From a virus, in IMG/VR virus record IMGVR_UViG_3300025704_001538, positions 1 to 64,000 of that record: DNA of 64,000 nucleotides; one strand, given 5' to 3'. The notes beneath the pieces were generated by a model. The model worked only from the letters and a program-made list of their open reading frames with translations, had not been told where the DNA came from and did no database searches. Every line of letters starts with the position of its first letter. Position 1 is the stretch's first letter. The translations under genes and the position numbers were made by a program. Positions 1 to 64,000 of this stretch are shown here, in pieces.

Positions 1-3000
1 CCACTAGTTGGGTCAACATCTCCTTCACAATCACCAGCAATAGTAAATATATTATTTAATATATCAGTAGTATACGTAATACCACTAAACTGACTTAATA
101 ATCCATTTACCACACTTTCCCATTCATTATCTGATGGAACATCATTTAATGTATAACCTGTGTAGAATTCATTTTCTAATGTCTGTCCAATTCCATAACT
201 TCCACCTGATATTGTTAATACACCTGTGAATATCGCTTGAGTTAATTCACATCCGTTTCCAGGTTGATTTAAATCTAAGAATGCCTCATTAAGCATTTCA
301 TAAAAACCTCTCTTACCTTGAGATGATGTTACAAAATTTTGCTCACATAGGGTATTAATTACGTAATCCTCAACATCTTCACTATCACAAACAACCGTTG
401 TTTGTTTTTGAATGGTACATCCATCACTATCAACTACAGTAACACTATACGTACCTCCCGATAAACCAGATAGGTAATTTTGGTTAGTTACTCCGTTGGA
501 CCACGTTATTGTGAATGGTGCACTACCCTCAACTATTTCTAATGTTGCCGTACCATCATTACCCGACACACAATTTGTACTATAAAGTATCGCTTGTACT
601 CCACCAGTACTTTCGGAAATAGTAAAATAGTTTAAGTTAACACAACCGTTATTGTCTGTTACAGAAACCTCATATGAACCACTATTTAAACCTGTTAAGT
701 TTAATGTGTCACTATTAGAATTAATATTATTATAGATGGTAAACCCATCACTTATTCTTTTGACATTATAACTTAGAGGATACTGTATTGAGGTACTTCC
801 ACTACTAACAACTATATTTACTTCACCGTTATTTGTCCCACATGTTGTACCTGTAATTTGTGAAACATCAATAGTGAATTTATTCTCATTTTCAATTGTT
901 TTAGTTGTCGTATAATTACAACCACTATTTGATGTTACCTCTATGGTGTACGTGTCTGAGGCTAAATTATCGAAGGTGTGTGTTTGTGATGAACTACTAG
1001 CACTTTCACTATATCCTGTATTACCCGTAATAGAGTATGTTACAATTCCTGTGACACCTTCAATATTTATTGTGATTTCACCATTTTCACCACAGTTAGA
1101 ATTTTGAGATAAAACTGAGACCACAGAAAAACCAGCGGTAGATGTCAATGTGGATGGGTAGGTTAGATTACACTCACCCGAATCTTGAACGTGTATTGAG
1201 TGAACTCCCGCACATAAGTTGTTTAGGGTAAATGTTTCTCCACCCGACTGTAACTCTCCAGTACTCGCAGAAAAACTATAAGGTGTAGTTCCACCTGTAA
1301 TAGTAAATGTTAATGAACCGTTACAATTAAAACAATCAGGTTGTGTACCTGTAACTGAAGAAACACCTAATGAACTTAAATTACCCACAACAAAATTTTC
1401 AAGTTTTGTACATCCATTACTACTTGTAACAATTACACTACCATTTCCAGGTGGTAGATTGTCGACTATTTGCGTTGTCCCTCCATTAGACCATTGGAAT
1501 GTGTATGGTGGTGTACCCGTTAGTCCTGTAACCGCACCGTATCCATTACTATAATAATTACATGGGCTAGCACCTGTAATTAAAACATCGAAGTCCACAT
1601 TATTAGATTGACTTACGTTTACTGTAGATGTAGTTATTTCTTGACCTGTACCATCAGTAACTACCGCATAATAACTAGATGGTATAATACCACTGTCGAA
1701 TGAATATGGGTTGATATCTGTTGTTACAGTTTGGAAAAGAGTACTATTCTGATATAAAAGAATTGTATACGGGTAGTTACTACTATCTCCACTGATTATG
1801 ATTGAACCAGTCGTATCGTTACATGGGACATCTAAGGCTTCTATTTCAACATCAAAACAATCAGGAATTACGATTTGTTGTGTTATTAATCTACTGTTCG
1901 GTAATGTAGAGTCACTTATATTAAATACGTAAGTCCCAGCGGGTAAGTTATCAAACGTAAACGGACCATTACCTGATGTATCAGGTACTGTACCAGGTGA
2001 AGTGTTCTGTATTAAGTATGGTTTTGTACCTCCTTGAACATCGATAAAAATGGAACCTAAACTACCGCAGTTAGGAGTCGCAGAGAACGCTATCTCTAAC
2101 GGACCTTCGTCACAACTAGGTACACATTCATTATAAGTTAATACTATACCTGAATAATACGCCGAAGTATCCACACAGAATGTTACTCCAAGTGAAGAAC
2201 CTCTTTGTGTCACTCCACAACAATCAACAAAAACATAATCACCACTTGTTTGACCTGAAACACATCCAGGTAAATTAGACGCCGATGGTGTTGGTGTTGG
2301 GGTATTTGTAGGAGTTACTGATGGAGTCGCTGATGCACATATACACGATACGTCATCACAATAATCAGGAAGTATCTGATTCCATTTTAAAATTAATTGG
2401 GGAGTACCTAACGTTTCTTGAGTAAAGTAATAACATGTCCCCCCATTATTAAATCCATAACCCTCAGATAGGTCTGTACTATCTAAGAACTCATCTAGGC
2501 TATCTCCGACAACTCCTGAAGTAAAACTGTAAACCGTGGGGTCTACCTGAATTCCAAAGTTCTTAAGACCAGCACCGTTTTGGTATTGTGTTGGTAGATT
2601 TTGGTATGACGTGGTGTTAGTAAGTGTCGAATACGGATTATTTGTGGTTATTAAACTACAGTTTATGTTTTCGGGACCCACTGAGGTGATTGGTTCTCCG
2701 TATTTAGTTTGAAATTCAGTATTTGTTATTGTTTCACCTTCAATAGCACCTAAACAGTGTAACGGGAATGGAATTCTAGCCGTGCTTGAATCAATTACTG
2801 GATAAACCAACCCATTAACTCTACCTCCAATTAATTGTATATCTCTCCATACTTTGAGGTATGATTCATATTCTGCCTCGAACCTGGTCGATGGTTGATT
2901 TCCTGCTGACGGCTGCCACCATTGTGCTTCACTAACTGACGAGTATAAACTAAAACCATCTACAGTTAAATTAGATTTTTGAATTCTAGGATGATATAAA

Positions 3001-6000
3001 CCTGCGGCCCCGTCCGCCTCATCTACAACTAAAATTACAATATAATCACTTATACCACCATTAAAAGTACCAGGGCCTGAATTTGCAGTATTATTTAATT
3101 CTGTACTATGGTCAAATGGTACTCCATTAGTGCGAGTATCGTTTATACCTGTGGTAATATTTTGTCCTCTGTTAATTCTTCTGTATGTAGTGTTACTATC
3201 ATTAAACTCAGTGGATTTAGGTCTACATTCACCAGAACTATTTTGACACCATCCACTATTAGCTATTGAAAACTCAACCACGTCAGAAGGGTCCGAACCA
3301 AACTCATCTATCTGTTCGTTTGTTGACAATGTACCCCCCGTCATTGAACCCAAGTATGGGTATGAAGACCACCATAACCAATTTTCTCCGTTACTTGAAG
3401 GTGCACCTACAACACCTTCATACAAATTGTTTCCTGATAGGTCACCATATGAAACCTTTTCATCGTACCACTCTCTTATACTCTCAGAAGCCTGTGTAGC
3501 ACTAGCCTCATCTAATGAAGTTCCGTCATAGAAAACAAATACTTTAGTTTCTGGCGTCGGTACTTCGACCAATAATGTATCTGACCTATCACAACATGCA
3601 GCCGCTTCCCATACCTCGGTAGTAACAGCAGAAGGTGTTACCGAGGGTGTAGGTGTTAGAGTTTGTGCTGGTGTTGTAGTAATAGACGGCGTAGTTGTCG
3701 GTGATACCGTTATTGTAGGTGTTACTGTTGGTGTTATAGTTGGAGTTGGAGTGTTACTTGTACTACTACTTCTAATACATATCCCATATGAAACCCCATT
3801 CACATATGAGGTTAATTGTGAATTTATTAGTGGTCCTAAATCGACTTCAAGTTGTTCTTGTAGTGAATCATATGTTATACCCAAAATAGAGTAGTAAATA
3901 AGTGAACTATCAAAATAATCTAAAGTGATTATACCTGAATTATTACCATCTAAAGCCATTAATTCAGTTTCTTGGTCGACATTCCCCTGGCTATACCTAT
4001 CAATTATGATTTTATCATAATTGATAGGGTTGTTAATATTACCTGGGTCAGGTAAATCTGGCGGTAGTACTTGTATTAACCTTGTTTGGAAATATTCATT
4101 AGTTGCTGTCCCGTCCCATGACTCTTTAAGCCAACCACCAATAAAATCTGAGGTACCTGAATTACAAGCAACACTACTCAATGTTGGTGTTGGAGTTGGA
4201 GTATTTGTAGTTGTTATAGTCGGTGTAACCGTATTACTTGGTGTTATAGTTGGTGTAACTGAATTGGTAGGTGTTGGTGTGGGAGTCCCGCAAGTTACAC
4301 ACATACCTGATAATGGCCCATTAGTACATATATTCGGTAAAAGTGTGTTTGTATTAATTACTGGTGTACCAGTACCTGGATTACCTTTGTAGTTATAACA
4401 CTTTTCGTCATACTCTAAACCATATCCCTGTGTCGTTGTACCTCCTGAGTAAATAATAGTTATTGTATCTGTCTCATCACAACAATTTTCTAACTCATAT
4501 AGCTTATAATCAGTATTACAATCTCCACATCTTGGATTTGTACATCCGTCTGTATATATATTCGTTTCGTAAATAAAGTCTACAGTACTACCACTTTCAG
4601 AGTCACCAGCTAAAGATGTAAATGTATAACAAACCGAGTTAAACACAAATGAATATCCACCCGATACCGATGTATCTGCAGAAACTGAAACCACTATATC
4701 AGGTAGATTTAAATTTTCACAACAACCCGAAGCGTTCCAATAAACTAAATCAGGGTTATCTCCAACAGGATTTTCATCACAAGAAGTTAACGCAATCTGA
4801 TTTGATATATCGGAGGCGAATGTGTCAAAATCTGCGGTATATGCTAAATCAGGAGAAGAGGCTAATGTCTCAAGTTGACCTACATTAATACCACTACCAA
4901 CACCTATAGTTTGTATTTTAACCTGAACACCATTACTAAATAAACCTAACGTCATTTGTGACGTTAGTTGTGAAGCACTTAATGAAGCTAATGAACACGG
5001 GACAGTAACGTCATAAATTTGTCCGTCAGTAATTAATAAAATGTTTTTTTCTGCACCTAAAGTGGAGTTAGCGCCGTTTAACATATTATATGCCTGTTCT
5101 AAAGCATAACTTACATATGTCCCCCCACCGTCAGGTGACATATTATTAGCAGCATTAACGAAATTAGTATGATTATCTGTTAAGTCTATCACCTCATCAA
5201 CATTACCACAACTAGACCACTTAATAATACCAATCTTAACCTCACCACTATCCATATTACCCTCCAAAGAGTCAGCAATATTTACAACACCTGTTTTAAT
5301 GTCATCAAAATCACTAATAATACTTCCTGATTGGTCAACAAGTACTACTATATCTTGTAAACCACATCCCGAAACGGTACAATCACAAAAACCTGATAAA
5401 CAAATATCGTCTGTGAGTGTGTCGGTCGTTATTCCAACATCAATACCATCTGTATCACCTTTATATGTGTAACATTTATCATCATACTCTAATCCCTGTC
5501 CTTCGGTAGGTGTACCACCAGAATAAAGTACCTGTATCTTATCAGTTATGTCACAACAATTTCTTAAAAATATCTTCTCTAAATTAGAACAACTACATAT
5601 TGAGTCAGCACACGCATTGGTAACTATATCTGTAGGTAAAACGGTATATACCGAAGAACCACTAAATGTATCTCCTGTTAAAGTATTAAACGTATAACAA
5701 TTTCCATTGTATATAAATCCATCTGTAGTTAACGTTGGTGTTGTCCCTGTTTCTAACGCAACCACTATATCGGGTAATCCGAATGTCGTACAACAGGGTG
5801 TAGACTCGTACCAATTATATGAACTACCAGTAAATGGGTTTTCTTCACAACTATTGTCGGCAATCTGCCCTGATACATTATCAACAAAATCATCAAAGTC
5901 AGTCGCACTGAACTGAAATTGAGGTCCTGAAGATAATGAATTTAATTGTAAATTATTACCATTAGTTATATTTACAGTGTAAATTTTAATTGGGACTCCA

Positions 6001-8699
6001 CTGTCGTAGGTACCCGCCTTCATTTGGTTGGCCAATTGTGAAGTGGATGGTATACCACATGACTGATTAGTAAAATCTGAGATTCCTCCGTCAGTAATTA
6101 ATATTATACTTTTTTCCGCAGTTAAATTATCGACATCTAGTAAATCATAAGCGTCTGATAACGCTCGTGACGCGTATGTTCCTCCACCATTAAATGGTGC
6201 GGTATCAACTGCATTTGTAAATATAGTATGGTCAGAAGTTAATCCAACTATTTGTGTGGTACTACTACAATTAGACCACCTTATTGCTGACATTCGAACC
6301 TCACCGAGATTCATTCTAGTTTCCAAATCATCGGCAATCGCAATAACACCGTCTTGCATATCTTGCCAATTAATAGAACCAACACTACCCGATTGGTCCA
6401 TCAACACAACAATATCTTGTGGGTTACACAGTCCTTGACATGAATTACAATCTGAATACTCAGTGTTTACGCTCGACACATATATCGGTTCGTTAGTCTG
6501 AACTTCACCCAAGTATATAAGACAATGTTCATCTCCATTAACTAGTTCAGTGTGAAACGTACAACCTGTCGATTCTGTTGTACCAGTACAACTTACTGTA
6601 AGACCTGTAGAGTAAAGTATTTGAGGAAGTTGACAAGAGGATTCAGTACTTAAATCAAACTCAACCGTAGTGTCGTCAATCCATGGAAAAAAGGATATAA
6701 AATAAGCATTTGTCAAACAATTCGCTGGTGGATATCCTGACGGATTTATAGTAGTTAAGAATGGTGCATTACATCCTCCATTGTAAGAGGCGTGGAAAAG
6801 AGCCGCCACCCATATATCATCTCTTGTAATTTCATAGTTTGAATTCATAAGAGGACTTAAGTCACATACATTACCAATATAAAGTGGCATATTGTAAGTA
6901 ACCGAATTATAGGTGTAAGCAGTTGTTCCATATACACAAGGTACGATATCAGTGTTTGTAAATTTTGTACAAGCAGAAAACTTTTGTGTAGTAAATAATG
7001 GGGTAGACGTAGTTGGTGTTGGTGTTGGAGTCTGTGTTACAGAGGTTGTTGGTGTAGTAGAAGGTGTTTGAGTAACTGAAGTTGTTGGTGTCTGACTTGG
7101 TGTTTGTGTAACTGTATTGGTTGGTGTTGGCGTCAATGATGGGCATGTCGGACATGTCCCATCCGTTGTATTACAAATACTTGATGTGAATGAAGCTATA
7201 AAATGGTCCGCTTCTGAAAGATATGGTGTACCAGTATAGTACCAACAAATTCCACTTAACACAAATCCATCACCAATGGATGGTGAACCCGTTACCCCAG
7301 TATCATATGATGCGGTTATTGTTTGACTACTATCACAACAATTTTCAAAGTATGCCGCTTCAACATCCGAACATCTACAGTCAGGTGTAGATGTAGAAGT
7401 ACAAATATTATTAACTACATCACCTGTTAATACCGCGTATGACACTAATGAACTAAATACATCCGATACGGGCGTGCTAAATTTATAACAGGTATCCATA
7501 AACTGAAAACCTGAATTTGCTGCTGGTGTGTAATTACTATCTAATAAAACGTATATACCAGGTACCTCAGTACAACATCCATCTGTTAACCAAACAGTTT
7601 GATTTGATGCTCCACCATAATCCACATTTTCTTCACAACCTGTACCTGCAACGCTATCGGATATTGAGTTTTGCCATGTAAAAAATGTATTAGCGAAATA
7701 ATAATTATCACTACCTGAGGCCATGTACTGAAGTTGTTGTTGTACTCCTGAAACTATATTTACCGCAATAATCTTAACCGGTGTGTCTATCGCGGGACTG
7801 TATAAACCTGTCTTAATTAAAGTCGCAGTATTAATGGCACTATTAGAACCGCAACCTCCGTAGTAATCTGAGATAGCACCATCTGTTATGATAATAATTG
7901 TTTTTTCAGCTGAAGATTCACTATAAGCACCAAATAATTGGTCATAAGCGTCATCTAATGCGGTATTCACGTATGTACCTCCTCCACTTGGACTTGCTGA
8001 GGTTATTGATGAAGTAAATGTACTGTGATTTGACGTTAAATTTGAAATAAGTTGTACTACCCCACAACTAGACCACTTATATGCCGCCATATTAACAAGT
8101 CCTAAGTCCATTTCCGCTTCAAGTAAATCTGCGATGTTGTTAACACCATTTTTCATAAAGACGAACTCGGAGGCGCTAATACTTGAGGATTGGTCTAATA
8201 AAAATACTATATCTTGTTTAGGACATACCTCAACACAATCAGTGCAATTAGTAAATCCAGTAAGTGCAATTACTGAAGTTGGGTTTGTAATGGTAGTGCT
8301 TATCTTATTAAAACATTTTACGTTTTTTGTGGTGGGGTCCTCAAATAGTATTGTTTGGAGTCCTGAATATTGAGCTCCTGTAGGCCAATTAATATCATTT
8401 GTAAAAAATGGTCTATCGTCGTCCGGACATCCTCTATATATATTACAATTAGTTAACGCCATGTTAGTATCAACTTCACAACCATCACAATCATCAAATT
8501 CGATAAAGGTGCATTCGTCGGAATTATACTCTTCTAATCTCTCATCAGTGTTTTCTTCTACTTGATAACATCCACTTTGTATACCTCCACACTCTATAAA
8601 CCACGTTTCACCAACATTTAAATTTGTGGCCCCTGTAAAGTTAACCTTATACCTAAGGTCACCATCACAACTCTGTAATATATACTGTGTAAAACTCAT
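1..8699 (-). CDS. Giant adhesin / tail-fibre-like protein with three vWA domains and SprB-like repeats (3' end outside window)
   Basis: The frame is open from an ATG at 8699 to the left edge, giving 2,899 visible residues. An ATGA overlap links it to the gene before it. Domains seen in order: a Cys-rich N-terminus; vWA domains with MIDAS Asp-x-Ser-x-Ser at D169, D768 and D1122 (for example DIVFLLDQSSS), each followed by GGGTY and ITDG motifs and two Cys-rich modules; a possible degenerate fourth vWA near D1725 (VFVFYDGTSL); Pro/Thr linkers (TPTPT type) near residues 520-567, 1468-1506, 1645-1694 and 2120-2144; seven SprB-like repeats at about 2190-2775; and a terminal domain resembling the C-terminus of the neighbouring 983-aa protein. 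vWA domains bind ligands through a metal. SprB is the flavobacterial gliding adhesin. As the last gene of a baseplate operon this is probably a distal fibre or receptor-binding protein; that role is inferred. Confidence 0.85.
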   Translation of the reverse strand, partial: MSFTQYILQSCDGDLRYKVNFTGATNLNVGETWFIECGGIQSGCYQVEENTDERLEEYNSDECTFIEFDDCDGCEVDTNMALTNCNIYRGCPDDDRPFFTNDINWPTGAQYSGLQTILFEDPTTKNVKCFNKISTTITNPTSVIALTGFTNCTDCVEVCPKQDIVFLLDQSSSISASEFVFMKNGVNNIADLLEAEMDLGLVNMAAYKWSSCGVVQLISNLTSNHSTFTSSITSASPSGGGTYVNTALDDAYDQLFGAYSESSAEKTIIIITDGAISDYYGGCGSNSAINTATLIKTGLYSPAIDTPVKIIAVNIVSGVQQQLQYMASGSDNYYFANTFFTWQNSISDSVAGTGCEENVDYGGASNQTVWLTDGCCTEVPGIYVLLDSNYTPAANSGFQFMDTCYKFSTPVSDVFSSLVSYAVLTGDVVNNICTSTSTPDCRCSDVEAAYFENCCDSSQTITASYDTGVTGSPSIGDGFVLSGICWYYTGTPYLSEADHFIASFTSSICNTTDGTCPTCPSLTPTPTNTVTQTPSQTPTTSVTQTPSTTPTTSVTQTPTPTPTTSTPLFTTQKFSACTKFTNTDIVPCVYGTTAYTYNSVTYNMPLYIGNVCDLSPLMNSNYEITRDDIWVAALFHASYNGGCNAPFLTTINPSGYPPANCLTNAYFISFFPWIDDTTVEFDLSTESSCQLPQILYSTGLTVSCTGTTESTGCTFHTELVNGDEHCLIYLGEVQTNEPIYVSSVNTEYSDCNSCQGLCNPQDIVVLMDQSGSVGSINWQDMQDGVIAIADDLETRMNLGEVRMSAIRWSNCSSTTQIVGLTSDHTIFTNAVDTAPFNGGGTYASRALSDAYDLLDVDNLTAEKSIILITDGGISDFTNQSCGIPSTSQLANQMKAGTYDSGVPIKIYTVNITNGNNLQLNSLSSGPQFQFSATDFDDFVDNVSGQIADNSCEENPFTGSSYNWYESTPCCTTFGLPDIVVALETGTTPTLTTDGFIYNGNCYTFNTLTGDTFSGSSVYTVLPTDIVTNACADSICSCSNLEKIFLRNCCDITDKIQVLYSGGTPTEGQGLEYDDKCYTYKGDTDGIDVGITTDTLTDDICLSGFCDCTVSGCGLQDIVVLVDQSGSIISDFDDIKTGVVNIADSLEGNMDSGEVKIGIIKWSSCGNVDEVIDLTDNHTNFVNAANNMSPDGGGTYVSYALEQAYNMLNGANSTLGAEKNILLITDGQIYDVTVPCSLASLSASQLTSQMTLGLFSNGVQVKIQTIGVGSGINVGQLETLASSPDLAYTADFDTFASDISNQIALTSCDENPVGDNPDLVYWNASGCCENLNLPDIVVSVSADTSVSGGYSFVFNSVCYTFTSLAGDSESGSTVDFIYETNIYTDGCTNPRCGDCNTDYKLYELENCCDETDTITIIYSGGTTTQGYGLEYDEKCYNYKGNPGTGTPVINTNTLLPNICTNGPLSGMCVTCGTPTPTPTNSVTPTITPSNTVTPTITTTNTPTPTPTLSSVACNSGTSDFIGGWLKESWDGTATNEYFQTRLIQVLPPDLPDPGNINNPINYDKIIIDRYSQGNVDQETELMALDGNNSGIITLDYFDSSLIYYSILGITYDSLQEQLEVDLGPLINSQLTSYVNGVSYGICIRSSSTSNTPTPTITPTVTPTITVSPTTTPSITTTPAQTLTPTPSVTPSAVTTEVWEAAACCDRSDTLLVEVPTPETKVFVFYDGTSLDEASATQASESIREWYDEKVSYGDLSGNNLYEGVVGAPSSNGENWLWWSSYPYLGSMTGGTLSTNEQIDEFGSDPSDVVEFSIANSGWCQNSSGECRPKSTEFNDSNTTYRRINRGQNITTGINDTRTNGVPFDHSTELNNTANSGPGTFNGGISDYIVILVVDEADGAAGLYHPRIQKSNLTVDGFSLYSSVSEAQWWQPSAGNQPSTRFEAEYESYLKVWRDIQLIGGRVNGLVYPVIDSSTARIPFPLHCLGAIEGETITNTEFQTKYGEPITSVGPENINCSLITTNNPYSTLTNTTSYQNLPTQYQNGAGLKNFGIQVDPTVYSFTSGVVGDSLDEFLDSTDLSEGYGFNNGGTCYYFTQETLGTPQLILKWNQILPDYCDDVSCICASATPSVTPTNTPTPTPSASNLPGCVSGQTSGDYVFVDCCGVTQRGSSLGVTFCVDTSAYYSGIVLTYNECVPSCDEGPLEIAFSATPNCGSLGSIFIDVQGGTKPYLIQNTSPGTVPDTSGNGPFTFDNLPAGTYVFNISDSTLPNSRLITQQIVIPDCFDVEIEALDVPCNDTTGSIIISGDSSNYPYTILLYQNSTLFQTVTTDINPYSFDSGIIPSSYYAVVTDGTGQEITTSTVNVSQSNNVDFDVLITGASPCNYYSNGYGAVTGLTGTPPYTFQWSNGGTTQIVDNLPPGNGSVIVTSSNGCTKLENFVVGNLSSLGVSSVTGTQPDCFNCNGSLTFTITGGTTPYSFSASTGELQSGGETFTLNNLCAGVHSIHVQDSGECNLTYPSTLTSTAGFSVVSVLSQNSNCGENGEITINIEGVTGIVTYSITGNTGYSESASSSSQTHTFDNLASDTYTIEVTSNSGCNYTTTKTIENENKFTIDVSQITGTTCGTNNGEVNIVVSSGSTSIQYPLSYNVKRISDGFTIYNNINSNSDTLNLTGLNSGSYEVSVTDNNGCVNLNYFTISESTGGVQAILYSTNCVSGNDGTATLEIVEGSAPFTITWSNGVTNQNYLSGLSGGTYSVTVVDSDGCTIQKQTTVVCDSEDVEDYVINTLCEQNFVTSSQGKRGFYEMLNEAFLDLNQPGNGCELTQAIFTGVLTISGGSYGIGQTLENEFYTGYTLNDVPSDNEWESVVNGLLSQFSGITYTTDILNNIFTIAGDCEGDVDPTS
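380..2125 (-). repeat. Seven SprB-like / Ig-like repeats in the giant gene
   Basis: Seven degenerate repeats of about 75-90 residues share a pattern of Cys, then Gly plus a hydrophobic strand, then GGTxPYxFxWSNG, then LxxGxYxVxVxDxxGC. The clearest copies read GGTKPY, TGTPPYTFQWSNG, GGTTPYSFS and GSAPFTITWSNG. This is the hallmark of SprB repeats of Bacteroidota surface adhesins. Copies differ in sequence, so the array looks old rather than freshly amplified. Confidence 0.7.
4289..8222 (-). repeat. Three copies of a vWA plus two Cys-rich-module unit within the giant gene
   Basis: Three units of about 350 codons run at roughly 8222-7154, 6422-5369 and 5360-4289. Each has a vWA domain (QDIVxLxDQSxS start, GGGTY, AEKxIxxITDG), then a CEEN/CDEN stretch, then two Cys-rich modules with CCxxxxxLPDIVV- and YSGGT-like motifs. 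Units 2 and 3 are adjacent and clearly more alike, which suggests a recent tandem duplication. Unit 1 is separated from unit 2 by a Pro/Thr linker and a unique Cys-containing stretch. Boundaries are approximate. Confidence 0.75.
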
Positions 8700-11647
8700 G
8701 CTGTACAATTAATACTTATGTTGACACCCGCATTTATTTGTAAATTTTTATTAGTAAAATCATTATTACACCCAATATTTGATACTGTTATCGTACTACC
8801 GTTTATACTATAATCTAAACCGTCTTGAGATAAAGTACTTAGTGAGTTTTCGACCGCCGATAACCACTGTTGACTTGACGGATAATCACCACCACCATAT
8901 CCCGTATAAAAAAGGTCTTTTCTTAACAAAGTACCACTTAACCTAATATCGACATACCACATACTTGTTAACGTGTTTAGTGTACAATCACTAACATTAT
9001 AACCTTCACCCGCAACTGCGGTGTTAATGCTATTTATAAGTGTTGTTTGCGGGTTAGTTAATCCGATATCACAACTAAGTGTTTGGGTGACACAATCAGC
9101 ACCTAATAATTGACCGGTAAATGTACACGGTATACATGGAATTGGTACTAACTCACACCCTCTCTGTCTCCTCCATACTACTTTTTGTCTTTGTAAGACA
9201 TTATTTTCCATTTTTTGACCACCCATCCAAATGGTAGATGCGGGAATCATCTGTTCAATAAGTTTCATCCAGTAGTCACCAATACCATTTGTGAAATCAA
9301 TCATTTTTTGGTAAGTGTACTTATTTGACGGTATACCTACGTTTTCTTCCGACTGTATATATTTCCAATAAACCGATTGTAGGGTTGGGTATCCTCCTCC
9401 CTTACCGTCAGTTATTGTTTGTCTATTTCTAACGTTTATCATATTACGATAGAACGTCTGCGCAAATTCAAAGAAAGTTTTTTCTTTTGGTTTTGGATTG
9501 ATGACGGTCCAATCCGTACCTTCAGGATAGGGGTATGGTGAAGTTAAACCTGTCGATGGGAAAGGGTAATCATATTTTTTTGACATATCCCATATGTCAT
9601 ATATAATACCCTGACCCATATTTAATCCTAAGTCAATATTTTTTCTATTTAAAACCAATCTTTCATCATCGACAATGTAGTAAGCGTTATAACCCGCTTG
9701 GGTATTTCTTCTTAATCCTGTTTCGTCATCTGTCCAAGATTTGTTATTATCCTTTATAGTAGTAATACCAAAACCCAAATCCATATATGGGAAATGTCTA
9801 AACCTGTTAAAGTATTTTTCACCATATGTGAAGGGCTCTAACTTAGTTTGTACATCAGGATTTTGCCCTGTAAAAACAGAATTATCGGTGTCTATTCTAA
9901 CAGGCGCTCTATGTTCGGGTGTTTGTTCATACCATCCCGAACCCTTTTCGAAGAATATATCCTCCGTAGGTGTCATGGATTTCGGATATCCATACTCGTC
10001 GACGGGATAATCACCCCTTGTACTATCTACAGAAGTTATCGATAATTCTGTGGTGAATCCCGTATACTGTACTCCTTCAAAACTAAAAGTGACGTTAGGA
10101 TTTAATACAGGAGTTTCAGTAGTTTTGGTACCACCTGTTATTGTTGCATATTCTTCGTTGAACCTATCTACATTAATTGGTCCGTCAGCCAAATATATGG
10201 TCTCATTGAACTCAATTAATGCCTCAGGAGCTCCTATCATTCTCATCAACGCCTCTATTGACCTTCTAGTTCCCTTAGATTTGAATAGATATGCGGAATT
10301 TAATATTAGATTCCTGTAGTATTGATAATCTAATTCAGTCGGCGTTTTATCTCTAGTTTGTCCAGGGTATATCGATTGGTTTTTAGTTCCGAATATACTT
10401 TGTAAGAAGTCATCATTAGTTATTAAAGATATGTTAGTGTCCCATCCTAATGTCTGTGCTAAGTTTTTTAAAAGTTGTGAGGGTATATCGTTTTTTACTG
10501 TGTAGTTAACCGAATTCATAAAAGCCAATGCGTCAATGAACTTTTTAGTTTCATCAAAACTTCTACCGTACAACTGCAATACCTTCTCTACTTTTTTACC
10601 CTGAGTATCAAAGTCTTTAAAAGCTCCCGTTGTTAAAAATCTTGAGATTAAGTTTGACCTAAACTCGTCAATATCATCTGCGATGATGTTTAACCTCTCC
10701 ATATATGATTCAAACTTCCCTGTTCGAATATCTAAATTCCAAAAACCATCTAATGGCCAAGTTACCTTTTGTCTAGTTTTATAGAAGTTACCATCTTCTC
10801 CCTCCCTCATGAACTCAAATTCCGCAGTATACTTAGGAGACACCAAACGATTCAATAAAAAGTCTTCAACTTCATCAAACGGGTCTTTAAATGCCTTTTC
10901 GGTTTCAAACTTATTTGGCTTTAATAGAATACTTTTTGTTGAATTTACTTCACCACTAAATGGGTTTCCTTCAACTACCACAGTTACGGTACCCGCCGAT
11001 AACCTCGGCGATGCATCAAAATCAACAAATTTATATTCAGTTTCTAAATCTTCAAGGAATAGGGCGTATTTTAAAAAATTTCTTGTTAAATTTCTTAATG
11101 GACTAACCTCTAAAGGACGAACAGAAATGTTACGGTCAGCATTTTCAGAATAATCAATATCAAAAGTATTCTTAAATGTAGTAACGTCTAATTCAAAAGT
11201 TGTAAGACCTTCAACATTATCATAAGTTATGTTATACGCGGTATACCCTGTATTTAAACCGTAATAAATTTTGTCTATCTGAATTGCGGCAGGAAAATAA
11301 TTTATTACCTTAGTAATAGACGATGAAAATCTTTTCCTTATTGAACCATAAAGTGAAAAATTAGTTACTTTAGATAAATCAAAATTAGGGTATACCCTAA
11401 AATTTTTGGCCATAATAATTTTAGACTCTTCTAAACTATTAAAATCTAAGTCGTTGAGGGATATCGGAGCGGAAAACACTCCCGTGTCAAAAGTTCTGTT
11501 AACCTTTTCAACAACGTTAGTGGTAAACTCAAAATTTCCTTGCGTAAGACCTCCACCATCAATCAGTTGAAAACCTACGAGTTCATCTGAAAAAGTCCCC
11601 CTAGCGTTAGGGGGAGCAGGTGGGTATCTATATTTATTGTCGGCCAT
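8696..11647 (-). CDS. Baseplate wedge protein, gpI/gp7-like, with an adhesin-related C-terminal domain
   Basis: 983 aa. The middle of the protein (about residues 340-480) carries features of the P2 gpI / T4 gp7 type of wedge protein: a helical stretch around LLKNLAQTLGW, then a YLFKSKGTRRSIEALMRMIG motif, the usual 'KGT' signature of that family. It lies in the same operon as a gp6/J-like wedge gene, as expected for I and J partners. The last ~85 residues (FYTGY, then PSSQQWLSAVENSLSTL) resemble the end of the visible giant protein encoded next door. It overlaps the previous gene by one base (TAATG) and the next by four (ATGA). Assignment to gpI/gp7 is from motif and context only. Confidence 0.5.
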   Translation of the reverse strand: MADNKYRYPPAPPNARGTFSDELVGFQLIDGGGLTQGNFEFTTNVVEKVNRTFDTGVFSAPISLNDLDFNSLEESKIIMAKNFRVYPNFDLSKVTNFSLYGSIRKRFSSSITKVINYFPAAIQIDKIYYGLNTGYTAYNITYDNVEGLTTFELDVTTFKNTFDIDYSENADRNISVRPLEVSPLRNLTRNFLKYALFLEDLETEYKFVDFDASPRLSAGTVTVVVEGNPFSGEVNSTKSILLKPNKFETEKAFKDPFDEVEDFLLNRLVSPKYTAEFEFMREGEDGNFYKTRQKVTWPLDGFWNLDIRTGKFESYMERLNIIADDIDEFRSNLISRFLTTGAFKDFDTQGKKVEKVLQLYGRSFDETKKFIDALAFMNSVNYTVKNDIPSQLLKNLAQTLGWDTNISLITNDDFLQSIFGTKNQSIYPGQTRDKTPTELDYQYYRNLILNSAYLFKSKGTRRSIEALMRMIGAPEALIEFNETIYLADGPINVDRFNEEYATITGGTKTTETPVLNPNVTFSFEGVQYTGFTTELSITSVDSTRGDYPVDEYGYPKSMTPTEDIFFEKGSGWYEQTPEHRAPVRIDTDNSVFTGQNPDVQTKLEPFTYGEKYFNRFRHFPYMDLGFGITTIKDNNKSWTDDETGLRRNTQAGYNAYYIVDDERLVLNRKNIDLGLNMGQGIIYDIWDMSKKYDYPFPSTGLTSPYPYPEGTDWTVINPKPKEKTFFEFAQTFYRNMINVRNRQTITDGKGGGYPTLQSVYWKYIQSEENVGIPSNKYTYQKMIDFTNGIGDYWMKLIEQMIPASTIWMGGQKMENNVLQRQKVVWRRQRGCELVPIPCIPCTFTGQLLGADCVTQTLSCDIGLTNPQTTLINSINTAVAGEGYNVSDCTLNTLTSMWYVDIRLSGTLLRKDLFYTGYGGGDYPSSQQWLSAVENSLSTLSQDGLDYSINGSTITVSNIGCNNDFTNKNLQINAGVNISINCTA

Positions 11648-12555
11648 TATCCTGTGATGTTTGTAAAGTTTTTACTAAAGTCTATATTACCACCTCGGTC
11701 TTGACGTACCTCGTATAATAGATTATTAAACTCATCACGAATTTCATATAAGTTGTATTGTTTGTAAATGTTAAGGTCACTATCGTATAACGTGTATACA
11801 CCGTCCTCAATAGATTTAGTCTGATTACCGTAAAGAGCAATCGCCAACGTATCGATATCATGTTCCGCCATTTCTATCTCAACACTAATCGGATTAAAAA
11901 ACGTATTCGTAATTATAATGTTTTGATTTGGTTGTCCGATAAATGGAGTGGCACTAGGTTTGTTGGAAGGCGCACTCGCGGGTGATACTGTACAAAATAG
12001 TAAGTCACTACCACTTTCTACGTATCTATATCTTATAGATTTTTGTGAAGAGTTTGTTAGGTTAGTAACTACGGGTTCACAATAGAAGGAAGATGTAATT
12101 ATTCTATAAAAATTAGTTATTTTACTACCATCATCATTTAGGTATTCTACTCTGTGACCAACTAATCCCTGATTAATAAATCTATTTCTATATTGCGAAG
12201 GAACCTGATTTAAATCAACGATAATACCCTTAACATTAGGTAATGAAGATAGAACTCCACAATCTGTTATCGTTGTTCTTATCTCTACAGGTCTAATATA
12301 AAGTGTATAAATACCTATTTCGTTAAACTCGTCGGCTGGTAATTTTAAATTATACATACCTCCTAATATCTCCACATTAGCATTACCACCAGTACTGTCG
12401 TTATGAAAATAAGGCGTTAAAATTTCACTCGCGTTTAGTTTTTTTAACTCAAAATCGTTAGTAACGTCTCTTGAGGGGGTGTAGTTCAGTATTATCTCCA
12501 CATCTTCGGGAGACATATCTGATGGTCTTGTTGTTCCGTATGTTCCTAACGCCAT
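11647..12555 (-). CDS. Baseplate-operon structural protein, function unknown
   Basis: 302 aa, mostly predicted beta structure, no signal peptide or membrane segment. I do not recognise a family. The N-terminus (RPSDMSPEDVEIILNY) looks like a short helical anchor before beta domains. It sits between a PKD-containing gene (one base gap) and the gpI-like gene (TAATG overlap), inside a run of translationally coupled baseplate genes, so a structural role in the wedge or fibre attachment is the simplest reading. Confidence 0.55.
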   Translation of the reverse strand: MALGTYGTTRPSDMSPEDVEIILNYTPSRDVTNDFELKKLNASEILTPYFHNDSTGGNANVEILGGMYNLKLPADEFNEIGIYTLYIRPVEIRTTITDCGVLSSLPNVKGIIVDLNQVPSQYRNRFINQGLVGHRVEYLNDDGSKITNFYRIITSSFYCEPVVTNLTNSSQKSIRYRYVESGSDLLFCTVSPASAPSNKPSATPFIGQPNQNIIITNTFFNPISVEIEMAEHDIDTLAIALYGNQTKSIEDGVYTLYDSDLNIYKQYNLYEIRDEFNNLLYEVRQDRGGNIDFSKNFTNITG

Positions 12556-12556
12556 T

Positions 12557-13630
12557 TTACTCTTGTTCTTTTATTTTAAAGAAACCGTACCCATAAGATA
12601 CTAAGTCTCCCATATTATCGACTTCTCCGAGTCTCTGTATTCCTTCGAAAGCAGAAATTTTACCTCTATCAATAAATATTTGGGATTGTATTTCTGGCGA
12701 CGATACTACTCCAAATAATACTTCTTCTTTCGTAATTGGTTCTGCAGTAATCATATCCTCAGTTAATCCACTAGATTCCATGACAAAAACGGTCTTTTTG
12801 TTAGGATAATCAAAATAATTTACGTCTTGTATTGTATATGCAGTATATGATTCCGTAATCTCGGTGACTCTACCGTAGTTTTCATTTTTTCTTTTTACGA
12901 CAACAGATGTGTCATATTTTGTTGGTCCGTATAGTTTTAGTTCAGTTAACTTGGAAGATGTGTAACCTGATATATTAAATGTCTCATTACTAGTCTGACC
13001 TGAAATAGTATTATTAGAATCGCCTGTAAAAATATAATTAGCATTAAATGAAACATTTGCCCAATTTCCTGACTGTGGTGTAAAAGTGACCTCATTAGGT
13101 TCATTATTAATTTCAACAGGAACATTAGGTAGTGTTACTTTTTTACTTATATTTGTAACCCCCCATGGATTTTTTTGTGTTAATTTTATTAGGTAAGTGT
13201 CATCAACGGATGGATAGGTATGTTCCATATAATCAGGAAAAACCGCGGTAAATGGTTCAATTGTTCCATCTCCCCAATTAATTTCATAAGTAGATAATTT
13301 TAAAAACTTTTTAAACTCATCTGAGGTGTTATATACTTTAATGTTATATTGGTTGGTGGTATCCCCGCTAACTGAAAAATTACTTACCACGTCTTTTTGT
13401 AATATAAAACCGTCAAATCCACTATAAAAACCCATATCATCAAAGGTTTGCTTAAAAACTATGGGTATGGTAAGTCCTGTCAATAAACTACTTCCACCTG
13501 TACCACCACTTAAAACTGCAGTCATCGCAGAATATACACCAAAAGTATTTCCACTATAGGTTTTTTGGAAAACATCACTTTTAAGTGATTCTGGAGATAT
13601 TTTTATAAAATATTTTTCTTCATTCATCAC
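12557..13630 (-). CDS. PKD-domain baseplate protein
   Basis: 357 aa. A PKD (polycystic kidney disease) fold is visible at about residues 100-175: YEINWGDGT, then MEHTYPSVDDTYLIKLTQ, then VTLPNVPVEI. That is the family's WGDGT...HTY...Y-x-I/V-x-L pattern. PKD domains are beta-sandwich modules usually found in surface adhesins and glycan-active proteins, and serve as spacers or binding domains. The rest is beta-rich and unassigned. It begins MMNEEK; the ATG at 13630 overlaps the previous stop by four bases (ATGA). Probably part of the baseplate periphery or a fibre connector. Confidence 0.6.
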   Translation of the reverse strand: MMNEEKYFIKISPESLKSDVFQKTYSGNTFGVYSAMTAVLSGGTGGSSLLTGLTIPIVFKQTFDDMGFYSGFDGFILQKDVVSNFSVSGDTTNQYNIKVYNTSDEFKKFLKLSTYEINWGDGTIEPFTAVFPDYMEHTYPSVDDTYLIKLTQKNPWGVTNISKKVTLPNVPVEINNEPNEVTFTPQSGNWANVSFNANYIFTGDSNNTISGQTSNETFNISGYTSSKLTELKLYGPTKYDTSVVVKRKNENYGRVTEITESYTAYTIQDVNYFDYPNKKTVFVMESSGLTEDMITAEPITKEEVLFGVVSSPEIQSQIFIDRGKISAFEGIQRLGEVDNMGDLVSYGYGFFKIKEQE

Positions 13631-15012
13631 GGATTCATATATTCAAACCATTTTATTTCTGAGTTAGTTCCTACTCTTTGATTTGTTTCAACATCAAACA
13701 CTTCATAAATGTATTTTTCTGTGTCTAACTGAACTTTATAATAAAAAGACTTACTTTTATCGAAGTTGAACCTCTCAGATATTGAAGTTTGTCTTTTATT
13801 TAAAAATCTACTGAATTGACCTGTTTTCGCATTAAAAAACTTTGCTCCCATATAAAACGTATCGATATTTATGTAGTTTGGGTCCTTTAACCAATAAATG
13901 AAGTAACCCTCTTTATCCCCAATAAAGTCTAAAACGAAATTTGGTTTTTTTATCTCTACATTCGGTGGAGCTAATAATGGTGATGACGGACCCGAATTAC
14001 CAATACCCTGTGGGTCGTTGTTAATATCACCTCCAGACCCCTGACTTTGCGTAGATATACTCGGTGTCGGTGTTATAGAAGGTGATGGACCGGGGGGCCA
14101 TGGTGGGTAAGCGGGTGGTAAACCTGATGGAGTAATACTTGGTGTCGGTGTTGGTTCTACGCAACCACACCCAGAGGTACCCATTTGATTAAGGTCACTT
14201 ATGTAAATAGATAATTCAGGGTCAGGTATTATTGTTTCGGTATCTACATTTATAAGTTCATAACAAATACCCGCAGAAGTTACAGTGTAATTAGTATTTG
14301 GATAATCCATTGAGTTAAACAAGTTAATATCTAAATCTCTATATAATATTTGTGAGTTACAACTACTAAAAGTCGCTTTATATGAAGGACCAAACGTAGT
14401 ATTTGAATCTGTTTCTATTTTTGTATCATCTTCAACGATAATTCTTAAACCTGAATCACCTCCGCCAGGTGCAATAGAGGGCTGTGTTGGTCCGTTAACA
14501 AATGGGTTTGATATTATCGGGTCTGTATCCGAATTTCTAGTTTCTCCTTGTTGTGTGGGTATTATTATCGTTAAATATAGTTTTTGAGTCTCACTATCTG
14601 ATGTATCATAAAGGTCCAATTTAAAGAAACTTCTTTTAAAAGAATTTGCGTTGTAGTAAATTTCGGCCTCTGTAAAACATTCTCCACTAAAATTAGGATT
14701 TTCAGTAAAAACATAGTCATTCACATATATTGAAGTAGAGACAGAGGTCTCATTAGCTATGTCAGTATTTCTATTGTAAAATGAGAATTGATATTCAATC
14801 GATGACTTTATTTCGTTATTTTTAATCCAGTCTTTATGTGAGTATCTAGTCACCTCAAAATCCTCAATAGGGTTTATCACTTCTTGTAATACCTCATCCT
14901 CATACTTATCTACCAAGTCATCTCTACCAAGCATGTCGTTTTTTATCTCAATAGGAATATTGAGGTATCTGTCTCCTGGTTGTATGTTGAATCTGTACTT
15001 ATTCACAGTCAT
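13627..15012 (-). CDS. Baseplate protein with Pro/Thr-rich linker, function unknown
   Basis: 461 aa. Two beta-rich halves are joined by a low-complexity hinge at about residues 285-345 (EPTPTPSITPSGLPPAYPPW, then PSPSITPTPSIST), preceded by a GCGC cysteine cluster. The same TPTPS type of linker occurs four times in the giant adhesin and once in the tape measure protein, so it is a genome-wide building block. No catalytic motif is visible. It overlaps the previous gene by 14 bases and the next by four. A structural role in the baseplate is inferred from the operon. Confidence 0.5.
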   Translation of the reverse strand: MTVNKYRFNIQPGDRYLNIPIEIKNDMLGRDDLVDKYEDEVLQEVINPIEDFEVTRYSHKDWIKNNEIKSSIEYQFSFYNRNTDIANETSVSTSIYVNDYVFTENPNFSGECFTEAEIYYNANSFKRSFFKLDLYDTSDSETQKLYLTIIIPTQQGETRNSDTDPIISNPFVNGPTQPSIAPGGGDSGLRIIVEDDTKIETDSNTTFGPSYKATFSSCNSQILYRDLDINLFNSMDYPNTNYTVTSAGICYELINVDTETIIPDPELSIYISDLNQMGTSGCGCVEPTPTPSITPSGLPPAYPPWPPGPSPSITPTPSISTQSQGSGGDINNDPQGIGNSGPSSPLLAPPNVEIKKPNFVLDFIGDKEGYFIYWLKDPNYINIDTFYMGAKFFNAKTGQFSRFLNKRQTSISERFNFDKSKSFYYKVQLDTEKYIYEVFDVETNQRVGTNSEIKWFEYMNP

Positions 15013-16723
15013 CTATTAATGGTGAGTAAATCACGTTATTATAATTATTTAAATCTTTCGCCATCGGAGATAATAAGAATAAAATATTAGTGTATGGATA
15101 ATGACATCCGTTTAAAAATGGGTGATTGTATCCGTTACCATCCGTATCTATAAAGCCGTATGGATATATATCTCTCCATCTCCACTGATTATCGTTTTTT
15201 GATAAAAATGAGTAATCAGGTATTAAATCTACTTTATCCACGTCTCCTGTTTCTACATAGTCAGAATACGCAGCAATAGGAATTTTATAATGTGGTTTGT
15301 ATGCATAACCACTCGGTAAAGTATTAATACTATTATTATCAAATATCTGCGGGTTATATGATATCTTATGGTTAATCTCACTTAATTCAGTCTCGGCACC
15401 TTCGTAGTTATTATATTCACAAACCCCACCCATAATTTCATCACCTTTACTTAAATTTTCGTTATAGTAAAAAGTGGTGTCATTAATAGTATATTCACCA
15501 AAGGGTATATTGTCTCGATTACTGTAGTTGTCTACATCCCACCAACTATCAATATCATTTTTTAAGAAGTTCATATCCCACCCAACTTGTAATCCTGTAT
15601 TACTTGGGTTATTACCCAAATATGGATTATTGAACCATCCCATATATCCTTTATTAATTATCGTAACAAACAACTCCGTTATTGGTCTATCTAAATTATC
15701 TTTTAAACCACTTAAATCAATATCTTCATCAAAAGAAAACCCCACGGTTAATGACCCATCCTTAATTGATGTCCGTTGTATATTATTTGGTGTCAGTCCT
15801 GAATATTCTAACTTCTTTTTGATTGGGAATGGGTTGTTTTCAAAGCCCATCTTGGTTACGTCAGCATTGGTGGTGTCTGTCAAAATTTTATGAACTTTAA
15901 CGTAGTAATTAGATGTAGTCTCTTCTTTATTATTAATGTCGCCAACCCTTCTAAAATTTCCAGTGGAGTAGTTACCAAAAAGAACACTTTCAAAACCATA
16001 ATTAAAGATAGAAAACACTTTATCTTCATTACCGTATGAGTTATCACCTAAAGTATAAACCTCAAAATATCTCTTACCATCTATTTCATCCTTTGTATAA
16101 ATCCAATCACCAATAGATAGATTATGTTTAATACCACAATAAAAAGTTATTAGATTTTTACCTGAATTTTGTCTATTAAGTATGTAGTACGGTACCCCAT
16201 CGGTAACTACAAAATTATTAATGGACGTACCACTACTAAAGATAACCTTATGTTTCATAAGTTGGTCCTCTTTATTCTTATAACCGTAAGAAACATAACT
16301 AGTCCAATTATATGTTGTCGCACTTTTATTAATAAACGGGACATGACCTTCAATTCCCCTTGTTCTGTAAAAAGTAAATTCATCATATTGTGGATAACCT
16401 TCCCATATAATAGAACCATTTTCTAAATTATTTAATTCGTTTGTGTAGTATAAATTATTCTTAAATGGGGTGTACTGAGTCCCTCCCGATATTACATTAT
16501 CAAATATATTTGTAATTTTACCCACTATTCTAAACTTACTAGACTTTTGTCTTTCATCGTCAAATTGTTGTTCTAAATTTAAAATTTTGGTTCTGTCTCC
16601 CTCAACTTTATTCCTTCTATTACTTTGTAAATCTACATCAATTCGCATATCGGAGTTTGAAGACCCAGCAAAACGGTCCTCACCCCTAACAATCCGAATT
16701 TCGTTAGATTTTTTATTACTCAT
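14999..16723 (-). CDS. Large baseplate-operon structural protein, function unknown
   Basis: 574 aa, rich in Asn, Tyr, Asp and Gly, as in many phage tail-fibre and wedge proteins. The N-terminal ~60 residues are charged (IRIVRGEDRF, then QSNRRNKVEGDRTKILNLEQ) and look like a helical docking segment. The remainder appears beta-rich, with aromatic clusters (DSWWDVDNYSN, NQWRWRDIYPYGF). No known domain is recognised. Its start overlaps the previous gene's stop by four bases. It is probably structural and may contact the 1,723-aa protein encoded immediately upstream. Confidence 0.5.
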   Translation of the reverse strand: MSNKKSNEIRIVRGEDRFAGSSNSDMRIDVDLQSNRRNKVEGDRTKILNLEQQFDDERQKSSKFRIVGKITNIFDNVISGGTQYTPFKNNLYYTNELNNLENGSIIWEGYPQYDEFTFYRTRGIEGHVPFINKSATTYNWTSYVSYGYKNKEDQLMKHKVIFSSGTSINNFVVTDGVPYYILNRQNSGKNLITFYCGIKHNLSIGDWIYTKDEIDGKRYFEVYTLGDNSYGNEDKVFSIFNYGFESVLFGNYSTGNFRRVGDINNKEETTSNYYVKVHKILTDTTNADVTKMGFENNPFPIKKKLEYSGLTPNNIQRTSIKDGSLTVGFSFDEDIDLSGLKDNLDRPITELFVTIINKGYMGWFNNPYLGNNPSNTGLQVGWDMNFLKNDIDSWWDVDNYSNRDNIPFGEYTINDTTFYYNENLSKGDEIMGGVCEYNNYEGAETELSEINHKISYNPQIFDNNSINTLPSGYAYKPHYKIPIAAYSDYVETGDVDKVDLIPDYSFLSKNDNQWRWRDIYPYGFIDTDGNGYNHPFLNGCHYPYTNILFLLSPMAKDLNNYNNVIYSPLIDDCE

Positions 16724-19700
16724 TCTAAGTTAAAAATATATTTCTTTATATACCTATTCATTGCGGTTTTACCTCTTCTTAAACCAAAGTAAAAATGAAA
16801 TGGATTACCCACTTTAAAGTTACCTTTAGCCAAATCGTCTGATAGTAAGTCAGAAATTACACCACCAGAAGAGTCTTCACAACTATTGGGACTATTCACT
16901 GGAAATTCGTCAAGTTCGGAATCACTACTACTTCTATTGTAAATATAACCAAGCCCATATCCTGAGTTAGGTTTCATATATTTTCCACTACCTTCAAAGA
17001 AGTCGTCCCCTTGATAAGTCGACGCATATATACATGACGTTTCCCATGTGTTTTGTTCAGTACCGAATAGTCCATTATCTTTTATCCTCCACATATAAAA
17101 AGGTATCACTTGAGAATTAGGGTAACCAAATGAATTAGTTGGTCCCTCAACTTCTGTACCGAATGTGGTAACTCCGTTTGTAATTAGTCTTCTATTCTGA
17201 GTATTAGAACTAAACCATATTCCAAACCTATCATCCTGTACGGTAATACTATCTTCATAGTTACCGTCAAGATAAGGTATAACCCCAAATTCACTGTTTA
17301 TACTTATCATTTGAGCAAAATCACCATCAACTCTTGAATCAAAAGGATTGGTTATAAAGTCGGCAAATGCAGTGCCGTCAGCTATTGTATCAAACTCTCT
17401 TGAGAATATCGCCCCCACACTAGCGTCCCCCGCTCCTAATAATGTCTCTAAGAAACCTGCATTTGCAAGTCTTGATACCGCAAATAAGTTTATAATCGTA
17501 CTTATATCCTTATATGATGATGACGTAACTAAATCAATAAAATAACCCTCAAACTCAGGTGAAAATGATATTTCTTTAGTAAACTCATCTCTTGGACCTA
17601 GCTCCATTATTGTAGTAGGACTCCATATATTTTTTTTGTTTTGCCCTGTGTAGTAATTTCTACCCGGTTCTTGTCCAACAAATTGATTACTCTCGTCATC
17701 ATATGGAGTACTTCTATAGAAGAATGAGTTGGTATCAGTATTAAAGTATAGTGGTCCCTGATTCTTTCTGTTATCCCAAAATTGTTGAGGGTCACCACAA
17801 TACCTATACCTTGTTGGTTCATTATCGCTATTAAATAATGTTTGTTTTTGTATTGCGGGCATATATAAGGTTCCATTTAACCAGTTATTTTGAAACATTT
17901 CTCCAATAATTCCTTGACATAGCGCATACATAAACCTTATCCTAACTCTCCATTCAAAGAACATAAGGATATCTCTTGGTATTGAGATAATAACCCTCTT
18001 AATAACAAACTGATAGCATCCGTTTACAACTCGTTCAGGACCCGTCCATACTTCATTTTCACTTAAATAACAAGGACTCGATATATCAAAATCTTCCCCA
18101 TCCCCTTCGTAACAACCTAAAGGAACCATCCCTCCACAACTAAATGAAGAAATGACGTTAGCTACGGTTGAGTTCGCGTCTTCTAAATCATCAGCAGAAT
18201 TACCACTACCATCCGCAGCTCCTATAACTTCACCTTCAGGTGTTGTAATAACACCATCATCACTTATGAAATACGTTTTTTGAATATTATTCATATGTAA
18301 TGTGTATCTTCTGAATTCTTTTGCGTCACTTTCAAAATTTTCAAAGAAGTCACTCGATGGTAATCTATCGGAACGGAATACAATTTTATTGGATTGTGAC
18401 ATCCATGTGTGTGGGACTCCATTAGGGTACGTACCGTCACCGTTTTGTTCGTAATTTTTGGGTAAGTACAATGGGGAGACGCTTGTAATTCTATGTGCTG
18501 AAGAACCTAATTCTCTACGTTTTTTATTATTGGAGGTTCCGACAAAATCAGCGTATTGGTATCCGCACCCTTCAATCCTTTTTTGCATCCAAGGGTTCAA
18601 CCCTGATTCAGGGAAGTTTTCATCGGGTAAGCTCACACCAAAATCACCCATGTAACCCGGCATGGCGTTACTTATTTGTCCATCAAGTGAACAATATTTA
18701 TTAAAACTGTATGTTTTAAATGGTTGCCAATTTGACGAGTTTGGTGTAAATGTGTATGAAGAGTGATATAGTTTGTTCGCGTCACTCCAGTTACCTGACC
18801 CTCCTCCGTTATTCGAAGAGTACCACTTTAAACTACCAGGACTGTCTATTTCATAGTGTGGTGTTGGAGATTCACTATTTGTCCACCATTCATCACCACT
18901 ACCTCCCCCGTTAGGTTGAATCGGTATATTCATATAATAATCACCTTCAACTACTCTAGCACCTACGTAATCGTTCTGACCGTTGATACCAAAACCGAAT
19001 AATTTAGATAAATCGTATCTCATTTTTTGTCTCGGAGTATATACATCAACACCCCTAACAAAAAAGGCGACAACAATATTTTCATAATCATCGTATGACT
19101 CAGTAACCTTTAAATTAGATATAAACCCTTCTTCTTCAGAAGCTTCTTGTTTACAATTAATCTTACTTCTATAGGTCCTTACGAATTTTTTCAATAGGGC
19201 ATCGTTTTCAAATTCCTTTAATTGCGTACTCATCTCATTCAATGTCATCGATGTGAGTACTTGGAAGTATTCAACCCCACTTTTAAACGTATAATAGGAT
19301 GTGGTACTTGTATTAATTAAATTCGCATACCCAACACCAGTCTGTCCATTGGCCTGAACATATGGGACTTCCACTTGAGTATATGTGTTTGGGTTACCAT
19401 TGGTACTTCCTGTAATAGACTCATTACCGAATTGGTTCCCGTTCTCATATGTGTTAACGTTGGGGTCGTTAATTTCATTTAAATCGTTAAAGGTCATTAG
19501 TGAACCTGTAGTTAGGTTGGTACCTGGGTCAAATAAGAATACGTTACACATATCTGTCCAAGGAGCGCCGTTTTGTGGTCCAAAGTCATCGTTAACACAA
19601 CTAACTTGTATTCTATTTGTGGTCTTTCGTGATGAATAATTAGACCCGCCTGGCATGTTATTAAATAAACCATTCATACCCGCGTCACCAAAATACATAC

Positions 19701-21891
19701 GTCTTCGATTCATTAAATTTAACGCCTGTGCCCAAGTGGGGTTATATTGGTATGCCCATCTTATCTTATATTTCTCATCATATACGTCTTTATAAACGGG
19801 GTATGCCGGTGATTTATACCACTCGAATTGGTCGTTTTTATTACCATTGTTTGGTACATTAGCGTCATTTTCTTTTATTATATTTTTATAAAAACTGTTA
19901 TTATCATCTCTATTATCATATCCCGAACCAAGCAACCTTTTTGACAACCTAAATAAGTACGAGTTATCAAGTACTTCTCCACTACCGTAATCATTAACAC
20001 ATGACTGATTAAGGTCTGGGTCATACACATAAGCGTTACTAGATGTCGCATCTATAATTGCACCGAAAGCAAAATTAGCTTCAGTTTCAGCCGCAGACTG
20101 TTCCTGCTCACTACTATTATCGGTACTTTTTGTAGTACACTCACAAGCCTCACAGTCTGGATACGATAACATAGGTAGTGCTATAGTTTTAAACGGGTTC
20201 TCTTTTGGTAATGGCGTTAGTGTTGATTTTTGACAGTCTAAGTTTACCCCAGGTATCCAAGCGACCGCTTTACATAATGCATATATAATACCATTAATTA
20301 TTGCGACTATAATGTTTATTATTATTCTTAGTATCGGGTAAAGAAATGCAAGAACGTGTGAGATTATAATTAAAGTAATTAATGGTACTGTTATAATACT
20401 TAATAAGAAGTTAAATATAAAAATGAAAGGACTCCCACTTCTAACGGCATCGTTAACTGGTGGAGTGTTATTAAGTGACTTACAACTGTCATCATTAATC
20501 TGTTTAATTCCTAAATGTTTTTTTCTATTGAATCCCCATTTAAACCTGTCAATATTACTCGCAACCGTATAAACTTTATTATAATTAAATTCATAGAAAC
20601 TATCATTACAATTTATTGCGGAATCACTGTCATAATAGTCCTCCCAATCTAAAGAAAAGGCATATGATTTATTTCTTTTCTCTTCTGATGGTAAATCGTC
20701 AATCGTACTACCCGACCAACCATGTTCTTTAATATTAGGCACTAGAAAGTTAGCTCGTATAACATCTTCTTCTAACCCACCTTCATTTTGATACTTTATT
20801 TTAAACCTATATTTACCTTTTGTTGGGATTCCGTTTTTTGGGTCTATTGAAATTATCTGCTCCCCAAATTCATTTGTGGTGACGTAGTTTAGGTTCATAG
20901 GTAGGTCTATTAACCAAACACCCTCATCATCAATTACATTTCCACCCTCTTCAAGTTTATACTCTTCTATAATAGGTTTACCACTAAAATCAACGTCAAT
21001 TGTTTGTCTAATAGCCAAAATTTGACCCGGACCAGTTTCTAAATTACATAAACCACCTGTTTTATTTTTTGGTTTACAATTGGCCCTTAGGTATTGGTCT
21101 TTTACTGTTGATATTAAAGACCCCATAAATATTGATGTCGGTTTTATTTCAATCCCCTCATCTCTCAAGTCAAAATCAGTACGGGTTAATCCTACATCAC
21201 ACAAGTCGTTCTCACCCCAAAACGGATAAACTTCAATTTCTTTAACAACATTCACTAATTGTGGTAAACTATTTAAGTCTTCACTTGCTTTAAACTGTTG
21301 ACCGTTAAACTGAGTTTCAACTCCTCTACCCATCCTAATTAAATCTGCAGGTCTTAATGAAAACTGACCAATATTAGAAAGGTCTAAGTCCATTACTATT
21401 TTTTGCTGACCTAAAGGAACACCAAAAATCATAAAATCTCCCGATTCATTAGTTTTTACAGTGTATTTGTAATACTTCTCATAAACTTGTAAAACTTCAC
21501 TCCTAGTTAAAACATCATCTCTAGATGGGAATGTCCCTGTCGGTGTATGCCCCCCGTATTGTTGTTCGTAAGGTAATAAGTTATATCTATACCCATCTTC
21601 ATTCTTATCTATTATTTTTTTATAAGGGTAAAGTGTAGAAATTATCGGGTCATTAGCGTCTTCATTATCTAGTGGGACAAATATTGAAATGTTGACGTTC
21701 GGAACTCCGAAGCCTCCATTAACTACTACCCTACCAGCGACAACACCATAATCCGCACAAAACCTATCATACAAATCCTCTTGTCTAAACTTTAATGACA
21801 AAACTTCTAAGAAATCAAAGTCCTGGTCAATATTGAGTCTGACTTCTTTGTCGACCCCTACTTCTGTTCTAAACCTATATGATTTTGACAT
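16720..21891 (-). CDS. Very large baseplate protein with a central hydrophobic segment
   Basis: 1,723 aa. Residues ~45-190 look like a carboxypeptidase-regulatory-like beta-sandwich (GVVAGRVVVNGGFGVPNVNI, then YTVKTNESGDFMIFGVPLGQ). Residues 488-549 are strikingly hydrophobic, enough for two or three membrane helices (VPLITLIIISHVLAFLYPIL, then IIINIIVAIINGIIYALC). A Cys-rich knot follows (CEACEC). The rest is Asn/Gly/Tyr-rich and fibre-like. It is the first gene of the eight-gene overlapping baseplate/fibre operon, and a TATTTAT motif lies 14 nt upstream. The operon suggests a baseplate component; the hydrophobic core could be buried until it inserts into a host membrane, which is a guess. 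Confidence 0.55.
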   Translation of the reverse strand: MSKSYRFRTEVGVDKEVRLNIDQDFDFLEVLSLKFRQEDLYDRFCADYGVVAGRVVVNGGFGVPNVNISIFVPLDNEDANDPIISTLYPYKKIIDKNEDGYRYNLLPYEQQYGGHTPTGTFPSRDDVLTRSEVLQVYEKYYKYTVKTNESGDFMIFGVPLGQQKIVMDLDLSNIGQFSLRPADLIRMGRGVETQFNGQQFKASEDLNSLPQLVNVVKEIEVYPFWGENDLCDVGLTRTDFDLRDEGIEIKPTSIFMGSLISTVKDQYLRANCKPKNKTGGLCNLETGPGQILAIRQTIDVDFSGKPIIEEYKLEEGGNVIDDEGVWLIDLPMNLNYVTTNEFGEQIISIDPKNGIPTKGKYRFKIKYQNEGGLEEDVIRANFLVPNIKEHGWSGSTIDDLPSEEKRNKSYAFSLDWEDYYDSDSAINCNDSFYEFNYNKVYTVASNIDRFKWGFNRKKHLGIKQINDDSCKSLNNTPPVNDAVRSGSPFIFIFNFLLSIITVPLITLIIISHVLAFLYPILRIIINIIVAIINGIIYALCKAVAWIPGVNLDCQKSTLTPLPKENPFKTIALPMLSYPDCEACECTTKSTDNSSEQEQSAAETEANFAFGAIIDATSSNAYVYDPDLNQSCVNDYGSGEVLDNSYLFRLSKRLLGSGYDNRDDNNSFYKNIIKENDANVPNNGNKNDQFEWYKSPAYPVYKDVYDEKYKIRWAYQYNPTWAQALNLMNRRRMYFGDAGMNGLFNNMPGGSNYSSRKTTNRIQVSCVNDDFGPQNGAPWTDMCNVFLFDPGTNLTTGSLMTFNDLNEINDPNVNTYENGNQFGNESITGSTNGNPNTYTQVEVPYVQANGQTGVGYANLINTSTTSYYTFKSGVEYFQVLTSMTLNEMSTQLKEFENDALLKKFVRTYRSKINCKQEASEEEGFISNLKVTESYDDYENIVVAFFVRGVDVYTPRQKMRYDLSKLFGFGINGQNDYVGARVVEGDYYMNIPIQPNGGGSGDEWWTNSESPTPHYEIDSPGSLKWYSSNNGGGSGNWSDANKLYHSSYTFTPNSSNWQPFKTYSFNKYCSLDGQISNAMPGYMGDFGVSLPDENFPESGLNPWMQKRIEGCGYQYADFVGTSNNKKRRELGSSAHRITSVSPLYLPKNYEQNGDGTYPNGVPHTWMSQSNKIVFRSDRLPSSDFFENFESDAKEFRRYTLHMNNIQKTYFISDDGVITTPEGEVIGAADGSGNSADDLEDANSTVANVISSFSCGGMVPLGCYEGDGEDFDISSPCYLSENEVWTGPERVVNGCYQFVIKRVIISIPRDILMFFEWRVRIRFMYALCQGIIGEMFQNNWLNGTLYMPAIQKQTLFNSDNEPTRYRYCGDPQQFWDNRKNQGPLYFNTDTNSFFYRSTPYDDESNQFVGQEPGRNYYTGQNKKNIWSPTTIMELGPRDEFTKEISFSPEFEGYFIDLVTSSSYKDISTIINLFAVSRLANAGFLETLLGAGDASVGAIFSREFDTIADGTAFADFITNPFDSRVDGDFAQMISINSEFGVIPYLDGNYEDSITVQDDRFGIWFSSNTQNRRLITNGVTTFGTEVEGPTNSFGYPNSQVIPFYMWRIKDNGLFGTEQNTWETSCIYASTYQGDDFFEGSGKYMKPNSGYGLGYIYNRSSSDSELDEFPVNSPNSCEDSSGGVISDLLSDDLAKGNFKVGNPFHFYFGLRRGKTAMNRYIKKYIFNLE

Positions 21892-21905
21892 AAAATACTT
21901 TTAAG

Positions 21906-21912
21906 ATAAATA
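21906..21912 (-). promoter_or_regulatory. TATTTAT late-type motif upstream of the 1,723-aa baseplate gene
   Basis: On the coding strand TATTTATC is followed by TTAAAA, ending 14 nt before the ATG. It has the same form and spacing as the motifs upstream of five other structural genes. It is the reverse complement of the T4 late box rather than the box itself. Confidence 0.45.
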
Positions 21913-21961
21913 GTTATTCATCTTAATTTTAATTTTAAAAAAATAAAAGTATATGAATGCG

Positions 21962-23800
21962 TTATGAGAACTCTACGTTCTTAAGTTGTTTGATTCTGAC
22001 TTTAATATCTTTTTCAGGAAACCTTATCTGATATATCTGATTAGGTTGTGCAAAAATAGTATCATCTATCAACTCAATTTGTTTAGAATTTTTATTAACG
22101 TATCTTTGAGATGTCTCGGACGATGAGTATTGACCTCCTGTTTTATTAAACACTTTTAAATCCGCCAATGTACTAACTCCTGGTATATCTTGTATAATTC
22201 TTCTAATGTCAGATATGTTAACATTTTTACCTAATAAATTAGTCATCGGAGATAAGTAAGATTCGACACTATTAACTATACTAGTTACAACCTGTCCTTG
22301 GTTTTCTGTGGATGTCATAGCAACACTGAACTCAAACTCTAAATCAATAACATCAGCACTCCGTATAGATATGTAATCATTTATCATACGATAATTAGAA
22401 AGGTAGTTAGCAATATTATCTTTTAATGTTTTAGACACATTACTAGTTAACTTTCTGTTTGAGTCGTATGATAATACTTCAATTTTTATCTTATTATCTT
22501 CCTCAACAATCGCAGCCTTTGCAGGTGCACCAAATCTACTTGGCATCGTTCTTATTAAAGAATTATAGTCGTTTATAGTAACCGCTCTTTTTTGTGCTGA
22601 AAAGTTATAAGTTACCATATTTCTAACCTCTTCTGTTGTAGGTAAGTCACCTCCTCCGATAGCGGCGGTTACATTATTACATCTTAAACTTTGAATTACA
22701 TTCTGATTAATGTTCTGTGATGGTCCGTTTACCGCAAAATTTACATTACCGATTTGATTAATCGTATTAACCCCTATATTTGATGTCGCACCACCTCCGA
22801 TTCTATATTTAACAAATAATGTCGTATTCGCTTTAACTGTTTTACCAAGTGCAATGTTGTTTTGATAATCCTGTAACCTTAATGGTATCCCCGTTCTTGC
22901 AAACTCGGCAAGTTGGTCGTCAGCGGTTACGGTAGCACTACCAAATTGGACTCTACAATATCCTTCAGGTGTGTATTCGGATATAAATCTGTTTTCAGTC
23001 TCTATATATTTTCCGACTTTTATACCTGGATTGTCTGACGCCTTACTTGGGTCTTCAACAAATACCGTATTTTCTGCTAACGCATCGACCTCATACCATT
23101 TATCGGGTGAAGTGATAAACTCATCATATGTCGGCGGACTAGAATAGGATGTCCCATCTTTTTGAATTAAAGATGTTATACTTATTACATTTTTTTCAGG
23201 TAAAAAGAAATCGTAAAATGGTTTTACATCGTTACTATTAATTACTTTTTTGAAAACCTTTGTAGTTCCATTAACAACCACTTCTCTTTTTGTGATGGTA
23301 TAATTTACTATTCTATTATTAGAATCAAAGTTCGGTATTTTAGTTCTGTTTGGAAACCCTTTACTATTATACTGAGTACTAAAATCAATATCGTCTTGAT
23401 TTTCGAATATCTGACCAGCACCTATGAACTGAGAGCCCGACCTTATAATTCCTAAATATCTACTATCTTCTTGGTCCCCAAAAGCAGGTACGGTTATAGA
23501 AACGTCAACCAACGCAATTGACGGTCGGTTTCCAGGTATCTTTAGTCCGTATGTTCTTGCTATATTATATATAGATGATTTTTGTTGAGCATACTGTAGA
23601 ACAGTTTCTTGAACACTTCTGTCAATGTGATAATGTAAATTATCTCCAATTGCAGCGTTTAAATCTAAAAATACAGAATAAACTGACGCATCATTAAAAT
23701 TATCAATTAATTCAGGATAATATTGACGTGTAAAATTAATAAGGTCTTGCCTTAGTCCTTCAAAATCTCTATCTGTGTATGATATTTTACGATTAGCCAT
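21962..23800 (-). CDS. Baseplate wedge protein, gp6/J-like
   Basis: 612 aa, close to the 660 aa of T4 gp6. The N-terminus (DRDFEGLRQDLINFTRQYYP, then DLNAAIGDNLHYHIDRSVQE, then IYNIARTYGLKIPG) is typical of gp6/gpJ wedge proteins of contractile tails: a 'Y-x-D-F-x2-L' start, then a helix with A.GD...YY/HID, then the AR..GL motif. The middle matches the J-like core (NMVTYNFSAQKRAVTINDYN). gp6 forms the ring of wedge dimers that transmits the contraction signal. It follows a gp25-like gene by five bases, the usual gp25-gp6 (W-J) order, and precedes the large baseplate operon. Confidence 0.85.
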   Translation of the reverse strand: MANRKISYTDRDFEGLRQDLINFTRQYYPELIDNFNDASVYSVFLDLNAAIGDNLHYHIDRSVQETVLQYAQQKSSIYNIARTYGLKIPGNRPSIALVDVSITVPAFGDQEDSRYLGIIRSGSQFIGAGQIFENQDDIDFSTQYNSKGFPNRTKIPNFDSNNRIVNYTITKREVVVNGTTKVFKKVINSNDVKPFYDFFLPEKNVISITSLIQKDGTSYSSPPTYDEFITSPDKWYEVDALAENTVFVEDPSKASDNPGIKVGKYIETENRFISEYTPEGYCRVQFGSATVTADDQLAEFARTGIPLRLQDYQNNIALGKTVKANTTLFVKYRIGGGATSNIGVNTINQIGNVNFAVNGPSQNINQNVIQSLRCNNVTAAIGGGDLPTTEEVRNMVTYNFSAQKRAVTINDYNSLIRTMPSRFGAPAKAAIVEEDNKIKIEVLSYDSNRKLTSNVSKTLKDNIANYLSNYRMINDYISIRSADVIDLEFEFSVAMTSTENQGQVVTSIVNSVESYLSPMTNLLGKNVNISDIRRIIQDIPGVSTLADLKVFNKTGGQYSSSETSQRYVNKNSKQIELIDDTIFAQPNQIYQIRFPEKDIKVRIKQLKNVEFS

Positions 23801-23805
23801 TTACC

Positions 23806-24285
23806 TTAAATATTAATAATAATGAAATCTCTCGTATCAAATGTACTATCTTTGATTGAATAGTCTATTTTAACTTTGGCGGTGTACTCTTCAACCCCCT
23901 CACCCGCTGTTCTAAATATATCAAACATTTCATATGTTGAGCTCTGGTCCTCGACGTTTAAATCACCTATAGGACTCTTATCATCCTCACTATATGGTTC
24001 AATTGTGATATCATTTATCTGTAGGTTAGGTATGTATTTATCACACGCTATTTGTATATCTGACTTTATTGCGTCAAATGTAGGTCCATCCATAGGTTCA
24101 AAAATAAACTCATATATTCTAGTTCCAAAATCAGGTAAATAATATCTACTACCCTTTCTTGTTAATATTAAATGAAGTAAATCTGCCCTTACTTCTTCAG
24201 GTACATTTTCTGTTAAGTCTAAGTAAGTACCGTCAGTACTTTCTCTAAAAGGAAAATTTACACCATAAGTTTTCTTTATCGCCAT
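23806..24285 (-). CDS. Baseplate wedge protein, gp25/W-like
   Basis: 159 aa (T4 gp25 is 132). Family hallmarks are visible: GVNFPF near the N-terminus, LTENVPEEVRADLLHLILTRKGSRYYLPDFGTRIYEF split over residues 24-60, and FIFEPM at 61-65, where gp25 proteins carry the EPR motif. Here Arg is replaced by Met. gp25 is part of the inner baseplate that nucleates sheath assembly and contacts gp6. It is the first gene after the bidirectional terminator that closes the ribonucleotide reductase operon, with TATTTAT only 4 nt before the ATG. Confidence 0.85.
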   Translation of the reverse strand: MAIKKTYGVNFPFRESTDGTYLDLTENVPEEVRADLLHLILTRKGSRYYLPDFGTRIYEFIFEPMDGPTFDAIKSDIQIACDKYIPNLQINDITIEPYSEDDKSPIGDLNVEDQSSTYEMFDIFRTAGEGVEEYTAKVKIDYSIKDSTFDTRDFIIINI

Positions 24286-24322
24286 AACAATAAATATAAC
24301 TTAGAGTATTTTTATAAAAAAA

Positions 24323-24339
24323 CCCGTGTTAAACACGGG
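24323..24339. terminator. Bidirectional Rho-independent terminator between nrdA and the baseplate operon
   Basis: Perfect stem CCCGTGT / ACACGGG with a TAA loop, flanked by a run of A on the left and T on the right. On the minus strand it lies directly after the nrdA stop codon and ends in a run of seven T. It separates the replication/nucleotide genes from gp25-gp6. Confidence 0.9.
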
Positions 24340-24346
24340 TCTTTTT

Positions 24347-26053
24347 TTATCCTTCACATGCGACACATTGTAGGTCATTTAAATTCAACTTCTTTCTTGC
24401 AAATGCCTGAGCCGAGTTCATTGAGTGTTGGTAGTATAGTGTTTTAACTCCTAACTTCCATGAATCAATCAATAACTTATTAACATCTCTTGTCGGCATA
24501 TCAGGAGATACCATTAAGTTTAATGACTGCGATTGGTCAATGTATTGTTGTCTGACCGCAGCCTGATTAATTATTGACGCTTGATTGATTTCTGAAAAAG
24601 TTCTAAAAACATCTTTTTGCTCGTCACTTAAAAAATCTAAGTGTTGTACTGAACCGTCTTTCTTTTTAATCGTATCCCACACTTCTTTAGTGTCTTTCCC
24701 TATTTCAAGTAACAGGGTTTTAAGTATTGGGTTCTTAATCGTGACTTTCATTTTAGCAACGTCTTTTACATAACAGTTAGACCATATAGGTTCGATTGAC
24801 TGTGACACTTGACCTAAAATAAACGCGGATGATGTTGTCGGAGCAATCGCGTTAAGTGTAACGTTTCTGCGCCCATAACCCTTAAGATATTCAGGTTCTC
24901 CAAATTTTTCAGCTAGCTCAGAAGATGCGTTGTATGATTTTTCTTTGATGTTTTTAAATACCTCTACATTCAATCTTGCACTTTCTTTAGTGTCAAACCC
25001 CAACCCTTTCGATTGGAGTAGTGAATGCCACCCTAAAACACCTAATCCTAACGCTCTTTGTCTTTTAGCGAAGTTGTATGCCTTCTCCAAGTAGAAGAAT
25101 GCCCTATTACCTTCAATAGAACCGTCAGATTTTAGGTCTTCAATTTTAGTTAAAAACTCAGTAACAACCGCGTCAAGAAAGTAAGTCATAGTTTCAACCG
25201 CATCTGTGTCTTTCCATTCGTCATAATGTAGAGCGTTCATAGATGACAATACACAAACAAAAGATTCTTCTTCTGAATTGTGAAGTGCAATTTCAGAACA
25301 AAGGTTAGAATTATAAATTTTAGCCCCTTTATCTCTATATACATCGGGAGAGTTGTTATTCATAGTATCACTAAACATGATATATGGATAACCAATTTCA
25401 CCTCGTCTCTGAATTACTTTAGCCCAAATTGCTCTCTTCTCTTCGTCACCCCCAATCATTTCTTTCATGAAGTCATCACTAACAGTTACTGCATGTGTTA
25501 AATCTTGAATAGGGAACCCTTCAGTACCGATTTCAAGGAACTCCATAATATCAGGGTGCTCTACAGGTAAGTAAGGTGAAAAACGACCTCTTCGAGTAGC
25601 TCCTTGTGAGATGTTATCAACGACACTTTCGAATAAATTCATAAAGTGAACCGCTCCAGGCGCTTGCCCGTTATCGGTAATATATGCACCTCTTTCACGA
25701 ATATTTCCAAAGTAACCTGAAGTTCCTCCACCCATTTTACTCATTTCACCAACTTCCGCCTGTGTAAACAAAATGGATTCAATATTGTCACCAATGTTAG
25801 ACCCAAAACAACTAACGGGTAGTCCCCTCTTTTTTCCAAAATTAGCCCAAACAGGTGATGATAACGAATACCATCCCTTACCCATATATTCATAAAATTT
25901 ATCAGCAAATCCTTCGATTCCTAATATTTTCTCTGCATGGTCTGCAATTGTTCTAATTCTTTCTAAAGGTTCCTCTCCCTCACTTAAATACCCTCTACGT
26001 AAAAAGGTTATGGATTCTTCATTAATCCAATCAAAAAGTTTTCTATTTTTCAT
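24347..26053 (-). CDS. nrdA: Class I ribonucleotide reductase, large (alpha) subunit without ATP-cone
   Basis: 568 aa, short for NrdA (E. coli 761) because the N-terminal ATP-cone is missing: it starts directly with the catalytic domain (MKNRKLFDWINEESITFLRR). Catalytic residues are present: C82 (SCFGSN), N250-x-C252-x-E254 (NLCSEIALH), C267 (CVLSS), the radical-transfer pair Y540-Y541 (LYYQHS), and a C-terminal CVAC pair (C563, C566) that would be re-reduced by thioredoxin or glutaredoxin. It reduces ribonucleoside diphosphates for phage DNA synthesis, in the cytoplasm, with NrdB encoded 19 bases upstream. It is the last gene before a strong terminator. Allosteric activity control appears to have moved to NrdB. 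Confidence 0.95.
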   Translation of the reverse strand: MKNRKLFDWINEESITFLRRGYLSEGEEPLERIRTIADHAEKILGIEGFADKFYEYMGKGWYSLSSPVWANFGKKRGLPVSCFGSNIGDNIESILFTQAEVGEMSKMGGGTSGYFGNIRERGAYITDNGQAPGAVHFMNLFESVVDNISQGATRRGRFSPYLPVEHPDIMEFLEIGTEGFPIQDLTHAVTVSDDFMKEMIGGDEEKRAIWAKVIQRRGEIGYPYIMFSDTMNNNSPDVYRDKGAKIYNSNLCSEIALHNSEEESFVCVLSSMNALHYDEWKDTDAVETMTYFLDAVVTEFLTKIEDLKSDGSIEGNRAFFYLEKAYNFAKRQRALGLGVLGWHSLLQSKGLGFDTKESARLNVEVFKNIKEKSYNASSELAEKFGEPEYLKGYGRRNVTLNAIAPTTSSAFILGQVSQSIEPIWSNCYVKDVAKMKVTIKNPILKTLLLEIGKDTKEVWDTIKKKDGSVQHLDFLSDEQKDVFRTFSEINQASIINQAAVRQQYIDQSQSLNLMVSPDMPTRDVNKLLIDSWKLGVKTLYYQHSMNSAQAFARKKLNLNDLQCVACEG

Positions 26054-26072
26054 TTTTTATATCATAATTAAA

Positions 26073-27353
26073 TTAAAATAAGTCGTTTGACGTAATCGAT
26101 TTTGATTTCTTACTATAATTAATACTTCTTTTATTGAAGAAATCTGTATGTTTTGTTGTTAAAATTTCATCATCAAACCATTCAGTAGTCTCAAGTAATG
26201 TTTCATTTACGGTGAATATACTATCAATACCGATTGAGTTTAATGATACGTTAAATCTGTGTTTTATAAACTCCATAGTTTGTTTTTTAGTTAGGAAGTC
26301 TAAGTCTCCTTTCTCAAAAATCCAATTGACAATCTCGATTTCTGCGTCACACGCTTCCAATGTCGCATCAATTAAATCTTCAACTAACTCTTCTGTCCAC
26401 CAATGTGGATTTTCCTTCTTAATTAAGTTTACTAAGTCAAATCCAAAACTAGCGTGAATATTCTCTTCCTTAGATGTCGCCTCAACAGCGTTACTAATAC
26501 CCTTTAACATATTCTTGTGTTTGTTAAATGACATAATAACTAAGAACTGTGAGAATAGTGATACGTTCTCAATAAACATCGAGAATAGTATTACGGACTC
26601 AAAGTATTCCTTGTTCTCAACACTTTTTGAGTTTGAAATGGATTTTTCTAAATATTTAATTCTTCTTCTAATCGCGGGTACCTGCATTAGACTTTCAAAT
26701 TCTTTGTTTAAACCTAACAACTGTATTAGGTGTGAATAAGCATCAGCATGTCTTACTTCTGACTCCGCGAATGTAGCTCCTACGTTACCGATTTCTGGTT
26801 TTGGCATCCTTTTATATATGTCCCCCCAAAATGTTTTAACGGCAATCTCAATCTGAGAAATTGCCAACATCGCTCTTTCAAGTGCAGATTTTTCTTTTTC
26901 ATCTAAGTGCACTTTAAAATCCTGTATATCTGAAGTAAAATTAAACTCTGTATGTACCCAGTATGAATGTCTAATTGCATCGACAAACTCATTTAACTCA
27001 GGATAATCATAAGGTTTTAAATTAACTCTTTTCGAAAATATATCAGGTCTATTCTTAGCCCTATATACAATATACTCTTTTGCCACTTCGTTAAGTCCGT
27101 TATCCATTAGTTTGTTCTCAACCATATCATGAATATCGTCAACATGTGGTATTCTTTCTTTATCGTTTCTAAACAACGCCTTCGCAGTAATACGAGCGAT
27201 TTTCTCCGCCATTACCTCATCGACCTGATTAGTACTCTTCATTGCTTTTAAAACCGCAACTTCAATTTTTTCAGTTTTAAAAACGACTTTATCGCCACTT
27301 CTTTTTATTACATAGCGCATATCTGTCTCTATTTTATTCATTAGATTCTCCAT
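26073..27353 (-). CDS. nrdB: Class I ribonucleotide reductase, small (beta) subunit with N-terminal ATP-cone
   Basis: 426 aa, longer than a normal NrdB (~375) because residues ~12-100 form an ATP-cone: YVIKRSGDKVVFKTEKI, then AEKIARITAKAL, then VDDIHDMVENKLMDNGLNEV, then AKEYIVYRAK. The ferritin-like core follows. Likely metal ligands are E169, E199 and H202 (ESEVRH), E262 and E297-x-x-H300 (EENIH). Tyr206 occupies the radical-tyrosine position four residues after H202. The ATP-cone senses dATP/ATP and normally sits on NrdA. Placement on NrdB is known mainly from Bacteroidota, e.g. Leeuwenhoekiella blandensis, where dATP drives inactive NrdB tetramers. Cotranscribed with helicase (17-base gap) and nrdA. 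Confidence 0.93.
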   Translation of the reverse strand: MENLMNKIETDMRYVIKRSGDKVVFKTEKIEVAVLKAMKSTNQVDEVMAEKIARITAKALFRNDKERIPHVDDIHDMVENKLMDNGLNEVAKEYIVYRAKNRPDIFSKRVNLKPYDYPELNEFVDAIRHSYWVHTEFNFTSDIQDFKVHLDEKEKSALERAMLAISQIEIAVKTFWGDIYKRMPKPEIGNVGATFAESEVRHADAYSHLIQLLGLNKEFESLMQVPAIRRRIKYLEKSISNSKSVENKEYFESVILFSMFIENVSLFSQFLVIMSFNKHKNMLKGISNAVEATSKEENIHASFGFDLVNLIKKENPHWWTEELVEDLIDATLEACDAEIEIVNWIFEKGDLDFLTKKQTMEFIKHRFNVSLNSIGIDSIFTVNETLLETTEWFDDEILTTKHTDFFNKRSINYSKKSKSITSNDLF

Positions 27354-27369
27354 CTTTTAAGACAATTAA

Positions 27370-28749
27370 TTAAGATTTATTTTCTTTTTGTTTCCTTTTT
27401 TCAAGAAGTTCACGGATTCTTTCTTTGTTTTTTTCCTCCTTTTGTTCTTCAAGACCAAGGAACGTAACACTTTGTTCAGTATCAATTACTATCATCTCGT
27501 TATCAAACTTACAGTTTTCAAACACAATTCCATCTTTACCGATACGTGATTTAGTAATCGCAATAGTAGCTAAGTTCATTTCTTTTTGTTGTAATGATTT
27601 AGCGACTGAGATAATAACGTGACCTACCTGTGCTTTTTTAATTGAACCTCCCATTTGGTCCGTGGTAACAACTTCAGAGGAAATAGAACTTCTATTACCT
27701 TGAGTTGCCGTCCAACCAACTAAGTTCAATTCGTGACACATGGACTCGAAACCCCTCATAACCGAACCTTCACTTTTCCATTCATCCCCTAAGTTCTTAT
27801 CAGGAACAACACAATCGATATAATCTAAAACGACTAAATCTATTTTTGTTCCCTCAGCAGTCATCTTACGAATCTGATTTTTAATCTGATTCATTGTAAG
27901 AGTATCTGATGGTAGTTTTTTAAGAACTAATTTGTTAGGTGCATTTTCTCTGATTTCCTGAACTTTATTTATTACTTTGTCTTTATGCATTGACAGTAAA
28001 TCGGGTGCTATTTCAGTCCATAGAGTAAAATGTTTCCTTTGAATAATTTTAGGATTGTCTTCAAAGAAAATTTGAAGAACGTTATATCCTAAGTTGAATG
28101 CGTGGTTTGAAATCTTTGTGAGGAAGGTAGATTTACCAACACCCGTTGGTGCTAATATAACTCCTATTTCCCCTTTTGCCATTCCACCTTTAAGTAGGTT
28201 GTCGATACCCGGTATCCCCATAGGGATTGGGTGCCTAAAGTCTTCTTCAAGTACCTCTTCAAGGTTAGTAAAAACCTCAGAAGTACCTGTATCTACTTCC
28301 CCAACTTGTAAGGCTTCCCTCACCATTTCCTCCAAGTGGTCATAAGACTCAAAATCACCTTTATCGATGATTTTTTGAGCCCTAGACATAACCTTCTGAA
28401 GTTCTTGTTGTTTGCAAAATTTAAGACCTTTTTCCTGAACGAAGGTTTCTCCTTCAGCAGGGGCTTCTTTAACTTGCTCTAACATATCAAGAACCATCTT
28501 CTGAGCCATAGGAGATGAGACTTCTGACTTAATAAGTTGTTCAAGGGTATTGTATGAAGGTGTATGTTCATACTTTTGGTAATACTCCTTTAGGACCTGC
28601 ATAATCAACTTAAAATACTGATTATCAAAATATTTAGGTTCAATCACGTCAACAATAGAAGTAGCAAAGTCCTTATAAAGAACGATGTTATTTAATAACT
28701 GAATTTGAAATGTGTTTCCGAGATATCCGAAATTTTTTTCTTTCGACAT
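27370..28749 (-). CDS. Replicative DNA helicase, DnaB / T4 gp41-like
   Basis: 459 aa. The N-terminal helical domain resembles DnaB (FQIQLLNNIVLYKDFATSIV, then FDNQYFKLIMQVLKEYYQKY). The RecA-like core starts at ~175 (IPMGIPGIDNLLKGGM). Walker A is APTGVGKST at 200-208, Walker B is DLVVLDYID, and a WTATQGNR sensor loop follows. This is the hexameric 5'-3' helicase that unwinds DNA ahead of the family B polymerase. No separate primase was seen in the window. The C-terminal 35 residues are very charged (Lys/Glu). It lies in the cassette with ssb, uvsX, exonuclease and RNR. A TATATTTATTAAG stretch overlaps the upstream gene's stop and may be chance. Confidence 0.9.
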   Translation of the reverse strand: MSKEKNFGYLGNTFQIQLLNNIVLYKDFATSIVDVIEPKYFDNQYFKLIMQVLKEYYQKYEHTPSYNTLEQLIKSEVSSPMAQKMVLDMLEQVKEAPAEGETFVQEKGLKFCKQQELQKVMSRAQKIIDKGDFESYDHLEEMVREALQVGEVDTGTSEVFTNLEEVLEEDFRHPIPMGIPGIDNLLKGGMAKGEIGVILAPTGVGKSTFLTKISNHAFNLGYNVLQIFFEDNPKIIQRKHFTLWTEIAPDLLSMHKDKVINKVQEIRENAPNKLVLKKLPSDTLTMNQIKNQIRKMTAEGTKIDLVVLDYIDCVVPDKNLGDEWKSEGSVMRGFESMCHELNLVGWTATQGNRSSISSEVVTTDQMGGSIKKAQVGHVIISVAKSLQQKEMNLATIAITKSRIGKDGIVFENCKFDNEMIVIDTEQSVTFLGLEEQKEEKNKERIRELLEKRKQKENKS

Positions 28750-28789
28750 GTTGATTGTGATTACTAATAATGTGTCTTAATAAATATAT

Positions 28790-29245
28790 TCAAGAAAGGG
28801 TATATTCCATATAATTCTGTGTCAATTTGTCAGAAGAAAAAACTTCAGTCAAGGACTTCAGAATGGACTTTAAATGAGGTCTTACGTCAACCGTGTACCT
28901 AATCTTCGGTGGGTATCTCTTGCCGTCCCAACCTCGATGCATGATAACTTCGTCATTATATTTAACATAGATGTTAAATACCTCGTCATCATCAGTCATA
29001 GAGGTGTCTAAAATTTTTGGGTCAGACATAATCTGATACTGGTTCTCCAGCATGTACCAAATTGTTTTAGATTTCAAATCGCCATGAATTTTCATATATA
29101 CGTCATTAACTGCGTCAGCTAATTCCATACTATTTTTAGCGTCTACGTTAAATCCTTTAACATTGTAATACCTCTGTACAATGATATTGTCATTCAATGT
29201 GAGTAGAAACTCCATCTTAGTAATGTCATTCTTTTCTTTACTCAT
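28790..29245 (-). CDS. Conserved-looking protein of unknown function in the replication cassette
   Basis: 151 aa, mixed alpha/beta, no signal peptide or recognised motif. Notable stretches are FLLTLNDNIIVQRYYNVKGF near the start and HRGWDGKRYPPKIRY in the second half. Its first six residues (MSKEKN) match those of the adjacent helicase, possibly by chance. It lies 12 bases after the 5'-3' exonuclease and 40 before the helicase, so a replication accessory role is possible, but nothing in the sequence proves it. Confidence 0.6.
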   Translation of the reverse strand: MSKEKNDITKMEFLLTLNDNIIVQRYYNVKGFNVDAKNSMELADAVNDVYMKIHGDLKSKTIWYMLENQYQIMSDPKILDTSMTDDDEVFNIYVKYNDEVIMHRGWDGKRYPPKIRYTVDVRPHLKSILKSLTEVFSSDKLTQNYMEYTLS

Positions 29246-29257
29246 TTTTTGTTTTTT

Positions 29258-30268
29258 TTAATTAGTTTTTCTAAATCTTCTTTTTTCTTTTCTTGTAAGT
29301 TTCATAAAAGGTGTCAAGAAATACACCCATGCGTTGTCTGTTTTAGGTAAGTACTTAAAAATCCCGTCATCCATCATCATTCTCATAAGATTTTGATATC
29401 CCCGACCTTCAGGGTCAATATCTTCTTTATAATAAAGTTCAACGAGTTCCCTTGCTTCGTCAGTTAACAAAGGTAAGGATAAATCCACTAAACTTCTATT
29501 AATAACATAGAATTCTTCACCATATACCCCCCTTTTTGTTTTACCTGAAAGTAAATTTTGTAATGCTCTGTTATCTTTGTCATTTTCGTGTAGTTGTTCA
29601 CCCTTCTGTAAAATATCGTCAACACTAACGACAGAATCAACTATCTCAGGAAAAAGTTTTACAAATGTTTTTTCACCAAAATAATATATCCCGTCAATAT
29701 TATCAGACTTATCACCTGATATTATTTTAAATGTTGTAACATTCTGATGAGGTATAGAAATATCTTTAAGTTTTACCTTATCACCAAACTTAATCATTTG
29801 TTTTTGAGTTGGTGAGTAGACTTGTACTCTTTCGGAAATTAGTTGTGTTAAGTCTTTATCCGCCGAGAATATTGTTTTGTTTTCATCTTCAGATATTTGA
29901 CAGTAGTATGCTATCATATCGTCCGATTCATTACCATCAACAACAACCTGACGAATAAACATCTCTTCCAAGTACTCTTTCACTCTCTTTTGTTGCCAAT
30001 TAAAAGATTGTTTTTGGATATCGTTTAGTCTGTTATAACGACGATTCTCTTTGTATTCAGGAAAAATCTTTTTCCTTTGATTAGAGTTGTCATTGCCGTC
30101 CCAAAAAACAATAACCTTATCGTAGTTGTATTCGGATATAAATCGTCTAATTGTATTCACAAAGTGGTAGATTCCACCTATGTGATTACCCTTATGGTAA
30201 TATTCCCGAACACCGTGATATCCAATCTTAAATAGATTGTTACCGTCCACTAATAAGGTTTTTGTCAC
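29258..30268 (-). CDS. 5'-3' exonuclease / RNase H of the FEN family (T4 Rnh-like)
   Basis: 336 aa (T4 RNase H is 305). FEN-family acidic motifs are visible: LLVDGNNLFKIGYHG at the N-terminus, VIVFWDGNDNSNQRKKIFPEYKENRR split around residues 52-77, VVVDGNESDDMIAYY at ~108-122, TIFSADKDLTQL, and the helix-hairpin-helix-type ISGDKSDNIDGI at ~185-196. These Asp/Glu clusters bind the two catalytic metals. The enzyme removes RNA primers and flaps from Okazaki fragments. It sits 11 bases downstream of the uvsX-like gene. The C-terminus ends in a Lys/Arg-rich tail (LTRKEKRRFRK). Confidence 0.88.
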   Translation of the reverse strand: MTKTLLVDGNNLFKIGYHGVREYYHKGNHIGGIYHFVNTIRRFISEYNYDKVIVFWDGNDNSNQRKKIFPEYKENRRYNRLNDIQKQSFNWQQKRVKEYLEEMFIRQVVVDGNESDDMIAYYCQISEDENKTIFSADKDLTQLISERVQVYSPTQKQMIKFGDKVKLKDISIPHQNVTTFKIISGDKSDNIDGIYYFGEKTFVKLFPEIVDSVVSVDDILQKGEQLHENDKDNRALQNLLSGKTKRGVYGEEFYVINRSLVDLSLPLLTDEARELVELYYKEDIDPEGRGYQNLMRMMMDDGIFKYLPKTDNAWVYFLTPFMKLTRKEKRRFRKTN

Positions 30269-30278
30269 TTGTTTTAAA

Positions 30279-31283
30279 TTACGCGATTAGACTATCTTCT
30301 TCCAACTTAAAATCACTACCTGTTCCAATAATATCTTTCCAATACTCAGAATGTTCTGACTTGTACTTTTCAATAGACTTCTTCTCTTCCGTTGAGTCTT
30401 TACCCGCTAAGAATCCATGAGCAGTTACAAGTATTCTACCATCTTCATATCCTAGTCCGTTAATGTGGTTTTTCATTACAGAGACTTTTGTTCTGCTAGC
30501 GAATTTTACTTTTCTTTTGTCTTTTACTGCAGTAATCTTCGTAGTTCCTGCATTCTTTTGATTACCAAACAAGAATACCATTGATGAGTTCAACCAAATC
30601 GCTTCACCACCCTTCGCCTTGATTTTAGGTTGTCCAAAAGGATTGTCGGGGAGTTCTACCCATGGTTGATTAACAATAACCAAAGTGTTTTCGTGTTTAG
30701 AGTCTGACCTACGTGAACCTGATATTCTTTGGTTAATACCCATTCCTATTTTGTCTGCGAGTACCGCAGCGTTGTGTTGTTTACCTCCTTTACCGTCATA
30801 AGTCATCTTACAAGGTACAGAACCTACCGAGTCCCAAAGGAAAAGAAGGTCATAATCCAAGTCTCCCTTTTCTTGCGCATCTAACAAAGAATTGATATAG
30901 TCTGTAATTTGCTCGATGTATTCAAAGTTGTTATTGAAGATAAAAAATCCATCCCAATCCAACTCTCCAGTTTCTTCATCCACTAATTCTTCACATTCAA
31001 AACCCATAAGTTTTGCGTGGTCAAACGACCATTTTTGTTCCGTAATGATAAATACTGGAAGAATACCTCTCTTTTGTGCGTCAACCGCCGCTTTAACCAA
31101 AGCAGTTGTTTTACCTGTGTCTGAATGACCCAAGAACATATTAAGATGTCCCATAGCAGGTCCAGGTACTCCTACGGCATCCAAAAAATCAGTGCCCAAG
31201 TCATAGAATCTTTGAGGTTTGAATTTTGCCGAAGAAGAAAACTGCTTCTTTATGTCTTTAAATGATTTTTTCTTAATTGCCAT
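30279..31283 (-). CDS. uvsX: RecA/UvsX-like recombinase
   Basis: 334 aa (T4 UvsX is 391). RecA-like core: Walker A GHSDTGKT at 52-59 (LNMFLGHSDTGKTTALVKAA), then an aromatic FIITEQKWSFDHAK strand-helix, Walker B DYDLLFLWDSVGSVP at ~143-157, and the L2/motif region TLVIVNQPWVELPDNPFGQP followed by KAKGGEAIWLNSS. It forms filaments on ssDNA and drives strand exchange and recombination-dependent replication, loading over gp32-like SSB. It lies immediately downstream of ssb, with a hairpin in the 86-base gap. Confidence 0.85.
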   Translation of the reverse strand: MAIKKKSFKDIKKQFSSSAKFKPQRFYDLGTDFLDAVGVPGPAMGHLNMFLGHSDTGKTTALVKAAVDAQKRGILPVFIITEQKWSFDHAKLMGFECEELVDEETGELDWDGFFIFNNNFEYIEQITDYINSLLDAQEKGDLDYDLLFLWDSVGSVPCKMTYDGKGGKQHNAAVLADKIGMGINQRISGSRRSDSKHENTLVIVNQPWVELPDNPFGQPKIKAKGGEAIWLNSSMVFLFGNQKNAGTTKITAVKDKRKVKFASRTKVSVMKNHINGLGYEDGRILVTAHGFLAGKDSTEEKKSIEKYKSEHSEYWKDIIGTGSDFKLEEDSLIA

Positions 31284-31324
31284 TGTATTTTGTTTTTTTC
31301 ATTACAAAAATTTCATAATGATAA

Positions 31325-31354
31325 AGATGGGAGAGTTGTTACACCCCCCCATCT
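31325..31354 (-). terminator. Hairpin between ssb and uvsX (partial terminator or attenuator)
   Basis: On the minus strand AGATGGG...CCCATCT form a seven-base stem with a 16-base loop, followed by only TTTATC. The T-tract is weak, so this probably lowers rather than stops read-through from the heavily needed ssb gene into uvsX. Confidence 0.5.
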
Positions 31355-31369
31355 ATTGTTTTGTTTTTG

Positions 31370-32230
31370 TTAGAAAGGAAGGTCTTCGTCAACCTGCATT
31401 TTTGTTTGTGGGTCTTTTAATTCTTCAGTAGTTTCTGTCTTAGTAGTTGTAGTACCACCAATTGTTTCGGTAGTGTCGTCACCATAGACAAACTTCTTAA
31501 GTTCAGAATCCCATACAGGTGTCTCACCACGTGCAACCGCCTCAAGATACTCAATAGGTCTTTGTGCGTAAACGTCAGACCATGTCATACCATCTTCTAT
31601 CCATTCTTTCATTTGGTCCGCATCTCCACTTAAAGGACATGGGTCATCATACATGATTGTCTGAACAACGGTGTATTCAATTCCTGAATTAGTCTTAGAT
31701 TTAGATAGTTCGACAATGAGGTCACGACCTTCGTTACCATCCGTAACGTCTCCTTTTGCCCTCCAAATAGGAATGATTTTATCGAGAATACCCTCCTGCT
31801 TATAGTTGTCTTTAAATCTCCAAAACTTTACCCCGTCTTCTTCATTATCTCGGTCAATAACCTTCACAATGTAAAACTTACGAGGTCGGTATTGCATTGC
31901 CAACTTCTTATCCGCCTCTTTACCCGTAGACATGAGTTCTTCATATACTTCAGTTAGTGGTGAACGTTCTCCATCATTTTTTCCTGGGTCGTATAGTTTA
32001 ACCCATCGTCCATCAACTTGTACTTCGTGAAACCATACCTCCTTAAATGGTGATGAACCGTCAGGAGTGGGGAGTATTCTAATTCGTGATTGCCCTGATT
32101 TGGTTCCTTTAGGTAGATACGTAGTGTAGTATTTTTTAAGACGTTCTTGTTGCGTCATTCCGTCTCCACCACCGCGAGACTCTGTGTTTTTTTCGTACTG
32201 TGCCAGTACTGCGTCGAGTGCATTTGCCAT
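31370..32230 (-). CDS. Single-stranded DNA-binding protein, gp32-like
   Basis: 286 aa (T4 gp32 is 301). The N-terminus is basic and Gly-rich. The core has an OB-like pattern (GQSRIRILPTPDGSSPFKEV, then FYIVKVIDRDNEEDGVKFWR). The C-terminus is acidic and ends DEDLPF, much like the D-D-D-I-P-F tip of bacterial SSBs that recruits partner proteins. A Thr-rich linker (TETIGGTTTTKTETTEE) precedes the tip. A cysteine near the middle (DPCPL) is not part of an obvious zinc site, unlike T4 gp32. It coats ssDNA for UvsX, polymerase and helicase. A promoter lies 48 nt upstream. Confidence 0.85.
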   Translation of the reverse strand: MANALDAVLAQYEKNTESRGGGDGMTQQERLKKYYTTYLPKGTKSGQSRIRILPTPDGSSPFKEVWFHEVQVDGRWVKLYDPGKNDGERSPLTEVYEELMSTGKEADKKLAMQYRPRKFYIVKVIDRDNEEDGVKFWRFKDNYKQEGILDKIIPIWRAKGDVTDGNEGRDLIVELSKSKTNSGIEYTVVQTIMYDDPCPLSGDADQMKEWIEDGMTWSDVYAQRPIEYLEAVARGETPVWDSELKKFVYGDDTTETIGGTTTTKTETTEELKDPQTKMQVDEDLPF

Positions 32231-32277
32231 AATTTTTTTCTTTTATTCGTTAAATTTTTATCTATTACTCAATGTAA

Positions 32278-32305
32278 AATATAACAACGAAAAACACTAA
32301 GTCAA
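32278..32305 (-). promoter_or_regulatory. Putative early promoter of the replication cassette
   Basis: On the minus strand TTGACT, 16-base spacer, TATATT(TT), about 48 nt before the ssb ATG and after the lipoprotein terminator. The same architecture precedes the SNF2 and DNA polymerase genes. The -7 box also fits the flavobacterial TAnnTTTG form. Confidence 0.5.
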
Positions 32306-32322
32306 ATGATACACATAAAAAA

Positions 32323-32340
32323 GGACCATCAATATGGTCC
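32323..32340 (-). terminator. Rho-independent terminator after the lipoprotein gene
   Basis: Perfect stem GGACCAT / ATGGTCC with a four-base loop and, on the minus strand, a following T-run; it starts a few bases after the lipoprotein stop codon. A-runs on the left and T-runs on the right make it bidirectional in principle. It separates the late tail/baseplate genes from the ssb promoter. Confidence 0.88.
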
Positions 32341-32345
32341 TTTTT

Positions 32346-32621
32346 TTATTCTGATATGTCAGTACGAACTATTAGAACCCCTTCTTCCGTTGGGTGTTTT
32401 TCAATCACCCATGTGATACCGTTCCAATCTGTCCATTTTTCACCGACTTTAATTGTACTCTCCCAATACTTTATAGGGTATTGTCCGTCCCAATATGTGG
32501 GAATCATTGCGTCAAATCCAAATTTACTAGGATTTTTGTATACTTTTGTTGGGATTGTATTATAACATCCCGAAAATAAAAAAGTAATTAATATTAATAG
32601 TATTTTATAATCTATCTTCAT
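32346..32621 (-). CDS. Small phage lipoprotein
   Basis: 91 aa, starting at the ATG at 32621. An upstream in-frame start at 32678 would bury the signal peptide. Residues 1-18 are a lipoprotein signal: MKIDYK charge, hydrophobic ILLILITFL, then LFSGC with Cys19 as the lipidation site. The mature part is short and Trp/Tyr-rich (TYWDGQYPIKYWEST, WTDWNGITWVIEKHP). Its start overlaps the acidic-protein gene by 17 bases and a terminator follows. Possible roles are superinfection exclusion at the outer membrane or a spanin-like lysis lipoprotein; the sequence decides neither. Confidence 0.75.
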   Translation of the reverse strand: MKIDYKILLILITFLFSGCYNTIPTKVYKNPSKFGFDAMIPTYWDGQYPIKYWESTIKVGEKWTDWNGITWVIEKHPTEEGVLIVRTDISE

Positions 32622-33237
32622 CTTCAAATGGTTTATCAAAAGACTTTTTGATATCACCATCAGAATAACTTTCAACATCGTCAGAGGTTAAAACGTATTC
32701 GTTTTTACCTGTTTGTTCTAACTCATCTTGTTTGTCCATAAAGAAGTCTGTTAGTTTTTGATTGTATGGATAACTATCAAGACTTCTCAACTGTAATTTT
32801 TCTTCAGGTGATTTTTGTCTGTATTTTTCAACTTTTTGTTCTAAGTCGTTAATCTTATTTAAGATAGTGTCCATCTCACCTAATTTAGAAGTTAAATCAT
32901 CTAACTTACTAAACATATTCTCCATATACTCATCCTGTTTGTCAGAAATATCTTTCTGAGTTGTTACTAAATCTGTAATGTCTAACTCCTCAACACCACC
33001 TTCATCAGTAATATCGACACTTTCATCTCCAACAACTTCAACATCTGGGTCACTATCAACGTCTACAGGTTCAGGAACTTCCTCAACATTTGTTTCGGTA
33101 TCTACACCCATTTCCAAATTTTCATCACCACCTTCATCAGGTAGTGGGGGTAATTCAGTATCTTCCTGCTCAATGATATAATTAGTTATCTTATTATATC
33201 TTTCAATTTCATTTATAATTTTTTTATCTATAGACAT
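32605..33237 (-). CDS. Acidic coiled-coil protein, function unknown
   Basis: 210 aa. The N-terminal ~25 residues are a Lys/Ile-rich helix ending IIEQE. Residues ~25-90 are extremely acidic (long runs of Asp/Glu/Val/Pro). Residues ~95-145 form a likely coiled coil (DKQDEYMENMFSKLDDLTSK, then MDTILNKINDLEQKVEKYRQ). The C-terminus is again acidic. This composition is typical of assembly factors or internal virion proteins. The N-terminal helix resembles the N-termini of three other proteins here (see findings). It lies between the hub/89-codon region and the lipoprotein. Confidence 0.6.
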   Translation of the reverse strand: MSIDKKIINEIERYNKITNYIIEQEDTELPPLPDEGGDENLEMGVDTETNVEEVPEPVDVDSDPDVEVVGDESVDITDEGGVEELDITDLVTTQKDISDKQDEYMENMFSKLDDLTSKLGEMDTILNKINDLEQKVEKYRQKSPEEKLQLRSLDSYPYNQKLTDFFMDKQDELEQTGKNEYVLTSDDVESYSDGDIKKSFDKPFEDEDRL

Positions 33238-33248
33238 TTTTCTAATTT

Positions 33249-33473
33249 TTAACCATTTAATAATGTTTTTACGCCATGTCGTGTCTCAACTTTCATAGTT
33301 CTATTAACCTTCATAGTGTTATCAACTCTTTCAATTAAACCATCTCTCATTCTGACGGTATAACAATCTCCAGTATCTAAATCACAAACTTCTTTATAAC
33401 CATCACCATTATCTCTTTCAGTAATTCTACTATCTTTTTGTAGGTAGTCGTCTAATAAATTTTTAATGTTCAT
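33249..33473 (-). CDS. Small protein of unknown function
   Basis: 74 aa from the ATG at 33473. The longer frame begins with TTG at 33518 inside the previous gene's stop and is less likely, because a TATTTATATAAAAAG motif sits just 14 nt upstream of the 33473 ATG. The protein is charged, with a CDLDTGDCYTVRMRDG core holding two cysteines and a short N-terminal helix (MNIKNLLDDYL). No family recognised. Confidence 0.6.
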   Translation of the reverse strand: MNIKNLLDDYLQKDSRITERDNGDGYKEVCDLDTGDCYTVRMRDGLIERVDNTMKVNRTMKVETRHGVKTLLNG

Positions 33474-33487
33474 TTGTAATCTTTTTA

Positions 33488-33495
33488 TATAAATA
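33488..33495 (-). promoter_or_regulatory. TATTTATA late-type motif upstream of the 74-aa gene
   Basis: The coding strand reads TATTTATATAAAAAG, ending 14 nt before the ATG at 33473; same form and spacing as five other sites. Confidence 0.45.
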
Positions 33496-33514
33496 TGTTT
33501 ATTGTTAGGAATAT

Positions 33515-36500
33515 TCAACTTTCACCTCTCTGTATCACAGATTTAAATATATCTAACCACTGTTCATAATTAGTTTTGAATTTTTCGTTGGTTTGTTTTT
33601 GATAATTAACCTCTTTTATAATATCAGATGCACTTCCGTTAATTGTCGGATTAGAGTAAATATTACTCATATAAACAGTTGTTAAAGTTTTAGGTAATTC
33701 ATCTATAACTGCCCCTTGTTGTAGTACATCGTATATTGCATCGGCCATGGGTCCGATTGGGTTAAGTGTTGCTCTCATAAAATCTAATGATTTTTCGATA
33801 TTATCAAATGATGCTATTGTTGTTAAAATCCCCCCATATTGTACACAAACCTGAGAATCGAAGAATTGGTCTCTATTAGTTACTAATATATCAGTTCTTA
33901 CATCCATAATATTGTTATTATAGCAATTTTCTCTGATTGACTGATTTTGTGTCGATATTCCGTATATTAATGTTTTTATCTTATCACTTGTAAAATCTTT
34001 ACTGTTAACATAATCAATAACTTCTTGCGCTTGTATTGGTGTTTTTACCATTTCGGTAAATGGTTTTTGAGGATATTTGGTAATCTCTTGTCCCTTTTCT
34101 TCTGGTCCTTGGGAGATGTTTTTCATCTTAGTTAATGCTAAATCATTTTCCGTCCCACCTGTTTTAGCGTTTGTTTCAATTTGTCTGACTTTCTCCTCCC
34201 ATTGTTTTAATAGCTGTCTATTAACACTAGCAACTAACTTATCAGGTGGTGATAGTGCAAATTTCGGTATTCTTACCCCGTCAAAATTAGTGGTAAAACC
34301 TCTATTAGTTATATTATGTGTTACATTCATAATTAAATACGGTCCATAAAATAAGGGTACGTTTGTTAGGTTAAAGTACATCGTGGGTTGTATCATAGCG
34401 TTACCCATAGACTGTACTTGACATGTATAACTTCTAGTTTTATAAAAATTATAAAGAGATTGAGATTGTTGAGCCACTTGTTGACCCGAAGCTTGAGAAC
34501 CTATGTCCTCCAATACTTGGAATGTCGGTCCAATATTTTTGTGTTGATTCATGTCTATAGAGACTGAGTTAAATACTCCCTGATTTCTTTTTCCGAAATC
34601 TACCTGAAATCCTACACATCTATTACTATCAGAATAGTTAGTTTTGTTTGTTTGATTTTCTCTTAATGGGCAATCCGATGGGTTTGTTATATCAAACGCG
34701 TCGTCACCTTTTCTAAAAGTATTATTCTGCCCTGTACCTAAATTAGAGGATGGTTCACCAACATAAATTCCAATCATTCTCGGTCTACTATCTCTAGTAT
34801 CGACTTCCATAAACGTACCGAATAGGTCATTCGGTATGTCTTGTGGTAATGGTTCATTTTTCTTAGTCCTATCATTTCTACCGTAGAAATTAGTATACGC
34901 GGGTGTTGGTATAAATGTAAAATTATTTTTTTGGTATATCAGACCTAATAACCCATAAACTGACATTTTGTCACTTCTACCTGTTATAAAACCTTCTAAT
35001 TCGGAAATATTTACAACTACCTTATCCCCCACCGGTCTGTTCGCTCTATCTAAAAATAAGAAGTCTTCAAAAATAGTTCTGTTTTTAAAGTCTTGACCTG
35101 CCACCCATTTATCATTAAGTGCTTGAAACGTTTTCCATAGTTCAAGTTTTGGTATATTTCCGTCTATCTTAGACAGTCCTAATGATTCTTCAGTAATAGA
35201 TACCGATGGTAAATCTCTATTCAATTTTATAAATATCTGATTTAGTATATCCTTTTGGAAGTTTTCTTGTTCCCCAAGGTACTCGTTAATTTCGTTTATA
35301 AAATTATCTTTATTCATCGTTTGGTCTTTCGACTTTTTAGATGCATAAATTTTTATGATAGGAGATAATAGTTGAACATTACTTTCAGTAAATTCAAATT
35401 CCATATCAACAAAAAAGTCGGTTAGATATGAGCCGTTATCTCCATACTTAAATCCTCCCTCGGAGAAATCTCCAACATATTCATACATTGCCTTCCACGC
35501 ACTCGGATAAGACGCCTTACTTGACCCTAAACTTACACCTCCACCTTCGGTAGGTAATGAGTTCTGTACATAGTTTCCAAAATTATAAGGGTCTTCAATT
35601 TTTTGTGACGATAATGTTGTTAATGAACCATAAACTTTATTATTATATTTCGATGGGTTTCCAATTTTAAGTATGATATCTTTATTTGTGAGTACGTCCA
35701 AATTATAGTTTATGAATTGTGTGCTTTGTGAGTTAGTTAAACTTTTCAATACATTGTCAAAATTTAACTGTTCACTAGGAGCATTAACCATTAATAAAGA
35801 TTTTAAAACTTCATGAATATTTAAATCATATTTATATAAATTAGGTCCATTGTATAAACTTTCCTGATTTTCATAAACCGATTTCCATCTACTCAGTTCA
35901 GTTGAAGGGACTTCTCCATTTTCATATTGACCCCTCACCTCTTCACTATTTATAAACTCTTCAAATGTTGTGTTTCCTCTGTTAACTAAGAATTGTGTTT
36001 TATTCGGTGGTTGACAAAAATTTAAAAAGTGTTGTTCAAATAAATCCAACATGTCTTTAGTAAAGACACCGAAAATATCATCTATCGATGAATAAGTTAA
36101 AGAAGTATCATTACCTAAATTAAACGCCTGTGTATTTTTATTTTCAGGGTTAATATGTTTTATATATTGATTAGGTTTTGGTTTATCAATCATTTCATTT
36201 GAGTAGTATCCGTAGTTTGAAGATGACCATAATGACCTTACCCCTCCATTATAAATCGATGGGTTTGTTGTTACATTTTGTTTGTGGTTACCAACCGCAT
36301 CAAAACATTCAAATCTTGTTTGATTAAATTTAGCTTCACCAAAAGAAGGTATTATTAGTACCTTATTTTCTTTATTCTCTCTAAAATCATAATTACCTAA
36401 AACATTAAAGTACTGTGACCATGTATTCATCTGATAATCGGTCTCAGGGTCTTTAGAAAGTTTTATTTTTGTTTTTGATGTCGTACCTATTTGTAATCCT

Positions 36501-39500
36501 TTTTCGGTTTGAGCGCTTTGTAGTTCTGACGATGAATACGTACTAAATACGTCTTTTTTGGTGAAGAAATAATAAACGTCATTCATCACTTTAGGGAAGA
36601 ATCCGTTTTGGACTCTTGTCGACTCAAGGTTTATCGTGACGTTCAAATCTCCCCCTAAAAATGCGGGGTCACCCTGATTCAGTTGTATTATATCGGTAAA
36701 TTGCTCATATTGTTTTATTGTGGTATTATCACCATTATAATCATTAAAACTATATGACTTAGACGTGTTGTTTGAAATGGGGTCATATGCGTTTACATAA
36801 TCGAAATCTTTCCATACATCATCTAAAATATCTATATTATCATTTTGATATTTTTTATATCTATGCCATATCGAACCATACTTTAATATGAAAGGGTATG
36901 GTAGTTTATGAATAGCCGAATACTTGTTTAATGTTGCAAAAATATAATTTAACTCTGTGGTTATTGTATTTGAGTTTGTTTTAAACTTTTCTTTTAGTGT
37001 GGATAAAGGTAAAGAATTTAAGTACAAATAACCTAAAGCGGTATATGGATTTTCAATTTCATTTTTTTCGTTTTCAACTCCTTTCATAATTGAGTTGATG
37101 AAATATGGTGTATTAAGTAGTGAAGTAGTTTGGTTTCTACTAATGTAATTCTCAGTTGTGTCATATTTTGTCCCATAATCAATAAAGGACTCTGTTAATA
37201 CTAAATCTTTTTGCATCCTAAGATTGTAGTAATTTATGACTTGAGCGTTTGTTAGGTAGTTTGTGTTTCCGTTAGAATTAATTGATGAGTCAAGGTCACT
37301 AGTCTCTTGTGTTGGTGAATTACTATAGTTTAATATCCATTCAAAATACGTGAATGGTTTTTTGTCATATGTTTTACCTATACTTGACTGACCTGATGAT
37401 TGTGAACCTAAATCCGCTAAAACATCAAAACCGTACTTAAAAGACGCGATACTCTTTTTGGTTGAGTTTATTGAAAACATTTTAGACGTGTCGTTACTTA
37501 ATTCAACTGAACTTATTTGTGACCCCTCTGATAAATTATTCTGTATCCATAATAAATTATTAAATGGGTAACCATCACTAAATGACATTTCGTCTGAGTA
37601 GCTAGCTTTAAGGTATTTTTCTAATTTATCTATATTTTCAACATTTGACTCAACTGTGGTACTATCTCCTTCTAAGTAACTTAAATCATATATTCCATAA
37701 TCATTTTCTAAATATGATTTTATATATGGCGTCGTAAACTCTCCCCTTGAGTGTAAATTCCAATTTGTACCTTGTCCGTTGTTGGAAATAGACTTCATAT
37801 ATCTCAACATATTTTCGTAACTAAATGCGAAGTTTTTTAATAGCTCGATTAACTCCGTTGAGTTAACAACTGATTCTTTAAGGTTATTATACTCAAAGTC
37901 ACTAACAACACTGTAAACCTCATCCCTATAACCACTTGATTTATAAAGGTTAGTATAATTACTACTTAATAAAGTTCTTTCAAATATTTCATATATAAAT
38001 GGAACTATGTTTAAGTCTGTATACGGTTGATTTTGGTTTGGGAACTCTATCGCATTTATACCCATAAATGGATTATCCTTTAACGTATTAGTTAAATCGA
38101 AGTCTATATTTCCTGACTCTTTCTGAGTAGCCCCTTTCATAAATTCTTCAACAAACCTAACCTCAGGCCATACCGTAGAAGAGAACGCTCTTAATTGTGA
38201 CGCGACAGTATAGTCACCAGGGTATGTGTCTTTTAGTTCTTCATTTCCGTCTTCATCTACTGAGTTAACAAAATACTGAGGCCAAGGATATACAATGGCG
38301 GTTTCTTGTTGTGGGTTATTAGTTGTCGGGGCATTACCACTATTTGTTTCAACTCCTTGTGATTTTTCAGGAGATAAAACGGCATTTCTTCTTATCGGGT
38401 TTTTTCTTTGTTCCCAAGATTCGTCATGTACTTGGTCCATTAATCTTAGGAACGCGTCTGCACTTGCCGATATAACAGCGATTATGTTTTTTATTGTAGG
38501 GTAAAATCCAAGACCCACGTTAGGACTTTTTATTTTTTCCGCCAACGCCTCAGACATCTTTTCTTCTACCATACTCCTCTTAGTCTCAAAGTCATCATTT
38601 AACCTCTGTAACTTACCCAAAAAACTAGTTATATTGTATTTTGTTTTACCGTATACATCCCCAAAGATGAAGAAGGTCCTCCTAAGCTGACTGTCCTCCA
38701 TTTCTAACGTCTCAGCGTTAACTTGGTATCCATTAATTGTCAGTTCTGTCTCTATCTCAACCTTTAGTGCCTCGACTTCCTGTTCTGTACCCGCTCTACC
38801 ATTTCTTACTTCAAACGTAGATTCATAATCGATATCATCGGGATTGGTTATTTGTGTTAAAAAATTATTGATTGATATTGTTGAGGTGAGCGTAGTTTCT
38901 AATTTTTTTCCGTGTATTTTTGCTTGTCCGTCACTACCAAACGTGGTATTATCATTTAGTTTTGTGTTATATTCCTTGATAATGGTGTCAAGTGAAGATA
39001 TAGAGTCACTTATGTTTTGTAGCGCAGTCTCTTCCTGATTTGTTAATTCTTTTTTTAACGGATATACTACCGCTGAGTTTGGGATGTTTAATATGAATGG
39101 TAGGTTTTTATCGATATTTTTTGTTTCCCAATTATCCGTTATTTGCCCGTATATCTTACTTTCATATTCTTTTAATGTTTTTCGATACAAATCAATATCG
39201 TTTAAGATTGCAAAATCTTCTTGTCCATACGCCTCCATTACATACCGTTCAAAGTTTTCCAACTTCATTAACATTTGACTTAACGTTAGTTCAGGGAAAT
39301 TTTCATCTATCAAACCTTTGGCCTTATATGAACTATAAACATTCTTTATCATATCATAACCTCTGGTAGATTTAATCCTCCTGACTTCTTGTAAACCCGA
39401 TTCATTACTGGTTGTGGTCTTTTCGGGACCTAACGTTGCGGTTCGTTCGTACATATGAGGTAATGCGAATAGAGAGTCTACTGATATATCTGAAAGAAGT

Positions 39501-40171
39501 GCGTAAGTACGAGAAATAAAGTTAGTAGTAATTTTATAATTACCTGAAGATGGGTCGAATCTTGCGTTAAAATCTTTTAACATTAATTCATACCTTAACG
39601 CCTTACCATAATATCCCTTAACAGTTAAGGTGAATAATGGGTATGGTAAATGAAAAAACGCACTGTATGGAGAATTTTCACCCTGCTCAAATAAAACCCT
39701 TCCCTGTACGTCTTCCATTTCAATAGTTACCAACGCAGCGTATGAAGTATTTATCTTAATCGATATATTGGTTATTCCTAAAAGTTGTGAGTCAACATCC
39801 CCATTACGTGTTCTACCGAGTGTTAAATTGTCAGTCCATGAGGTATCTAAGTAAGAATCTTGTGTTTGACCTTCTCCCGTGTCCTGAGATTGTGGTTTCA
39901 TAAAATTAATTACCGTTTCTTTGTTGTCATCAATGGCTCCTACTCGAATATTTTCTACCGCAGTTTCAAAATTATCACCAACAACTAATTTACTTCTCGG
40001 TATTATTTTAGCCTCTAAGCTGGCATACATAACGAGTTCCTCGTGATTGACTAACCTTTCAGAGACTTTACCCCCACTATCAACAACTTTATTGGGGTCT
40101 ACCACAATAATGTTGTCATAATCGGTTTCTACATATACATTTTGATTGTTAAAGAATTCATTACCTGCCAT
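33515..40171 (-). CDS. Giant baseplate central hub-like protein (gp27/gpD-like features)
   Basis: 2,218 aa, far larger than T4 gp27 (391). The N-terminal ~250 residues look like a hub first domain (GITNISIKINTSYAALVTIE, then FTLTVKGYYGKALRYELMLK). The C-terminal part carries the other half of a hub/gpD pattern (IQPTMYFNLTNVPLFYGPYL, then IMNVTHNITNRGFTTNFDGV). Between them lie ~1,500 residues of Asn/Ser/Tyr-rich sequence with coiled-coil stretches, an apparent huge insertion. It follows the gp53-like gene with an 11-base overlap, which fits a central baseplate location. The hub forms the gate between tail tube and spike. Identification is by motif resemblance only. Confidence 0.5.
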   Translation of the reverse strand: MAGNEFFNNQNVYVETDYDNIIVVDPNKVVDSGGKVSERLVNHEELVMYASLEAKIIPRSKLVVGDNFETAVENIRVGAIDDNKETVINFMKPQSQDTGEGQTQDSYLDTSWTDNLTLGRTRNGDVDSQLLGITNISIKINTSYAALVTIEMEDVQGRVLFEQGENSPYSAFFHLPYPLFTLTVKGYYGKALRYELMLKDFNARFDPSSGNYKITTNFISRTYALLSDISVDSLFALPHMYERTATLGPEKTTTSNESGLQEVRRIKSTRGYDMIKNVYSSYKAKGLIDENFPELTLSQMLMKLENFERYVMEAYGQEDFAILNDIDLYRKTLKEYESKIYGQITDNWETKNIDKNLPFILNIPNSAVVYPLKKELTNQEETALQNISDSISSLDTIIKEYNTKLNDNTTFGSDGQAKIHGKKLETTLTSTISINNFLTQITNPDDIDYESTFEVRNGRAGTEQEVEALKVEIETELTINGYQVNAETLEMEDSQLRRTFFIFGDVYGKTKYNITSFLGKLQRLNDDFETKRSMVEEKMSEALAEKIKSPNVGLGFYPTIKNIIAVISASADAFLRLMDQVHDESWEQRKNPIRRNAVLSPEKSQGVETNSGNAPTTNNPQQETAIVYPWPQYFVNSVDEDGNEELKDTYPGDYTVASQLRAFSSTVWPEVRFVEEFMKGATQKESGNIDFDLTNTLKDNPFMGINAIEFPNQNQPYTDLNIVPFIYEIFERTLLSSNYTNLYKSSGYRDEVYSVVSDFEYNNLKESVVNSTELIELLKNFAFSYENMLRYMKSISNNGQGTNWNLHSRGEFTTPYIKSYLENDYGIYDLSYLEGDSTTVESNVENIDKLEKYLKASYSDEMSFSDGYPFNNLLWIQNNLSEGSQISSVELSNDTSKMFSINSTKKSIASFKYGFDVLADLGSQSSGQSSIGKTYDKKPFTYFEWILNYSNSPTQETSDLDSSINSNGNTNYLTNAQVINYYNLRMQKDLVLTESFIDYGTKYDTTENYISRNQTTSLLNTPYFINSIMKGVENEKNEIENPYTALGYLYLNSLPLSTLKEKFKTNSNTITTELNYIFATLNKYSAIHKLPYPFILKYGSIWHRYKKYQNDNIDILDDVWKDFDYVNAYDPISNNTSKSYSFNDYNGDNTTIKQYEQFTDIIQLNQGDPAFLGGDLNVTINLESTRVQNGFFPKVMNDVYYFFTKKDVFSTYSSSELQSAQTEKGLQIGTTSKTKIKLSKDPETDYQMNTWSQYFNVLGNYDFRENKENKVLIIPSFGEAKFNQTRFECFDAVGNHKQNVTTNPSIYNGGVRSLWSSSNYGYYSNEMIDKPKPNQYIKHINPENKNTQAFNLGNDTSLTYSSIDDIFGVFTKDMLDLFEQHFLNFCQPPNKTQFLVNRGNTTFEEFINSEEVRGQYENGEVPSTELSRWKSVYENQESLYNGPNLYKYDLNIHEVLKSLLMVNAPSEQLNFDNVLKSLTNSQSTQFINYNLDVLTNKDIILKIGNPSKYNNKVYGSLTTLSSQKIEDPYNFGNYVQNSLPTEGGGVSLGSSKASYPSAWKAMYEYVGDFSEGGFKYGDNGSYLTDFFVDMEFEFTESNVQLLSPIIKIYASKKSKDQTMNKDNFINEINEYLGEQENFQKDILNQIFIKLNRDLPSVSITEESLGLSKIDGNIPKLELWKTFQALNDKWVAGQDFKNRTIFEDFLFLDRANRPVGDKVVVNISELEGFITGRSDKMSVYGLLGLIYQKNNFTFIPTPAYTNFYGRNDRTKKNEPLPQDIPNDLFGTFMEVDTRDSRPRMIGIYVGEPSSNLGTGQNNTFRKGDDAFDITNPSDCPLRENQTNKTNYSDSNRCVGFQVDFGKRNQGVFNSVSIDMNQHKNIGPTFQVLEDIGSQASGQQVAQQSQSLYNFYKTRSYTCQVQSMGNAMIQPTMYFNLTNVPLFYGPYLIMNVTHNITNRGFTTNFDGVRIPKFALSPPDKLVASVNRQLLKQWEEKVRQIETNAKTGGTENDLALTKMKNISQGPEEKGQEITKYPQKPFTEMVKTPIQAQEVIDYVNSKDFTSDKIKTLIYGISTQNQSIRENCYNNNIMDVRTDILVTNRDQFFDSQVCVQYGGILTTIASFDNIEKSLDFMRATLNPIGPMADAIYDVLQQGAVIDELPKTLTTVYMSNIYSNPTINGSASDIIKEVNYQKQTNEKFKTNYEQWLDIFKSVIQRGES

Positions 40172-40478
40172 AATAGAAGAAGTGTGTATCTAATGCCTTT
40201 TTATAATCTTGTAAAGAATTCACTAAAGGAAAGGGTATTACTAAAACTGCACCGTCATCGATGTTATTTTCTAATCCCCCGAACTTAGGGTTTGCCGCTA
40301 AAATTAACCAACCAAAGTATGGTGTTTCATAAAATTGTTGACTTACTTTATCCAATCTACTTCTACTAACTCTATAAATAAATTTCTTGTCTGTTGGTTT
40401 TGATGGGATGTTTACAAACGGCACTACAGTTTGTTCTCCATTCAAAAGAAAGTCTTGGTATCTATTATAGTATCTCAT
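40161..40478 (-). CDS. Baseplate wedge protein, gp53-like (LysM-like fold)
   Basis: 105 aa. Features of the gp53 / LysM-like wedge family: FIYRVSRSRLDKVSQQFYET, then PYFGWLILAANPKFG, then VLVIPFPL, i.e. the 'Y-R-V...D.ia..fY.tp.yWW.il..N......i..G..l.IP' pattern. T4 gp53 clamps wedges around the hub. The gene overlaps both neighbours: one base with the 1,595-aa gene (TAATG) and 11 bases with the hub gene, so the three products are probably made together. Confidence 0.6.
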   Translation of the reverse strand: MRYYNRYQDFLLNGEQTVVPFVNIPSKPTDKKFIYRVSRSRLDKVSQQFYETPYFGWLILAANPKFGGLENNIDDGAVLVIPFPLVNSLQDYKKALDTHFFYYGR

Positions 40479-43400
40479 TAGTTAAATGTATATTTTTCAT
40501 TAAAGATGTTTTTGGGTCCATCGTTTAATCCTGATTTAAATGTTGCGTTAAAGTATTTTACCTTACTGTCGTCAGCAGATTCTTGTGGTTTTTGTATGTA
40601 TGTGAAGTTTCTTGTTTTTTCTAAATTAAATGGTTGGTATAAATTAAATTTTAAACATATTGGTTTATTTTTAAACCTTTCGACACTTCTGTTTGAATCT
40701 CCTTGTAGTTTTTTATATATACTCTGTAACCCCCAGTTATTGTTTGGTAGTGAGCCTGCTGAAAAATTATTTGTCTGTGTTCCTATACCGTTAATTACTG
40801 TGTCGACCCAAAATACCCATTCTGCTTTTTCTATTAGTTTTTCACCTAAAATTTGTCTTTTTAATTCCTCAGGGTTGTTGATTACAAAACCAAAATTAAT
40901 CGTACAAAATCTTGTTTGTGGTTCTGTGTTATAAGGTGGGAATAAAAAATCTATGTATAAATTATCTTTTTCAGGTAAAAGACCATAACTTATATTATTG
41001 TCTTCGTCTTCAAAATCAAAATCATCATCACTATTATCTACTCCCTGAAATAATTCTTCATAAAAATTTTTCATATCTTCTCCCACTGTTTGGATGTCGT
41101 CAACTAACTCCCCGTATGTGTCTATCATATCTGACGAAGGGTCAACTTCAGTAGTTGCTGATAATGAAAGTATAAATGCCCTACCTTTTTTGTTTTTATA
41201 ACCGTCAGTACTTGTTGTAATTAAATTTAGTTTATCATTAATTCTAGTAAAATCTGTTTGTACTCCTACTGCACTATTCCCGTGACCTTCCATAATCTGA
41301 GCATATTCATTTGTTCTTTTTTCAATGAGTGTTTTTAAATTCTTTTTAAATTTTTTTATATCACTATTTTTTAAATTTTGTTCATAGATTGTTGTGGTAG
41401 GTGTTTTTAAAAATGGATTTTCATCATTATCAACATCTTCTAATAGTTTGTTTTTTAAATCAATAACCCTATTTTGTATCTCTATCGGTTTACCAAATAA
41501 ATTTGTTTCATATTCATTATTACCATCTAAATACCCTGTTACATAGCCTTCTGTGTAGTTTCTTTTTTGTGTTAGATAATAAAGACCTATTCTTGAATGG
41601 AATGTATTTACGGTTTCAACAGTGGTAATAATATTTTGTGTATATGCTTGTGTTTTTTTGACGTAGTCGACAACAGGTGCTTTATAGTTTATTTCACCTA
41701 TTAAATCGAGTGTTGTTCCTGTTAGTTCAGGGCTTGTTTGAGTACTTGTTATTTCACCTATTGTATCTCCCGCCTCTTCACTTCTTTCAACTTGACCGTT
41801 TTCAGTTAATGAAAAATCATTCGCATCTTCTATAGCGTCTAAAGCCTCTCTATTTAATTCTGACCTATCTTCGGTAACTATTGAACGGTCGTCATAAACC
41901 TCCGTGTTACCATAATAGTTAAAAGACAATGCGTTTTGTAATCTAGATACCGGCTCTTTTATTCCTTGTCCACCTATAAAGTAAAAACTCATATTAATAT
42001 CTGCTATCATAGGTTGTACACCAATTCCTTCAGGATTCAAATCAAATGTTAATGGTTCGTAATTAATACTCATCTGTTGAATTGCAATTTTTGAATGATA
42101 AAAATCACCTATTCTTAATACACATATCGGAGGCGCACCAAACGCAGTGTTTTTAACATCCCCCTCTCTTGGTTTACCGTCCTCACCTATTACGGGGATT
42201 GTATCACCAGGTCTCAAACATTGTTGTAAGAAAGTAAGTCTACTGTTTAATCCTTCAGGTGTCATAGAGTGAAATACCGGTTGAAAATATTTAATCTTCT
42301 CTTTGATACCTTCGTACACTCTTGGTGTTTCCTCCCTCATCATATTAAAGTAGTCACACTCAGTTAATAATTTTTTAACTATTATCTTAGCAACTTCGTT
42401 TCTCGGCTGGGTTAGTTTTGATTCTTTTTGTCTTATTACCTCCGTTTTTCCTGTTATGGTTTCTGTTATTATAGTTTCCTCCGGCGGTACTTCGGTTACC
42501 CTTTGTTCAGGTGGTGAAGGAATTTCTTCAATTGTTTTTATCACCACAGCCCTACATGCCATTGCGTTAACCGAATATGTCGTAGAGTTACCTGATAACT
42601 CTTCTGTACAATTAAAAGACCCGTATTCACCTCCGCCTGGTGTGGCGGTTGACTGTTCTCCTTGTGGGTCTTCGGTAATTGAAAATCTGTCTTCATATTT
42701 ACTTAAGTCAAAAAACGAAAATAAATATTTTTTAACGGCGTCTATTCTTCTTTTAGACAAAGAATCGTTATACGCAACACTATTTGGTGCAGATGCAGAA
42801 CCTACTAATTTCATATTTATAGTGGCTCCTTTATCTAACGCCGCTTTAATCTTTACCACTAACTCCTGTGTTTTCTTTTCTGTTATATTAGTACCTTCTC
42901 CGTTTATTAAAAAGCTTTCAAAAAATTGTAGTACCTGAATTTTTTTATCAGAGTCCGCAGTATTATAGTAAGTTTCTTTTTTGGCTATGTATGTGGATAG
43001 TGTGTTCGCATATTCTTCAGTTGTAGTTGTGGACGATGCAGTTCGTGGTCCGGGTACATCATTGTCAAAATAAAATTCATACTCATAGTCTTGTGTTTGT
43101 ACTTCAGGAGTATATTCTTCAATGACAGGGTCTTTTTCGGTTAAGTCAATTCTTTCAATATCTTTTGAAAAATTTTCATATGTTTTTATGTCTGTAGTTT
43201 CTGTAACTATCTCGTATATATCTTTTAAGGTAAATTGAGGGAACCTTTGGGCTAATTCATATATGTCGTATTTTCTACATCCCGCAAAAAATGAATCAAC
43301 AATGTCATTAACTCTTTGTGAGTTTTGACCCGCCAACTCTTTATCAACAATTGCGTTTAATATTGAGGGGTGGTCAACCACTATTTTCCAAGATAAACTA

Positions 43401-45265
43401 CCTTGTCTGGTCGTATTGTTATACGTATAAACCGGTTCAGGTCTTCCTAAAAACTCGTTAGATGTCCAATTGGTAGAGTTGGTTTCAGATACTTTCATAT
43501 CGTATGGTGGAAACCACATAATTCTACCTCCGCTAGGTCCTCTTTCACAAACGGGTAAATCAGAATAAGTGAATCCAGGTTTACTTGATGTTCTCCAAGC
43601 CAAGTTTTCAATTGAAAACATATACTTTTTTACTTTATCGGCTTGTATATTACTTGAATCGTCATCCCTAAAAGGTGCGATATTAAGATTATAGGTATTA
43701 TCTAAGACAGAAAATTGGAATCTTCTGTTTTGATTAGTCATTCCGTCTTCCTTTTGTAGTTCACTATTTGAGAAATAAGGTATGTCTTTAGTAAATACTC
43801 TACAGTATTCCATTCCTTTAATTTCACCAGTGCTTTGGTCTTCGTATTTATAAACTCTTGAGCCTTTTGTAATCTCGCGAGTACCGTCACTAAAAACTTT
43901 TGACACTTGATTTATTGCATTACCAACGTGTTGTAACCTTGCATCTCCTTGTAACCCTTCTGCGGAGTCAATTAATTTTTGTGTGTCATCTAATATAGAA
44001 CCTTTCTTAAAATCGTATTGTGTTGATACACCCGCATCAAATGATGACTGTATATTCGATTCAAAGTTACTATCAACAGAACCAAGACCACCACCTTGCG
44101 ATACAAATCGTCCCGCAGATTTTACACCGTCTAAACTAGTCCATGTAAATCCTCCTTGTAATCTAGGTGCGTCGTAACTACTGTTTGTGGCAGTTCCTAC
44201 CCTTAAGAATTTAGTTCCGTTAAGTCCAAATTTAAATGAAAAGTTACCCTCGTATAGTTTACCTAACTCAGAGTATCCTCTAACAGGTGTTCTTACTCTA
44301 TTACCAAATTGGTCTACCGGTAGTTCGTTTGATGGTGCAACAATGTCTTTAGGGTCTTGTGTTTTACTCCCCACGTAATAGTTACCTGAAGGGGCTTTTA
44401 ACCCAAAAGCTCTATTATTATCTGTGTAATCGGGTGCAAAAACATTTAGTGATAAACTCTTAAACAACCTTTTAGTTTGTCCTCTACCTGAGTTAGATAT
44501 AAAAAGTTCTGAAGACCTTTTATTGGCTTCGGGTAGTAATGTTCCTCTATCACTATACTCCCCATCCCCTCTCGAAGCTTGATTAATACTTGATTGCTCT
44601 TCAACTTTAGTAAAGTAACTTCCAGGAATCCAAGAATACGGTGAATAGACACCTGATATTCTACTGATTAAATCTAAACCTTTACCTATTATATTATCAG
44701 GTACTGATATTTTCCAATCACTCTCAATCGCTTGTTCGTTACCTGTTGCAATCGCTATAGCGTCGAATGGGTCTGATAATGCATCTATTACATTAATCCT
44801 ACCAAGTGTTTGTTGATATGTCTCTTCAGCAATTCGATATTCAAATTCTGTTTTAAGTTGGTTTCCCGCAATTTGTGCTAATGCAGAATCTTGACTTAAG
44901 CTTCCGTTTGTTCCTGTCGGATTAAATGAGGTTAATAGATTGAAAGCGTTATATGTTGATGACACAAAAGTGTAGTAACTTTCTCTCTTTTCTATTTTAT
45001 TTCTTATATCTTGTATATCTATTAAATCTTTATACCCACCCTCAGGACCATACTGATTCGATATAAACGCCCTTTTTTTTGCTTCTTCATTTACTTGTAG
45101 GTCAGTAACTCTTGTACTGTCTACTACTCCAAGGTCCTTTATTGAGAATTCAGCACTACCAGGACTTTCGTTTCCTTTGTAACCTTCTTTGTATGGTTCA
45201 AGGTTCCTAACTAACAGTCTTTTTCTAAAGTTTTCTGTAGCATCAAATGTTAATTCGCTCGGCAT
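40478..45265 (-). CDS. Giant tail-initiator-like protein with OmpA-like domain
   Basis: 1,595 aa. Residues ~560-660 and ~1000-1110 resemble tail-tube/gp48-gp54-type strands (VLRIGDFYHSKIAIQQMSIN, then GVQPMIADINMSFYFIGGQG). Between them, at ~735-915, lies an OmpA-family domain: YEFYFDNDVPGP, then MKLVGSASAP from M818, then N833-D-S-L-S-K-R-R-I-D-A-V-K-K-Y-L848, the N-x2-L-S-x2-R-x3-V-x3-L signature. The usual GHTD Asp is Ser825 here. A coiled-coil, charged C-terminus follows. It sits between the tape measure and gp53, where tube-initiator proteins lie. The OmpA fold binds peptidoglycan in bacteria; a cell-wall contact role is inferred. Confidence 0.6.
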   Translation of the reverse strand: MPSELTFDATENFRKRLLVRNLEPYKEGYKGNESPGSAEFSIKDLGVVDSTRVTDLQVNEEAKKRAFISNQYGPEGGYKDLIDIQDIRNKIEKRESYYTFVSSTYNAFNLLTSFNPTGTNGSLSQDSALAQIAGNQLKTEFEYRIAEETYQQTLGRINVIDALSDPFDAIAIATGNEQAIESDWKISVPDNIIGKGLDLISRISGVYSPYSWIPGSYFTKVEEQSSINQASRGDGEYSDRGTLLPEANKRSSELFISNSGRGQTKRLFKSLSLNVFAPDYTDNNRAFGLKAPSGNYYVGSKTQDPKDIVAPSNELPVDQFGNRVRTPVRGYSELGKLYEGNFSFKFGLNGTKFLRVGTATNSSYDAPRLQGGFTWTSLDGVKSAGRFVSQGGGLGSVDSNFESNIQSSFDAGVSTQYDFKKGSILDDTQKLIDSAEGLQGDARLQHVGNAINQVSKVFSDGTREITKGSRVYKYEDQSTGEIKGMEYCRVFTKDIPYFSNSELQKEDGMTNQNRRFQFSVLDNTYNLNIAPFRDDDSSNIQADKVKKYMFSIENLAWRTSSKPGFTYSDLPVCERGPSGGRIMWFPPYDMKVSETNSTNWTSNEFLGRPEPVYTYNNTTRQGSLSWKIVVDHPSILNAIVDKELAGQNSQRVNDIVDSFFAGCRKYDIYELAQRFPQFTLKDIYEIVTETTDIKTYENFSKDIERIDLTEKDPVIEEYTPEVQTQDYEYEFYFDNDVPGPRTASSTTTTEEYANTLSTYIAKKETYYNTADSDKKIQVLQFFESFLINGEGTNITEKKTQELVVKIKAALDKGATINMKLVGSASAPNSVAYNDSLSKRRIDAVKKYLFSFFDLSKYEDRFSITEDPQGEQSTATPGGGEYGSFNCTEELSGNSTTYSVNAMACRAVVIKTIEEIPSPPEQRVTEVPPEETIITETITGKTEVIRQKESKLTQPRNEVAKIIVKKLLTECDYFNMMREETPRVYEGIKEKIKYFQPVFHSMTPEGLNSRLTFLQQCLRPGDTIPVIGEDGKPREGDVKNTAFGAPPICVLRIGDFYHSKIAIQQMSINYEPLTFDLNPEGIGVQPMIADINMSFYFIGGQGIKEPVSRLQNALSFNYYGNTEVYDDRSIVTEDRSELNREALDAIEDANDFSLTENGQVERSEEAGDTIGEITSTQTSPELTGTTLDLIGEINYKAPVVDYVKKTQAYTQNIITTVETVNTFHSRIGLYYLTQKRNYTEGYVTGYLDGNNEYETNLFGKPIEIQNRVIDLKNKLLEDVDNDENPFLKTPTTTIYEQNLKNSDIKKFKKNLKTLIEKRTNEYAQIMEGHGNSAVGVQTDFTRINDKLNLITTSTDGYKNKKGRAFILSLSATTEVDPSSDMIDTYGELVDDIQTVGEDMKNFYEELFQGVDNSDDDFDFEDEDNNISYGLLPEKDNLYIDFLFPPYNTEPQTRFCTINFGFVINNPEELKRQILGEKLIEKAEWVFWVDTVINGIGTQTNNFSAGSLPNNNWGLQSIYKKLQGDSNRSVERFKNKPICLKFNLYQPFNLEKTRNFTYIQKPQESADDSKVKYFNATFKSGLNDGPKNIFNEKYTFN

Positions 45266-45280
45266 ATAAATCTATTTCTA

Positions 45281-45288
45281 TATAAATA
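45281..45288 (-). promoter_or_regulatory. TATTTATA late-type motif upstream of the 1,595-aa gene
   Basis: Coding strand TATTTATATAG, 15 nt before the ATG at 45265. It is also part of a short CTATTT...AAATAG inverted repeat. Same family of sites as upstream of the tape measure and neck genes. Confidence 0.45.
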
Positions 45289-45304
45289 GATTAATTCTAT
45301 ATTT

Positions 45305-47353
45305 TTATACTGAATACGTATTATTTGAGTCAGTAAATATTGACATTAACTTACTTGTAAAGTCAGGATTATTCACTATTTGACTTGCCAACTCCTCAGT
45401 AGATATATTTTGGGGTAAATTTCTACCGTCAATTGCAAAATCTATAGTACCTCCTACATTTAAATTAACATTACCATTTAATACACTTTGTGATGGTGAT
45501 TGATTTAAACTTGATGTATCTTGAATATTTGTGGTTGGTGTTATAGGTGTTGTTGATTGAGTTGTGGTTGGTGTAGGTGTATTAGTTGAAGGTGTTGTAT
45601 TTACTTCAGGTGCCGTCCCTTCTTGTTCATTAGGTCTTTGTCCGTCACGTTGTCCAAATCTCTGTTCTAAAGCGATTAAATCTGTAATAAATTCAGTTAG
45701 GTCTCCACTAATACCTGTAAGTACATCATTAACACCATATGACTTTAACTCTTCTATATCAAATCCAAATTGTTTTAATGAACCACCTAATGACTTAAAT
45801 GCCTCTCCGTCATTGAAAATATTAGAATCGCTGAAATTACTACTGATTTTATCTCCCATCCCTTCGAAAGAGTCATCTAATGAACCTAACACTTCACCAA
45901 ATCTAGACCTTAATACAGACAACGCCTCTTCATTTTTAAATCCGGTCTTAGCCGCTTCTGTAAAAGCTTCTCCAAGAGCATCCACATTTTCATTATTTAT
46001 ACCTTCTACCACAGACTGTGTTAAAGTTTTTGCCGCTGCACCTGCAGAATCAATCGCAGACGTGACTGCGTCTGTTCTTGTACCAATAAATGGACCAAGT
46101 GCTGCAACTTGTTGTGCTAATATATCATTTAAAACTGTTGATGCGTCTAATTGTTTCAGTGCTATTTCTCTATCGGTTAATTTAGCGTCTTCCTGTACTT
46201 GTTTTAATTTTTCTAACCCATCCTTGTATTTTTCGTCTCCCAACATACTAGCGTCTACCAAATCATCAAAATTAGGTAATTTAATTTTTACACTACCATC
46301 TTTTAATTCACCTAAATTAGCAACAAGTTCTTTAGTTTCATCGTCAAGTCCTGACCCCTCTAAAAAATTAAGTTTTTTGGTTCTTGCAGCACTCTTAACC
46401 GCGGTATCTGCAAGTTCTTGATAATCCATACCTGTAAGTTTAGCGGCCTCTCTTAAACGGTACATCTCTGTGACAGGAATATCAAAGTCACCCGTTTTTT
46501 CGTTAAAGGTTACCGCACCTTCAGCCATATCTAATATAGAATCTTGTAGTCCTTCCATATCATTTTGAGCCATATATAAAAGTTTGAATGGGTCTCCTAA
46601 ATCACCTACAGCTCCTCCTAACATTTGAAATCCTGCGGCAGTTTCAATTGCGGTTTCAGGTGATAATAAACTATCAGCCAAACTAACGGTTTTGTTAAAG
46701 TCTAAGCGTAAAGCCTGTGCTTTTGCGACCATCTTTGTAAATCCTTCAACCCCGTTTTTAAAGTTATATGAGTTTAGTAACTTTACATTTGACCCAATAT
46801 TTTTCATGAACTGTCCTACATTAATACCGTAAGACCTCGCTTCTTGTTGCATTTTACTTATATTGTTTATAGCATCAGTAGTACCAACACCAATTGTATC
46901 AAAACCCTCGACCATAGTCGCTATATCACCTGCAGCAACACCCGCATTTCTAGCTAAAAGAGCAATATTTGTTTGTTGTTCGGCGGTCAGTAAAGTATTT
47001 CTTTGCATAATTGTATTTATCTCTTTAAACACCGAAAGTTGTTCGTCTAAAGTAATTCCATATTGTGCAGATTCGTAAGCCGCCTGTGCTATTGTATCCC
47101 TAACCCCCTCACCAATTGTTCTAGTTTGTCCTAACGTTTCTGTGGTTAACTTAAAAGTTAGTTGTTCTAGCTTAGAAGTAGCGTTTGTTATTTCTTTAGG
47201 GTCAAGTAAATTATTACGTATAGAACCTGTTAATGTACTTTTTAAGTCTTTAAGTTTTTGGTCAAATATACCTGTAGCACTCGCCAGACCTTTTAACTCT
47301 TCAGCTTCTTTACCTGCACCAGTACTACTACCTGTATTTTCTTGTAAAAACAT
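45305..47353 (-). CDS. Tail tape measure protein
   Basis: 682 aa (T4 gp29 is 590), almost entirely helical with Ala/Leu-rich heptads, as tape measures are (LLTAEQQTNIALLARNAGVA, then ETAAGFQMLGGAVGDLG). The last ~110 residues change to a Thr/Pro linker (TTPSTNTPTPTTTQSTTP) and a small beta end domain (VNLNVGGTIDFAIDG). The linker matches the TPTPT style used in the giant adhesin. It sits between gp26/gp51-like assembly genes and the tail-initiator-like gene, the expected place. Its length sets tail length; by family scaling the tail should be about T4-sized. A TATTTATA motif lies 13 nt upstream. Confidence 0.82.
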   Translation of the reverse strand: MFLQENTGSSTGAGKEAEELKGLASATGIFDQKLKDLKSTLTGSIRNNLLDPKEITNATSKLEQLTFKLTTETLGQTRTIGEGVRDTIAQAAYESAQYGITLDEQLSVFKEINTIMQRNTLLTAEQQTNIALLARNAGVAAGDIATMVEGFDTIGVGTTDAINNISKMQQEARSYGINVGQFMKNIGSNVKLLNSYNFKNGVEGFTKMVAKAQALRLDFNKTVSLADSLLSPETAIETAAGFQMLGGAVGDLGDPFKLLYMAQNDMEGLQDSILDMAEGAVTFNEKTGDFDIPVTEMYRLREAAKLTGMDYQELADTAVKSAARTKKLNFLEGSGLDDETKELVANLGELKDGSVKIKLPNFDDLVDASMLGDEKYKDGLEKLKQVQEDAKLTDREIALKQLDASTVLNDILAQQVAALGPFIGTRTDAVTSAIDSAGAAAKTLTQSVVEGINNENVDALGEAFTEAAKTGFKNEEALSVLRSRFGEVLGSLDDSFEGMGDKISSNFSDSNIFNDGEAFKSLGGSLKQFGFDIEELKSYGVNDVLTGISGDLTEFITDLIALEQRFGQRDGQRPNEQEGTAPEVNTTPSTNTPTPTTTQSTTPITPTTNIQDTSSLNQSPSQSVLNGNVNLNVGGTIDFAIDGRNLPQNISTEELASQIVNNPDFTSKLMSIFTDSNNTYSV

Positions 47354-47366
47354 TATACCTTTTTAA

Positions 47367-47374
47367 TATAAATA
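47367..47374 (-). promoter_or_regulatory. TATTTATA late-type motif upstream of the tape measure gene
   Basis: The coding strand reads TATTTATATTAAAAAGGTAT then AATG; the box ends 13 nt before the start codon. Nearly identical to the site upstream of the gp13-like gene at 58942. Confidence 0.5.
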
Positions 47375-47375
47375 T

Positions 47376-47579
47376 TTACTTTTGGGATTTTCTTCTCTCC
47401 ATTTCTTCTCTTTGTTTGTCGAACTCCTCTACCAATTTATTAATGAAGTATTTCCTCTCATATGTAGGCATATTCATCACATCCCCATATGTGAAGTTAA
47501 CGTGTTTTGATAAGTAATAGATTTCGTCGAGCAGCGCGACTCTATATTCAGAAGAAAGGCCGAAAAAACTCCGCCCCAA
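47376..47579 (-). CDS. Small tail/baseplate assembly protein (gp51-type position), TTG start or frameshift product
   Basis: 67 aa. Pattern RSFFGLSSEYRVALLDEIYYLSKH, shown here in parts, followed by FTYGDVMNMPTYERKYFINKL and a Lys/Glu tail. The 'E-I-x2-L...F-T-x-x-D-V-x-x-M-P-x2-x-R-x-Y-x2-K-L' pattern is common to small proteins in T4-like tail clusters. There is no ATG before the conserved region; the frame opens with TTG at 47579, 32 bases inside the gp26-like gene. Either TTG initiates or the product is made by frameshifting. T4 order 26-51-27-28-29 fits its place between a gp26-like gene and the tape measure. Confidence 0.65.
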   Translation of the reverse strand: MGRSFFGLSSEYRVALLDEIYYLSKHVNFTYGDVMNMPTYERKYFINKLVEEFDKQREEMERRKSQK

Positions 47580-48297
47580 AAGTGACTCTCACATCCACTT
47601 TTTCTCCTGACGGGGCGGTAACTTGTCTCCGTAAATCCAATTTTGGTTCACAGTCGTTGAGATAATTTCTGATAAATTTAGAATCAGAGATAGGTAAGTT
47701 TAATACGAATTTTGAAATCTCCTCTCTACTCTCATTACCGTCAATACTCACAATATGTCTTTCGAGTCTGTTGGTAACTATAGGAGCCACTACCCCTTGT
47801 GGGTATTGGTCAAACGTATCATTCAATTCTTTAATGTCCCCAATAGTCAGTAACTTACATTTTACGTTATTTCCTGACTTCGGTAACTTAAACTCAAATA
47901 CACCATCTGAGTTTGGTTCATTTTTTACTTCAGTAATATTTAATTCATCTAACCTTACTGATGTTTGAAAGGTCTTTGATGTTTTTGGGTCTGTTAAAGT
48001 AAAATTATACTCAGGACCAAATGCGGTGTTACGTAAGAAAATCATAATCGACTCCATATCACCCTCTAATAAATCATCTACAATAAAATCGGGTTCATAA
48101 ACTTTAGATTTTATTAACTTACGGATTAAATCGTCTCCCCCTGTATTTGATATTAGTATGTTCTCGTCCTGAGCAGTTAGGTACCCTACCTTCACACTCT
48201 TCTTTTTATTCTTATAGAATTTACCTTGCGATGGCAATGTCATCACATCATGAGGTAAGTTAAAGTCTTGTTGTCCGTATTGTCTTGCTTCTTCCAT
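47548..48297 (-). CDS. Baseplate hub assembly protein, gp26-like
   Basis: 249 aa (T4 gp26 is 208). Recognisable pattern: FNLPHDVMTLPSQGKFYKNK near the N-terminus, VGYLTAQDENILIS, LLEGDMESIMIFLRNTAFGP, then a C-terminal beta domain ending VRVTFGAEFFRPFF. The 'LPS.G..Y' start and 'L...D...l...lR..aYG' middle occur in gp26-like and related hub chaperones. It is followed, with a 32-base overlap, by the gp51-type gene, and preceded by the terminator that ends the tail tube transcript. Cytoplasmic assembly role inferred. Confidence 0.65.
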   Translation of the reverse strand: MEEARQYGQQDFNLPHDVMTLPSQGKFYKNKKKSVKVGYLTAQDENILISNTGGDDLIRKLIKSKVYEPDFIVDDLLEGDMESIMIFLRNTAFGPEYNFTLTDPKTSKTFQTSVRLDELNITEVKNEPNSDGVFEFKLPKSGNNVKCKLLTIGDIKELNDTFDQYPQGVVAPIVTNRLERHIVSIDGNESREEISKFVLNLPISDSKFIRNYLNDCEPKLDLRRQVTAPSGEKVDVRVTFGAEFFRPFF

Positions 48298-48311
48298 ATT
48301 GTGTAAAAAAA

Positions 48312-48337
48312 AACCATAGGGAATGAACCCTATGGTT
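48312..48337 (-). terminator. Rho-independent terminator after the tail tube gene
   Basis: Stem AACCATAGGG / CCCTATGGTT with a six-base loop and a long T-run on the minus strand. It lies in the 74-base gap between the tail tube gene and the gp26-like gene. Ending the abundant tube transcript here keeps it separate from the low-copy assembly genes. Confidence 0.9.
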
Positions 48338-48371
48338 AATTATATGAACTATTATTTATTTTTCAATAGTA

Positions 48372-48860
48372 TTAGTAAACCAAAATACATCTATCAGGAC
48401 GTAGTGTCGCGGTAATTGTTGCTAACGCGTCATCACTATACCCTAAACTATCGAAATTAACATCCGTTAAGAATGTTCCTTGTAAAATCCATTTCTCTAC
48501 AGCAACACCTGTAGGGTCTAACATTTCCAAGTCTAAGTCTTTCTTATAACCTGCAGCGTATCCCATACGACCTGTAACCGATTCTGCAGTTAATCTTACC
48601 CATTCCATTAATGCTTGTGAAGCAGAAGGTCCTATTGGGTCTCTGAACGTTACATTAATAGTGTTCCATGTAAATCTACCCGCAACGTAAGTAGATGTGT
48701 TTAGGAATGGAATTTCAGTCGAATTAATTTGGACATTAGGTCTTGAGGTCGACTCAACGTACCATGAGTTTATACCTAATGATGAAGGGAAAGTAAGAAC
48801 AAATCTATTTTTCCTTTTCGGTTCATACGGTACGGGCATTTTCATTAATAAATCAGCCAT
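48372..48860 (-). CDS. Tail tube protein, gp19-like
   Basis: 162 aa (T4 gp19 is 163). Typical tube-protein order: PKRKNRFVLTFPSSLGINSW, then ESTSRPNVQINSTEIPFLNT, then GRFTWNTINVTFRDPIGPSA, then a helix (SQALMEWVRLTAESV), then DPTGVAVEKWILQGTFLTDV and a final strand (ATITATLRPDRCIL). It forms the hexameric rings of the inner tail tube that stack under the sheath. It has its own terminator downstream and a TATTTATA motif 34 nt upstream, as expected for a highly expressed late gene. Confidence 0.92.
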   Translation of the reverse strand: MADLLMKMPVPYEPKRKNRFVLTFPSSLGINSWYVESTSRPNVQINSTEIPFLNTSTYVAGRFTWNTINVTFRDPIGPSASQALMEWVRLTAESVTGRMGYAAGYKKDLDLEMLDPTGVAVEKWILQGTFLTDVNFDSLGYSDDALATITATLRPDRCILVY

Positions 48861-48894
48861 AGTATTTTGGTTTTAAATTTCTTGTTTATTTAAT

Positions 48895-48902
48895 TATAAA
48901 TA
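48895..48902 (-). promoter_or_regulatory. TATTTATA late-type motif upstream of the tail tube gene
   Basis: Coding strand GATATTTATAATTAAATAAA, with the TATTTATA box ending 34 nt before the ATG. Same box as the near-start sites but with a longer leader, like the one upstream of the sheath gene. The rest of this 111-base gap shows nothing else. Confidence 0.45.
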
Positions 48903-48971
48903 TCAGCTCAGAACTTTTTTCTCTTTACTTTTATTTTTTTATCTGTAAAATCTTATTCCAGCAGTTATAAA

Positions 48972-49820
48972 TTATACTTCTAATTTATCTCCACCTTTAG
49001 TTAAATAAGTTTTTACTGGGCTTTCTTCATATTCTTTATCTAAAAACTTTTTTATTGATTCAATATTTCCTGGGTCATCATCAGAAAAACCAATTAAAGG
49101 AACAAAGTTATTCTTTACATCATTAGTAAATGTTACTTTTTGTCCTAGTTTCTGGCTTTGATATTTAACATAGTTTATAAATTCTCTTAAAGCTTTTATT
49201 TTACCTTCTTCAGGATTAGATGCTGAACCTTCACCATAAGTAACGGGATGATACTTACACATGTCTAAATATTCTTTTATAAGTAGTTGGTCGTCTTTTA
49301 AGACCTCTCCTGACAAATCACGATATTCTTTAAGGTTCCCGATAAGGGTCTGTGAATTAATTCCATTATGGTTTGTAACAATCATATTGTAGATTGCATC
49401 TTTTAAAACAGATGGTGTATGACCTCTAGCGGTTATAATCGCAAAAATAGAACCTCCGTTGATACACTCTACAAAATCACTCCACGATGGTCCCGGCTCC
49501 GCTAACATAGAGTCGACAATAAATCTTTTATCACCTTCTACACCGAAATTTCTGTAAGGATTTTCTGCGTATCCGACAATTAGTTCACCTTTATATTCAA
49601 AAGGTTCTCCACCTATTCTTTGTCTATATTCCGCGAAATCTTCAGTAGACATACCTACCTCATGACCATCATCAGCAACTAACATGATTTGAGTTGGCAT
49701 AGTTACGATATTATCATCCCAGTCAAAAGCATAATACTTGTGGTCGGGATTACCGTCTTCTATACCTTCACTAACTAAAATGTTATTGAGGTTTTTTCTT
49801 ATAATCTGTTTTAGACTCAT
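48972..49820 (-). CDS. HAD-superfamily phosphatase-like protein in the tail cluster
   Basis: 282 aa. HAD motifs: I, YAFDWDDNIV with D33 and D35; II, AIITARGHTP at ~130 with the conserved Thr; a candidate motif III Lys in PEEGKIKALREFI; IV, LIGFSDDDPGN at ~243. These suggest an active Mg-dependent phosphohydrolase; the substrate is unknown (nucleotide or polynucleotide phosphates are possible). The N-terminal 18 residues (MSLKQIIRKNLNNILVSE) form a basic helix like those on other proteins here. It lies between sheath and tube genes and starts five bases after a 45-aa ORF. A virion-packaged enzyme or repair/nucleotide function are both possible. Confidence 0.72.
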   Translation of the reverse strand: MSLKQIIRKNLNNILVSEGIEDGNPDHKYYAFDWDDNIVTMPTQIMLVADDGHEVGMSTEDFAEYRQRIGGEPFEYKGELIVGYAENPYRNFGVEGDKRFIVDSMLAEPGPSWSDFVECINGGSIFAIITARGHTPSVLKDAIYNMIVTNHNGINSQTLIGNLKEYRDLSGEVLKDDQLLIKEYLDMCKYHPVTYGEGSASNPEEGKIKALREFINYVKYQSQKLGQKVTFTNDVKNNFVPLIGFSDDDPGNIESIKKFLDKEYEESPVKTYLTKGGDKLEV

Positions 49821-49825
49821 ATATT

Positions 49826-49963
49826 TTACTTATTAAGGTTCTGAATAAGTCTTTCTAATTGTGCTTCGGTCATAACAATGTTCTGAGGTTTCTCAGAATA
49901 GGTATTTACCCCATTACTCTCGATTTCCATAGACTCTCTTAAAATTTTCTTTTTGAATTCCAT
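49826..49963 (-). CDS. 45-aa ORF upstream of the HAD gene
   Basis: ATG at 49963, stop at 49826; the HAD gene starts five bases later. The peptide begins MEFKKKILRESMEIE and ends VMTEAQLERLIQNLNK: two short helices joined by a polar linker. The first half resembles the basic N-terminal helices of neighbouring proteins. It fills the gap between the sheath terminator and the HAD gene exactly, which supports it being real. Function unknown. Confidence 0.55.
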   Translation of the reverse strand: MEFKKKILRESMEIESNGVNTYSEKPQNIVMTEAQLERLIQNLNK

Positions 49964-50000
49964 TTCTTTATTTTTTATTAAACGTTTAATTAAAGGCTAA

Positions 50001-50031
50001 AAATGGGGGACAGATTAACTGACCCCCATTT
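50001..50031 (-). terminator. Rho-independent terminator after the tail sheath gene
   Basis: AAATGGGGG / CCCCCATTT stem extended by an inner CAG / CTG stem across an A-A mismatch, followed on the minus strand by TTTTT. It begins nine bases after the sheath stop codon. Confidence 0.88.
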
Positions 50032-50039
50032 AATAATTA

Positions 50040-53000
50040 TCAGATATCTTCAAATGATGCACCTGTCGGTGTGATTAAGAATTCGATATCAATAAATTCT
50101 AATGCTCTTGTTGGTTTTAGATAAATTTTTCCTACTAATGTATTATTATCTAAATCCTCAGGAGTGTTCTGAACTACGACTCTAAAGTCAATTAAACCTC
50201 TATCTCTTCTGATTGAATCTAAGATTGGGTTTACTGAATCCAAGAATTCTTGTCTTACTTGGTCGTCATTTTGTTCGAACAATAGTCTTACTGCCACCGC
50301 TGAAATTAACTTACGAGCTTGTAATAACAATCTTCTAACGTTAATTCTGTCGAGTGCAGACTCTTTAACTTGAGTAGTTTTATTACCCCATATTACAGTT
50401 CCCACATCTGAGAAAGTTGCAATCGGATTAATTCTACCTTTGTATAAGATATCTCTATCATCTTGTGTTAACTTCTTACGTGCTTTAATACCATTAACCA
50501 AACCTCTTGTGTAACCCGCTGATGCGAACCAAGGGAATGCGATATTATCGGTTAGTGCTAAGTTTCTAACAACCTCTGCCGTTGGTGGTAGGTATATTTG
50601 TGTATTATTAACGGTGTCTCTCGTTAAAATCCAAGGGTAGTAAGTAGCGGTGTAGTTAGAATCGATACCCGTATCCTCAAGGTTTTCAGTTGATTCTTGT
50701 GGGTAAATAAAGTTACCTGTAAAGTCTGAAGTTGTATTAACAAACATATTGTAATCAGGGGTAGTACAAATGTAGATTGAGTCAGCTCTATCTGTTTCAA
50801 TAAGGTCTATAGCCTCCTCCACAAGATTTGAGTTGTTTACATAATCGACACCTGGTGTTGTGAATACATTAATGTTTACCGCTTCAGGGTTAACGAATGT
50901 AGACTGACCCCATAAGTAAGCGTAATAATCAGTATTTCCCCAGTCTTGTTTATCAGGACCAACTATTGTTTTAAACGCCCCCCATCCTGTTGCGGTTGGG
51001 AATCTTATGGACGTTGCCGCTCCTTTGAGGTATCCACTGTTACCTAATATGAATCTATCTCCGTTAGTACGGTATTCTCTGTAAATATCCCAACCATCAA
51101 AACCACCTGTGGGTATTAATGTAAACTTACGTGAGTTTAATCTATAGTATGGTGATGTATCACCTGGTTCACTTCTAAACGAGGCGTCTCCAACGTCGAA
51201 CGCAGTTTCACCCGAAGTAGTCCATTGACTTGAGATAGTTATCACGGTCGCCCCTGAATCCATATGGAATCCTTTAGTTAGTACTGCCCATGGTGACGAT
51301 TCAGTTGCTGTTGCTAAGTCAGTAGGATTTTGTTTACCTTTGTAAGATGCAAAATCAACGTCGATACCAACAGTGTTTGACACACCCAAATAAACTCTTC
51401 TTGGGTTATCTCCTGAACTTCTTGTTACATTATCACCACCCGTAGTACCGAATGGGGGATTTGCAATAATTTCACCTGGAGTATCATACTTTGTTTTATA
51501 TATTAGATGAGGTGACTTATAATTTTTATACTGTCTTGTTTGATAACCTCTAAAACCACATGGTAAAGCATCTATTGGTGCTTCTTCATTAATTTCTAAC
51601 ATAATATAACGAGACTTTAATTCGAAGTCCCCATTTGCCGTACCTACTTTTTTAGCCACAAAACTATTAAGATTTGGGTCCATTGTACAGTTTGTGAATT
51701 TCTCTAAGACTACGGGACTTGAGTCAGTGTCATAAAAATCTCTTACAACTATATCAAAAGTTAAATTATTAAATGAAATATTTGCAATTGATACTTTTAT
51801 TTCTCTGTTCGCACCACTACCGTCTGAAATTGAGATGAACTTGAATAAGTTAAATACCTCATTACCCCTTAATTCAGAAACTACATATGGGGTGAATGGT
51901 GTTTGGTATCTATCTAAATACCAACCGATACCTGTATTATCAGTATCGGTTCTAGCGCCATTGAATGGTAATAAATCGGTATTTAATCCTCTGATTTTAC
52001 CTTGTCTATAACCTGTATTTAATAAGTTATAGTAAAGTTCCCCTACCATTAGAGGTACTTCGTTTCTATCCTTACCAAAGTTAGATTGTCCTAATACCTT
52101 ACTTAAGAAGTTAGGGTCACTTAATGTGAAAGAGGTGTCAAAAGTAAACGTTTCTGAATCACTAGTTACACCTGATAATTGGAATGTTGCAAACGGATTG
52201 TTTGTGATTCCTGAATACGCGGCACTACTATTAATAGTGACATCAGTTAATCCCGATACTTCATATACTGGTCCATCATCATTACTATATGTTGAGATAC
52301 CTCTTGAACGTAATGTTGAAATCACCATATTATGGTAATCAGTAATTACAGTACCTGAGTAAGTTGTATCATAAACAACCGCAGTACCTGTATAGTTATT
52401 ACCTGACGTATTTGTAAGACCTGTAACGATTAAACCGAAACCTACACCTGAGTAGTCTTGGTCTGTAGAATCGTATGGGAATAAAGAGTAATACCAAGAA
52501 TCATTTTTGGATGCTTCAAAATCGGCGGTATCGATAGTTAATCCGTCAACATCAAGTACGTTAGCACTACCAGTCCAATTTGATGTTCCTGTAATTGTGT
52601 CGTAGGTTCCTCCACTTACCGTACCGAACATGTAAGCAGTTTTACCTGAATTTGATGGGTCTACGATATCTTTATAAAGACTTGTTTTAAAATCATCCTC
52701 AATTGTGCTAACACCACCACTAAATGTAGTGTAAGGTAATGAGAAGTAATCTTCAATATATCCTGGTAAATCACTATAATTAGTGATTGTTGTCGAAGCG
52801 CTAGTTCCTGATACACCACTGAAAGTCACCGTAAAGGGACCTGCATTACCCGTACCAACTACTGTGTCTTTTTTAAGATTACCTACAGTTGAGATTGACC
52901 AAGCTGGACCCGCATCATAACCTGATAAACCAAGTATACGAGTTACAAAAAGTTGATTTGATTGTTGTAAATATGCCTTAGCAATGTATGCCGCTTCATA

Positions 53001-53216
53001 TTTTGGAATCTGAGTGTTTATAAATTTGGTTGGGCTTGTACCGCCAAAATATGCAGTGAACTCATCGAAGTTTGTTATAAAAATGGGTTCAAACGCAGGA
53101 CCTGACTGAGTTTCACCAACAATACCTAATGTAGTTACACCAACACTTTGAGCTACAAAACTTAAATCTCTTTCTGATGTGTATACACCGGGAGATACGA
53201 ATACTTTGTCTGCCAT
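50040..53216 (-). CDS. Tail sheath protein, gp18-like
   Basis: 1,058 aa, much longer than T4 gp18 (659). Hallmarks: FVSPGVYTSERDLSFVAQSV at the start, GIVGETQSGPAFEPIFI, then FGGTSPTKFINTQIPKYEAA with YLQQSNQLFVTRILG. The C-terminal half holds the conserved contractile core (YYPWILTRDTVNNTQIYLPP, then GRINPIATFSDVGTVIWGNK, then INVRRLLLQARKLISAVAVR). The extra length is a beta-rich insertion at ~110-500, probably a surface domain on the sheath. Sheath contraction drives the tube through the host envelope. A terminator follows immediately, and a TATTTAT motif lies ~33 nt upstream. Confidence 0.95.
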   Translation of the reverse strand: MADKVFVSPGVYTSERDLSFVAQSVGVTTLGIVGETQSGPAFEPIFITNFDEFTAYFGGTSPTKFINTQIPKYEAAYIAKAYLQQSNQLFVTRILGLSGYDAGPAWSISTVGNLKKDTVVGTGNAGPFTVTFSGVSGTSASTTITNYSDLPGYIEDYFSLPYTTFSGGVSTIEDDFKTSLYKDIVDPSNSGKTAYMFGTVSGGTYDTITGTSNWTGSANVLDVDGLTIDTADFEASKNDSWYYSLFPYDSTDQDYSGVGFGLIVTGLTNTSGNNYTGTAVVYDTTYSGTVITDYHNMVISTLRSRGISTYSNDDGPVYEVSGLTDVTINSSAAYSGITNNPFATFQLSGVTSDSETFTFDTSFTLSDPNFLSKVLGQSNFGKDRNEVPLMVGELYYNLLNTGYRQGKIRGLNTDLLPFNGARTDTDNTGIGWYLDRYQTPFTPYVVSELRGNEVFNLFKFISISDGSGANREIKVSIANISFNNLTFDIVVRDFYDTDSSPVVLEKFTNCTMDPNLNSFVAKKVGTANGDFELKSRYIMLEINEEAPIDALPCGFRGYQTRQYKNYKSPHLIYKTKYDTPGEIIANPPFGTTGGDNVTRSSGDNPRRVYLGVSNTVGIDVDFASYKGKQNPTDLATATESSPWAVLTKGFHMDSGATVITISSQWTTSGETAFDVGDASFRSEPGDTSPYYRLNSRKFTLIPTGGFDGWDIYREYRTNGDRFILGNSGYLKGAATSIRFPTATGWGAFKTIVGPDKQDWGNTDYYAYLWGQSTFVNPEAVNINVFTTPGVDYVNNSNLVEEAIDLIETDRADSIYICTTPDYNMFVNTTSDFTGNFIYPQESTENLEDTGIDSNYTATYYPWILTRDTVNNTQIYLPPTAEVVRNLALTDNIAFPWFASAGYTRGLVNGIKARKKLTQDDRDILYKGRINPIATFSDVGTVIWGNKTTQVKESALDRINVRRLLLQARKLISAVAVRLLFEQNDDQVRQEFLDSVNPILDSIRRDRGLIDFRVVVQNTPEDLDNNTLVGKIYLKPTRALEFIDIEFLITPTGASFEDI

Positions 53217-53249
53217 ATTAATTAGTTTCTATTTTAATTTATTTATTTG

Positions 53250-53256
53250 ATAAATA
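53250..53256 (-). promoter_or_regulatory. TATTTAT late-type motif upstream of the tail sheath gene
   Basis: Coding strand AATATTTATCAAATAAA, with the box ending 33 nt before the sheath ATG. It lies in the 138-base divergent region between the sheath gene and the small plus-strand ORF at 53355. That region is otherwise AT-rich, with a TATATTTA box at 53292-53299 facing the plus-strand ORF. Confidence 0.4.
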
Positions 53257-53354
53257 TTATGTAAAAACCGAAAGGACAAATACGTATAACGTATATTTAT
53301 TTATTAGGCGCTCTTTTTTCTACCTTTTTTCTGACTTATTAAAAAAACCTACAT

Positions 53355-53501
53355 ATGAAAATCAAAAACCTAAAAATATCTGAAGAACATCACTCACTAC
53401 TAAAGAGTTACTGTAATAAGAAAGGATTAAAGATGTATAAGTTTATTGAAAAAATGATAGAGGACACTTGTAAAGATATGACAGATATATATGGGGAGTA
53501 A
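53355..53501 (+). CDS. 48-aa ribbon-helix-helix-like protein
   Basis: ATG at 53355, stop ending at 53501, one base before the end of the converging 349-aa gene; the exact fit supports it. The peptide has one short strand (MKIKNLKIS) and two helices (EEHHSLLKSYCNKKGL, KMYKFIEKMIEDTCKDM), the layout of Arc/CopG ribbon-helix-helix DNA-binding proteins, which use the strand to read DNA as dimers. It is the only plus-strand gene inside 55 kb of minus-strand genes, next to the sheath promoter region, so a local regulator is plausible. No experimental support. Confidence 0.6.
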   Translation: MKIKNLKISEEHHSLLKSYCNKKGLKMYKFIEKMIEDTCKDMTDIYGE

Positions 53502-54551
53502 TTAAGTACTGTAAGGTATATGTGCCTCGGACTTTATAATCGACTCTTTTGTCGGGTCTAACTTAACAACATCTATCTTAATAGTGTCGTTAGTATTTAT
53601 CTCAATTGATGGTAGGTCGTCCCCCATGTAATTATTGTTTATATAAACTGAGTACTCATCGACATTAATTGTGTCTAGAAAATTTAAATCTATCTTATAA
53701 GGATAAACCTCGGATAAACTAGTCACTCCCGATAAGAATAAAATATCTAACTCAAAGTTCTGAGGATTTGGAGGATGTTTTTTTGCACGTCTAGACTTAG
53801 TGTCTACTCCGACCTCATACAAGGTCAATGCCCTCGTAATCGCGGGAACTATTTCAAACTCCTCTTCATCAATTAAAAACCCTAACATTGTAAATGTGTA
53901 GTTTTGAATATAGTACTTCCTTTTCTCAATATCTAATACTGACTCATCAGATATACTATCTAAAATAATAGGGACGTAGTGACCTTTAACAAACGTATAT
54001 GCTTGTCTTGATGAAAATTTTTGTAAAACAAGTTTGTTAAACTCGTTTAAATGTCTCATCTTAGTACAAAATATTTTTATATTGTATGTAATGTCTACAG
54101 GTACGGGTTGTGGTATTTTGTATATATCCATACCTTTTCTTTGACCGTCCCACGTTGGGACCTTTGCATAATAAAATTGTTTTCTATTAGGTATGGTGTA
54201 TTGAAGTGATGGATTTGAACCATATTTCACTTCAGGTTGTCTTACTGTGGCAATAAATGGAGGTTTAATATTTTTATCCAAATCCTGAAACCTCCACGTT
54301 TCAGTAAACTGAGCCCAATTCTGAGTAGTAATAATAATATCAATAGGGTTTACGGTTTTACCGTCAGCAGACATTTCTAAATCTTCCTTTACAAAATCTA
54401 ACATACCTCGGTCTAAGTCGGCGTGTAAAACACTCTTGGGTAAGTACGTACCATTTTCTTGAATATACTCAAGAAGTTGCTCCCTTCTTTCTAATAAAAT
54501 TTTATCGGGAGTGATTTTTAAATCTTTTTTTATTTTTTTTGGAAACGCCAT
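53502..54551 (-). CDS. Tail-completion or sheath-terminator candidate
   Basis: 349 aa. Lys-rich N-terminal helix (MAFPKKIKKDLKITPDKILL), then mixed alpha/beta: VPVDITYNIKIFCTKMRHLN, FNKLVLQKFSSRQAYTFVKG, YIQNYTFTMLGFLIDEEEFE. The C-terminal ~90 residues form a separate small beta domain with YSVYINNNYMGD. I do not recognise a named family. Position between sheath and neck-type genes, and the single-base TAATG coupling to the gene before, suggest a gp15-like tail terminator or a tail-completion protein. Confidence 0.5.
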   Translation of the reverse strand: MAFPKKIKKDLKITPDKILLERREQLLEYIQENGTYLPKSVLHADLDRGMLDFVKEDLEMSADGKTVNPIDIIITTQNWAQFTETWRFQDLDKNIKPPFIATVRQPEVKYGSNPSLQYTIPNRKQFYYAKVPTWDGQRKGMDIYKIPQPVPVDITYNIKIFCTKMRHLNEFNKLVLQKFSSRQAYTFVKGHYVPIILDSISDESVLDIEKRKYYIQNYTFTMLGFLIDEEEFEIVPAITRALTLYEVGVDTKSRRAKKHPPNPQNFELDILFLSGVTSLSEVYPYKIDLNFLDTINVDEYSVYINNNYMGDDLPSIEINTNDTIKIDVVKLDPTKESIIKSEAHIPYST

Positions 54552-55015
54552 TAACCTACAATTTCATTAATATGGAATATTTTATTTTTTGTATTAATCA
54601 TGTCGATTTCATTTGCATTATAAATTGGCTCTTCACTATCCTTTCTTACAAAAGAATCGTACTTATATGGATTGTAAGTAATTACTTTATCATTGGTTTC
54701 GGGTGGCATATTTTCACAAGGCCATTCACAATAATCGAGTAAAGTTCCGATGACAAAGGCGTGAACATTTTTTCTCATTTCTTTTCTAACTTTTTCCTTA
54801 CCTCCCTCTCTTACTCTAAACTCGACATCTTTTAATTTAACATAATCCGCGTATAATATGATTCTACCGTCATACTGTACGGAAAATGTTTTTTTATGTA
54901 AGTTATAATAAACCATAACTTTAAGACCAATAGGATTAATTACCTCTTCTTGTTCAACAACTAACCCCATACGAGATTTTATTATATTTAATTCTTTTAT
55001 AAGTTTCTTTTTCAT
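54551..55015 (-). CDS. Small protein in the neck/tail gene group, function unknown
   Basis: 154 aa. N-terminal basic helix MKKKLIKELNIIKSRMGLVV followed by EQEE, similar to three other proteins in the window, then an alpha/beta body (LKVMVYYNLHKKTFSVQYDG, RKNVHAFVIGTLLDYCEWPC). No catalytic motif recognised. Coupled by ATGA to the 171-aa gene and by TAATG to the 349-aa gene. Probably a virion or assembly protein because of this coupling. Confidence 0.5.
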   Translation of the reverse strand: MKKKLIKELNIIKSRMGLVVEQEEVINPIGLKVMVYYNLHKKTFSVQYDGRIILYADYVKLKDVEFRVREGGKEKVRKEMRKNVHAFVIGTLLDYCEWPCENMPPETNDKVITYNPYKYDSFVRKDSEEPIYNANEIDMINTKNKIFHINEIVG

Positions 55016-55527
55016 AATCCTCTAAATTCATTATCATTAACAGGTGATGCAATAATACTACGATAAAACGGCTTGTAACCCCCATAAGTATGCTTATTAT
55101 CACTAACAACTCTACCGTCATTAACAACTGAGTAATATCTTACTCTGGACTCAGTTTCATAGTACCCGATATAATCACCATATTCTATTTCAATATCTAA
55201 GTCATCTAAAGTGTCTTGATATACGCCAACCTTTAAATTACCAGGTTCCATTTGTGACATACTACTTTGTCCGTAATTTTGATTTTCGGGTTGCTCTACC
55301 TGTACATATCCACGAAACTCCACAGGCGGATGAAACTTTATACCATCCTCAACAGTTTCTCCGTAAACATCATCAGTTTTAGTTTTTTGCTTATCAACTC
55401 TATAAAGAACAAGTCTAAAGTTCATATCCCCCTCAAGCCATTCACGACCCATCGCAATATCTAACTCAAAATCTTCGGCACCGAAAAACTTTTCTAATCT
55501 TGTAATAGGTATTTTTCTTTTACTCAT
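55012..55527 (-). CDS. Putative neck / head-tail connector protein
   Basis: 171 aa, beta-rich: EDFELDIAMGREWLEGDMNF, FRLVLYRVDKQKTKTDDVYG, HPPVEFRGYVQVEQPENQNY, then DLDIEIEYGDYIGYYETESR and YSVVNDGRVVSDN. First gene of the long minus-strand tail cluster and divergent from the SNF2 gene; the neck gene gp13-like lies 3.4 kb away on the other strand. A gp14-like neck or connector role fits the position but no diagnostic motif is visible. Confidence 0.42.
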   Translation of the reverse strand: MSKRKIPITRLEKFFGAEDFELDIAMGREWLEGDMNFRLVLYRVDKQKTKTDDVYGETVEDGIKFHPPVEFRGYVQVEQPENQNYGQSSMSQMEPGNLKVGVYQDTLDDLDIEIEYGDYIGYYETESRVRYYSVVNDGRVVSDNKHTYGGYKPFYRSIIASPVNDNEFRGL

Positions 55528-55529
55528 TA

Positions 55530-55558
55530 TTGATAAATATTCGGTTATTTGTTATATT
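55530..55558 (+). promoter_or_regulatory. Putative early promoter of the SNF2 helicase gene
   Basis: TTGATA, 17-base spacer, TATATT followed by TA, giving a flavobacterial-type -7 box TATATTTA. Transcription would start near 55565, so translation must start downstream of the TTG at 55549. Confidence 0.45.
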
Positions 55559-55578
55559 TAACTGTATTTACTCTCGTA

Positions 55579-57333
55579 TTGGAAAATAAAACATTAAACA
55601 ACTTACCTGAAGTAAGGGCTCTACGTATTCTTGAAGAATACGATGGATACAATAACTATATCCTAAAACTTCAGTCTAAAATGAGGAAGTTTAATCATTT
55701 TAAGTTGACACGAGCTCAGTCGGATTACATAATAAAGTTTAATAAAGTAGTCCCTAAAATAGCTAGAAGGTGGGTTGAGTTAGATAGTTACTTCGCAAAA
55801 AAGTTAATGGACGACAAACTTTTAACTAAAAAACCCGAAAAGATTTATATTGAAAAACTTTTAGTTGAGAAAGAGAAGTCATATCACATATGGGGAAAAC
55901 TTTTCGATAAGGAGGAACTTTCAAGCATTTGGTTACCTAAAGTTGCTCTTCATAAGAATAGACAAAGAGAGGTGAATATAGACTATGAAAAGTATAGTCA
56001 TCGACCCCCACTATCACACCAAATAGAGGCAATAGAAAAATTAGTAGGTAACGACAAATATATTTTAGCGGATGACATGGGTCTTGGTAAAACCACATCC
56101 ACAGTAATAGCTTCTTTAGAAAATAACTCTGAAAAAGTTTTAATTATATGTCCCGCGTCACTAAAAATAAATTGGCAAAGAGAGATAGAAAACTACACAG
56201 ACAGAGATATTTCTATCATTGATGGTAAGAAATGGGAACCCTCGGATTACACAATAATAAATTATGACATTCTCAAAAACTTTCATGACCCAAAACATCC
56301 TGACAAATCAGATATTTTAAATTACGGTTTTGATTTGGTTGTTATGGATGAGGCTCATTATATACAAAACGTTAAAGCCGCGAGAACTAAAATCGCAAAC
56401 AACATAGCGAAAAAAGTAGGTAAAGTATGGTTGTTAACGGGAACTCCGATGACTTCACGACCCATGAATTATTATAATCTTTTAGATTTGGTTGATTCAC
56501 CTGTTGCCGAAAACTGGATGGCTTATGCAATAAGATACTGTGCGGGATACCAATTTAATGTTGGGGCAAAAAAAGTTTGGAATGTTTCAGGGTCTTCAAA
56601 TCTTGAAGAACTCCGAGACCGAACAAAACCTCAGGTTTTGAGAAGGTTGAAAGAAGATATTTTAGATTTACCCGAAAAGATTATCACACCGGTTTATTTA
56701 AAGTTAAAATCAAAAGAATACGAAAAATTAATGGGAGAATACTATGATTGGTATAATTCATCTGAAGAATCCACATCACTCACAATACAGTTCTCTAAAT
56801 TAATGAAAGTGAGACAGGTTATCGCTGAGAGTAAAATAAAAAACACTATAGAGTTGGCTCAGAACATAATAGACCAAGGAAAAAAGGTTATAATTTTTAC
56901 TAATTTTACAGACACTCTTAATAAGATTACCGACCATTTTGGTAAATCTGCGGTTAAACTTGATGGTAAAATGTCAAAACCTCAGAGACAATATTCAGTG
57001 GACGAATTTCAAAGTAACGAAAAAATAAATGTTTTTGTGGGTAATTTAAAAGCTGCGGGTGTTGGTATAACATTAACCGCGGCTGAAGCAGTTATAATGA
57101 ACGATTTATCATTTGTACCCTCAGACCATTCTCAAGCAGAAGACAGAGCTTATAGATACGGACAAAAATTTTCGGTGTCGGTGTACTACCCAATTTTTGA
57201 GAATGCAATAGAAGGTATCATATATAATATACTCAACAAAAAGAAAAACATTTTTGAGACAGTTATGGGTGATAACGAAGGAAAGGGTGATATAATGGAA
57301 GAAATACTAAATATGATTTCAGAAAAAAGATGA
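55579..57333 (+). CDS. SNF2-family DNA helicase (SMARCAL1/HepA-like)
   Basis: About 584 aa from the TTG at 55579 (VLENKTLNNLPEVRALRILE region). A TTG at 55549 lies inside the promoter, and the first ATG (55681) would cut conserved N-terminal sequence. SNF2 motifs: Q/I, ILADDMGLGKTT with K171; Ia, LIICPASLKINWQREI; II, DEAH at 257-260 (VVMDEAHYIQN); III, VWLLTGTPMTSRPMNY; V, AAGVGITLTAA; VI, QAEDRAYRYGQ near 519. SMARCAL1-type enzymes anneal or remodel stalled forks; a UvsW-like role in recombination-dependent replication is inferred. First of four plus-strand genes. Confidence 0.85.
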   Translation: MENKTLNNLPEVRALRILEEYDGYNNYILKLQSKMRKFNHFKLTRAQSDYIIKFNKVVPKIARRWVELDSYFAKKLMDDKLLTKKPEKIYIEKLLVEKEKSYHIWGKLFDKEELSSIWLPKVALHKNRQREVNIDYEKYSHRPPLSHQIEAIEKLVGNDKYILADDMGLGKTTSTVIASLENNSEKVLIICPASLKINWQREIENYTDRDISIIDGKKWEPSDYTIINYDILKNFHDPKHPDKSDILNYGFDLVVMDEAHYIQNVKAARTKIANNIAKKVGKVWLLTGTPMTSRPMNYYNLLDLVDSPVAENWMAYAIRYCAGYQFNVGAKKVWNVSGSSNLEELRDRTKPQVLRRLKEDILDLPEKIITPVYLKLKSKEYEKLMGEYYDWYNSSEESTSLTIQFSKLMKVRQVIAESKIKNTIELAQNIIDQGKKVIIFTNFTDTLNKITDHFGKSAVKLDGKMSKPQRQYSVDEFQSNEKINVFVGNLKAAGVGITLTAAEAVIMNDLSFVPSDHSQAEDRAYRYGQKFSVSVYYPIFENAIEGIIYNILNKKKNIFETVMGDNEGKGDIMEEILNMISEKR

Positions 57334-57352
57334 ATTATTTTGTGTTCCGCGT

Positions 57353-57360
57353 TATTTATA
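57353..57360 (+). promoter_or_regulatory. TATTTATA late-type motif upstream of the SOD-fusion gene
   Basis: Plus-strand TATTTATAGATAAAATAAAT, box ending 13 nt before the ATG at 57374. Same form as the tape measure and neck sites, implying late expression with structural genes. Confidence 0.5.
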
Positions 57361-57373
57361 GATAAAATAAATT

Positions 57374-58921
57374 ATGGGAACTAAGTCAAAAATAGAAAAA
57401 ATACGAGAGATAGAAAACCGTATTATTACTGAAAAAATCGGTAATAAGTTACCCAGTCAAATAATTCAAGAAATGAAAAAAATAGGAATCGAAAGGTTAC
57501 CTTATTCTTATTCAGCCGTTGAACGTTTTATAGATAAAGAAACTATGAATGTTCATTATAACAAACACTATAAGGGATATGTTGAAAAACTCAACAAAGC
57601 GATTAAAGATAAGAGAGGTAAAGATAAGAATCTCGAAGACATTGTAAAAACAATATCAATGTTCGATTATACAGTAAAAAACAACGCTGGCGGAGCCTTT
57701 AATCACGCATTATTTTGGAAAATGTTGAGTCCAGAAAAACAAAGGTGTTCAGGTGAGATATATAAAAAGATAATTAAAGACTTTAAAACTTTTAATAATT
57801 TTAAAAGTAAATTTGAGTCCGTCGCACAAAAAAGGTTTGGTTCAGGATGGGTTTGGTTAGTTTTAACAAAAAATAATCGATTAAAGATAATGTCGACCCC
57901 GAATCAAGACAACCCTCTTATGAACACAATTAAAGGGGGTGGGTTTCCATTGTTAGGTTTAGACCTATGGGAACACTCATATTATCTTAAATATAGAAAT
58001 AAAAAAGATGATTATATAAAGAATTTTTGGTCAGTGGTTAATTGGTCATTTGTAAATGATTTATATAATAGTCAAAATAAGGGAACCTTGACTGAGTCAG
58101 TACGACCCAAGGAGTTATTAGTTGAGTCTGAAAGTTCAGGATGTTCATCAAGGGATGTGAAAGAAACTATCGATTTATTCAATAAAAACCCAAGAATTAA
58201 ATGGTCTTATAGAAAGGCGATAGATGAAATCTTTAAGGAAATATTTAAAGATTTTTGGAGAGAAAAACAAGGGGACCAGTTATCAGGTATTTATGATTTT
58301 GAGTATGAAGGTGTGGTCGAACCAGGAAGGTCAGTTCTAAATAAGATTAATACCAACGCAACGACATTTTGTCTATTAATGAATGATATGAACAAGGTGT
58401 TAAAGTATTACGGACACCAACCAATTAGTTTCAAAGGTAAAAGTGAAAGTCAACAAATAAAAGAGGTTTATAGATTTATAGGTTATATAAGAAATTTTAA
58501 AACAAGATTATTTGGACATGCGTCAAAAACGTTAACGAATATGTATAAAACTGTTAATAGAAGACACAAACAAGGTGACAGAACTGAACAAAATTCTGTC
58601 AAACTTTTAAATAAAATTTTTGGTGATGGAAATGTAAAACAAGTTGGTGAGATGGGTAGTGTCGTCGATGCGATAGGTGGAGTTGATGCCGTGATAAGAA
58701 CACCTGAAGGTGATAAAACAGCACAAATAAAACCATTTAAATACTATACAGAAGACGATGGTAAAATCATTATGTTTGATACGGGAGTTATAAAACCCTA
58801 TAAAACTGATTGGTTAGTTTTTCATAATAGCAAAAAAGGTGTAATGGTATTCGATAATAGTAATACTGAGATAATAGGGGGTAGATATGTCTTTAATAAA
58901 GAGGATTTATATAATACTTAA
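57374..58921 (+). CDS. Fe/Mn superoxide dismutase fused to a PD-(D/E)XK-like nuclease domain
   Basis: 515 aa. Residues ~40-232 are a complete Fe/Mn SOD: LPYSYSAVERFIDKETMNVH, then NNAGGAFNHALFW, then RFGSGWVWLVL, then GLDLWEHSYYLKY. All four metal ligands are present (H61, H111, D197, H201), as are Tyr69 and Gln178 in NQDNPL, as in Mn-type enzymes. A Ser-rich linker (235-258, with LLVESESSG) leads to a ~255-residue C-terminal domain whose end has E405, D438 and Q451-x-K453 (GGVDAVI, then TAQIKPF), a PD-(D/E)XK-like pattern. The N-terminus is a short basic helix ending IITE. It lies between SNF2 and neck genes. Dismutation of superoxide is expected; the fusion partner's role is unknown. Confidence 0.85.
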   Translation: MGTKSKIEKIREIENRIITEKIGNKLPSQIIQEMKKIGIERLPYSYSAVERFIDKETMNVHYNKHYKGYVEKLNKAIKDKRGKDKNLEDIVKTISMFDYTVKNNAGGAFNHALFWKMLSPEKQRCSGEIYKKIIKDFKTFNNFKSKFESVAQKRFGSGWVWLVLTKNNRLKIMSTPNQDNPLMNTIKGGGFPLLGLDLWEHSYYLKYRNKKDDYIKNFWSVVNWSFVNDLYNSQNKGTLTESVRPKELLVESESSGCSSRDVKETIDLFNKNPRIKWSYRKAIDEIFKEIFKDFWREKQGDQLSGIYDFEYEGVVEPGRSVLNKINTNATTFCLLMNDMNKVLKYYGHQPISFKGKSESQQIKEVYRFIGYIRNFKTRLFGHASKTLTNMYKTVNRRHKQGDRTEQNSVKLLNKIFGDGNVKQVGEMGSVVDAIGGVDAVIRTPEGDKTAQIKPFKYYTEDDGKIIMFDTGVIKPYKTDWLVFHNSKKGVMVFDNSNTEIIGGRYVFNKEDLYNT

Positions 58922-58929
58922 TATTTATA
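58922..58929 (+). promoter_or_regulatory. TATTTATA late-type motif upstream of the gp13-like neck gene
   Basis: Plus-strand TATTTATAATAAAAAGGTAT then ATG at 58942; box ends 12 nt before the start and overlaps the previous stop codon. Almost identical to the tape measure site on the other strand. Confidence 0.5.
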
Positions 58930-58941
58930 ATAAAAAGGTAT

Positions 58942-60054
58942 ATGTCTGCAATAACTGAACCACAAAGAAGTAAATTATTTACTAGAATAAAACACCTATT
59001 AGGAGCTCCTATAAGAGGTGTTGAAATAACCGATGAAATGATGGACTCACTATTAGAGTTGTCCATACAGGATTACGCTCAATATGTTAATGATTGGTTA
59101 ATAGAATCACAATGGACCTCGTTATATGGTTTAAATTTAGATGAACAGTCATTAACTAGAGCATTTATTAGTCGAAGTTTAGACTGGGAAACTCAGTATA
59201 CTTACGCATATTCTAAGATTGTGGGACTTCAAGCGGGGGGTGACTCCGTTTTGAAGAAAGATTATATTGATTTGGTTGCAGGACAACAGATTTATGAAAT
59301 ACCCAAAGGAAGAGAATTAAATGAACTTTTATGGTTTAGTCGAGCAGAATTAGACGCCGCTTATTTTGACCCATTTATGGGTGGATTTGGTGGTTTTGGT
59401 GGAGGAGGTTTAGGTGGTGGCGCTGGTTTTTCACAAATGGGTACTACAGGAAATTATTTTATAACTCCCGCTTTCGATATCTTATTAAGAATGCAGGATA
59501 TTAACATTAAAAGAAGAATAATTTCGGGAGAGTTAACATATAGAGTTACCGCACTTCCTAATGGTAAAAAGGCAGTACACCTAATGAACGTACCTGGAGG
59601 TAAGTTTGATTTCGGGAACCTTGAAAACAATCAATACAAAGTATGGTATTGGTATTACGAAACCGATGATAGGGACTCATGTTTAGCGGAAAACCCTGAT
59701 ATTGTTAGACTTCCTTCAGATATTCCGATAGATGAAATGTTATGGGATGAATTAAATAGTCCGGCACAGACATGGGTAAGAAGGTGGTTCACGTCATACG
59801 TAAAAGAATCATTAGGTAGAGTTAGAGGAAAATACCAGGGAAATTTAAAAACGCCTGATTCGGAGATACAATTAGAATACGATTCGTTATTAACAGAATC
59901 TAAAGATGAAAAATCTAAATTAATTGAAGAATTAACACAGAGATTAGAAAGGTTAAGACCTGACAAAATGATGGAGAGACAGGCAAGTGAGGCTGAAAAT
60001 TTAAATAAATCATTACAATATAGGGCATTCCCAAGACAGTTTTACTCTATCTAA
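58942..60054 (+). CDS. Neck protein, gp13-like
   Basis: 370 aa (T4 gp13 is 309). The N-terminus fits the gp13 neck family: RIKHLLGAPIRGVEITDEMM, then LLELSIQDYAQYVNDWLIES (helix, 'LGAP', then an acidic D..ld..l..al.dY..Y pattern). A Gly/Phe-rich loop (FMGGFGGFGGGGLGGGAGF) at ~145-163 is unusual and probably surface-exposed. The C-terminal helix (ESKDEKSKLIEELTQRLERL) is charged. gp13-type proteins complete the head and form the collar that joins head and tail. Followed one base later by a small beta gene. Confidence 0.6.
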   Translation: MSAITEPQRSKLFTRIKHLLGAPIRGVEITDEMMDSLLELSIQDYAQYVNDWLIESQWTSLYGLNLDEQSLTRAFISRSLDWETQYTYAYSKIVGLQAGGDSVLKKDYIDLVAGQQIYEIPKGRELNELLWFSRAELDAAYFDPFMGGFGGFGGGGLGGGAGFSQMGTTGNYFITPAFDILLRMQDINIKRRIISGELTYRVTALPNGKKAVHLMNVPGGKFDFGNLENNQYKVWYWYYETDDRDSCLAENPDIVRLPSDIPIDEMLWDELNSPAQTWVRRWFTSYVKESLGRVRGKYQGNLKTPDSEIQLEYDSLLTESKDEKSKLIEELTQRLERLRPDKMMERQASEAENLNKSLQYRAFPRQFYSI

Positions 60055-60055
60055 A

Positions 60056-60388
60056 ATGGCGATATTTAAATCAACACCAGTTACTAAAATTATTAATGGT
60101 ATCACCATTAAAACATCAGAAGCAACTTTATTAAGTAATTCTAATTATAAAACTAACGGAGAAAGTGCGATTATTGTTAAAGACCTTAAGGCTTGTCAAG
60201 TAGAATTAGATTCAAAAACTACCGAAAATATAACAATAAAAGCTCTTTGTGATGTATTAATAATTGCCGATTACTCTATAGATGATGAGTATGATGAGAT
60301 ACAACTTAATTCAGGGGCATCTGTAGAGTTAAGATTTTTAAGAGATGGATGGTATATTATGTCATCTGATGGGTTAAAGAACTCATAA
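60056..60388 (+). CDS. Small beta-rich virion protein candidate
   Basis: 110 aa, no signal peptide. Alternating strands (IINGITIKTSEATLL, ESAIIVKDLKACQVELDSKT, ITIKALCDVLIIADYS, ASVELRFLRDGWYIMSS) suggest a compact beta-helix or beta-sandwich. Coupled to the neck gene (one-base gap) and convergent with DNA polymerase, overlapping its end by 32 bases. Decoration or collar protein is possible; not recognised. Confidence 0.5.
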   Translation: MAIFKSTPVTKIINGITIKTSEATLLSNSNYKTNGESAIIVKDLKACQVELDSKTTENITIKALCDVLIIADYSIDDEYDEIQLNSGASVELRFLRDGWYIMSSDGLKNS

Positions 60389-63116
60389 TAGTCTTATTTT
60401 TATTTACATATTCCTTATTTACTAAATCCATAGTGTTGTCTACATACATGTAGTATGGGTCTATTCCCACAGATTTCCAAAAAATTTGTTCTGTATCAGA
60501 AAGAGTTAATACCTCATCTAAAGTGTCTTGGTCACCGTCCTTTCTTGGATACCCCCTAACAAGTTTTGTTTGTGTTTTAGTAAATAGAGGTCTATCATCA
60601 GGATTTTCTACAAGTATTTCATCCCTAATCTCAGGAGAAAAAACAACCAATAAAGGTTCGATACGTTTGTTAAACGCAGTGATATAACGAGGGACATTGT
60701 AATCACCCAACTTATCGGGGTTTTGCTCAATATCATTTTCATCTACGTAATAACAGTTAATAACCACCTCATCTTTTTTCTTTTGTACATCACCGTGTGA
60801 TTTACGAGTACCGTTATTTACATAATAAATGGTATCGCCAAGACCGACACTAAGACCATTTGCCATTGCAAGTTCCATATGTGCTTGACGAGACATGAAT
60901 GACCCTGACTTAGTTCTTTTTGTGATGTGAACTTTATATTCCTCGATACTTTGTTTTACCCTCGCCTTATTTGCAATTTTTGCAATCGGTATTTCACGAT
61001 TATAAAGTTTACCTACGTAATCATAATAAGAATCCAAAAACTCCTGACCTTTACCGTCCAACAACATACTAAGACCCGAATCCAAAAACTCGGCAACGTA
61101 TGTCTGCAGTTTTTTAGATTTAATAGTGTTACCTGTGAGTTTCACCTTTCCCTTATCCGTGAGTAGAGCGTAGTTTTTACGGGCAACATTAATTGTTGCC
61201 GGCCATTGTCCATCAGTATCAAGACCCATTTCATCTCTCATAAACAAATCATTATACTCCGCAACATCAGCTTCAGACCCCGAATATTCTTTATCCTTCT
61301 CAACCAAACCGTTTAATCCTTTTCCTATGTATGTGTGCGAATCACGACCTTCAGGAACTGAGAAGTTAACACCATCAGTATCCATAACGAGTGGTTCATA
61401 CCCTCTCTGCATAAACCACATAATCATCTGTCTAAGGTATTGTCTACCCGTACAAGTAATTTGTTCACCCATATCCATGTCACCCCACGGAAATACATGT
61501 GGGGCGGACAACGAACCAAAAAATGCGTTAATAAAAATTTTAATAGGAAGTTGTTTACGGTTATATTGTGATGATAACTTAGGGTCGGTAGTATAATGGT
61601 CAGAAGCCAGTTTCTTGTACTTGATACGAGTATCACGGAAATACTTCAACATACTCTTCATCGCACCTGTAACGTCACACTTAGGGAATACATCGTGTAC
61701 CAATTGAATAGAGGGGTATAGAGACGAGTAATCAAGTTTAAGTACATCAGTGGAGTACCCGACCTGTAATAGTCGTGAGAGACCCCCTGTAAACGAACGC
61801 TTGTCCCCTTTCTTTGGTATTGCAAGTCCGTGTTTGTACGACCAAGACATCATAATCATTTTCCATAGTGTCGCAGTTCCCATTGTGGAAAGTCTTTCGT
61901 ATGTGGTAGGTACAAGTTTTGCAAGAAGGAAGTTCGCTTGATTGAACTCCTCATCAACAACCATAGTTTCCCAAATATCGTCATATAGGTATCTTTCGAT
62001 GAGATACTCTCCATTTACTTTTTCGTAATGACCAGGAAATCTTTCCATAAGGTTTTCTGTGCCAGGTGAACCCATTTCTTTATACCCGCCTGTTTTGGGG
62101 TTGAAGTAATAGTCTTTGTTATCGAAATAGATTTTACCAATCTTATCACCCTTAACATATACACGGTTTTCTTTTTCTGCTCCGATAAACTGGGTGATAT
62201 ACTTAAGACCCCAACTTTTGATGTCCGAGTTAATGGCTTGAGCTCGTCTGACTGCATGTGCAATATCTACGATATTATACCCCCACATCATCGTTTGGGT
62301 ATAGTCCTCCATCTCGTTGGCCAACTTGAGCATCCCGTTCTTTTGTCTTAATGTTTTTTCAGGGTTTAAGGTTTTCGCCACTTTATTTATATCTAAACCG
62401 AGTATAGTTGCACGAGTCAATATAAAAGGAAAGTCGAAAAACGCGGAGTTATATCCCCCTATAAGTGTTGGTTTTAGATAATTTATAGTATTAAAGAAGT
62501 CGATTATCATTTGTTTTTCTTCTTCTTCATTTTGGGCGGATATAACCTTTTCAAACCCTCGATTGTCTTTCATACCGATAAGGAACATTTTATTCTTTGT
62601 CGCATCAAGACCTGTGGTTTCGATGTCGAATACAAATCGGTGAACCTCATCATACTCGTCGAACCCCTTAAACAAACGTTTTTGCTTTTGACACAGATAT
62701 TGTTCTACTGGTGATAATATTGCGATAGCGTTTGTATTTTCTCTATCCCATGGGTCTAATCCACCCATTTTAAAAAAGTTTACGAGGTTAGAGTAAGTTT
62801 TGGTTGTTTTAACCATATACTTTAGACCTTGTTCCATTCTTTCATCGCCACGAGTGTCTAACTTTTCGATGATAATACCATGTTTGGACATGGCTTCCTT
62901 TTGTGCATATTTGGAACCGTTATAAAAGTTCTTACCTTTTAAGTCTCCAACCCATGCAAACGGGATAAAAGTTTCTGATTTAATTTGTTTTCCTTTTAGT
63001 GGGTCTTGAATGACTTTAAAAATCTTATTAGACCTGTAGTCGTATTCTAACGCTACAATATACTTTTCTTCATCCTCTCCGTGGAGGAATTGTTCAATTT
63101 CTTCTTGAGATACCAT
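60357..63116 (-). CDS. Family B DNA polymerase, T4 gp43-like
   Basis: 919 aa (T4 gp43 is 898). Exonuclease: Exo I FVFDIETTGLD with D164 and E166, Exo II GGYNSAFFDFPF with D228, Exo III in the NIVDIAHAV region. Polymerase: motif A LKLDYSSLYPSIQ with D462, motif B IKIFINAFFGSLSA, motif C VMDTDGVNFS with D579 and D581. Most family B enzymes have GDTDS at motif C; here it is MDTDG, with the two catalytic Asp kept. KNYALL serves as the KKRY-type motif. It replicates the phage genome with the gp41-like helicase and gp32-like SSB. A TTGACT/TATACT promoter lies ~70 nt upstream. Confidence 0.95.
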   Translation of the reverse strand: MVSQEEIEQFLHGEDEEKYIVALEYDYRSNKIFKVIQDPLKGKQIKSETFIPFAWVGDLKGKNFYNGSKYAQKEAMSKHGIIIEKLDTRGDERMEQGLKYMVKTTKTYSNLVNFFKMGGLDPWDRENTNAIAILSPVEQYLCQKQKRLFKGFDEYDEVHRFVFDIETTGLDATKNKMFLIGMKDNRGFEKVISAQNEEEEKQMIIDFFNTINYLKPTLIGGYNSAFFDFPFILTRATILGLDINKVAKTLNPEKTLRQKNGMLKLANEMEDYTQTMMWGYNIVDIAHAVRRAQAINSDIKSWGLKYITQFIGAEKENRVYVKGDKIGKIYFDNKDYYFNPKTGGYKEMGSPGTENLMERFPGHYEKVNGEYLIERYLYDDIWETMVVDEEFNQANFLLAKLVPTTYERLSTMGTATLWKMIMMSWSYKHGLAIPKKGDKRSFTGGLSRLLQVGYSTDVLKLDYSSLYPSIQLVHDVFPKCDVTGAMKSMLKYFRDTRIKYKKLASDHYTTDPKLSSQYNRKQLPIKIFINAFFGSLSAPHVFPWGDMDMGEQITCTGRQYLRQMIMWFMQRGYEPLVMDTDGVNFSVPEGRDSHTYIGKGLNGLVEKDKEYSGSEADVAEYNDLFMRDEMGLDTDGQWPATINVARKNYALLTDKGKVKLTGNTIKSKKLQTYVAEFLDSGLSMLLDGKGQEFLDSYYDYVGKLYNREIPIAKIANKARVKQSIEEYKVHITKRTKSGSFMSRQAHMELAMANGLSVGLGDTIYYVNNGTRKSHGDVQKKKDEVVINCYYVDENDIEQNPDKLGDYNVPRYITAFNKRIEPLLVVFSPEIRDEILVENPDDRPLFTKTQTKLVRGYPRKDGDQDTLDEVLTLSDTEQIFWKSVGIDPYYMYVDNTMDLVNKEYVNKNKTIMSSLTHQMT

Positions 63117-63186
63117 AATTTTAATTTTTACACTTGAGATATTATCCTCATATCGTAATGATATGATTACTCTTAGTATTGATTAA

Positions 63187-63215
63187 AGTATATGGATTTT
63201 TTAATGGAGAGTCAA
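63187..63215 (-). promoter_or_regulatory. Putative early promoter of DNA polymerase
   Basis: On the minus strand TTGACT, 17-base spacer, TATACT, overlapping the stop codon of the 117-aa gene and about 70 nt before the polymerase ATG. The 95-base gap also holds a small CATATC/GATATG hairpin at 63153-63169, between promoter and start codon. Confidence 0.5.
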
Positions 63216-63565
63216 TTTATATTAATGAATAACTTTTCTCTGATTGGACATATTAAGTCCCCATCTTTTGTTGTGATTGTAAACTCACCTATAAATCTAC
63301 CTGACTGATTAGTGTCTCTTAAAGACCATTTGTAGTATATGTAATACTCTTTTGGTGAGTCGGGGCTGTTTAATAATTTTTCGGTTATAAACGCATTGTT
63401 CATAATAATTTTTTGTGCCCCGTCCGATTCTCGTTTCATGGAAAATCTTATAGATGCATTAACTAAATCCTCATTAAATTTTTTATAATTGTCAGTTCTA
63501 CCGTCATTCACCACTTCCATAGTAAGTATGGGTAATTCACTATTATTTTTAATAAAAAATTCCAT
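63212..63565 (-). CDS. Small beta-sandwich protein, BppU-like N-domain candidate
   Basis: 117 aa. Single predicted beta-sandwich: NNSELPILTMEVVNDGRTDN, ASIRFSMKRESDGAQKIIMN, EYYIYYKWSLRDTNQSG, then GRFIGEFTITTKDGDLICPI. The 'V-x-F-x-x-K-x2-G...G-x-Y/F-x-G-E-F-x-I-T-x2-D-G-x3-x-P' pattern resembles phage baseplate upper/tip attachment domains. Directly follows (TAAATG) the ORF that runs off the right edge. A structural, fibre-related role is likely but unproven. Confidence 0.5.
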   Translation of the reverse strand: MEFFIKNNSELPILTMEVVNDGRTDNYKKFNEDLVNASIRFSMKRESDGAQKIIMNNAFITEKLLNSPDSPKEYYIYYKWSLRDTNQSGRFIGEFTITTKDGDLICPIREKLFININ

Positions 63566-64000
63566 TTAACAACCCGTTACTGTTATTTGTCCTGCGGACC
63601 CTTCAACATCATTATAACCATACCAGTAACCACCGTTGGTTCCTGCGGAACTAAAGTTTACAACTATTGTTGAAACGTATGCTCCATTATTATCGACACC
63701 ATCAGACGACCCTAATGCGTCTGAACCATCGGGTTCAGATTCTGATGATATATTATATTGGTCAGCCATCCAAAACTGTGTTGTCGAGCCACTACTACAT
63801 ACGTGGAATTGGTACTCAACTCCACATTCTAACGTTAAATCAGGTTCAACCTCACCGTTAATGACCCATTGACCACTACCGTTTAATTGTACGTTATATC
63901 CTACAATACCACTACCTAATCCATCATAATCACAAGTACCATATAATTCTACTGCCATACCACCTCCACAATCAGTAAGCGTATAAATCGTTGTGCCCGA
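63566..64000 (-). CDS. Beta-rich structural protein, 5' end outside the window
   Basis: The frame is open from the stop at 63566 through the right edge. An ATG at 63958 would give 130 aa, but 14 more in-frame codons (ending YTLTDCGGG) precede it, so the true start may lie beyond. The visible part is Gly/Ser/Cys-rich beta sequence (GQWVINGEVEPDLTLECGVE, QFHVCSSGSTTQFWM, TNGGYWYGYND), typical of tail fibre or virion surface proteins. The in-frame T-D-C-G-G stretch recalls Cys-rich modules of the giant adhesin. Confidence 0.55.
   Translation of the reverse strand, partial: SGTTIYTLTDCGGGMAVELYGTCDYDGLGSGIVGYNVQLNGSGQWVINGEVEPDLTLECGVEYQFHVCSSGSTTQFWMADQYNISSESEPDGSDALGSSDGVDNNGAYVSTIVVNFSSAGTNGGYWYGYNDVEGSAGQITVTGC

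What the first reader, a model, noticed from the sequence alone, without database searches (positions are those of the whole stretch)
57374..58921. Superoxide dismutase fused to a nuclease-like domain in a phage late region
Seen: a full Fe/Mn-SOD domain (ligands H61, H111, D197, H201; Mn-type Gln178) followed by a ~255-residue domain whose end has E405...D438...QIK, a PD-(D/E)XK-like pattern. Known: these four residues bind the catalytic metal in Fe/Mn SODs. Inferred: a late, possibly packaged protein that could protect virion or incoming DNA from superoxide, or act as a toxin or host-DNA nuclease tied to oxidative stress. The linker LLVES and N-terminal IITE would fit LxE/IxE cleavage by a T4-type prohead protease, separating the two parts. 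I know of no described SOD-nuclease fusion.
Basis: partly seen in the sequence, partly recalled or inferred. Interest (0 to 1): 0.85.

Follow-up and report, generated by a model that had tools for sequence, protein, structure and literature searches.

The report
Phage SOD–nuclease polyprotein, probably capsid-packaged
A large, common group of viruses of Bacteroidota-type bacteria carries one gene that joins an oxygen-radical-destroying enzyme to a DNA-cutting enzyme, with conserved cut sites between the two parts suggesting that the virus's own head protease separates them inside the virus particle, from where they could be injected into the host.

Summary
Window 57374-58921 (+) encodes a 515-aa protein: a complete Mn-type Fe/Mn superoxide dismutase (SOD) followed by a nuclease domain with a PD-(D/E)XK (restriction-endonuclease-like) core. 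It is not chance: 99 distinct relatives from viral contigs have the same fusion, with all SOD ligands and all nuclease residues (E405, D432, D438, Q451, K453) invariant and fixed gene order. One member sits in UniProt, named only 'superoxide dismutase'; I found no description of the fusion.

My best explanation is a packaged polyprotein of a T4-like phage. T4-type prohead-protease sites ([LI]xE) lie at each module boundary (residues 33, 241, 251; kept in 83/100, 100/100, 99/100) in a disordered, otherwise variable linker. Related viruses encode a T4 gp21-type protease, and their major capsid protein has LINE|A where T4 gp23 is cut. At the same locus the SOD is cleanly missing in three contigs, and five contigs carry SOD-nuclease-nuclease with a double-site linker between modules. 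A nuclease paralogue with an LxE leader sits between protease and scaffold genes.

Shown: fusion, residues, sites, protease, module swaps. Inferred: cleavage, packaging, injection, target DNA. I found no protein-level data.

The parts
57374..58921 (+). SOD-nuclease polyprotein gene, 515 aa
   Evidence: 99 distinct full-length relatives
57374..57472 (+). N-terminal leader (aa 1-33) ending in [LI]xE|M just before the SOD; putative capsid-targeting propeptide
   Evidence: hydrophobic-x-E at aa 33 in 83/100 sequences and [LI]xE in 0.83 of 47 representatives; sequence upstream of it is variable
57491..58069 (+). Fe/Mn superoxide dismutase domain (aa 40-232), Mn-type
   Evidence: Pfam, PDB sequence matches
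57554..57976 (+). SOD metal ligands H61 (57554), H111 (57704), D197 (57962), H201 (57974); Gln178 (57905)
   Evidence: invariant in 100/100
58088..58099 (+). putative prohead-protease site 1 in the linker, LTE|S (aa 239-242)
   Evidence: [LIVM]xE in 100/100, next residue mostly S/T/G
58118..58129 (+). putative prohead-protease site 2 in the linker, LVE|S (aa 249-252)
   Evidence: [LI]xE in 99/100, next residue mostly G/S; also kept in SOD-less forms as LILSE|S
58133..58555 (+). helical region of the nuclease module (aa 254-394) with a conserved GRSVxNKxNTN stretch
   Evidence: alignment A2, model
58556..58918 (+). restriction-endonuclease-like core (aa 395-515): E405, D432, D438, Q451-x-K453
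   Evidence: invariant in 100/100; Foldseek and VIA-align matches to PD-(D/E)XK enzymes
55549..57333 (+). upstream co-directional SNF2/UvsW-like helicase gene
   Evidence: Pfam/PHROG; upstream in 78/78 loci with enough flank
58942..60054 (+). downstream co-directional head-tail adaptor gene
   Evidence: phrog_211; downstream in 83/83 loci with enough flank

Best explanation
The gene makes a precursor of two enzymes meant for the phage head. An N-terminal leader (and perhaps the linker) directs the precursor into the prohead core, as the capsid-targeting sequences (CTS) of T4 internal proteins do. The T4 gp21-type prohead protease then cuts after [LI]xE at about residues 33, 241 and 251, releasing a Mn-type SOD and a PD-(D/E)XK nuclease that stay with the packaged genome and enter the cell with it. 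There the SOD would remove superoxide near the incoming DNA and the nuclease would attack DNA, most likely host or competitor DNA. Shown: the fusion, its conservation, both sets of catalytic residues, boundary-specific protease-type sites, the protease and a T4-like capsid-protein cut site in related viruses, and loss or swap of modules at these boundaries. Inferred: cleavage, packaging, injection, enzyme activities and DNA target.
For: Fusion in 99 distinct relatives with invariant catalytic residues. [LI]xE positions sit at the module boundaries 33/241/251; in the linker, E241, E251 and their P3 residues are conserved while most neighbours vary, and the linker is modelled with pLDDT <50 at 237-248. 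T4 gp21 cuts after L/I-X-E (PMC9026906). Peptidase_S77 (gp21 family) is in 7 of 12 relatives' records, including every record of at least 160 kb. Major capsid protein LINE|A at aa 60 in 7/7; it matches PHROG major head protein. The SOD-less form in 3 records keeps a leader plus LILSE|S directly before the nuclease; it is nested within the SOD-fused clade and its 308-kb record has no SOD elsewhere. An 873-aa form at the same locus is SOD-[KLME|S..IIKE|E]-nuclease-[KLTE|S..LLLE|G]-nuclease, in five contigs. A nuclease paralogue with leader MKITISE|G lies between the protease and scaffold genes. [LI]xE[AGSN] is enriched in aa 2-25 genome-wide: 45/314 vs 17.9+-4.0 and 57/335 vs 18.8+-4.1 by shuffling. 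Precedent: chlorovirus PBCV-1 packages a Cu/Zn SOD (PMC7019647).
Against: No proteomics, cleavage or activity data. [LI]xE is short; two other such positions (289, 364; 60-70%) lie inside the nuclease and one (200) is the SOD active-site LWEH, so not every such motif can be a cut site. Packaging an active nuclease beside the phage genome needs a safeguard that I cannot identify. The leader does not closely resemble the T4 CTS MKTYQEFIAE. The conserved helicase neighbour could instead point to DNA metabolism. The window's own record (72,959 bp, a fragment) shows no protease. The nuclease assignment rests on motif plus fold at middling Z (8.6), not on a sequence family.
Confidence: 0.6

Rival explanations
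1. An uncut bifunctional enzyme of the infected cell's cytoplasm: the SOD limits oxidative damage during replication and the nuclease works in phage DNA recombination, repair or packaging (Holliday-junction-resolvase-like), together with the adjacent UvsW-like helicase.
For: Helicase directly upstream in 78/78 loci; best fold matches include archaeal Hjc resolvases, Z 8.6; the nuclease module is present in all nine records searched (records chosen because they hold it).
Against: Boundary-specific protease-type sites kept in 99-100 of 100; SOD lost or cargo doubled at those sites; a separate RuvC-like resolvase is present in relative G003; a leader-bearing paralogue sits in the head gene cluster.
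Confidence: 0.2
2. The precursor is packaged and cut, but the two products act on the phage side: the SOD protects the stored genome in the virion from oxidative damage, and the nuclease trims or clears DNA during head maturation.
For: Same site, protease and capsid evidence as the best explanation; neighbouring head-tail adaptor gene.
Against: T4-like internal proteins are typically delivered to the host (established knowledge of T4); no direct evidence for a DNA target either way. The SOD is dispensable in three records.
Confidence: 0.15
3. The [LI]xE linker positions are conserved for folding or domain packing and are not cut; the SOD serves as a dimerisation module for the nuclease.
For: Fe/Mn SODs are dimers or tetramers and many PD-(D/E)XK enzymes act as dimers (established knowledge).
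Against: Linker is modelled as disordered; the pattern K[LI]xE|S...[LI]xE recurs between different module pairs; SOD-less nuclease exists.
Confidence: 0.05

Closest known systems
T4 internal head proteins (IPI-IPIII, Alt) with capsid-targeting sequences, processed by gp21
   Same: Leader ending in [LI]xE before the mature enzyme, gp21-family protease and gp23-like LINE|A site in related viruses, cargo variable between relatives (PMC9026906)
   Different: One precursor with two or three enzymes and internal sites; SOD and PD-(D/E)XK cargo; leader sequence not close to MKTYQEFIAE
Stand-alone Fe/Mn SODs of phages and bacteria
   Same: Complete SOD fold, Mn-type residues; closest bacterial relatives are mainly Bacteroidota, 43-52% identity
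   Different: Fused to a nuclease; phage forms are one group, 100/100 support, against the 40 bacterial ones sampled
PD-(D/E)XK nucleases (Hjc resolvases, I-Ssp6803I, NhoI, SPARDA nuclease)
   Same: Fold of the last ~120 residues and E...D...QxK pattern
   Different: No detectable sequence family match; extra ~140-residue helical region; Gln in place of the usual D/E
PBCV-1 virion-packaged Cu/Zn SOD (A245R)
   Same: Virus-encoded SOD, packaged in the virion (shown there; PMC7019647)
   Different: Different SOD family, eukaryotic algal virus, no nuclease fusion
bS21-encoding Bacteroidetes myophages (PMC9723584)
   Same: S21 gene on the strand opposite to the nearby prohead protease in 7/7 relatives; up to ~330 kb; Bacteroidetes hosts predicted there
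   Different: That paper's main text mentions neither a dismutase nor a nuclease

Membership tests
Fe/Mn superoxide dismutase | Both Pfam domains over curated cut-off | tested here: met
   79.7 and 131.9 bits against 27 and 20.9
Fe/Mn superoxide dismutase | Three His and one Asp metal ligands | tested here: met
   H61, H111, D197, H201 in 100/100
Fe/Mn superoxide dismutase | Dismutase activity | not testable with these tools
   needs assay
PD-(D/E)XK nuclease superfamily | E...D...(D/E/Q)xK residues conserved | tested here: met
   E405, D438, Q451, K453 in 100/100 (Gln variant)
PD-(D/E)XK nuclease superfamily | Restriction-endonuclease-like core fold | tested here: met
   leading rows are PD-(D/E)XK enzymes, best 2wcw_D Z 8.6, 103 residues, 3.3 A; middling Z, so accepted only together with the motif; Foldseek best E 0.012, prob 0.99
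PD-(D/E)XK nuclease superfamily | Nuclease activity | not testable with these tools
   needs assay
Holliday junction resolvase Hjc | Sequence match to a resolvase family | tested here: not met
   no Pfam or PHROG resolvase match; only the fold resembles Hjc
T4-type internal (CTS) head protein | [LI]xE site between leader and mature protein | tested here: met
T4-type internal (CTS) head protein | Virus encodes gp21-family protease | tested here: met
   in relatives; the window record is a fragment and shows none
T4-type internal (CTS) head protein | Leader similar in sequence to the T4 CTS MKTYQEFIAE | tested here: inconclusive
   leaders share only the [LI]xE end, by eye
T4-type internal (CTS) head protein | Found processed in the virion | not testable with these tools
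   needs virion proteomics

The most novel reading that the evidence does not exclude
A modular packaged-polyprotein system: T4-like phages of Bacteroidota make strings of enzymes (SOD, one or two nucleases) joined by recurring double [LI]xE linkers, which the head protease cuts apart inside the prohead, so that modules can be gained, lost or swapped; dozens of other proteins in the same genomes carry similar leaders, implying a large injected cargo.
Probability: 0.45. Interest if true: 0.85.

Novelty: new variant of a known kind. Interest (0 to 1): 0.72.

Why it matters
If true, it shows that tailed phages package an antioxidant enzyme together with a DNA-cutting enzyme as a self-processing cargo; the packaged viral SODs I found described belong to large eukaryotic viruses. 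It gives an easily tested rule ([LI]xE leaders and linkers) for predicting which of the many unknown proteins in large environmental phages are carried in the particle and injected at the start of infection. These phages are frequent in lake and marine metagenomes, so the question bears on how they take over Bacteroidota hosts.

Tried and rejected
Pfam, PHROG, PADLOC and PDB-sequence searches gave no family for the C-terminal module. A scan of bacterial and archaeal genome contigs for the nuclease module confirmed no relative, so no bacterial source was found there. Chance fusion or assembly artefact rejected: many independent contigs, fixed gene order. A query with the stand-alone relative from LR756501 found nothing in viral contigs. 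A short leader peptide as query found nothing in cultured phage records (a 23-residue query is weak), and no held paper contains 'LTESDL'. Literature searches for phage SOD with a nuclease or packaging found no described fusion; the library is open-access only. The helical region of the nuclease module was not folded and searched on its own, so nothing is claimed about its fold.

Full report
Observation. The ORF at 57374-58921 (+) is real and 515 aa long. Residues 40-232 are a complete Fe/Mn SOD. The last 120 residues carry E405, D432, D438 and Q451-x-K453.

It is a family. A scan of viral contigs and a second one with the C-terminal module gave 99 distinct full-length fusions besides the window's (a few of these are near-identical to the window). 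In all 100 the four SOD ligands, Q178 and the nuclease residues are invariant. Gene order is fixed: a SNF2-type helicase upstream in 78/78 and a head-tail adaptor gene downstream in 83/83 loci with enough flank. A UniProt entry, A0A6J5L953 (501 aa, 'superoxide dismutase', uncultured Caudovirales phage), matches the whole model at 47% identity and so is a member.

The nuclease. No family library recognises it. The AlphaFold2 model (45 sequences, pLDDT 82.5) places E405 in a helix and D438 and Q451-x-K453 at neighbouring strands. Foldseek's best solved match is the homing enzyme I-Ssp6803I (E 0.012, probability 0.99). VIA-align 2 lists Hjc resolvases first (2wcw_D, Z 8.6, 3.3 A over 103 residues), then NhoI, HhaI and SPARDA nucleases. 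Z is middling; together with the invariant motif I take the fold as very likely. A stand-alone relative lies in the 735-kb phage LR756501 (profile E 6e-20; L159:2980-3852).

Processing sites. T4 gp21 cuts after L/I-X-E (PMC9026906). Among 47 representatives below 85% identity, six positions have [LI]xE in at least half: 33, 241 and 251 at the module boundaries (0.83, 0.89, 0.98), 200 in the SOD active site (0.89), and 289 and 364 in the nuclease (0.60, 0.70). E241 is invariant although its surroundings vary, and residues 237-248 are modelled at pLDDT below 50.

The protease and its other target. A Peptidase_S77 gene is in 7 of 12 relatives' records, including every one of at least 160 kb. Their major capsid protein has LINE|A at residue 60 in 7/7, which I read as the counterpart of the gp23 propeptide cut.

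Module loss and swap. Three records carry the nuclease without SOD, with an N-terminal leader joined to LILSE|S. The longest of them (308 kb) has no SOD elsewhere, and these forms are nested among fused ones in the nuclease tree, so the SOD was probably lost. At the same locus L291 encodes 873 aa: SOD, KLME|S..IIKE|E, a nuclease, KLTE|S..LLLE|G, and a second nuclease; it is in five contigs with identical sequence over the nuclease part. The two nucleases are 25% identical to each other and ~30% to P0002. My profile of the window-type nuclease does not reach them directly; it reaches P0002 (E 3.2e-8 at a million sequences), so the link is through P0002.

Paralogues and leaders. P0002 (L170:5105-6061), a PD-(D/E)XK-type paralogue by motif (E 6.6e-10), starts MKITISE|G and lies between the protease and scaffold genes. 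Another (L276:4025-4939, minus strand; E 4.2e-11) starts MKELIRKILRE. Genome-wide, [LI]xE[AGSN] is enriched in residues 2-25: 45/314 (shuffled 17.9+-4.0) in G003 and 57/335 (18.8+-4.1) in G004, while [LI]xD and [LI]xK controls are not. Gene calls there are simple longest-ORF calls, and the leader families inside one genome may be related by duplication, so the shuffling z-scores overstate independence.

Origin and hosts. The phage SODs form one group (100/100) against 40 bacterial SODs sampled; the nearest bacteria are mainly Bacteroidota. Seven of seven relatives have an S21 gene near the protease on the other strand, as in the Bacteroidetes phages of PMC9723584. Hosts of the window's own virus are therefore inferred, not shown.

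Conclusion. The SOD-nuclease fusion is certain, the nuclease fold very likely (~0.9), cleavage by the prohead protease likely (~0.7), packaging and injection plausible (~0.6), and host DNA as target only a guess (~0.35). These figures are my judgement.

Noticed in passing
G003 record, e.g. L181:16500-16877, L181:19107-19478, L195:6370-7395; G004 record, L295 and L305: Many apparently unrelated proteins begin MKK-IRLTESDL...VKR-I-E or MK-IITES-L; a genome-wide N-terminal leader family with one or two [LI]xE sites, not found in the held literature.
   Followed up: partly
LR756501 (loci L307-L321): The 735-kb phage has T4-CTS-like N-termini such as MIKTFDEFINE|S: 15 of 306 proteins match [FYL][IL][NTAS]E[AGSN] in aa 2-25 against 0.6 expected by shuffling.
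   Followed up: partly
window 48972-49820 (-): Protein with a DWDDNI (HAD-like) motif and N-terminus MSLKQIIRKNLNNILVSE|G; similar proteins in G003 and G004 also have an early [IL]xE|G.
   Followed up: no
L173, protein near the major capsid gene: Long protein starting YILSEDLAVWFG with an LxE-rich internal stretch before a peptidase-like domain; may be another multi-enzyme precursor.
   Followed up: no
L276:4978-5649 (-): Neighbour of a nuclease paralogue with the same leader MKELIRKILRE and a different body.
   Followed up: no
UniProt A0A8D9CCA0: 1113-aa uncharacterised marine phage protein with a similar nuclease fold; possibly a larger polyprotein.
   Followed up: no
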